Shown: piece by piece, positions 1 to 33,455 of the stretch
Layout of the letters: each line of letters begins with the position of its first letter
Numbering within the stretch: the stretch's first letter is position 1
Source: Phycisphaerales bacterium
GTDB taxonomy: Bacteria; Planctomycetota; Phycisphaerae; UBA1845
Direction: 5' to 3'
DNA: 33,455 nucleotides
NCBI GenBank assembly: GCA_020344555.1
Contig: CP070827.1
Coordinates: 3,624,274-3,657,728 of the forward strand
Translations under genes and position numbers: made by a program
Notes under the pieces: model-generated
What the model was told of the DNA's origin: nothing
What the model saw: only the letters and a program-made list of their open reading frames with translations
Databases searched by the model: none

Positions 1-527
1 TCGACGTCGTTCAGGATTCCGCCGCTGTAGCAGGTCATCCAGGAGTAGCTGCGCACGTCATAATCGATCGGGGACATCCAGCTCGCGATTTCAAAGTCGT
101 ACACGGTCTCCCCCGTGGTGTCTATGTGCATCACGAGATTGTCTCCGCTGGGCGACCCATGTCCCATCCACCACACGTAGAGGAAGTCGTTGGAGGTCAT
201 GATGCCGGCCAGCGTATTGAACACACTTTGAATGTTCGCCCGGTTGACCGGATAATCAGTTACGGGATAGGGCGACTGATAGCAGGCGTGACTGCTGTTG
301 AAATCGCCTCCCCAGCCGTAGAGAAAATAAATGTTGTCGTCGCTGTATCCCTCATCCAGCAGCGCCATGTACTGGAGATACGAGTTATACCAGAAACAGG
401 AATTCACAGGCGCATCGTCCGCAGTGGCCACCCCCGCGCTGATCACGACCGCGTAGTTGGCGCCCTGGGCCGGTGGGACCCACAACAACAGGCAAACCAC
501 GCTCACACAAGCAAATATTCTGTACAT
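1..527 (-). CDS. Secreted legumain/caspase-like cysteine peptidase, C-terminus cut by window edge
   Basis: Reading leftward from an ATG at 527, the frame is open for 175 codons to the window edge, so the C-terminus is missing. A strong ribosome site (AGGAGG, 6 bases upstream) fixes the start. Residues 1-22 form a signal peptide ending at AQG. The rest resembles the caspase-fold peptidases of clan CD, especially the legumain type (family C13): a hydrophobic strand running into WWMGHGSP puts a candidate catalytic His at residue 123, and SWMTCYSGG puts a candidate catalytic Cys at residue 166, with the usual separation of about 40 residues. A prodomain or C-terminal module cannot be judged. It lies 11 bases downstream of the propeller gene at 539-1336 on the same strand, so the two are probably co-transcribed. 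The peptidase assignment rests on the His/Cys motif pair and the order of segments; the substrate is unknown. Confidence 0.72.
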   Translation of the reverse strand, partial: MYRIFACVSVVCLLLWVPPAQGANYAVVISAGVATADDAPVNSCFWYNSYLQYMALLDEGYSDDNIYFLYGWGGDFNSSHACYQSPYPVTDYPVNRANIQSVFNTLAGIMTSNDFLYVWWMGHGSPSGDNLVMHIDTTGETVYDFEIASWMSPIDYDVRSYSWMTCYSGGILNDV

Positions 528-538
528 GACTGTTCCTC

Positions 539-1336
539 CTAGTTGGCTGCCAGCTTATAAATGGTCTGGGTTTCCCGATCCACACACCACAGGTCTTGGC
601 CATCCCAGGTCAGGCCGGTGGGGTAGAAACCGGGGGTATCGAACTGGGATACGTACAGGCCATCGGAAAGGTTGTACTTATACACGAGCCCCACCCGGTG
701 CCCCTCGTTGTCCGTGGCATTCCAGATGAACGTGCCGTCCGTCGCCAAGGCCCGGGGATAGCCCTTGGTGAAGAAAAATCGCTGCAGGGATCCGTCGTTC
801 GGATCTATTTCGTTCATCCTGCTCGACCAGCCGTCCACCGTGCCGCACCACAGGTGCTCACCGTCCCAAGTCAATCCGCCGAGCTCCGGCACACGCACAA
901 CCGCATGCGTAGCCGGCGCGTCGATCGCGGACAGCACAACCCCCGTGGCCCGATCCAGCTTGTACAGCTTGCGCGTGCCATTATCCGAGTGCCACAAGTG
1001 CGTCCCATCCCAGATCATGCCGCGCGGCTGAGAGCCTGGGGACTGGAAAGAAGAGAGCACGCTGCCATCGGAGGGGTCCAGCTTGTAGATCGTGTCCGTG
1101 CCATCATCTGCCAGCCACAGATGCGTGCCGTCCCAAGCAAGATCGCAAGGGCTCGACCCCGGCGACGAGAATTGCAGGATAATGTCGCCTGGCCTCAGTG
1201 ATTCATCGCTGGAAAAGACGGCGTACGGCATCGCCGCAGCCACGATAAACAGCACGCCTACGGCAAACGCCAGCTTCACCCGCGTCTTCCCGCCAAAGGG
1301 AAGCGCTCCATCAATCCTCAACTTCGTGAATCTCAT
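539..1336 (-). CDS. Secreted beta-propeller protein (WDGTHLW repeats)
   Basis: A 265-residue protein. The ATG at 1336 follows AAAGGAG at good spacing. Residues 19-42 are hydrophobic (signal peptide or N-terminal anchor). The remainder is five or six copies of a repeat of about 45 residues built on WDGTHLW, followed by a turn, YKLDPSDG and a strand. This matches NHL/SMP-30-like or glutamine-cyclotransferase-like beta-propellers, in which each repeat is one blade. No catalytic set for cyclotransferase is evident, so an extracellular binding or scaffold role is as likely as an enzymatic one. The gene precedes the caspase-like peptidase by 11 bases in the same direction. A sigma70-type promoter lies about 200 bases upstream (1543-1571). 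Confidence 0.75.
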   Translation of the reverse strand: MRFTKLRIDGALPFGGKTRVKLAFAVGVLFIVAAAMPYAVFSSDESLRPGDIILQFSSPGSSPCDLAWDGTHLWLADDGTDTIYKLDPSDGSVLSSFQSPGSQPRGMIWDGTHLWHSDNGTRKLYKLDRATGVVLSAIDAPATHAVVRVPELGGLTWDGEHLWCGTVDGWSSRMNEIDPNDGSLQRFFFTKGYPRALATDGTFIWNATDNEGHRVGLVYKYNLSDGLYVSQFDTPGFYPTGLTWDGQDLWCVDRETQTIYKLAAN

Positions 1337-2125
1337 TTCAGTATCTCCTTTTTACACCTTCTGTTGAGACATACGCTCCTCAACGATTGCACACTATGCC
1401 ATGTCTTCGCGGCCTGTCAGTCTGAGAAAACACAAGCTTTGAACTCGCAACGTGACCGTTCGCCGAAAACATCCGCAAAGCGAATGGTTTAGGCGGCAGG
1501 GACCAAGTCAGAACGCCTTGCCCCGCCCCGCTTCCAATTGACATTATACCCCAAGGCTGCACTTGACACAAGAGCGAAACGCCGACTCCGGACGGAAGCG
1601 TGTGGCCATTCATTGCGGCATCAGGCTGCGCTGCAGGTCCACTACTGGTTCCACTAGCCACGGTCACGTACCTCTTCGACCTCGACCGACAACTCGTCCT
1701 CTGACAATGCGAATAGACCGCCCTGAGAAAACATGGATTCCTCACGGCCTGGATTCCCCATTTGCTGGTCGTCGTCCGCGATACTACCACAGCCGGCCGT
1801 GCCGTGCAAGCAAAAAACAATTCCCCCGCACAAATGTCTCGATGGCCGTGTGTCCGCTGTGAGCATGAGGTTTTGCCGAGCTGCAGTTATCCAGGACGTC
1901 GTGAACGAGCTGCGTGTATCAGGTATGACTTGAGACCCCTTGTTTCACGCACAGGCAGACGTGAGCCGAGATTCACCATTTACCGTCTCCAGGGTCACGA
2001 ATCCATTCCCACGGCGCATCCGCTTTAGGCCGCAACACGCAGATGGTCAACGGACGTGTGTCTGGAGGTCCCCTCGGCCCGACCACATACTGCGTTCAAT
2101 TACCTGCGGACCCCTATAAGGTGCA
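1337..2125. other. Gene-poor spacer
   Basis: I find no convincing gene here. Open frames on both strands (for example 1380-1820 and 1654-1866, minus) lack recognisable motifs and good ribosome sites. Part of the frame ending at 1654 (a hydrophobic stretch, then TAGCGS and an acidic tail) could be a decayed lipoprotein, but this is weak. The only element I would call is the minus-strand promoter at 1543-1571. Confidence 0.5.
1543..1571 (-). promoter_or_regulatory. Sigma70-like promoter upstream of the propeller/peptidase operon
   Basis: On the minus strand TTGTGT (1566-1571) is followed after exactly 17 bases by a perfect TATAAT (1543-1548). It points toward 1336 and would leave a 5' untranslated region of about 200 bases. 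The -10 box is perfect and the -35 is weak. Confidence 0.45.
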
Positions 2126-2241
2126 ATTAGACTGTTTAGTCTAGACTATTCTGTTTAGACCAAACAGTCTAGACTGTTCTGTTTAGACCAAACAGTCTAG
2201 ACTGTTCTGTTTAGACTAAACAGTCTAGACTGGACAGTCTG
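2126..2241. repeat. 28-bp tandem palindrome array
   Basis: The perfect 10-bp palindrome AGTCTAGACT occurs four times at 2138, 2166, 2194 and 2222, exactly 28 bases apart. The three 18-base segments between them are near-identical and contain CTGTTTAGAC(C/T)AAACAG, itself a palindrome around a central base (perfect in the third). Partial units flank both sides (ATTAGACTGTTT on the left, GACAGTCTG on the right). It is AT-richer than its surroundings. It may be a regularly phased protein-binding array or a cruciform-forming element. It is not a CRISPR, because the spacers are not unique. Confidence 0.9.
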
Positions 2242-2580
2242 CGCTGGCTAGGGCCCCTTTCACGACTGCCCGGCCGACTGCGGATGCGGAGCGACTGCTT
2301 GACTGGGGTGTTCTTCGCTCGACGCGCTGACGCCCGGACCCCCATTCCAGATTCCCGATTTGGCTCACAGTACACACCATCTCACCCAAGCGGGCGACTG
2401 CCCCGGTGTCAGGCACGGGTTGGGGGACGGACTCCATATGACCCGTCACTGACTCGCCTTTGCAAGTCGAATACCCCCACTCATCGCGGGATGGGCCACC
2501 GACGCTCTGCACCAAAGCCGGCCCGGGCGGAGCCTTCACGCCCGCGGTAGCCGGGTAGGGCGGGCTTCACCCGGCGCGCC
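2242..2580. other. Spacer with a decayed copy of the dispersed repeat
   Basis: No gene is supported. About 2409-2505 resembles the 219-bp repeat that follows at 2581: both have a GGCACGGGTTGGGG-like start, a middle of similar length, then GTCGAA, an ATxCCC block, TCATCG and GGGxxACC. It is probably an older, eroded relative. Confidence 0.4.
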
Positions 2581-2799
2581 ATCGGCGGGCAGAGCCCGAT
2601 CCACTGATAACTGATCACTGAGAACTGATAACTACTCGCGCAGGTCCCGCATCCCTTTGCGAAGCACGGGGTGGGGAAGGAAGTCGACACGGCCGGTCGT
2701 TCGCCCGGGCCTGGAATGTCGAACATCCCGATTCATCGGGGGACTGGGCACCCAGCCATCCGGAGTACGTCACCCGGATCACAGTCCCTCGGAAGGCTG
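2581..2799. repeat. 219-bp dispersed repeat, copy 1
   Basis: This runs from ATCGGCGGGCAGAGCCCGAT to CCCTCGGAAGGCTG and matches 6698-6916 over its whole length, same orientation and same length, with scattered substitutions. It contains the block CTGATAACTGATCACTGAGA. Its right end, read on the minus strand, encodes QPSEGL followed by TGA, the same tail that closes the real gene at 6896. Copy 1 is therefore probably a duplicated 3' flank of that gene family. Confidence 0.88.
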
Positions 2800-2802
2800 A
2801 AC

Positions 2803-2958
2803 AAAGGGGACATTCTACTTTTTCGGGCTCTTTCGCGGTCGTCCTCGGAGGCCGAGAGAGCCCCGAGTGCCCCATCTTTTCTCCCCGGTCCAGGGGACCT
2901 CGCTGCAATAATGTCGGGGCGTGCCAAGAACGGGCGCAAAAAGTAGAATGTCCCCTTT
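2803..2958. repeat. Palindromic element with 21-bp perfect inverted ends
   Basis: Arms of 21 bases (2803-2823 and 2938-2958; the first 20 are AAAGGGGACATTCTACTTTT) are perfect reverse complements and enclose about 114 bases. Inside are further nested stems, including GGGCTCT (2825-2831) with AGAGCCC (2857-2863) and CTCGG with CCGAG between them. No ORF is enclosed. It starts three bases after the 219-bp repeat. The layout resembles a non-autonomous element of the kind mobilised by single-strand (Y1/REP) transposases. A short stem at 2972-2988 followed by a T-rich run lies just beyond. Confidence 0.8.
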
Positions 2959-3147
2959 TTCCCCTGCTTTCCCCTCGAGAAGCGAGGGTCTTTTCTGGCT
3001 GTCAATGAATAGCGCAATGTTGACAAAGACATGCGTAAGCAACGATTTCAGGTTACTCACAGTCCTCTGGGTCCATAACGTTTCGACCGACAAGACAGAG
3101 TAAGACGCGGCCAATCGTCCAACTGTAGCCCCAGGGAGACCGAGACC

Positions 3148-5834
3148 CTACCGCTCGGAACCGGACGGTCGTTTGAGCCGGAACGGTTGGGCACGCCTGT
3201 ACACTTCGAGCTGTGCTCGGATGTATCTGGCGCGGTCCGTGTCCCCGGCCAGGGATGCACTCTCGATCGCCTGCTCAGCCGTCTGGACTGCCACGATGAA
3301 TTGACCGGTCTCTGCGTAAGCGGCCGCCAGGATCTCCAGGCATCGCGCACGCTGATTCTGAGGAACCTCACAGGCACGCCGCGCGAGACGCACCGCCTCG
3401 TCGCCGTTTCGCAGTCCCGCGTGCGGGGCCGTGGCAAGGAGCCAGGCTAATTCCATGGCCATTCCGCCATGACCGGGCCAAGAATCGACCCCACGACGCA
3501 GCACGCTGACCGCGCGGGCAAAACGACCCAAACGCGCGTACGCCAGCCCGAGGTTGTGATAGACGGGTGGAGATTTGGGGGCCAACGCCACTGCCCGTTC
3601 GTAATGCTCAATCGCATCCACGAGCTGACCTTGCCCGTGCAACAACACGCCCAGATAGAAATGGGCGTCGGCAAGATCAGGATCAGCGTGAAGCGCCCGT
3701 CTATAGTGCTCAATCGCTCCACGGATGTCGCCCTTGTCCGTCAGGGAGCGTGCCAGGGCGTTGTGGGCACCCGCGTTATTGGGATCCGTGAGAAGCGCCT
3801 TGCGAAAGTAGTCGATCGCATGCTCAACCTGCTTGAGTCTCTGATAGACTGATCCAACCTGGGCAAGTGCTTCCGTCGACTGAGGATTGACGCGTAACGC
3901 TTCGTGGAACTCCGCCAGTGCGTCTTCTAGGCGCTGTTGTCCGATCCGGGCCAGCCCAAGGGCTAAGTGGATATCAGGATGGTTCGGGTCGATCCGTAAC
4001 ACCCGCCGAAAGTGGTCAACGGCCTCGCTGTGTCGCCCCAGGCGGATCAGAGTCCGACCCAAGCCGTAATGGGCGGAAGCGAGATCAGGGTTCATGCGGA
4101 TAACCTCGTGGTACACTCGCACCGCGCCATCCAACCGTTCCTGTTCGACATGGAGACCGGCGAGCTTCAGATACGCTTCCTGCAACGTAGGATTGAGCGA
4201 AATGGCTTTTCGGTACAGGGTGATCGCTTCGTCCAACTTACCCTGCCGTGCGAACCTGTCCCCCAGCAGTGCACAGCCCTCGGCATCCTCGGAAAGCACA
4301 TCCCCCGCCGCATCGATGAGCCGGTCGGACTCCTCGACCTTGCCGGCCCAACGAAGCACCTTGGCCAGCACGCCCCGTGCAATGGCGTGGTCGTGCTCGT
4401 CCAGTGACCTTTCAAGTTGCAGGGAAAGGTGTTCCGCGCGGGCGTCGTTCCACTCAGGCACTGGTCGTGCGACACCCGCATCGATCAGGTGCTCGAACAG
4501 CATCCGTCCGAGTGCTCGGTTCACGGGAATGGTGGAATGGACATGGTCGAGGAAGTACTCCTTGCCCAGGATGGCATGGCCATATTCTTCGCGACAGCGC
4601 CGCTTGAGGTGTGAGCGAAAGTCGACCAACTTTAGCCCATGCCGATGGGTCACATCGGCCAGAGCCTCATGCATCTGTGGCAGCATCCGCAGTGGACAGA
4701 TGTCCTCTTGCAGCGCACGCTCGAAGGCTCCTTCAGCGGCATCGCCCCCCCCCCCGGTGCGAACAACGCGCGCCCCAACTCGTAATGCAGTTGGGCGTAT
4801 CGATCGTCAATCGCCATGGCGTTCTCAAAGGCCTGCCTGGCGCGCCCATACTCGCCGGCGGACATGGCGTCGAGGGCATCGCGGAAGAAGCCTTCCCACG
4901 CACGGAGCTCGCTCCCGGTGAGGTCGTTACGATGTTCACTCTTAAAGGGTGAGAAATCCTTGAGATTGGCGGCTGGTTGTATGAAGATCACGTCCGCCCC
5001 GGCCGAGCGTGCAATCGCGACCATCCTACCCAGATTGAAACGGTAATGGTCAAGGATCTGTCTTCTCAAGCCTTCATCCCGATGGTAGAGATCCAAGCCC
5101 GCCGATGCATCAAGCAGCGTCTTGACCTCGCCCGTCAGGAGGTATTGCTCCCTGGCCGCGTCGCGTCGGCCGGGCGCAACTGATCGGATTCCTGACCTCA
5201 TCAGCGACGCAACGCGCGAACGATTGAAAAGGAGCTGCAGCTCCGTGACAACCGGATGCTCCTCGATGATGCCGCTGTAGGTGCGGCGTTCGAGGAACTC
5301 GTTGTGACCCGAGTAAATGATGAACAAATCGGGCTCGTACCGGGCCAACTCTTCCATCAGTCCCGCGACGCGATAGCTGGCGTAGGAGACGCCGCCACAG
5401 TTGATTACCTCCCAAGTTCTGCTCGGGTCGGCCGCGTTGAGAAAGAGCCGCAACCACCCGGCGAACGACGTCTTATCACGATACGGCCGCCCGTGCGTGG
5501 TCGATCCCCCCATACAGAAGATCCGATATGTGTGGCGATCTTTCTTCGCGAGGAAACTCTGTTGATTGAACAACAGGCGCTTGTTCTGCGCTGTTTGGTA
5601 GATCAGCCTGCCCAGTCGGTCGCGCTCCTTTGTGAAGAGCGGCACCTCTGACCGAAAGCCCACATACGGATCGTGAGTTGCAATCGCCGCTTTGACGCCG
5701 GTGAGAGCCAACAGCGCTTCCATAGCTGCCGGAACAGCCAAAAGGATAACCGCAGCAAACAACAACTTCTTACAACGCGACAGCCCCGAGGGCGCTGGCG
5801 ACGCGTTGTACTGAGTTTGTTTTCTTGAGTTCAT
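3148..5834 (-). CDS. SGNH/GDSL hydrolase with C-terminal TPR domain, split by a homopolymer frameshift
   Basis: Two overlapping frames form one gene. The upstream frame (from ATG 5834) has a hydrophobic anchor at about residues 24-47, then SGNH-hydrolase blocks: MGGSTTHG with candidate nucleophile Ser111, a Gly block in INCGGVSYAS, and YSGHNEF with Asn178. At about residue 360 it enters a G11 run (4745-4755) and then continues out of phase. The other frame picks up directly as DAAEGAFERAL and carries FLDHVHST, the DxxH block that supplies the catalytic Asp and His, followed by about nine TPR repeats to the TAG at 3148. One extra G (or two fewer) would give a continuous protein of about 895 residues. 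SGNH-TPR proteins of this layout are typical of planctomycetes, and the substrate (possibly an ester on surface glycans) is unknown. It could be a sequencing error, a phase-variable gene or a recent mutation. Confidence 0.85.
4745..4755. other. 11-base homopolymer (G on coding strand) at the frameshift
   Basis: Eleven consecutive C on the plus strand, preceded by CG and followed by GG. It is the longest homopolymer I see in the window and sits at the junction of the two frames of the SGNH-TPR gene, between the Ser/Asn blocks and the DxxH block. Confidence 0.9.
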
Positions 5835-5987
5835 TCAACCGAGGTCTTCCTGCAGAGCTTGGGGCGGCGACATTGCACTGGTGCCCCATCCTTCGCGTAG
5901 GGAAGGATGGAGAACCGACTTGCCGGTGAGAGGTAAATCGCCGTCCCAGTTCGTGTGTTAAGTTCCGCCCCCCGCTGGCGACACAGC

Positions 5988-6049
5988 GGTGGCACATGCC
6001 ATTAGACCGACAGCTTCCACGGGCAAGCTGGCGCTTGCCGATGCCACCC
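5988..6049. repeat. REP-like palindrome related to the transposase-flanking REPs
   Basis: GGTGGCA (5988-5994) pairs with TGCCACC (6042-6048), and inside them GGCAAGC (6022-6028) pairs with GCTTGCC (6033-6039) around a 4-base loop. Read on the minus strand it begins GGGTGGCAT followed by a hairpin, the same layout as the REPs flanking the transposase at 8449-9054. Confidence 0.6.
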
Positions 6050-6697
6050 GCATGTTTTTGCGTAGGGAGGCCCCGAAAGGTGTGTTGGCGTCTAACACTG
6101 CGCTGTGACGCAAGAGCGGGCACGGCGGCCCTCCCAGCGGATCGCGACGGGCCACAGGTGCTCGTGACCCCGCCACTGGCCAGATTCCTCTCTCCAGCCG
6201 TCTTTCCTCCGTGGGCAATCTATCAGTATAGCTTCTTGTGCCAACTAGACAAGAAAAATGAGGAAAAAAGTTAAGTAGAATAGGTCACACAGCATGACCG
6301 CCAGTTGAACACATTTACTTATAGGACTGTGTACACATTCAGTCCGTTGCAGGTTCATTTGGTACAACGGCGGTAAGCGACACCTTCTGTCCGGTTCGCT
6401 GAACTGGCGGACGGGCGATCTGATCGTAACCGGGGGCTTGCCGTGGCAAGGTCGCGATTCGCTCTTGTTCGTGGCGTGCATGAATAACCTTCGCGGTCGA
6501 ATGCGACGTGTACACCAGCAAAAAGGTGGCGTGATGCACGCTTCCTCTTGCGGTGAGTCATTTGTCATTCTGCCGGATGCGCACCCCGCCGTAGGCAATC
6601 CTGTTCTCTTCGCAGAGCTCACGGGAACGTGCTCCGCTGGGACGAGACTCCCATCTCGTCCCCCTCAGGTTTGGAATCCCTTCCTGCGAGTCCCTTG
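6050..6697. other. Spacer without a supportable gene
   Basis: The minus-strand frame 6245-6622 and plus-strand frame 6438-6698 have no recognisable domain, ribosome site or typical codon pattern. About 6240-6340 is unusually AT-rich. It may be decayed coding or mobile DNA, but I cannot identify a source. Confidence 0.4.
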
Positions 6698-6916
6698 ATC
6701 GGCGGGCAGAGCCCGATCCGCTGATAACTGATCACTGAGAACTGATGACTACTCGCACAGGTCCCCCATCCCGTTGCGAAGCACAGGGTGGGGAAGGAGC
6801 TCGACACGGCCGGTCGTTCGCCCGGGCCTGGAATGTCGAAGATCCCGATTCATCGGGGGACTAGGCACCCAGCCATCCGGAGTACGCCACCCGGATTATA
6901 GTCCCTCGGAAGGCTG
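6698..6916. repeat. 219-bp dispersed repeat, copy 2
   Basis: Full-length match to 2581-2799. Its last 21 bases are the 3' end and stop codon of the minus-strand gene at 6896-7495 (QPSEGL, then TAA), so the repeat boundary falls inside a coding sequence. Confidence 0.88.
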
Positions 6917-7495
6917 CCAGATCCGAATGTCGGAAATCTCGACCGCAGGGATGACCTGTTCGGCCCTATCCGCCGGGACAGTGCGCCAGCTCGACGATAC
7001 GACGGCGTAGCGCGTGTCGCCGGGAAAGAGCGGTCCGCGCCAATCGCCGTCTTCGAGGGCGATGGGCGTCGCAACAACCTCGGTCCACTCCCGGATCGGC
7101 AACCTCCGGGTGTCCAGGGCTGCAACCCGAACGGCCAGGAATGAAACGACCTCACTACCCTTGTTGGTGATGGTAAGGACCGGGCGACGACCCTTCGATC
7201 GCTCGTCAACCACGAAGTCAGCAGCAACATCGAGGTTGGCGGCATATTCCGGTGCCCGTCGATCGCTGAGCAACTCCTCGACGGCCCTAGGCAGCGAGTC
7301 AAACAGCGCAGGCAATCCATCGATCGTCTTGCTGATGGTGTTATCAGCGAACCCCAGCACCTCGTTCGCCTTGGTGTCGATAATCCGCATTCCATACAAC
7401 ACCACCAGTGTCCCTGAGGCGATCCCCACGGCCCCGACACCAAAGAGACCGATGAAGAGGGCCGTCAACGGCGACATTCGAGTGTGGCCAGTCAT
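6896..7495 (-). CDS. Membrane-anchored protein of unknown function next to gbsR-type gene
   Basis: A 199-residue protein. I place the start at the ATG at 7495, because GGAG lies seven bases upstream; a TTG two codons earlier is less likely. Residues about 7-36 form one long hydrophobic segment (signal anchor) ending near VVLYGMRIID. A helical stretch follows, with DTKANEVLGFADNTISKTIDGLP and a possible coiled coil, then a soluble C-terminal part with a beta-sandwich-like pattern (RRPVLTITNKG, FPGDTRYAV). I do not recognise a named family. It lies 230 bases downstream of the GbsR-type regulator on the same strand and may be co-transcribed, which would suggest a role in membrane or osmotic homeostasis (inference). 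Its last codons lie within the 219-bp repeat. Confidence 0.75.
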   Translation of the reverse strand: MTGHTRMSPLTALFIGLFGVGAVGIASGTLVVLYGMRIIDTKANEVLGFADNTISKTIDGLPALFDSLPRAVEELLSDRRAPEYAANLDVAADFVVDERSKGRRPVLTITNKGSEVVSFLAVRVAALDTRRLPIREWTEVVATPIALEDGDWRGPLFPGDTRYAVVSSSWRTVPADRAEQVIPAVEISDIRIWQPSEGL

Positions 7496-7725
7496 GATCA
7501 AACTCCGTTCAACTTACGGACTGTCTCCCCGGAGCCACGACGTCGGCCCACGGGTTTGTTCAATCTGTGATTCGGGCAGGTCCGAGCAATATTCAGGCAA
7601 ATCCGAGCCGAAGGCCCCGTTTCGGAGCCTCTCAGGGCCGTTTCGGTCCCAGGATGCGTTCGGCCCCGGCCGCGCCCCACGCTGTCTCGTCCCGATCGTG
7701 CCTCACTGGTGATAGCACACCGCGG

Positions 7726-8271
7726 CTACCCGGCCAGCTTGCCCAACGTTGCCACCAGCGGCTTGAGCCCGCTCCGGCCGGTTTTACTCATAAGGTTGAA
7801 CAGCGTGTTCATAATCTCACAGAAATCGAGGATGTCCGTGAAACGCTTCTTATAAGCCGCGGCGTCCTTCCGAGTTTGGCCGCGGAGCCCACCTTTCTCC
7901 TCGCCGATCATCGTGAGGCACCGCTCAATCGTCTCAACGATCGGCTGCACCTCCCGGCGACGGCGCTCGCGCACAATGGTGTCAAACATCTGCCAGACAT
8001 CCCTCTCGGCATCGAAGTACTCTTTCCGGTCGCCGCGGCGGTGGATGCGGCGGATCAGGCCCCAGTTGACCAGCTCGCGCAGGTTCATGCTGGCACTGCC
8101 TCGGGATACGGCGAGCTGCTCCATCACGTCGTCGGTGCACAACGGCTCGCTGGCCAGATAGAGCAGGGCGTGGATCTCGGCCATTGTCCGGCTGATGCCC
8201 CAACTGGCGGCCATCTCACCCCAACGTCGGATGAACAAGCTCTTGGCTGCTTCGACGGGTGTTTCAGGCAT
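7726..8271 (-). CDS. GbsR/MarR-family winged-helix transcriptional regulator
   Basis: A 181-residue protein starting MPETPVEAAK. The ATG at 8271 is preferred because AAAGGA sits six bases before it; an ATG six bases earlier (8277) has no spacing for this site. The N-terminal half is a winged helix-turn-helix: EIHALLYLASEPLCTDDVMEQLAVSRGS holds the recognition region, then LVNWGLIRRIHRRGDRKEYF forms the wing. The C-terminal half is helical and probably dimerises. GbsR proteins repress osmoprotectant genes in Bacillus; planctomycete members are mostly uncharacterised. It has its own sigma70-like promoter with an overlapping dyad, which suggests autoregulation. The next gene downstream is the membrane-anchored protein at 6896-7495. 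Confidence 0.85.
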   Translation of the reverse strand: MPETPVEAAKSLFIRRWGEMAASWGISRTMAEIHALLYLASEPLCTDDVMEQLAVSRGSASMNLRELVNWGLIRRIHRRGDRKEYFDAERDVWQMFDTIVRERRRREVQPIVETIERCLTMIGEEKGGLRGQTRKDAAAYKKRFTDILDFCEIMNTLFNLMSKTGRSGLKPLVATLGKLAG

Positions 8272-8280
8272 GCGCATTCC

Positions 8281-8298
8281 TTTCAAAACATTCTGAAA
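8281..8298. promoter_or_regulatory. Dyad operator overlapping the gbsR-type start site
   Basis: TTTCAAAACATTCTGAAA is an imperfect palindrome with seven of nine pairs matching. It lies directly between the -10 box (8299-8304) and the ribosome site, covering the expected transcription start. This is the position expected for a repressor bound by the gene's own product. Confidence 0.5.
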
Positions 8299-8327
8299 AT
8301 GATAGGCGTGCCCGTGGCTCCTGTCAA
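8299..8327 (-). promoter_or_regulatory. Strong sigma70-like promoter of the gbsR-type gene
   Basis: On the minus strand a perfect TTGACA (8322-8327) is followed after 17 bases by TATCAT (8299-8304), about 28 bases before the start codon at 8271. It is the best promoter match I found in the window. Confidence 0.7.
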
Positions 8328-8351
8328 GCGTACCCCCGGGCAGGGCGCGAC

Positions 8352-8383
8352 GGGTGGCATGGTCCACGCTTGCGTGGCCATGC
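8352..8383 (+). repeat. REP hairpin, left
   Basis: GGGTG is followed by a 12-bp stem: GCATGG with CCATGC and CCACGC with GCGTGG, one bulged T and a TT loop. It matches the right REP inverted with only two differences, and those two bases pair with each other. Confidence 0.85.
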
Positions 8384-8448
8384 TCGTTCGAGACCATTTC
8401 GCGTCATGAGTCTGCCCTCCCCATTCCGTAAGCACCTGCATCTTTGAT

Positions 8449-9054
8449 TCAAGCATTCAGTCGTCGAGGATCGTCCGGTAGCGACTCTGTGTCAACGGCC
8501 AGCGGTCCATCCGCCACACCAAGGTAAGCACCAGCACTGGACCAATGCCAGTCAGCGTCCGACTCGCAAAGGCCTCGACGAACTGGGTTGCCGTGAATGT
8601 AGTCGATCGTTTCCCAAATATGTCGCGGTGACCAGAGGTTGCTATCGTACCCGCCGCCGCGCTGCCAGAACCGAACGCTGCGTCTGCCACTTGGCTGTTC
8701 GTCCACCATCTGCTTGAGAAAGGCCGGGGCATGCACTCGCACGTAATGAATCGCCCGTTTCGAGACCGACTGCTTCAGGGTTGTCAGAATGCGACTAACG
8801 TTGTAAGCGGGGCGAGTCGGATAGAGCGGCAAGTGCACGTGCTCGGGCATGATCACGTAGGCCCACAGATGGACATTGTGCTTGGCGCGTGTGGCCACGA
8901 TCGCGCCCAGCATCCACTCGCAGGTGCGCGGGCGCGTGAGAAATGGCCGGCGTTGATAGCAAGAGAACGTCAGCGAGTGGGCGTGTCCCGGCTGATCGTA
9001 GCGGCGACACGTCTTGCGTTTGGCGGTAGGGGAATGAGGCGTCTGCACGCCCAT
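8449..9054 (-). CDS. REP-associated tyrosine transposase (RAYT, Y1/HUH family)
   Basis: About 201 residues from the ATG at 9054 (MGVQTPHS); an upstream ATG at 9105 would start inside the right REP and has no better ribosome site. The Y1 transposase signature is present: VIMPEHVHL gives the HUH metal-binding His pair (residues 72 and 74). A candidate nucleophilic Tyr is residue 104 (AIHYVRVH), and the family-typical closing segment IDYIHGNPVRRGL with WHWSSAGAY lies near the C-terminus. RAYTs act on single-stranded REP hairpins and are thought to spread REPs; most are domesticated single-copy genes. The frame is intact, so it may still be active. Confidence 0.9.
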   Translation of the reverse strand: MGVQTPHSPTAKRKTCRRYDQPGHAHSLTFSCYQRRPFLTRPRTCEWMLGAIVATRAKHNVHLWAYVIMPEHVHLPLYPTRPAYNVSRILTTLKQSVSKRAIHYVRVHAPAFLKQMVDEQPSGRRSVRFWQRGGGYDSNLWSPRHIWETIDYIHGNPVRRGLCESDADWHWSSAGAYLGVADGPLAVDTESLPDDPRRLNA

Positions 9055-9091
9055 GAAAGGCAGTCTACCAGGGGACCACGCAGGGCCGCAA

Positions 9092-9123
9092 GCATGCCCA
9101 CGCAAGCGTGGAGCATGCCACCC
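9092..9123 (-). repeat. REP hairpin, right
   Basis: Inverted counterpart of 8352-8383. On the minus strand it reads GGGTG then a stem of GCATGC with GCATGC and CCACGC with GCGTGG around TT. Confidence 0.85.
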
Positions 9124-9168
9124 ATGGGGATCAAACGATGGTTCGTTTCGTGGCGGGGGTAGAAGTGC

Positions 9169-9741
9169 CTATCCGCGGCCGGTCCTGCCGGGGCGGCGGC
9201 CGCCGGTGTCATCCGTTGAATCGGTATCGGAGGAGTCGCCCGAGTCTGTCGAATCGGTTGAGTCCGAGCCGGGCGGAGCCGTGTCCCCGTTCATCTGGTC
9301 GATCAAGTCACCGATGTCCAGGCCGCCGTCAGCGCCATCGCCGTTACCGGAACCTGTGGACGGGAAGAACAGATCGGGCGGAAGGAGCGGTGCCAGGCCG
9401 GCACGGGCAAGCCAGCGATTAGCCAGGAACAAGAGTGTCCGCTCGAGCTGATCAAAGACGGTTTCGATTGCCGTGACAAGAAACTGGGCACGGATCGATG
9501 TCGGCTGCTCCGTCTCGGTGATCTCGGGTGCCAGGACTTGGGCGCGCGCCTCGTCGGCCGTCGTCTGGGCACGGGCAAAGCCGGCGGAGACCATGTTCCC
9601 GGGCGGGTTGCCTCGGGCCAGGTCGAAGTTCTCAAACGCCGTCCGCCCGTCCAGGATTACCTGGGCGTTTGCCGATGGGCCTAATGCCAATGCCGTTACC
9701 ACTGTCACAGACGCCATCCACCATAGATTACGTGCAGCCAT
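9169..9741 (-). CDS. Secreted protein with acidic Ser/Asp/Thr tail, unknown function
   Basis: 190 residues. The ATG at 9741 has AAGGGG five bases upstream and is preferred over the GTG two codons before. Residues 1-27 form a signal peptide with cleavage after ANA. The middle is helical and charged (TAFENFDLARGNPPGNM, then a run of Ala/Glu-rich helix and FDQLERTLLFLANRWLA). The last 60 residues are low-complexity: GNGDGADGG, then a Ser/Thr/Asp-rich repeat (TDSTDSGDSSDTDSTDD) ending in a basic GGRRPGRTGRG. I do not recognise the family. The tail suggests an extracellular calcium-binding or disordered linker region. No same-strand neighbour is close. Confidence 0.65.
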   Translation of the reverse strand: MAARNLWWMASVTVVTALALGPSANAQVILDGRTAFENFDLARGNPPGNMVSAGFARAQTTADEARAQVLAPEITETEQPTSIRAQFLVTAIETVFDQLERTLLFLANRWLARAGLAPLLPPDLFFPSTGSGNGDGADGGLDIGDLIDQMNGDTAPPGSDSTDSTDSGDSSDTDSTDDTGGRRPGRTGRG

Positions 9742-9955
9742 GGTCACCCCTTAGAGTCGCCAATCCGTCGAGCGTTGCCTGTCCTCATACCGCTATTATT
9801 CGGCCTCAAAGCTCGTCTTCCAATGCAAAACCCCGACAAACGCCGATTTAGCCCAGGTTTTCGGAACCGCACAAGGCTCCACGGGGCATCATCTATGATA
9901 TACCCGGTACCGCCCCTCTTGGGTGCATCAAGGCGCCCAGCAGACCCCACACCGT

Positions 9956-12574
9956 CTATTCCCCCTCGCCCGCCGTGTCTGGTGCCTCATCGCCCTGGGC
10001 GGCCGCTCCTGCCGGGCCAGTCCCAGCCTCACCAACACGGCGGGCCGACTCCGACTCCTCGTCTTCCGGCGCGATTTTCGCCACCGCGACCACCCGGTCC
10101 CCTTGATCGAGCCGGATGAGCCGAACGCCCTGGGTCGCACTCCCGATCGCCCGGACGGCTTGCAGATCGGTTCGCAGCATCATCCCGTTAGCGGTGATCA
10201 TCATCAGCTCGTCGTCGTCACTGACGGCCTGAATGGCAACAACGCGGCCGTTGCGATGGGTTACCTTGATGTTGATGACGCCCTTGCCGCCACGGCGAGT
10301 CTTGCGGTACTCCTCGATGCCGGTTCGTTTGCCAAAACCGTTCTCACAGACGGTCAGCAGCGAATCGCCCGGGTTTATCGCCACCATTGAGACAACCGAG
10401 TCCTCACCACCAAGCGTCATCCCTCTGACCCCACGGGCACTGCGCCCCATGGCGCGAACGTCGCTCTCATTGAAGCGAACGGCCATACCGTTGCGCGTCC
10501 CCAGGACGATCTCATTTTCACCCGTGGTCCGCTCAACGTTGATCAGGGAATCGTCCGGATCAAGCGTGATGGCGATGATGCCGCTGGGTCGAGGTCGGCT
10601 AAACGCGGCCACGGGCGTCTTCTTCACGGTGCCCTTCTTGGTGGCGAAGAAAACGTAGGACTCTTCGAATTGCTTGACCGGCAGCACCGCCCGATGCGAC
10701 TCGTTGGGTTGCATTCGCAAGAGGTTGGCTATTGACCGGCCCCGCGACGTCCGACTCATGACCGGCAGATCGTATACTCGAGCCCAGTAGACGCGACCCC
10801 GATCGGTGAAGAAAAGCAGAAAGTCGTGGGTGGAGACGACAAACAGGTGCTCCAGGAAATCACCCTCTTTGGGGGCGCTGCCGCGTATCCCCTTGCCGCC
10901 GCGTCCCTGCCTTCGGTAGGAGTCGATGTCCGTGCGCTTGATGTACCCCTGCCGCGATATGGTCACCACGACCTGCTCGTCGGGGATCAGCTCCTCCATC
11001 CGGAATTCACCGACCGCCTCGACGATCTCGGTGCGCCGCTTGCCGGTGAACTTCTGTTTCATGTCGTGGAGGTCTTCGCGGATGATGTCCAATACGCGAT
11101 TCTCGTCACGCAGGATGGCTTCATACCCCTCGATCTCATCCACCAGCTTGGAGTAATCGCCGGCCAGCTTCTCGATCTCCAAGCCGGTCAGCCGCTGGAG
11201 CTGCATCGACAATATCGCCCCCGCCTGAACACCGGTCAGGCGGTGCTCGCTCGACGAGTAGCGCTCCACGAACGCCTCCGGCAGCAACCTACGCAATGTT
11301 GCCTGGGCGGTGAGTCGCAGCGGGCGGGCCATTAACGCTGCTTTCGCGGCGGCCGGGTCGGGAGACTGCTTGATAAGCTCGATAATCTCGTCGACGTCAC
11401 CGACGGCCAGGATCAGCCCTTCGAGGATATGAGCTCGTTGCTTGGCGCGCCGCAGCAGGAACGACGTGCGTCGCCGGATGACCTCCTTGCGGTGGTCGAT
11501 GTAGAGGCTGAGTAGCTGTTTGAGCGTCAGCGTGCGCGGCTGCCGATCCACCAGGGCGATGTTCATGATGTGGTAGTTCGACTGCAGCGGCGTGTACTCG
11601 AAGAGCTGATTCATAATCACATCTTCGTTGGCGCCGCTCTTGAGGTCGATTTCGATCCGGACCGCGTGTTTACGGTCCGAGGCGTCATTGACCGCGGCCA
11701 CATCCTTGATCAACCCGGATTTCACAGCGTCGGCGGTCTTCTCCGTGATCGTGTTGCGCAGCACGCCATAGGGGATCTCAGTGATCACGATGGTGCTCTT
11801 GCCGCCGCGCCCTTCTTCGACGTGACATCGCCCGCGAAGGGTGATGCTCCCACGACCGGTGCTATAGGCGTCGATAATGCCACGGCGGCCGCAGATTTGC
11901 CCCCCCGTTGGGAAGTCCGGACCCGGCAAAGCCTGCATCAACTCCGTCAGCGTTGCCTCGGGATTGTCCAGATGTCTAAGTAGCGCGTCGCACACCTCAC
12001 CGACATTGTGCGGCGGCAGGTTCGTAGCCATCCCGACCGCGATGCCGGTGGCTCCGTTGACCAGCAGGTTGGGGAACCTGGCCGGCAGCACGGTGGGCTC
12101 TCGGCGCGAGTTATCGTAGTTGGGGACGAGGTCCACGGTGTCAAGCTCGATGTCTTCGAGCATGACCGTGGCGGCGCCCGCCATGCGGGCTTCGGTATAC
12201 CTCATGGCCGCCGGCGGATCGCCGTCGATTGAGCCGAAGTTGCCCTGCCCATCGATTAGCGGCTCGCGAAGGTTCCACGGCTGAGCCAGACGGACCAGTG
12301 TCGGATAGATTACGGCATCGCCGTGAGGGTGATAATTGCCACTGGTATCGCCGCTGATCTTGGAACACTTCTTGGTCTGGGCTCGTGGGCCGAGATTCAG
12401 GTCGTTCATGGCCACCAGGATGCGGCGCTGTGACGGCTTGAGCCCGTCCCTGACGTCCGGGAGAGCCCGCGACATGATCACGCTCATTGAATATGTCAGG
12501 TACGAGTCCTGCATCTCATCGATGAGCGAGTGGTTGACGATGGTTTCGTTGGTCGCCTCAGGTGCCTTGGCCAT
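9956..12574 (-). CDS. gyrA: DNA gyrase subunit A
   Basis: 872 residues with ATG at 12574 behind AAGGA. It is the DNA-cleaving and DNA-wrapping subunit of gyrase and forms A2B2 with GyrB to add negative supercoils. The order is typical: N-terminal winged helix, catalytic Tyr126 in AAMRYTEAR, tower and coiled coil (about 340-510), then the C-terminal pinwheel with a GyrA box QGRGGKG at 556-562 and a later RRGGKG in another blade. The quinolone region reads [15 protein letters not shown]: the E. coli Ser83 position is Ala87 and the Asp87 position is Pro91. The acidic tail ([10 protein letters not shown] to the end) is common in gyrases. There is no gyrB nearby. The divergent neighbour is rnd. 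Confidence 0.97.
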
Positions 12575-12633
12575 GGATCGTCCTTACCTGGTGAAGAACC
12601 TCGATTCTGTGGCAAAACTCTATCCGGGACGCT

Positions 12634-12661
12634 ATTGTATCGCACCGGCCCCGTTGGGCAA
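12634..12661 (-). promoter_or_regulatory. Candidate gyrA promoter
   Basis: On the minus strand TTGCCC (12656-12661) and TACAAT (12634-12639) are separated by 16 bases, giving a 5' leader of about 55 bases before the gyrA ATG. Confidence 0.4.
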
Positions 12662-12762
12662 TCGATTGAGGTCGTCTCGAAGCCGGCTGCGTCTCCCTGC
12701 ATGGCCTATGCGGACGGTTCGACCCGGTCTCAATAGTCGAATGGATTGCGAAGGCTGCTCCA

Positions 12763-13731
12763 GTGCGTCGTAGACCGCCACCACCCGGCATCACCACGAT
12801 CAGACGACAGGCACAGATCGAGGAGGTCTGCCGGGAGTGCCGCGCACAGGGGCGGTTTGCGTTCGACACGGAATTCGTGATGGAGGACCGTTTCGAGGCG
12901 GAGGTCTGCCTGGTCCAGATCGCCACACAGTCCTCCGTCGCGGTCATCGATCCGTTTCTTGATCTTGACCTGCGCCCTATATGGCAGCTTGTCTGCGATG
13001 ACCGGGTTGAGACCGTGGTGCATGCCGGGCAGGAAGACCTGGGGCTGTGCGTGCAGCATACCGGTAAGGCGCCACGCCGGATCTATGACGTGCAAATCGC
13101 CGCGGGGTTCGCCGGCCACGATTACCCCCTCAGCCTCCAGAGGTTGGTTCAGGTCACGCTGCATATCCGTTTGCACAAATCGAAGACCTTGACCGATTGG
13201 CGTAAGCGGCCTCTGGCCCCCGGACAGATCAAATATGGTGCTGAAGACGTGTGCTACCTTCTGGCAGTGCGCGAGAAGCTTCATGAGCGACTGTCGAAGT
13301 GGGACCGATTGGACTGGCTACGCGAGGAGCTCAGCCAACTCGAAGACACCTCGCTCTACCGTCAGACGGAGGAGGAGAAGCTGCTACGCGTCAAGGGGGC
13401 GGGAGCACTGAAAGGCCGGCAGCTCGCAGTGGTGCGAGAACTGTTGGGCTGGCGTGAGGCGGTGGCGAAGGGGCTCAACCGCCCGGCACGTGTCATGCTC
13501 AAGGATCATCTTCTTGTTCAGATCGCCAAGCTCGAACTGTGCTCCTTCGACGAGATCCGTGCTCTTCGCGGCATAAATCTCAGCGATCGGAACGTGCGTG
13601 CACTCTGCCGGGTTGTGGAGAGGGCCTTGAAGGCCCCGAGTGACCGGTGGCCCACACCAACGCCGCGCCAGACTGAAACACCGAAAGAAGCGGCACTGAT
13701 CTCGCTGGCTACCGCCGACATACGGGGCTAA
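12763..13731 (+). CDS. rnd: Ribonuclease D (DEDDy 3'-5' exonuclease with HRDC domain)
   Basis: 322 residues from a GTG at 12763, preceded by GAAGG. RNase D trims the 3' ends of tRNA precursors and other stable RNAs. All DEDDy residues are visible: FDTEF gives Asp35 and Glu37, HAGQEDLGL gives Asp92, and YGAED gives Tyr158 and Asp162. An HRDC nucleic-acid binding domain follows at about residues 205-295 (GRQLAVVRELLGWREAVAKGLNRPARVMLKD). At 322 residues it is shorter than the E. coli enzyme (about 375), which has a second HRDC-like domain. It is divergent from gyrA and 15 bases upstream of a small coupled gene. Confidence 0.92.
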   Translation: MRRRPPPPGITTIRRQAQIEEVCRECRAQGRFAFDTEFVMEDRFEAEVCLVQIATQSSVAVIDPFLDLDLRPIWQLVCDDRVETVVHAGQEDLGLCVQHTGKAPRRIYDVQIAAGFAGHDYPLSLQRLVQVTLHIRLHKSKTLTDWRKRPLAPGQIKYGAEDVCYLLAVREKLHERLSKWDRLDWLREELSQLEDTSLYRQTEEEKLLRVKGAGALKGRQLAVVRELLGWREAVAKGLNRPARVMLKDHLLVQIAKLELCSFDEIRALRGINLSDRNVRALCRVVERALKAPSDRWPTPTPRQTETPKEAALISLATADIRG

Positions 13732-13746
13732 TGCCTGGAGCACGAG

Positions 13747-13980
13747 ATGGCCTACGGCCTGGCAGCATCCAAAAGATCAATCCGCGAGCTGATCGGCTAT
13801 TGCACGGGAGGGCGCCCGCCCGATCGGGCCGACGTTGGACTGCTGAATGGCTGGCGAGGCCGAACGGTCGGCGCGATGCTCGAGGAGCTGTTGGCCGGGC
13901 GACGCGCAATCCGTGTGGAGTCACTCCAAGGCGAGCGGCTGATCCGACTCGTCTCCTTCGACGACGGCCCCGCAACCTAA
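13747..13980 (+). CDS. Small conserved-looking protein downstream of rnd
   Basis: 77 residues. The ATG at 13747 has GGAG six bases upstream and lies 15 bases after the rnd stop, so it is probably in the same operon. The composition is that of a folded basic protein: a helical N-terminus (SKRSIRELIGYCTGG), GLLNGWRGRTVGAMLEELLAG, then AIRVESLQGERLIRLVS. I do not recognise a family. The context suggests an RNA-related role, but that is inference. It converges with the minus-strand gene ending at 14005. Confidence 0.6.
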   Translation: MAYGLAASKRSIRELIGYCTGGRPPDRADVGLLNGWRGRTVGAMLEELLAGRRAIRVESLQGERLIRLVSFDDGPAT

Positions 13981-14004
13981 TCCAGCGAGGCAGCGGCGCG
14001 GCAA

Positions 14005-15915
14005 TCACTTCGTGGTGGCGGTCCTGGTCTCTTTGCGTGACGGAGGCCTGTAAGTGACGACCTTCTCTGTCCGCATGATCAGTGGTCCGTCGAACGTGGT
14101 GACAGAGGATTGGGAGCTCAAGAAGTCGATCTTCTGAACGACGGGCCCGAGCTTCATCACGATTGGAGAGAGCTTCTGAAACACCATCTTGATATCTCGC
14201 GTTTTGGGTGTGTCGGGAATGGATGCGGTCGCCAGGCCCATGCCCACGGCGACCATCCCGACCAGCTCGCTCATCTCCTCACCCATTCTAGACATGTCCT
14301 TGAAGGAAACGGCGGAGACGGGGCTCTTGGGCACCAACCCCTCCTTCAGGAAGCGTTGGTTTTCCCGGATCGACGGGCTCCTGCCGGCGGCGACGTCCAG
14401 GCATTTGTTGATCGCCGCCGGTGAGGATCCGATGAACAGCCACTCGTCCTTGACACCGACCACGGGCCGGACAAACACCATAATGAACGGGTGCGTTACC
14501 TGGCGAAATCCCTCGGCCTTGACTGGAACCGGCGATATCATGAGCGGCTGCCCGGTAGCCTGAAGCTTGCCCTTGATGAAATCGATCCCGGCATCGATCT
14601 TCTGTGAGGCCAGCTCACCGTCCTTGACGCGGAACATAAACACCCAATCCGAGTTGCCGATCGGCACGGCCGCCGCCGACGGGAGCTTGACGCTGATCAT
14701 CTCACCGCTCCACCAGCTAAACAGATCGCGCTGCGGATCGAACCCTATCGACGCCAGCAGGTCATTCAATTCGCCGACATATTCAGCCCCATCGGGAACG
14801 TGGCGTTCGACAAAGTCGATCACCAGTTTGTACACGTGCTCCAGATCGACCAATCCATTAAGGTTAAAGCTGCTGGCGTCGGCGGGAATGAACTCATCGA
14901 AGCGCTCAAAGGGCCTACGCTGAAACAGAGCGCAGGCCAGCGCACATTTCTGCTTGCCCTCTTGGATACGGAGCACCGTGTGGGTCAGTTCTCGCCTTCC
15001 CACCGTTTCCATGCTAACGATGCTGTATTCCGAAAGGTTGCACAGCTCCAGTATGTTCCTGATCAACCCGGCCCTCTTGAAATCGTCCTCATCACAGCAA
15101 CCCGGTTCGCTGCCTCCGACGGCAAACAGCATGAGCTGATCAATGTCTTGAAATAGCTGCTTGCTGTCGAAGAACATGACGGTGTCTTCGGGTGCCTTGA
15201 CCTGGGTCAGCGCCTTCTTGAAGCGCGGTGCTGCAACGACTGCAGAACCGTCAGTCTTCCCGGTCATCAAGCGGATCACGTCGCTGAACGGCTCGCTTCC
15301 GAAGCTCAGCCCGATCCCAATGATGTCCCCTTTGCGGAAGATATGAAAGCCGGGGAAAAGTTCCGGGGACTTAGGTCTACGCGGGCCTATCGACCACATG
15401 TGTACTTCGCCCAACTCACGCTCGCTCAGGAGGATGTCTTCACTCAAGGATTCGAGCTCTTTGAAGATGGAAACCAAACCAGCCATGTTGCTCTTGGCGG
15501 TGTCCGGTCTGCCACGCATCAGGGCGATATATTCGGGGCCCACACTGCCTTTAGCCAGGCGCTCTGCAAAGGCGAACTCCCTGGCACAAATGTCGCCCCA
15601 CCGCACCTTCTTGAGTAGCGCCGTCCACTTTTGGAGGGTGGCTTCCGCCTGGACGTGATCCTCGCCACTCAGCGCCGACGCAACAAGGAACATGATGTCG
15701 CGATCGATGCCGCTTTTTCTGAGCGCCTGCCAAACTTCCGCCCACTCCGCGTCGAGCCAGACCCGTTCAGGATTGTGCACGCTGTGCACGTAAAACCACA
15801 CATCCCCGGGGATGTATCGACCGAGCGTGAAGCGGTCCGGTAGAGGCCCGGCAAACGCCAGGGATGGAGCCAGGCTCCAGACAACAAAGGTCGCGTAGCG
15901 GCCGGAAGGAAGCAT
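14005..15915 (-). CDS. Large secreted protein of unknown function
   Basis: 636 residues when started at the ATG at 15915 (MLPSGRYATF). This ATG has GGAG upstream and begins a good signal peptide (cleavage near LAFAG); a longer reading from 15984 would bury it. The protein is mixed alpha/beta with no transmembrane segment after the signal. Planctomycete genomes carry large exported proteins of similar length that resemble DUF3352, which have paired lobes; two regions here (about 40-350 and 360-600) could be such lobes, but I cannot confirm it. A CC pair (PGCCDEDD) and several isolated Cys are present. It is divergent from mfd, with about 270 bases between the starts. Confidence 0.75.
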   Translation of the reverse strand: MLPSGRYATFVVWSLAPSLAFAGPLPDRFTLGRYIPGDVWFYVHSVHNPERVWLDAEWAEVWQALRKSGIDRDIMFLVASALSGEDHVQAEATLQKWTALLKKVRWGDICAREFAFAERLAKGSVGPEYIALMRGRPDTAKSNMAGLVSIFKELESLSEDILLSERELGEVHMWSIGPRRPKSPELFPGFHIFRKGDIIGIGLSFGSEPFSDVIRLMTGKTDGSAVVAAPRFKKALTQVKAPEDTVMFFDSKQLFQDIDQLMLFAVGGSEPGCCDEDDFKRAGLIRNILELCNLSEYSIVSMETVGRRELTHTVLRIQEGKQKCALACALFQRRPFERFDEFIPADASSFNLNGLVDLEHVYKLVIDFVERHVPDGAEYVGELNDLLASIGFDPQRDLFSWWSGEMISVKLPSAAAVPIGNSDWVFMFRVKDGELASQKIDAGIDFIKGKLQATGQPLMISPVPVKAEGFRQVTHPFIMVFVRPVVGVKDEWLFIGSSPAAINKCLDVAAGRSPSIRENQRFLKEGLVPKSPVSAVSFKDMSRMGEEMSELVGMVAVGMGLATASIPDTPKTRDIKMVFQKLSPIVMKLGPVVQKIDFLSSQSSVTTFDGPLIMRTEKVVTYRPPSRKETRTATTK

Positions 15916-16143
15916 TGTCAAATTCTCCGAGGGTCGATGACGCTCTGCGTAACCGGCTGTGTCGCCCGGTCCGAGGGGTCGCACCCTGGGGCGGCGATCG
16001 CAGGGATGTGACCGGGACTCCGGCGACCACTCTTATCAGCATAGTTGCGCCTTCGTCAACAAACCAGGACCGGTCTGTCGATATTTGTGGGAAATTGTAG
16101 AGGTGCCGGCGGGGAGGGGATAAGCCGTCCGAAAACGCGTGTT

Positions 16144-16171
16144 TTGCATTCGTCGCGCCGACGCTTATCAT
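16144..16171 (+). promoter_or_regulatory. Candidate mfd promoter
   Basis: TTGCAT (16144-16149), 16 bases, TATCAT (16166-16171). Transcription would start near 16178, only a few bases before the ATG at 16184, giving an almost leaderless message and arguing against the upstream GTG at 16139. Confidence 0.4.
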
Positions 16172-16183
16172 ACTCAGCGAGCA

Positions 16184-19100
16184 ATGGTGATCCGATCGAT
16201 CGCCTCCGATCCTCGAGTAAAACGCCTTAATGAACGACTTTCCGGCTCGACCGGGGTGGTTCATGTTTCTGGCGTGTGGGGATCGTCTGCGCCTATGGTG
16301 GCCGCTCTGGTCGCGGCTGCCCACAAGCGGACCCACCTGTACATCACCGCCCACCTGGAACAAGCCGATGACGCCCGCGACGATCTGGAGCTCTTCCTGG
16401 ACCGGTCGTGCGAGCTGTTCCCAGCCTGGGAGACGTTGCCCGGCGAGGGGGCGGCCAGCGGTGAGATCGAGGCCGAGCGGCTTCGCCTGTGCAGTCGTCT
16501 TCAGGGAGCCGCAGGCTTTAGCCTGCGCGGAGATCCGACCGCTTGCTCATCTTCGACCATGATTGTCACGCCGATTCAGGCTCTCATGCAGCCTGTTCCC
16601 GATCCGGAGGCGCTCCGGCACAACACCCTGCAGGTCACCAGGGGCACAGGTGGGGACGCCACGTCCGCACGATCGCCGGAGTCGGTTGTCGCCTGGGCAA
16701 TAGACCGCGGCTTCCAGCGGCTTGAACTCGTGGAATCGCCCGGCGATGTGGCCCAGCGCGGCGATATCGTAGATCTGTTCGCGCCGGGCGAAACGAACCC
16801 CGTTCGCATCCAGTTCTTCGGGGATGAGGTCGAATCGATTCGGCGTTTTGACGTCAGCACTCAGCGTTCCATCGAGACGCTGACTTCGCTGTCCATCGCC
16901 GCCATGCCCGATGATCAAGAGATGAACAGCGCGGCGGTCACGGATCTTACCGCTTACCTGCCGTCTGACACCCTGATCATTCTCGATGGGCCGGGTGAAA
17001 TCCAGACCATGGGCGAAACGCTTCAGGCACGTCTGGGAGCGTCGGACCGCACCTACGGCGTAACCGAGGTGTTGGCACGAACAGGCCGGTTCCCGCAACT
17101 CTATCTCTCATCTTTCAGATCGCCTACTCCCAACGACGAAGACGAGTTCGACATGGGTGTCACATCCGTGTCCCGGTTTGAGAGTAATGCCGCCGATGCC
17201 GTCGCGGAGCTGTGCCGTGTGGCCCGCGACCGTGAGGTGCACGTGATCTGCGACACCGAGGGAGAGCGCCAGCGGCTGATCGAGATGGTCTCGGAGCAGG
17301 CACCCGACCTTGCCGATTTGATTCACACCAGCATCGGTGTCCTCCATCGGGGTTTCGAATGGACCGCGGCCGGGACGCTGGTCATCCCACATTCCGAGGT
17401 TTTCCACCGTCATCGACAGCGACGGCGCGTCCGACGACTTCATGCCGGTCGACCTCTCGAGTCCTGGCTGGATCTTACGCCCGGTGAACTGGTCGTGCAT
17501 GTGATGCACGGGATCGCGATCTATCGCGGGCTTGAGAAAATGCGCAAGGGAACCTCCCGTCAGCGGGAAGAATTCCTCGCTCTGGAATTCGCTGACCAGG
17601 CCATGATCTACGTCCCGTGTTCGCAGATAGACCTGGTGCAAAAATACATCGGCGCCGGGGGCCGGCGGCCGGAACTGTCCAAAATCGGCGGCAAACGCTG
17701 GAGCAAGACCAAGCGACAGGTCGCCGACGCCGTCTCGGAGCTTGCCGAATCGCTCCTCCAGGTACAAGCTATCCGGGATGAGGCGGCCGGTACGGCCTAT
17801 CCGACTGACACCGAGTGGCAGCGCGAGTTCGAGGCCGCATTCCCTTATGAGGAAACCGAAGATCAGTTGCTCGTTGCCAAGGACATCCGCGAGGATCTGG
17901 TGCGGGTCCGCCCGATGGATCGCCTAGTCTGCGGCGACGTCGGTTACGGCAAAACGGAACTGGCCATGCGGGCGGCCTTCAAGATTGTCGAATATGGCAA
18001 GCAGGCCGCCATCCTGGTCCCCACCACCGTGCTCGCCGAGCAGCATTACGCCACCTTCCGGGAGCGCATGGCCGAGTACCCCTTCGTGGTCGGTTGTCTG
18101 TCGCGGTTTCGCAGCCCCTCCGAGCAAAAAAAGCTTGTTACCCAGCTCAAGAAAGGGCAGGTGGACATCGTCATCGGCACCCATCGGCTGCTCAGCAAGG
18201 ACGTATCCGTCGCCAACCTGGGCCTCGTGGTCATCGACGAAGAGCAGCGCTTCGGCGTCGAGCACAAAGAGCGACTGAAAGCCATGCGCGAAACGGTTGA
18301 CGTGCTGACGCTGACCGCCACACCGATCCCCCGAACCCTGCACATGTCACTTATGGGCATTCGCGACATCAGCTCGCTGCAGACACCACCCGTGGACCGC
18401 CGGGCCATCGCCACACAGGTGGGGCCGTTCAACCGGGATCTCATCCGCAACGCCATTCTCCGTGAACTCAACCGGGACGGGCAGGTCTACTTCGTACACA
18501 ACTTCGTCCGCTCGATCGGGGGCATGGCCGACAAAATCGCCCAGATCATACCCGAGGCCCGGGTGGTGTACGCCCACGGCCAAATGAAAGACGACGAGCT
18601 CGAATCGGTCATGCATCGCTTCGTCCGCCGCAAGGCCGACGTGCTCGTAACCACCACCATCATCGAAAGCGGTATCGACATTCCCACCGTCAACACGATC
18701 TTCATCAACCGCGCCGAGCGGTTCGGACTGGCCGATCTCCACCAGCTCCGTGGTCGCGTGGGACGATCGAGCCATCGAGCCTATTGCTATCTGCTGCTCT
18801 CGCCCGATCATCCACCCACCAGCAAAGCCGCTAAACGGCTAAAGACGATCGAGGAGTTCAGCGAATTGGGCGCCGGATTCCGGATTGCCATGCGCGATCT
18901 GGAGATCCGTGGGGCGGGCAACCTCCTGGGGCGCGAGCAAAGCGGGCACATTGCAGCGGTTGGCTATGAGATGTACTGCCGCCTTCTCCAACAGACAGTC
19001 TGTCGCCTGAAAAGTGAACCCGATCCGACGCCGCCGCCGGTTCACGTGGACCTTGACGTGGCCGCCCATATCCCGCCACACTACATCACTGCGGATCGAT

Positions 19101-19480
19101 CGCGGATCGAAATCTACCGCCGGATCGTGGCCTGTCGGACCGAAGCCGATCTGTCCCAGCTTCAGCGGGACCTGATAGATGCGTTCGGCCCGTTCCCCAA
19201 GGAGGTGCAACGGCTGCTGGAGCTGGCGGAAATCCGCGTGTACGGGCGTCGGTTCGGGATACAGTCAATCAGCCTGAGACCGCCGGACGTGGTCTTCCTG
19301 ATTGACGATTTACCTACGGCCGAGCCCCTTTTCGCCGACGCCCCGGGAAGCGTGCGTATGCCGGACCCCACGACGCTTCACCTGCGACTCCCGCCCGGCT
19401 ATCTTGAACCGGCGACTCTATTACCGGTGTTACGGCAGATGTTCGTCGAAGCCAGGTCACGTGTGGAGGTGACGACATGA
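16184..19480 (+). CDS. mfd: Transcription-repair coupling factor
   Basis: 1098 residues from the ATG at 16184 (MVIRSIASD). Mfd recognises RNA polymerase stalled at DNA damage, pushes it off using ATP, and recruits UvrA. The domain order is complete: a degenerate UvrB-like N-terminal part (about 1-330), an RNA-polymerase-binding CarD-like domain (LTPGELVVHVMHGIAIYRGLEK), a RecG-like helicase with Walker A GDVGYGKTE, DEEQ box (VIDEEQRFGV) and motif VI (QLRGRVGRS), then a C-terminal TRCF autoinhibitory domain. A GTG start at 16139 would add 15 residues but would lie upstream of the candidate promoter. It overlaps the downstream isomerase gene by four bases (ATGA), so they are translationally coupled. 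Confidence 0.95.
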   Translation: MVIRSIASDPRVKRLNERLSGSTGVVHVSGVWGSSAPMVAALVAAAHKRTHLYITAHLEQADDARDDLELFLDRSCELFPAWETLPGEGAASGEIEAERLRLCSRLQGAAGFSLRGDPTACSSSTMIVTPIQALMQPVPDPEALRHNTLQVTRGTGGDATSARSPESVVAWAIDRGFQRLELVESPGDVAQRGDIVDLFAPGETNPVRIQFFGDEVESIRRFDVSTQRSIETLTSLSIAAMPDDQEMNSAAVTDLTAYLPSDTLIILDGPGEIQTMGETLQARLGASDRTYGVTEVLARTGRFPQLYLSSFRSPTPNDEDEFDMGVTSVSRFESNAADAVAELCRVARDREVHVICDTEGERQRLIEMVSEQAPDLADLIHTSIGVLHRGFEWTAAGTLVIPHSEVFHRHRQRRRVRRLHAGRPLESWLDLTPGELVVHVMHGIAIYRGLEKMRKGTSRQREEFLALEFADQAMIYVPCSQIDLVQKYIGAGGRRPELSKIGGKRWSKTKRQVADAVSELAESLLQVQAIRDEAAGTAYPTDTEWQREFEAAFPYEETEDQLLVAKDIREDLVRVRPMDRLVCGDVGYGKTELAMRAAFKIVEYGKQAAILVPTTVLAEQHYATFRERMAEYPFVVGCLSRFRSPSEQKKLVTQLKKGQVDIVIGTHRLLSKDVSVANLGLVVIDEEQRFGVEHKERLKAMRETVDVLTLTATPIPRTLHMSLMGIRDISSLQTPPVDRRAIATQVGPFNRDLIRNAILRELNRDGQVYFVHNFVRSIGGMADKIAQIIPEARVVYAHGQMKDDELESVMHRFVRRKADVLVTTTIIESGIDIPTVNTIFINRAERFGLADLHQLRGRVGRSSHRAYCYLLLSPDHPPTSKAAKRLKTIEEFSELGAGFRIAMRDLEIRGAGNLLGREQSGHIAAVGYEMYCRLLQQTVCRLKSEPDPTPPPVHVDLDVAAHIPPHYITADRSRIEIYRRIVACRTEADLSQLQRDLIDAFGPFPKEVQRLLELAEIRVYGRRFGIQSISLRPPDVVFLIDDLPTAEPLFADAPGSVRMPDPTTLHLRLPPGYLEPATLLPVLRQMFVEARSRVEVTT

Positions 19481-20682
19481 GAGATTCTTCTCGCCGAGTT
19501 GTGCGAGGTGCCTTGGCCGCGTACGTATTGTGCATCTGGAACACGGCGTGCATGGTCCCGGTGCAATCCAATCCCGATCGGATTGCAGCATCGGGTTCTA
19601 CGAAGTCCCCCTCGAATGCTTCACCAGTCTATCACTACGCCGCGGGGACTTTCGCTGTGAGTCGCCTTACCGTCAATGCCGAGACAGTCGAAGCACATGA
19701 GCTTTGGCTAGGTCTCCATGACGAGCTGTCGACCAAAGCCAAGACTCTTGCTCCCGAGGATTATCGAGTCTATCTCGACCGTCGAGCGGCCCGGTTGATC
19801 ACTGACAAGATTGCGGAAATGCTTCTATATCAACAGGCCTCTCTGCGATTCTCACCTGAGATGAGCGCCAAAGTCGACACGTACGTTGACGCACAGATCC
19901 GCAAGATAATAACCACCGAGCACGATGGTATTCCGCGGCGCTATGAGAGACAGTTGGAGTCACAGGGACGCACACTGGAGGACGCGCGCGAAAAGGTCCG
20001 CCGTGAGATCATCATTGCCAGTTACCTTGACCAGGAGGTCAAGCCGAAGGTGGTCGAGCCGACCCGGGCCGAGCTGCTGGCCGCCTTCCAGGCCAATTCC
20101 GATTCATTCCGCCGGCCGGCCCGACGACGCATGTCGTTGATCGACGTCCGCCTGCGCGGTCGCCTTGGAGACAATGCCGTCACTTCGACACACGATCAGT
20201 TCGAGAGCGCCCGTATGCAGGCCCGCTCACGCATTCAAACGGCCAAGGCTGAACTGGATAGCGGCGTCGACTTCGCCGAGGTCGCTCGCCGCCACTCCGA
20301 CGGGCTTCATGCCGATGAAGGCGGATCCTGGGGCTGGATTACTAAAGGAAGTGTACGCGAACGATTTGAACCCGCTGTAGAGGCGTTACACAGCTTGGAC
20401 GCAGGTTCGGTCAGCAACATCATCGAAACAGATGATGGATTCTTTCTGGTGCGTTGCGACCAGATCGACCCCGGCCACGAGCCGGACTTTCAAAATCTTC
20501 AGCCACGGCTCAAAGAGCGTGTTCTCATCGAGGCCTACAACCGCCTCGTCGTCGAGCAAGTCGCCCGGCTCCGCAGCAAGGCCCGAATCGAACCTGCCAA
20601 CCTCGAACGCTTCCACGTCGCCGTGGTCGATGCAGGCATGCAGCGATCAGAGCCCCGACCGGATCAGAGCCCCGACCGTTAG
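19477..20682 (+). CDS. Parvulin-type peptidyl-prolyl isomerase, SurA-like, exported
   Basis: 401 residues. Its ATG overlaps the mfd stop (ATGA). The N-terminus is basic then hydrophobic with a Cys at residue 25 (NTACMVP), so it may be a lipoprotein, although the lipobox is poor. A helical chaperone-like region spans about 60-205. A PpiC/rotamase domain spans about 208-330, with VRLRGRL, FAEVARRHSDG, GGSWGWITKGSV and GFFLVRCDQI. A basic C-terminal helix follows. Such proteins fold exported or outer-membrane proteins. The pairing with mfd recurs in many bacteria. The last residues (SEPRPDQSPDR) come from the intergenic repeat beginning at 20644, so the repeat has been absorbed into the reading frame. 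Confidence 0.85.
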   Translation: MRDSSRRVVRGALAAYVLCIWNTACMVPVQSNPDRIAASGSTKSPSNASPVYHYAAGTFAVSRLTVNAETVEAHELWLGLHDELSTKAKTLAPEDYRVYLDRRAARLITDKIAEMLLYQQASLRFSPEMSAKVDTYVDAQIRKIITTEHDGIPRRYERQLESQGRTLEDAREKVRREIIIASYLDQEVKPKVVEPTRAELLAAFQANSDSFRRPARRRMSLIDVRLRGRLGDNAVTSTHDQFESARMQARSRIQTAKAELDSGVDFAEVARRHSDGLHADEGGSWGWITKGSVRERFEPAVEALHSLDAGSVSNIIETDDGFFLVRCDQIDPGHEPDFQNLQPRLKERVLIEAYNRLVVEQVARLRSKARIEPANLERFHVAVVDAGMQRSEPRPDQSPDR

Positions 20683-21060
20683 GGAGGGGACACGGAGGTA
20701 GGGACATGGGGACAGAGGGACACAGGGACGAAGGGACGAAGGGACGGAGAGTTCAGTACCCCGACCGTCAGGGAGGGGACACGGCGAATGGTGAATGGTG
20801 AATGCTGAATAGCGAAGGGAAGCGGTCCCGACGTGCGCCGGCACAAGTTCCAGGACAAAGTCGCGCCCGGTTCATCCTTCATCCTTCCCTTTTCGTCCCC
20901 GACCGGATCAGAGCCCGGACCGTTAGGGAGGGGACACGGAGGTAGGGACATGGGGACAGAGGGACACAGGGACGAAGCGACGAAGGATGATCAGCGCCCC
21001 AACGGGATCAGAGCCCCGACCGGATCAGAGCCCCGACCGCAAGGGAGGGGACACAGCGAC
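20644..21060. repeat. Cluster of direct repeats (GATCAGAGCCCCGACCG type)
   Basis: GATCAGAGCCCCGACCG or close variants occur at about 20644-20680 (twice), 20895-20922 and 21004-21040 (twice), usually followed by TAGGGAGGGGACAC or a variant. A second motif (CGGAGGTAGGGACATGGGGA, then an ACAG/GACG-rich run) is near-identical at about 20693-20745 and 20938-20988, and a GAATGGTGAATG string occurs at 20785-20815 and 21064-21098. No gene is present; the frames here are translations of the repeat. It fills the gap between the end of the isomerase and the kinase. Confidence 0.85.
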
Positions 21061-21104
21061 GAGTGAATGGTGAATGTCGAATGGTGAATAGTGAAGGGAT
21101 GGGT

Positions 21105-21132
21105 CCCCGACGCATCCCGACGTGCGTCGGGG
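21105..21132. terminator. Hairpin between convergent genes, possible bidirectional terminator
   Basis: CCCCGACGCA (21105-21114) and TGCGTCGGGG (21123-21132) form a perfect 10-bp stem with an 8-base loop. It lies between the 3' ends of the isomerase (plus) and the kinase (minus). The following T-run is short. A further inverted repeat, TTGCCCGTG (21134-21142) with CACGGGCAA (21154-21162), follows at once. Confidence 0.5.
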
Positions 21133-21241
21133 TTTGCCCGTGAGACCGGTTTGCACGGGCAAGCTACCGCTTGGTACGTGTTTAGCGTGGGTACCTGGAC
21201 CCCCTCCCTGGTACCCCCCCTTGGACGGGGGACGGGATTCC

Positions 21242-22699
21242 TTACGCAAGGGGCAGACGCAGCAATGCTCTACATCCCGGGGCGTCGCAACGGTTTTCGA
21301 GGGTGATACGGCCGCGGTGGGCCTCGGCGATTTGGCGGCTCAGGGCCAAGCCGATACCCGCCCCGTCGGGCTTGGTCGTGAAGAAGGGAACAAAGAGGTT
21401 CTCGGTGTTGGATAGGCCTGGGCCTTCGTCCTCGATCCAGACCTCGAGCCAGGGCACCCGGACACGCGGGGCACGTCGAGGTACCAGACCTGTCGAGCGC
21501 TGCCCGACGCGCCGGGTGTCGCTGCGCTCCATCTGTCCTACCTCCGCCGTCTTCCAGCCGACGCGCACGTTCCCGCCGGTGTCCAAGACCGCATCTACGG
21601 CATTGCGCACAAGATTGATGAGCAATTGCTCCAACTGATCGCCGTCGCCCTGGATAGTCACTTCCGGACCGGGGATAACGACCACATGTCGGCGCGTCTC
21701 CAGGCCGGCGACCCGTTGCACTAATTCACCTACATTTACGGGGCTCGGCTTCGGCTTCGGTAGTCGAGTCAGGCGAGTGTAGGTGGTCATGAAACGATTC
21801 AGCGCTTTGGAGCGGTCTCGAATCACCCCTAATCCCTCGCGCACACCGGTTTCCCAGTCTACCGGTCGCGGCTCACGCGTCAGCAGCGTCGCAAGGCTGC
21901 CGGCCAGTGAGTCGATCGGGGCCAGAGAGTTGTTGATCTCGTGGCGCAGAACCTGGATCAGACGCTGCCAGGCCTGACGCTCTTCGTCTCGCAGCATCTG
22001 CGTCAAGTCCGACAAGACCAGCAACTGATGAGGTAACCCACCCTCTCGGAACGTGCTGCGGCGGATCTCCCAGCGCCCGGTGCCACCCGGAAACGTAAGG
22101 TCCATGACCCGCGGCGTGTCAGCGCTTAGACACTCATCCAGACCCAGATCGACGGAACGCCGCCCGAGGAGTCGCGCTGCGGCCTGGTCCAGCAAGCGCT
22201 CGCCGCGTTGGTTCACCAGGCGCAGTTTGCGCTCGCCGTCGAATGCAAACACGGCCACGTCGATCTCGGCCATTACCTTGCGCAGCAACGCAGTCGCCTC
22301 CACCGCACCCAGCCGCTGCTCACGAAATGTCTCGCCAAGCTCGTTGACCTCATACAGCACTTCACCGAGCGGATCGTCGAGGCGCGGGCTGCGGGCCCGC
22401 ATGGAGAAGTCACCTTCGCGCAAGGCGGCGAGCATGTTGGACACGGTGCGAAGCGGAAACGTGACCCGATGCAGCAATGCCGCACCGAACGCCAGCCCGC
22501 CGACTACGATGAACAGGGCCAGCGTCCATTGGACTTTGGGCGTGTAGTCGCCGAGCCACAACATGCTCAGCGCCACCACGGCGCCCGGAAACCACGTCAG
22601 CACCGCGAGGATTGTGATCCGCTGTTCGTATCGGAATCGCCTCCGCGGTGGGCGACTCGAGCGAACCGGAAAGGCGATCTGCCCCACCGACCTAGCCAT
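21242..22699 (-). CDS. Sensor histidine kinase, NtrY-like
   Basis: 485 residues from the ATG at 22699, which overlaps the regulator gene's stop by eight bases. Two hydrophobic segments (about 28-49 and 57-76) bracket a very short loop, so little periplasmic sensing domain exists. HAMP (about 77-130), a PAS-like domain (about 135-235), HisKA with phosphoacceptor His253 (LRHEINNSLAPI), then the ATPase with N box (NLVRNAVDAV), G1 (DEGPGL) and G2 (GAGIGLAL). Between the N box and G1 is an Arg-rich insert (about residues 387-414) unlike the rest of the domain. It would phosphorylate the sigma-54 regulator encoded just upstream. Confidence 0.9.
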   Translation of the reverse strand: MARSVGQIAFPVRSSRPPRRRFRYEQRITILAVLTWFPGAVVALSMLWLGDYTPKVQWTLALFIVVGGLAFGAALLHRVTFPLRTVSNMLAALREGDFSMRARSPRLDDPLGEVLYEVNELGETFREQRLGAVEATALLRKVMAEIDVAVFAFDGERKLRLVNQRGERLLDQAAARLLGRRSVDLGLDECLSADTPRVMDLTFPGGTGRWEIRRSTFREGGLPHQLLVLSDLTQMLRDEERQAWQRLIQVLRHEINNSLAPIDSLAGSLATLLTREPRPVDWETGVREGLGVIRDRSKALNRFMTTYTRLTRLPKPKPSPVNVGELVQRVAGLETRRHVVVIPGPEVTIQGDGDQLEQLLINLVRNAVDAVLDTGGNVRVGWKTAEVGQMERSDTRRVGQRSTGLVPRRAPRVRVPWLEVWIEDEGPGLSNTENLFVPFFTTKPDGAGIGLALSRQIAEAHRGRITLENRCDAPGCRALLRLPLA

Positions 22700-24074
22700 T
22701 GTGTGCCAACCCGTATTTGTCCATACGACGGTACAGGCCACTCCGACTGAGCCCCAGCTCTCTGGCGGCCTGCTTGACATTCCCGTTGCACCGATCGAGG
22801 GCCTTTCGAATCAGCACCGCCTGGACTTCGTCGAGCGTCATGTCCTCGAGGCGGTGGCCGCCCGCACGTGCAAACCGCAACACCAGATCATCCAGCCGGA
22901 TAACATCCCCTTGAGCCATCAGAACGGCACGCTCCACGGCGTGGTCCAGTTCACGAACGTTGCCGGGCCACATGTAATCGTGCAGGGCCTGCATCGCAGG
23001 CGTGTCGAAACGCCCCACGTTCTTTCGATACCGTCGCGTGTGAACGCGAAGAAAATGCATCGCCAGAAGCGAAATGTCATCGCGCCGATCCCGCAACGGC
23101 GGCAAGGCGATCTCCACGGTGTTCAGCCGATAGAGCAAGTCCTCACGAAACCGACCCGAATCCGCCTCCTTATAAATGTCCGCGTTGGTGGCCGAAACGA
23201 CCCGAACGTCCACACCCACGGTTTTGGAGGATCCAACCGGTTCGAACTCGCCGGCCTCCAATACGCGCAGAAGTTTGGGTTGGAGGCCCGCCGGGACGTT
23301 GGCGATCTCGTCAAGGAATAAGGTCCCGCCGTCGGCCATCTCGAACCGGCCGATACGGTTGGCTCTTGCGTCGGTAAACGCGCCTTTGACGTGCCCAAAC
23401 AGCTCGCTCTCGAAGACGCCCTCAGACAGCCCACCGATGTTGACGGTCACCATCGACTTCGATGCCCGGGCGGAGTTGTCGTGCAGGGACCGGGCAACCA
23501 CGCTCTTGCCCGTTCCGTTTTCCCCGGTGATCAGGACGTTCGCTTCGGAGGGGCCGACTTTGGCGATCAGGTTCAGTACGGGCCGCATGGCCTTCGATTC
23601 GGCGATCAACTTGAGCCGCCCTTCATCGCGAAGGGCACGGTTTTCCGCCTCCAGCCGCTGCCCCTTGCGAACGACCTGGGCGAGCTCCGTCTGTGTCCGC
23701 AGGATGGTCAGCAGGCGCTCGTTGTCCCAGGGTTTTTCGACAAAGTCCCGCGCCCCGCCCCGCATGGCCTCGACCGCTATTTCGACACTGCCGTACGCCG
23801 TCATCACTACGACCGGCAACGTGCCGTCCGCCTCGCGAATGCGTGGTAGGAGCCCCAGCCCCTCCCGCCCGGATGTCGTGTCACGGGCGTAGTTGAGGTC
23901 CATCAGCAGGACGTCGAATTCCCGCACTTCCAGCTCTGCCAGAATTCCCTCCGGTGTGGTCACTTCGGTAACCTGATAGCCCTCCGGCATAAGGAGCAGA
24001 CGTAGGGCCTTCAGCACGTCCGACTGATCGTCCGCTATCAAGATTCGCTGCGTGTCTGCGCCGGCCTGCGACAT
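22692..24074 (-). CDS. Sigma-54-dependent response regulator, NtrC family
   Basis: 460 residues. Receiver domain with Asp59 as phosphoacceptor (LLMDL), Asp15/Asp16 acid pair and Lys114 (EKPW). The AAA+ domain has Walker A GENGTGKS at 184-191, Walker B in GGTLFLDEI, and GAFTDA at 231-236 where most activators have GAFTGA, the loop that contacts sigma-54. A Fis-type helix-turn-helix closes it (NVKQAARELGLSRSGLYRRM). It remodels sigma-54 polymerase at enhancer-linked promoters; its targets are not identifiable here. It is first in the operon with the kinase. No clear Shine-Dalgarno or sigma-54 promoter is visible before the ATG at 24074. Confidence 0.93.
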   Translation of the reverse strand: MSQAGADTQRILIADDQSDVLKALRLLLMPEGYQVTEVTTPEGILAELEVREFDVLLMDLNYARDTTSGREGLGLLPRIREADGTLPVVVMTAYGSVEIAVEAMRGGARDFVEKPWDNERLLTILRTQTELAQVVRKGQRLEAENRALRDEGRLKLIAESKAMRPVLNLIAKVGPSEANVLITGENGTGKSVVARSLHDNSARASKSMVTVNIGGLSEGVFESELFGHVKGAFTDARANRIGRFEMADGGTLFLDEIANVPAGLQPKLLRVLEAGEFEPVGSSKTVGVDVRVVSATNADIYKEADSGRFREDLLYRLNTVEIALPPLRDRRDDISLLAMHFLRVHTRRYRKNVGRFDTPAMQALHDYMWPGNVRELDHAVERAVLMAQGDVIRLDDLVLRFARAGGHRLEDMTLDEVQAVLIRKALDRCNGNVKQAARELGLSRSGLYRRMDKYGLAHNG

Positions 24075-24201
24075 GGGAACCTATCGCACTCTTCTTTGAA
24101 GATCAGACCACCCGTACACAAAAACGGGAACCTCGCTGACCATAGTGTACCACGTGCATTCGAGCCTGGATATGGGCCGTGCCCCCTTGGCGGCTTGGTA
24201 G

Positions 24202-24218
24202 GGTGGGCACTGCCCACC
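24202..24218. repeat. GGTGGGCA hairpin (3' hairpin family of the array)
   Basis: GGTGGGCA C TGCCCACC is an 8-bp inverted repeat around one base. Variants recur after each array gene (near 26238, 28980 and 30323), so this copy may be what remains of another unit's 3' end or a generic intergenic repeat. Confidence 0.7.
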
Positions 24219-24272
24219 AACCGTCTGTAGCTCTGTAGCCCACCACCGTCTGCCCGCCAACCGTCATTCGCC

Positions 24273-24344
24273 GACGGGTTCCACGGTACGCCGTATCCAC
24301 CACCCGCATTCGGGGCGCCGAGTCAACGCCCCTGTTCGCTGTAG
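24273..24344 (+). pseudogene. Remnant 3' end of an array paralog
   Basis: Read in frame to the TAG at 24342 it gives FHGTPYPPPAFGAPSQRPCS then Leu. The intact genes end FRG, variable residues, YPPPAF, variable residues, then RPCSP. The upstream gene body is absent. Confidence 0.75.
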
Positions 24345-24475
24345 CGCCCCGACTCTTCACTTCGGTATTCGCAACAGGTGCCCATGGCAACAGGCTGCTC
24401 AGACAGTCGCCAAACCCGGAGACCCTGCGTAATCGTGCCGGCCCTGGCCGAGACAAATGCTTCCGCGGTTTTCTC

Positions 24476-24505
24476 TTGCGTTGTGGGGCAGGATCGTGAT
24501 AGAAT
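24476..24505 (+). promoter_or_regulatory. Array promoter, copy 1 (orphan leader)
   Basis: TTGCGT (24476-24481), 18 bases, TAGAAT (24500-24505). The surrounding leader (about 24422-24546) matches the leaders before 25155, 26538 and 29241 but stops after AGTGGTCCGCTC, so no gene follows. Confidence 0.6.
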
Positions 24506-24795
24506 GTGAACTCGTTAGACGGGCCGGAAAGGGTCAGTGGTCCGCTCCAGCACTGCCGGTGATCGGAGCAACTTCCTCCCGAGTACCGTGACCCATTTGA
24601 TGCCTCCGCACATAGAAAAAGTCGCGATTATTTTGTCCTGTCGCAGATGCGGATATCGTTGCCCCCTGTGTAAGGGCAATCGCTGCCCATTAATCTACCA
24701 GAGAGAGGGGGCAGTTTCAAGAGCTGTGCCCTCGATGATGGGTGCGTTCTCGCATGCAAGCCGGCAATCGAGAACGCAAGAGGGCGACGTGCGCC
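24506..24795. other. Spacer where an array gene body appears to be missing
   Basis: Between an orphan leader and a remnant tail, in place of a coding region of about 1 kb, are roughly 250 bases with no resemblance to the intact genes and no supportable ORF. A short stem, GGGCA with TGCCC, lies near 24676-24690. A deletion is the simplest reading. Confidence 0.5.
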
Positions 24796-24831
24796 TACGA
24801 CCCGCCCAGTCCGCGGCTGTGTTCGCCGTAG
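24796..24831 (+). pseudogene. Second remnant 3' end of an array paralog
   Basis: Translates YDPPSPRLCSP then TAG at 24829. The gene at 26538 ends FYDPSPRPCSP, so this is a closely related tail. The downstream spacer (GGAACAGGCTGCCCAGACAG and so on) also matches the spacer after the first remnant. Confidence 0.72.
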
Positions 24832-24964
24832 CGCTTTCAGTCTCCGGTTCAATATCCACAGTAGGCGCTTCCGGGAACAGGCTGCCCAGACAGTCTCACC
24901 AGCCCCGGAGGCCCTGCGTAATCGTGCTGGCCCTGGTCGAGACAAATGTTTCCGCGGTTTTCTC

Positions 24965-24994
24965 TTGCGTTGTGGGTCAGGATCGTGATAGAAT
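24965..24994 (+). promoter_or_regulatory. Array promoter, copy 2
   Basis: TTGCGT (24965-24970), 18 bases, TAGAAT (24989-24994), then a 5' region of about 155 bases before 25155. It includes a stem-loop with CTGAC (25036-25040) and GTCAG (25048-25052), enclosed by TCCGC (25030-25034) and GCGGA (25061-25065). Confidence 0.65.
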
Positions 24995-25086
24995 GTGGAC
25001 TCGTCAGACGGGCCGGAAGGGGTGAGTGGTCCGCTCTGACGTGCCCTGTCAGCACTCAGCGCGGACATTTCAAACGGCGGAAGAAG

Positions 25087-25158
25087 ATGCGCTCAACGGG
25101 TAACATCCCGAGCGGTGCGGTTCACACGTTGTCTCTGATTCGGAGGTACAGACCATGA
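25087..25158 (+). CDS. 23-residue leader ORF overlapping the array gene start
   Basis: ATG at 25087 has GGAAG a few bases upstream. It encodes MRSTGNIPSGAVHT followed by nine more residues (to RRYRP) and stops at TGA 25156-25158, which overlaps the ATG of the main gene (ATGA). The main gene's ribosome site (GGAGG, 25142-25146) lies inside it. The same ORF is present before 29241 and, with a different C-terminal half, before 26538. It would couple translation or act as a leader peptide; it could also be incidental. Confidence 0.5.
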   Translation: MRSTGNIPSGAVHTLSLIRRYRP

Positions 25159-26213
25159 ACACACCTAATAGCTATGCACGCTGCTCCATTTCCTCATACC
25201 ACAACCAAGGCCCATTATTCCAAGAGAGAAACAGGGCCGCAGGCACGTGGCGAGTAACTGAGCCGGTGGGGCCCAGTGGTTCGAAGAAACGACTTAGGAG
25301 TGTCGTGCTACTGACCGTAACGGCGATGCTCGCGCAACAGCCGGGAGTCGCCTTTGCGGACAACGGCAAGTCATCGGGCTCTCTCGCGTCCCAACCGGCA
25401 GGCAACCTCGTTGAAGAGGGTACGGGAGACGGGATCTACGAAGGAAGCGGATCGGCATGGGAAGCCTATGCCGGCGCCGCCGCCGCGGCTACGTGTTTCA
25501 TGGCATCGGCGCTCGAGCCTGAAAGGCTTCCGTTGCCCGGTGACCCCATCAACCAGAAGATGCGCTACCTGTCCGTCTTTGCTGCCGCCGTGGGGCGGTC
25601 ACAGGCCATTCGTGTCACATTCGAGAACTTGGCACCACCGTACGATCCGTGGAACGGCATCAAGATGTGGCTCGCCCAGCCAGTGACTTTTTGTGAGAGC
25701 GCGGGCAAAGTAAGCCCTCCTTGTCCTCCTCACCCCCCCACCGGACAGAATATCGGGGCCACGCTGCAGTGCGAGCCGCACTTTATGGATTGGAGTACGC
25801 TGGGCGTCGTCCACGTGTCCCACGAAGGGATCATCCCCAGCGCAACCTACACCGTGCAGGTAATTGATTCGACCTGCGCCATGCTGGAGTCCAACTTCTC
25901 TGACCAGTTAAGCATGACCACGAGCCGGTGGGGTGACGTGGTAAGAAACTGTGTGACTTGTCCGTGCGGCCCGCCTGACGGGGTCGTCGGGATACCCACC
26001 GATGTAACCGCTGCGCTCGACAAGTTTAAAAACCTGGGACCGCCGTATCTCCCGTGCTATGCAGTGATGAAGGTCAGAGCCGACCACGACTGGGAAGCCG
26101 CGAACCGGCGGGTCGATATCTCGGATGTCACGTTCTGCCTGGATGCCTTCCGCGGCGAGGGCTATCCACCGCCCGCGTTCAACGATCCGAGTCTGCGGCC
26201 CTGTTCGCCGTAG
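25155..26213 (+). CDS. Secreted array protein with dockerin-like C-terminus (unit A)
   Basis: 352 residues. An unusually long basic N-region (about 46 residues) precedes a hydrophobic signal segment (VVLLTVTAMLAQQPGVAFA). A Ser/Gly-rich linker follows. A module of about 140 residues begins LPLPGDPINQKMRYLS and includes IRVTFENLAPPYDPWNG and MTTSRWGDVVRNC. The last 80 residues hold two dockerin-like half-repeats: PPDGVVGIPTDVTAALDKF and, later, RRVDISDVTFCLDAFRG. Dockerin repeats usually bind calcium and cohesin partners; here several metal-ligand positions are replaced, so binding is uncertain. It ends RPCSP. It is nearly the same length and layout as the protein at 29241, and the two are clearly paralogs. 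Confidence 0.82.
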   Translation: MNTPNSYARCSISSYHNQGPLFQERNRAAGTWRVTEPVGPSGSKKRLRSVVLLTVTAMLAQQPGVAFADNGKSSGSLASQPAGNLVEEGTGDGIYEGSGSAWEAYAGAAAAATCFMASALEPERLPLPGDPINQKMRYLSVFAAAVGRSQAIRVTFENLAPPYDPWNGIKMWLAQPVTFCESAGKVSPPCPPHPPTGQNIGATLQCEPHFMDWSTLGVVHVSHEGIIPSATYTVQVIDSTCAMLESNFSDQLSMTTSRWGDVVRNCVTCPCGPPDGVVGIPTDVTAALDKFKNLGPPYLPCYAVMKVRADHDWEAANRRVDISDVTFCLDAFRGEGYPPPAFNDPSLRPCSP

Positions 26214-26237
26214 GGGTGATGTCCCCGGGCTCTGCAG

Positions 26238-26254
26238 GGTGGGCATCACCCACC
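26238..26254. terminator. Conserved 3' hairpin after unit A
   Basis: GGTGGG (26238-26243) with CCCACC (26249-26254), preceded by GGGG..CCCC just after the stop codon. The same pair of stems follows the other units in variant form. The downstream sequence is T-rich (TTTGCTTTTGC). Confidence 0.45.
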
Positions 26255-26296
26255 ACCGTTTGCTTTTGCCGAGACAAGGGACTTGGCTGTTTTCTC

Positions 26297-26326
26297 TTGC
26301 GTTGCGGGGGAGGATCGTGATAGAAT
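26297..26326 (+). promoter_or_regulatory. Array promoter, copy 3
   Basis: TTGCGT (26297-26302), 18 bases, TAGAAT (26321-26326). In this copy the leader stem reads CTGACGT GCA ACGTCAG, a longer perfect stem than in the other leaders. Confidence 0.65.
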
Positions 26327-26418
26327 GAGAACTCGTTAGACGGGCCGGAAGGGGTGAGTGGTCCGCTCTGACGTGCAACGTCAGCACTCAGCGCGGGCAT
26401 TTCAAACGGCGGAAGAAG

Positions 26419-26514
26419 ATGCGCTCAACGGGCAACATCCCGAGCGTTGCGGTTAACATGTTGTCTCCGCGGGGACGGCACGCGCTGTGCTTGGGGATCG
26501 CCAAGCAATCCTGA
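26419..26514 (+). CDS. 31-residue leader ORF before unit B
   Basis: Begins MRSTGNIPSVAV like the other two leader ORFs, then diverges (NMLSPRGRHALC...) and stops at TGA 26512-26514, 23 bases before the unit B start. It does not overlap the main ATG, so direct coupling is lost here. Confidence 0.4.
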   Translation: MRSTGNIPSVAVNMLSPRGRHALCLGIAKQS

Positions 26515-26537
26515 GCGGTCAATTGGAGGACGAAGTC

Positions 26538-28955
26538 ATGTTCACGAGGAGCACACTTACGCAAGGTCGTGCCACGCGCAGCCCGGTCCTGCTCGCACTG
26601 GCCTCCGCAGCCCTGATGACGGCAGGAGCTGAAGTCGCGCTGGCCCAATGCGAAGCGGACAAGATCACCCCATCGAACGCACTGTTGGAAGACTACTTCG
26701 GTACCGCGGTCGCCCTCACTACCGACCAGACTGTGATCGGTGCCCCGAGCAACGTCCTACTCGGGGTTGTCTATATGTACCGCTTCGATGGGGCTCGGTG
26801 GGTCGAGGAAGCCAAGCTCACAGGGTCCGACGCCGTTCGATACGACGATTTCGGCGATTCCGTGGCCATCAGCGGTGAACTCGTGATAGCGGGATCACCT
26901 TCAGACGATCACGCGGCGACCAACGCGGGCTCGGCCTATGTATTTGGGCACAGTGGAACCGCGTGGATTGAAGAGGCCAAGCTCACGGCCTCCGACGCAG
27001 CCGCGTATGATTGCTTTGGCGATTCCGTGGGCATAAGTGGACACCTGGTGGTCGTGGGATCACCCTACGACAATCACTCCGGTCCGGACAAGGGATCGGC
27101 CTATGTATTTTCGCGCGAGGGCAGCACATGGGCGCAGGAAGCCAAGCTCACAGCCTCAGACGGAGCCGACCGGGACCACTTTGGCTATTCCGTGGGCATA
27201 AGTGGAGACCTCGTGGTCGTGGGGTCACCCGACGACAATTACGCAGACTACGAGAAGGGCTCCGCTTATGTCTTCAGGCGCGGCGGAACCGCGTGGGTGG
27301 AGGAAGCGAAGCTCACGGCGTTCGACGCAGCCGAGGATGATCACTTTGGCCGTTCCGTAGATATAACCGGAGACCTCGTGGTCGTCGGATCGCCCGGCCA
27401 CGATCACCCCGTGTCCGACGCCGGATCGGCCTACCTGTTCAGGCACGACGGCATCGAATGGGTGCAGGAGGGCAAGCTTACGGCATCCGACGCAGCCGAG
27501 GATGACCGCTTTGGCTTTTCCGTGGCGGTAAATGGAGACCTCGTGATCGTCGGATCACCTTCTGACGATTACTCAGGGTCCAACAGGGGATCGGCTTATC
27601 TGTTCAGGCGCGGTGACACTTCGTGGGCTCAGGTAGCCAAGCTAACCGCTCTCGATTCGCAGGAGGACGATTACTTCGGTCGTGCGGTCTCGATGACTAC
27701 CACTCACATCATCGTCGGTGCGCCGTATAGCGATAGCGCAGTCGTCGATTCGGGATCTGCCTATGTCTTCCAGGTCTCGACTGAACCGGACTGCAACAAC
27801 AACGAGCAGGCGGACGCCTGCGACATTCACCAGGGTTCCAGCGACGACTGCAATTCCAACGGCGTGCCGGACGAGTGTGAACTATGCCGCGATGTCGAGG
27901 GCACACCGTGCGATGAAGGCCAGTTCTGCAAGTTCTGCGCAGATGAATGCGACATCCCTCACAATACAGGAGCCTGCACGACCTTCCCCCAGACATGCCC
28001 GGAAGATTGGATTCCTGTCTGCGGTTGTGACGGCGTTACATATAACAATGAATGCGAGGCTGATCAGGGAGGCATCTCCCTGGCTTCAATCGATCTGTGT
28101 AGTATGGGTTGTTGCCTGCCTGGGGGCGCCTGTTTGACTACCACAGCGTCCTCGTGCCTTGAGCAGGGGGGCGTTACAGTTCCCGCCTGTCTCGGTGACA
28201 ACGACGGTGACGGTGAGGACGATGGGTGCCTCTGCTCCTTCCGTACGGCTCCACCCAGGCCTGATACGCTGGCGCTTCCGGGAAACCCCATCAACCAGAA
28301 GATGCGCTACCTCTCCTTTAGCGCGGGTGACGTGGGGCGGGTCCAGGCGGTCCAGGTCACGTTCAATGACCTCCCACCGCCTTATGACACTTGGAACGGC
28401 TTAGAGATGTGGGTTGGCCAGCCAGAGACGTTTTGTGAGGGCGCGGGGCAGGTTAGTCCTCCGTGTGGCCCCCGGATTCCAGCCGACTCCTTCTGGGCCG
28501 CGACGTTGCAGTGCGAGCCGTACTTCACAGACTGGAGCAGGTTTGGCGTCGTCAATGTATTCCACGAAGGGACGATTCCCAGCGCAACCTATGCTTTGCG
28601 GGCCATTGACTCCACCTGCGCCGTGGTGGAGTCCAACTTGTCCGACCCCTTAATCATGACCACGAGCCGGTGGGGCGACGTGGTAAGGAACTGTGTGACG
28701 TGTCCGTGCGGCCCGCCTGACGGGGTCGTCGGGATACCCACCGACGTGACGGCTGTGCTCGACAAGTTCAAGAACCTGGAACCGCCGTACCTACCGTGCT
28801 ACCCACCGCTCAAGGTGAGGACCGAGCACGACTGGGAGACCCCGAACCAGCGGATCGATATCTCGGATGTCACGTTCTGCCTGGATGCCTTCCGCGGGGA
28901 ACCCTACCCGCCGCCTGCGTTCTACGATCCGAGTCCGCGGCCCTGTTCGCCGTAG
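26538..28955 (+). CDS. Mosaic secreted protein: FG-GAP propeller, Kazal domain, dockerin-like tail (unit B)
   Basis: 805 residues; ATG at 26538 behind GGAGGA is preferred over one at 26487. Signal peptide to about residue 37 (ALAQC). Seven FG-GAP repeats of about 55 residues (residues about 40-413; period about 165 bp) form an integrin-alpha-like propeller, each with DxFGxSV and GSAYVF. A Cys/Asn linker (DCNSNGVPDECE) follows. A Kazal-type inhibitor core at about 486-515 has the spaced Cys of CPEDWIPVCGCDGVTYNNEC. A second Cys-rich linker (CCLPGGACLTTTASSC) comes next, then the same 140-residue module and dockerin-like tail as units A and C, ending RPCSP. The N-terminus is unrelated to A and C, so the shared C-terminus was joined to a new ectodomain. 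Kazal domains inhibit serine proteases; whether this one does is unknown. Confidence 0.87.
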   Translation: MFTRSTLTQGRATRSPVLLALASAALMTAGAEVALAQCEADKITPSNALLEDYFGTAVALTTDQTVIGAPSNVLLGVVYMYRFDGARWVEEAKLTGSDAVRYDDFGDSVAISGELVIAGSPSDDHAATNAGSAYVFGHSGTAWIEEAKLTASDAAAYDCFGDSVGISGHLVVVGSPYDNHSGPDKGSAYVFSREGSTWAQEAKLTASDGADRDHFGYSVGISGDLVVVGSPDDNYADYEKGSAYVFRRGGTAWVEEAKLTAFDAAEDDHFGRSVDITGDLVVVGSPGHDHPVSDAGSAYLFRHDGIEWVQEGKLTASDAAEDDRFGFSVAVNGDLVIVGSPSDDYSGSNRGSAYLFRRGDTSWAQVAKLTALDSQEDDYFGRAVSMTTTHIIVGAPYSDSAVVDSGSAYVFQVSTEPDCNNNEQADACDIHQGSSDDCNSNGVPDECELCRDVEGTPCDEGQFCKFCADECDIPHNTGACTTFPQTCPEDWIPVCGCDGVTYNNECEADQGGISLASIDLCSMGCCLPGGACLTTTASSCLEQGGVTVPACLGDNDGDGEDDGCLCSFRTAPPRPDTLALPGNPINQKMRYLSFSAGDVGRVQAVQVTFNDLPPPYDTWNGLEMWVGQPETFCEGAGQVSPPCGPRIPADSFWAATLQCEPYFTDWSRFGVVNVFHEGTIPSATYALRAIDSTCAVVESNLSDPLIMTTSRWGDVVRNCVTCPCGPPDGVVGIPTDVTAVLDKFKNLEPPYLPCYPPLKVRTEHDWETPNQRIDISDVTFCLDAFRGEPYPPPAFYDPSPRPCSP

Positions 28956-29051
28956 GGGTAACGTCCCCCGGGCTCTGCGGGCATCGCCCACCACCGTCTG
29001 CTGCGTAATCGTGCCGGCTTTGGCGGAGACAACGGATTCCGACGCTCTCTC

Positions 29052-29080
29052 TTGCGTTGCGGGGAGGATCGTGATAGAAT
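29052..29080 (+). promoter_or_regulatory. Array promoter, copy 4
   Basis: TTGCGT (29052-29057), 17 bases (one shorter than in the other copies), TAGAAT (29075-29080). The following leader to 29240 is almost identical to that before 25155. Confidence 0.65.
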
Positions 29081-29172
29081 GAGGACTCGTTAGACGGGCC
29101 GGAAGGGGTGGGTGGTCCGCTCTGACGTGCCCTGTCAGCACTCAGCGCGGACAATTCAAACGGCGGAAGAAG

Positions 29173-29244
29173 ATGCGCTCAACGGGTAACATCCCGAGCG
29201 TTGCGGTTCACACGTTGTCTCTGATTCGGAGGTACAGACCATGA
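29173..29244 (+). CDS. 23-residue leader ORF before unit C
   Basis: Same length and position as the ORF at 25087, differing by one residue (Gly10 to Val). Its TGA (29242-29244) again overlaps the ATG of the main gene at 29241. Confidence 0.5.
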   Translation: MRSTGNIPSVAVHTLSLIRRYRP

Positions 29245-30299
29245 ATACGCCCAATAGTTATGCACGCTGCTGCATTTCCTCGCGCCACAACCAAGGCTCC
29301 TTATTCCAACAGAGAAGCAGGGCCACAGGCACGTGGCGAGTAACTGAGCCGGTGACGCCCGGTGGTTCGGAGAGACGACTTAGGACTGTCGTCCTTCTGA
29401 CCGTATCGGCGATGCTCGCGCAACAGCCTGGAGTCGCCCTTGCGGACAACGGCAAGTCGCCAAGCTCTCTCGCGTCCCAGCCAGCGGGCAACCTCGTTGC
29501 CGAGGGTGGGGGAGACGGGATCGACGAAGGAAGCGGATCCCAATGGGAAGTCTATGCCGGCGTCGTTGCGGCGGCCACGTGCTTCCCATCATCAATGCCG
29601 GAGCCGGACAGGCTGCCGTTGCCGGGAAACCCCATCAACCAAACGATGCGCTACCTGTCTTTGAGCGCCGGCGATCCCGGGCGAATCCAGGCGGTCCGGG
29701 TCACGTTCAACGACGTGCCGCCGCCTTACGATTCCTGGAACGGTCTGGTGATGTGGGTGGCTCAGCCGGAGACCTTCTGTCAGAGCGCGGGGCAAGTAAC
29801 CGCTCCTTGTGCTGGTGCGCACCTTCCCAGCAACGAGTTCAGCGGGGCCACGCTGCAGTGCGATCCCCTTTTCAAGGATTGGGCTTCGGAAGGTGTGGTA
29901 CACGTATTTCACGAAGGAATCATCCCCAGCGCAACCTACACCGTGCAGGTTATTGATTCGACCTGTGCCGTGGCGGAGTCCGACTTCTCCGCCCCCTTAA
30001 TCATGACCACGAGCCGGTGGGGCGACGTGGTAAGAAACTGCATGACCTGTCCGTGCGGGCCGCCTGACGGAGTCGTCGGGATACCGACCGATGTGACCGC
30101 TGTGCTCGACAAGTTCAAGAACCTCGAGCCGCCGACCATCCCATGCTATGCAATAATGAAGGTCAGAGCCGACTTCGACTGGGAGACCCCGAACCAGCGG
30201 GTCGATATTTCGGACGTAACGTTCTGCCTGGATGCGTTCCGCGGTGTCCATTGGCCGGTCGCATTCGGCCTGCCGAGCCAGCGGCCCTGTTCGCCGTAG
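29241..30299 (+). CDS. Secreted array protein with dockerin-like C-terminus (unit C)
   Basis: 352 residues, a close paralog of unit A over its whole length, including the long N-region (MNTPNSYARC) and signal segment (VVLLTVSAMLAQQPGVALA). The central module (LPLPGNPINQTMRYLS, VRVTFNDVPPPYDSWNG) and dockerin-like half-repeats (PPDGVVGIPTDVTAVLDKF and RVDISDVTFCLDAFRG) are kept. The last segment differs (VHWPVAFGLPSQ) but closes with RPCSP. The coding region differs from unit A more than the leader does. It is probably exported and may attach to a partner through the C-terminal module; no cohesin is visible in the window. Confidence 0.82.
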   Translation: MNTPNSYARCCISSRHNQGSLFQQRSRATGTWRVTEPVTPGGSERRLRTVVLLTVSAMLAQQPGVALADNGKSPSSLASQPAGNLVAEGGGDGIDEGSGSQWEVYAGVVAAATCFPSSMPEPDRLPLPGNPINQTMRYLSLSAGDPGRIQAVRVTFNDVPPPYDSWNGLVMWVAQPETFCQSAGQVTAPCAGAHLPSNEFSGATLQCDPLFKDWASEGVVHVFHEGIIPSATYTVQVIDSTCAVAESDFSAPLIMTTSRWGDVVRNCMTCPCGPPDGVVGIPTDVTAVLDKFKNLEPPTIPCYAIMKVRADFDWETPNQRVDISDVTFCLDAFRGVHWPVAFGLPSQRPCSP

Positions 30300-30321
30300 G
30301 GGGAAGTCCCCGAACTCGGTA

Positions 30322-30337
30322 GGGTGGGCACTGCCCA
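30322..30337. terminator. Conserved 3' hairpin after unit C
   Basis: GGGTGGGCA C TGCCCA, the same hairpin as at 24202-24218, 23 bases after the stop codon. GGGG..CCCC stems lie between. Confidence 0.45.
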
Positions 30338-30419
30338 GCACCGTTTGCTGTGTTGCGAGCGTTCTTTGAGTCCGGCCCGATCAGGCGCCGTGCGGCATCC
30401 GACGCCCGGCTCACTCTTG

Positions 30420-31127
30420 TCAGGTGCCTTCAGGTTCTTCTGACGTGACGTGGCGAACGGCGAAGAGGTCCTTGAGGGCATCCTCATGTTCGAGGCTGAA
30501 TTGCTCATGCTCGACGATCTGCAGGCCGAGGTCGGCGAATGTGGCAGCGTAGCGATCCTTCGGCCGGGGCTTACAATGACTGGACCAACCCTCGGCGTGG
30601 TCTGCAAACCTGTCGAGAATGATCAACACCCCGCCGGGTTTCAGATGACAACTGAGTGACGACAGCGTGTCAGCCCATTCACCGTCGGCCACGATGTGCA
30701 GCAACACGTCGATCGCGGTGATCACGTCGAACCGCCGCCCCAGCTCCAGTCTGGCAAGCGAGGAGACTACGAATTGCGCACTTACATCGGCGGCTTGGGC
30801 CTGGGCGATCGCCGTATCGGAGAAATCGACCCCGACCACGGAAAATCCAAGTTCGACGTACGCCGGTATCAGCACGCCGACCCCGCAGCCGGCGTCCAGC
30901 AGCGCTTTGCCGTAAGGCTCGGGCACGTGGCGCCGGATCATCCCAATGATCCGTGACTCTTTGATCCGATACTGCTCGGCGTTGGCTTCGTCGCTGAGCT
31001 GCCGGTGACCAACGGCCCGGAGGCTCCCGTGATGCGTGCGATGACGCCCTTCCCAGTAGACCTGCGGTTCGAAAGCCTGCCCACTATTACGGTGAAACGG
31101 CCGCCGTACGGATCCTATGTTGGCCAT
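30420..31127 (-). CDS. Class I SAM-dependent methyltransferase
   Basis: 235 residues from the ATG at 31127 (AGGG upstream). Motif I is LLDAGCGVGVL (about residues 76-86), an acidic Asp ends the second strand (VVGVDFSD), and FDVITAIDVLLHI follows, then a helix and the strand LKPGGVLIILD. This is the Rossmann-like fold of UbiG/BioC-type methyltransferases. The substrate is not indicated. The first 60 residues (VYWEGRHRTHHGSLRAVGHRQ) resemble small-molecule methyltransferases that start YWEGRY. It converges with the end of the array. Confidence 0.87.
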   Translation of the reverse strand: MANIGSVRRPFHRNSGQAFEPQVYWEGRHRTHHGSLRAVGHRQLSDEANAEQYRIKESRIIGMIRRHVPEPYGKALLDAGCGVGVLIPAYVELGFSVVGVDFSDTAIAQAQAADVSAQFVVSSLARLELGRRFDVITAIDVLLHIVADGEWADTLSSLSCHLKPGGVLIILDRFADHAEGWSSHCKPRPKDRYAATFADLGLQIVEHEQFSLEHEDALKDLFAVRHVTSEEPEGT

Positions 31128-31140
31128 GTCCGGTCCCTAA

Positions 31141-31224
31141 TGCGGGCGGGCCCGCAACTTAAGTAGCGGCCTGCGTCCCCGCAGGCCGCCATGACCCTCG
31201 CCCGGCGAGACGCCGGCCGCTACT
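31141..31224. repeat. Nested palindrome cluster (REP/BIME-like)
   Basis: TGCGGGC GG GCCCGCA (31141-31156); GCGGCCTGCG (31166-31175) with CGCAGGCCGC (31180-31189) around TCCC; CCGGCG with CGCCGG around AGA (about 31202-31216); and an outer pair AGTAGCGGCC (31162-31171) with GGCCGCTACT (31215-31224). All stems listed are perfect. Confidence 0.85.
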
Positions 31225-31532
31225 CAAGGCACGCCTACGCCGCCGCCAAAAGATGCCCCCCAAATGCACAGAAGTCTCGAAGTAAGCGTCCAAACGAGCG
31301 ATCATGTTGTCTGTGCGGATTATCGGGTTACGCCATGCCCTGCTTGAGGGCCGTCAGCACGTGCATTCGCGGGGCGTCAGGGAGTGACCCGCGCGCCCTC
31401 TCCACAAGCAGAGACTCTTAGACCATTCTGACAACACTACATCAGATTCGGAGCCGCGACTGTAGGGATCCGGGCCGAGGTCAACCGTCAAACCGCTTCC
31501 TAACGGGCGCGGCTCGGTTCTGTTTGAAGCTC
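31225..31532. other. Spacer, nothing recognised
   Basis: About 310 bases between the palindrome cluster and the transporter fragment. I see no gene, promoter or further repeat that I would support. Confidence 0.4.
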
Positions 31533-31800
31533 TCAGAGTTGTTCAATCCCCAGCACTGGCACGACAACAAGATATGCAAGAAGCACCACCAACGCGATGC
31601 CGACCAGGTTGAGCCACAGCCCGGCCTTGCACATCTGTGGGATGGTTATCTCGCCCGAGCCGAAGACGATCGCGTTGGGCCGGGTGGCAACGGGCATCAT
31701 GAAGGCACAACTGGCGGCGATGGCCATCGGGACGATCAGCAGCATCGAGCTGAGCCCCAATCCCACCGCCACCGCCGCGCAGCCTGAGCAAAGCCCGGCG
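31533..31800 (-). pseudogene. C-terminal fragment of a DASS-family anion symporter
   Basis: Reading to the TGA at 31533, about 80 residues match the end of the neighbouring full-length transporter: MLLIVPMAIAASCAFMMPVA aligns with LLLMLPATISASCAFMMPVA, and the last helix has the same length and hydrophobicity. The frame meets a stop (TAG) near 31826 and no upstream transporter sequence is found. In the signature MPVATPPNAIVFG the first Pro of the PP pair is Arg. It is probably the remnant of a tandem duplication. Confidence 0.75.
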
Positions 31801-31995
31801 TGAGTTGATCGCCGCTCTTGACGGCGAGTCTACGCGTGTGATCATCCAGGCGCCCGGAATTGTCTTCAGCCAGGTCCATTGGATCGGCTCCAGCAAGTTC
31901 TTCCTCCGTATCAGTGCGCTAGACCAAGACCGCCGAAACACCGCAACTTTCCCGGATGGAGTTTCTGCTAGGGACACCTGTCATTATCATGGCTC

Positions 31996-33455
31996 TTACT
32001 GAGCCCACTGCGGTATGGACGTTGCGTCGATTTCGAGGATCGGTCCGACAAACAGGTAGAATGTCGCCGTTACTAGAACAACGCCGATGAGGTTGATGAT
32101 CAACCCGCTACGTACCATGCGCCCCATCTCGACGTGGCCGGTGCCGAAGACGATGGCGTTAGGCGGGGTGGCCACCGGCATCATAAACGCGCAGGACGCG
32201 GAGATCGTTGCAGGGAGCATCAGCAACAACGGGTTGAGTCCCATTGCCCCGCTCGCTCCTGCCAGAATCGGCAGCATCACCTCCGTCGTAGCGGTGTTGC
32301 TGGTCACCTCGGTCAGGAACGTCATCATCAAACAGTTCGCGCCCACCACGTAGAGCGGGTCCGTGACTCCGAGACCGGCGAAAACCTGACCGCACCACGT
32401 GCTCATACCGCTTGAACGAAGCCCGGCTGCGAGCGAAAACCCGCCTCCGAACAGCAGCAGAATGCCCCAGGGAAGCCGCTGGGCTGTCGTCCAGTTCATC
32501 AGGGTCGTACGTACGCCCGACCCTACGCTTCGAACGGGAATGATGAACAGCAGTACGGCCATGCCCATGGCAACCGTCGCGTCGTTTACGTATTTTGCGT
32601 TGAACGGGAAGACCCGCCCTCCGCCGGCGGATGTCCATCGCTCAATCAAAGCGGACCAACCGTAATTCGCATCGCCCAGCGGAATAGTCCGCGTCATCCA
32701 CAAGACGGCCGTTAGAAGAAAGATAGCAAGTACGCACGCTTCCGGGCCGCGTATCGGGCCAAGCCCGTGTAGATCCTTGCGAATGACGTCGCGCCCTACT
32801 GCCATCCGCCCCGTACCTACCGGGCACGTAATGCGCACCAGCACAACCCAGACGACGGGAAGGAACACCAGAACCAGCGGGAGAAACGCGACCATCCACT
32901 GCCCGAAACTGATCTCCGGCGCCAGGGGAAAGAGCCGCGCAAGTTGACCACGAAACGAGATGTTCGGCGGCGTCCCGATCGGTGTGGCTACGCCGCCGAT
33001 GCTGGCTGCGTATGCGATGCCCAACATCAATGCCGCTGCGAAGTTCTTGTGTCGCTTCGTATCGGCTTCGTGCCCGAGGTCGCCTATGGCCGAAATGATC
33101 GCCAGGCCGATCGGAATCATCATGAGCGTCGTGGCTGTGTTCGAGATCCACATGCTAAGCAGCGCACTGGCCGCCATGAAGCCGAGCACGATCGTCGCAC
33201 GGCTGGTGCCCACGATCCGCACAATGTGAAGGGCAATGCGGCGATGAAGTCCCCATCGCTCGATGGCCAGCGCGATCATAAAGCCGCCCATGAACAAGAA
33301 GACATTGCTGTTAGCGTATGGGGCAGCAGCGTCCTGGATCGTCATGACCCCGACAAGCGGAAAGAGAACGAGCGGCAATAGCGACGTTACGGGAATCGGT
33401 ATGGCAACGGTGATCCACCAGCAAGCAACCAGGGCGGTGACCGCCGCAGCCGCGA
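31996..33455 (-). CDS. DASS-family (SLC13-type) sodium/anion symporter, N-terminus beyond window
   Basis: The frame is open from the TAA at 31996 to the right edge, at least 486 residues. The sequence upstream of the first in-window start continues the family pattern (WWITVAIPIPVTSLLPLVLF), so the real start lies past 33455. Repeated hydrophobic segments fit 11-12 helices. Both inverted halves carry the family signature: SNTATTLMMIPIGLAI and SNTATTEVMLPI, with GGVATPIGTPPN and MMPVATPPNAIVFG contributing to the sodium and substrate sites. Family members move C4-dicarboxylates, citrate or sulfate with sodium; I cannot choose between them. A damaged duplicate of its C-terminus lies just downstream. 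Confidence 0.92.
   Translation of the reverse strand, partial: AAAAVTALVACWWITVAIPIPVTSLLPLVLFPLVGVMTIQDAAAPYANSNVFLFMGGFMIALAIERWGLHRRIALHIVRIVGTSRATIVLGFMAASALLSMWISNTATTLMMIPIGLAIISAIGDLGHEADTKRHKNFAAALMLGIAYAASIGGVATPIGTPPNISFRGQLARLFPLAPEISFGQWMVAFLPLVLVFLPVVWVVLVRITCPVGTGRMAVGRDVIRKDLHGLGPIRGPEACVLAIFLLTAVLWMTRTIPLGDANYGWSALIERWTSAGGGRVFPFNAKYVNDATVAMGMAVLLFIIPVRSVGSGVRTTLMNWTTAQRLPWGILLLFGGGFSLAAGLRSSGMSTWCGQVFAGLGVTDPLYVVGANCLMMTFLTEVTSNTATTEVMLPILAGASGAMGLNPLLLMLPATISASCAFMMPVATPPNAIVFGTGHVEMGRMVRSGLIINLIGVVLVTATFYLFVGPILEIDATSIPQWAQ

Follow-up and report, generated by a model that had tools for sequence, protein, structure and literature searches.

Architecture of the Array

What is a row of short palindromes for, when it lies in bacterial DNA that encodes no evident protein? 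The question arises at positions 2126–2241 of a 33,455-nucleotide stretch (the window) from a Phycisphaerae MAG. A preliminary description of this locus reported four AGTCTAGACT palindromes at a strict 28-base spacing, alternating with a second palindrome in a stretch without genes, and proposed cooperative binding of a dimeric protein, or else a recombination or replication site. The surroundings are as described, with no convincing ORF between window positions 1336 and 3148. AGTCTAGACT occurs exactly four times in the window (2138–2147, 2166–2175, 2194–2203, and 2222–2231), each start being 28 bp from the next; with one mismatch permitted, 0.29 occurrences are expected across the whole window, and four were reached by none of 100 shuffles.

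What recurs every 28 bp is a higher-order unit made up of two dyads. Repeat and dyad scans resolve the 116 bp into eight dyads with all seven neighbor spacings at 14 bp, the consensus being an inverted heptamer pair, TAGACTG-NN-CAGTCTA (consensus 20-mer, TCTAGACTRWWYAGTCTAGA), whose outer TCTAGA is shared by adjacent dyads. Every second dyad is weaker, with CTGTTTA in place of CAGTCTA, and this gives rise to the 28-bp period. The second palindrome does lie between the AGTCTAGACT copies, but it repeats the same dyad in weaker form, and the fundamental phase is therefore 14 bp. Both periods are reported by Tandem Repeats Finder over 2128–2231 (period 28, 3.4 copies, 97% match; period 14, 7.4 copies). 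The spacing of nearly three helical turns is incidental: each step of the array is in fact 14 bp, or about 1.33 turns.

A Family of Arrays in One Genome

Arrays of this kind were found at 14 loci of the MAG (5.25 Mb, 71% complete), all of them between genes in the ORF map of this analysis, with two to eight dyads each and 63 in total. GyrA relatives belong to the Phycisphaerae. Neighboring dyads are exactly 14 bp apart in 46 of 49 cases. Genome-wide, exact AGTCTAGACT occurs 26 times per strand, as opposed to twice for the reversed control pattern, and is clustered at the 14 loci. Wide scatter without fixed spacing had been named beforehand as the mark of a simple repeat; the copies are indeed scattered, but as arrays whose inner spacing is almost always 14 bp. 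Several arrays have common flanks through whole-module duplication (L008/L013/L015, L007/L018, and L009/L011/L017). Beyond these modules the flanks are not alike, and most arrays have none in common; this is therefore not a transposon copy family. Contigs are joined by 100-N runs in the fetched stretches; the window appears to be a single contig, with one such run ending at its start. At L007, L012, and L018 the joins lie directly at the arrays, and array lengths there may therefore be truncated.

Dyad Constraint and Promoter Geometry

The repeated dyads, fixed spacing, and conserved half-sites are those expected of an operator array. The inner C and G of the dyad (C7 and G14) are invariant in 63/63 sites while other columns vary. 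Departures from the consensus fall on one half-site in 122 cases and on both in five, and two-sided changes that preserve pairing number four, against 9.9 expected under independence of the sides. The one-sided departures therefore point to a site for a dimeric protein as opposed to an RNA hairpin.

Many of the arrays also hold a fixed position relative to promoter-like elements, as operators would. A sigma70-like −35/−10 pair stands 8–10 bp from one array end in eight of the 14 arrays: at 8/25 testable ends, TTG starts 8–10 bp from the outermost dyad center and a −10-like hexamer follows at 16–18 bp, a pattern found at 1.5% of random nearby positions. Clear examples are L008 (TTGAAT-N18-TATTCT), L015 (TTGCAT-N17-TATTCT), and L011 (TTGCAG-N17-CATAAT). 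The naive binomial P is 2e-9; because some of these arrays are homologous, the eight cases amount to about five independent groups, for which P is estimated at about 1e-5, and these values are optimistic since the 8–10 bp distance was picked after the L008, L013, and L015 cases had been seen. A general search for promoters up to 60 bp from the array ends gave a mixed outcome, and the fixed-distance test was used instead. No promoter at the canonical distance was found at six of the 14 arrays.

In the window, positions 2099–2126 may contain the promoter of the array-side gene. The candidate −35, TTGCAC (2121–2126, minus strand), is 9 bp from the outermost dyad center, a placement seen at seven other arrays, and a 16-bp spacer separates it from a weakly matching candidate −10, GGTAAT (2099–2104, minus strand). 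This putative promoter is directed left, toward a minus-strand gene (539–1336) that is the nearest downstream and whose start codon lies 790 bp from the array. The gene encodes a 265-aa protein whose N-terminus bears a hydrophobic (export-like) segment and which also contains a DUF6923 repeat.

Genes Beside the Arrays

When neighbor genes were taken within about 200–800 bp, most arrays proved to stand before genes whose products are exported or lie in the membrane, several of these products being of IPTL-CTERM types, with export judged by eye from N-termini without a signal-peptide predictor. These neighbors include an IPTL-CTERM protein with a C39-like peptidase domain (L005), a Kazal-like protein (L009), a lipoprotein-like protein with a TIG domain (L010), a 72-aa Cys-rich peptide with an N-terminal hydrophobic segment together with a dockerin-like protein (L011), and a beta-helix protein for which the promoter direction is uncertain (L016). 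In L008, L013, L015, and L018 the neighbors are repeated modules, in which a stand-alone LNT_N-like membrane protein is followed by an IPTL-CTERM-type protein. No clear target gene was seen at L012 and L017.

Members of the LNT_N-like family (L015:4015-4728, minus strand; alignment A1) have an Lnt-like fold with no catalytic domain seen, their C-termini carry an R-x-P-P (‘PRAPP’) motif that is invariant, and several copies per genome adjoin IPTL-CTERM-type proteins.

Distribution in Relatives

No array of even two units, exact or with one mismatch, was found in the GTDB contigs scanned, in 39 relatives, or in 113 other genomes of the order. The motif was found elsewhere only once generalized to TAGRCTNNNNAGYCTA, which occurs 20 times here, 14 times in G019, a member of another genus, and five times in total in the other 49 genomes of the family. 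In G019 the motif is diverged and the sites are mostly single 20-bp dyads (TGTAGGCTATATAGCCTACA). Target genes are common to the two genera: two of the sites in G019 precede LNT-like genes (C251 and C529), and the gene 188 bp downstream of another is a homologue, 61% identical, of the L010 gene that bears an array here. Among 40 relatives, the L010 gene has a close match only in this genome and G019. Divergent from that homologue, across the common dyad, is a frame (L105:529-1134, minus strand) that by eye resembles an ECF sigma factor, with a kinase-like frame after it.

Within the genus, two genomes are without arrays. One of these, G002, is 97% complete, and at its orthologue of the L013 locus neither the array nor the adjacent LuxR-type gene is present, a degenerate stretch being all that is kept. 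Window positions 1–3147 match only dispersed repeats in G002, and thus no orthologous empty site can be read for the window array. A single dyad-like CAGTCTAGACTG lies upstream of an LNT gene in G001. An exact site in G011:C102 was discounted, as it is located within a reading frame, in the part that putatively encodes a signal peptide.

Alternatives to an Operator

Several other readings of these arrays can be envisaged. If transcribed, an array could form a long hairpin serving as a terminator, attenuator, or stability element, and the window array does fold much more stably than shuffled sequences (−82 kcal/mol, z −9.9). Such strong folding is, however, expected of any tandem palindrome; in many cases the promoter is downstream of the array, no T tract adjoins the array, and no Rfam match was obtained. 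The hairpin or terminator was rejected for want of compensatory stem changes, and an RNA role of any of these kinds is considered very improbable. The arrays might instead be a functionless, species-specific minisatellite or mobile repeat, spread through duplication of flanking DNA. The absence of the pattern from the relatives and contigs scanned, the duplicated modules around several arrays, and the clear amplification of the 28-bp unit in the window are all consistent with this. A repeat of that sort would hardly account for an invariant dyad core amid variable columns, a fixed distance to promoter elements, the many arrays that have no common flanks, or a diverged motif preceding homologous genes in another genus, and we regard it as unlikely.

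Dispersed dyad arrays in strict phase also bring to mind a site for chromosome organization or partition, parS-like or bound by another nucleoid protein. The arrays are promoter-proximal, though, their target genes are biased toward exported proteins, and the skew is unchanged at the array, and this explanation is given very little weight. Nor is there support for the replication or recombination site once suggested. An origin would be a unique locus at which the GC skew inverts; there are at least 14 dispersed copies and no inversion at the array, and the array neighbors examined included no identified integrase, replication-initiator, or partition gene. Cooperative binding by a dimeric protein, the remaining proposal of the preliminary description, would best account for the invariant C7/G14, the one-sided departures, and the fixed promoter-side position.

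The Candidate Regulator

If the arrays are operators, which protein binds them? At L013, the gene for a 113-aa GerE-HTH protein (5061–5399, minus strand) reads toward the array from about 40 bp upstream, and the predicted structure of the protein matches the GerE and NarL DNA-binding fold. The dyad TAGACTG-NN-CAGTCTA has the 7-2-7, or about 20-bp, form of LuxR/GerE-type operators. In four other genera (G011, G012, G015, and G022), a homologue precedes LNT-like genes and is on the same strand as they are. G002, at 97% completeness, has neither this gene nor any array. On these grounds we infer, with moderate confidence, that the regulator is this small LuxR-type protein. It adjoins only one of the 14 arrays. 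The genome-wide survey of regulators covered GerE proteins. Genomes with LuxR homologues are mostly without the exact motif, and the link between the two across other genera was not significant against dinucleotide shuffles (Fisher P 0.57, 13 regions); sites in the LuxR-LNT intergenic regions of L066 (TAGGCTGTTCAGTTTA) and L069 (TAGACCACACTGTCTA) are only suggestive. No homologue was detected in G019 (63% complete), though motif sites are present there. Given this non-significant link and the missing G019 homologue, we hold it very probable that the array is a multi-dimer operator and put the chance that the L013 protein binds it at about even.

The arrays could also be read as operators of another dimeric regulator, of the ribbon-helix-helix (MetJ/omega) or TetR/GntR type, with the LuxR-type neighbor being coincidental. 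MetJ boxes and omega heptads characteristically consist of tandem contiguous short dyads or heptads, which suit a cooperative lining-up of dimers. The window-type arrays are likewise contiguous short tandem dyads, and both the solitary LuxR-type neighbor and the situation in G019 would fit such a regulator. The array unit, in contrast, is 14 bp with its own sequence, no ribbon-helix-helix or TetR/GntR-type gene adjoins an array among the neighbors examined, and the pairing of LuxR and LNT genes is kept from genus to genus. A binder of this kind is a lesser but real prospect.

In its geometry the array resembles NarL 7-2-7 sites and lux boxes. NarL-type sites are 7-2-7 dyads, with inverted heptamers 2 bp apart bound by a GerE-fold dimer (PMC4549865). 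The array dyads and the GerE HTH of the candidate regulator conform to this, whereas the packing of up to eight dyads at 14 bp with overlapping ends, the heptamer sequence, and a stand-alone HTH without a receiver domain do not. The lux box is normally centered at −42.5 (PMC7585371). Here too a dyad of about 20 bp adjoins the −35, and the G019 form is a single such dyad, but the arrays are multi-site, their dyad center is estimated near −44, and the candidate regulator has no autoinducer domain, unlike LuxR-type quorum-sensing activators. The protein also has a weak HTH match to EpsA (TIGR03020), an XrtB/PEP-CTERM-associated LuxR-family regulator, both being near sorting-signal (CTERM) genes; with a score of 28.5 against a cutoff of 170, it is not a member. 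No described system with such dyad packing was found in a small, open-access-only literature search.

A Model for Array Function

Taken together, the sequence patterns are best explained by a multi-site operator for a homodimeric helix-turn-helix regulator, most likely the L013 LuxR-type protein, a model that as a whole is somewhat more probable than not. Each TAGACTG-NN-CAGTCTA dyad would be bound by one homodimer, and successive dimers, 14 bp apart and rotated by about 120 degrees, would wind round the helix, with every third dimer on the same face (42 bp, about four turns). The promoter-nearest dimer, centered 8–10 bp upstream of the −35 and about −44 from the expected start, would occupy a class-II activator position and could contact RNA polymerase, while the upstream dimers would add occupancy or cooperativity. 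The regulon would consist mainly of exported and membrane proteins, including the LNT_N-like and IPTL-CTERM modules. The sequence itself shows the array family, its phasing, the constraint on the dyad, the nearness to promoter-like elements, and target genes in common with a second genus. That a protein binds at all, which one it is, and that it activates are what we infer here; it is possible that the array-bound regulator acts as a repressor instead.

More tentatively, a stand-alone LuxR-HTH regulator may polymerize on self-overlapping 14-bp operators, its dimers forming a helical row, and may turn on a Phycisphaerae regulon made up of exported proteins, CTERM-sorted ones among them. Operator evolution would then have moved between single 20-bp dyads, as in G019, and the multi-dyad arrays seen here. 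Such arrays would make the regulation of cell-surface protein genes readable as a code in a group of planctomycetes familiar chiefly through metagenomes. They would also be a natural case of operator growth, starting with a single dyad and reaching up to eight that overlap, with a bearing on the evolution of cooperative promoters.

Other Repeats in the Window

The window contains further repeats. A short repeat at 2602–2633 (CACTGAGAACTGAT) also has a 14-bp period, its sequence being unrelated to the array. Positions 2803–2823 and 2938–2958 form a perfect 21-nt inverted repeat (AAAGGGGACATTCTACTTTTT) of an element with copies in G002, and the two copies of a 219-bp repeat, at 2581–2799 and 6698–6916, share 94% identity, with part of the repeat recurring in L016. 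Between 24914 and 30349, genes and blocks are duplicated at 80–82% identity; the region includes a coding tandem repeat of 165 bp at 26799–27609.
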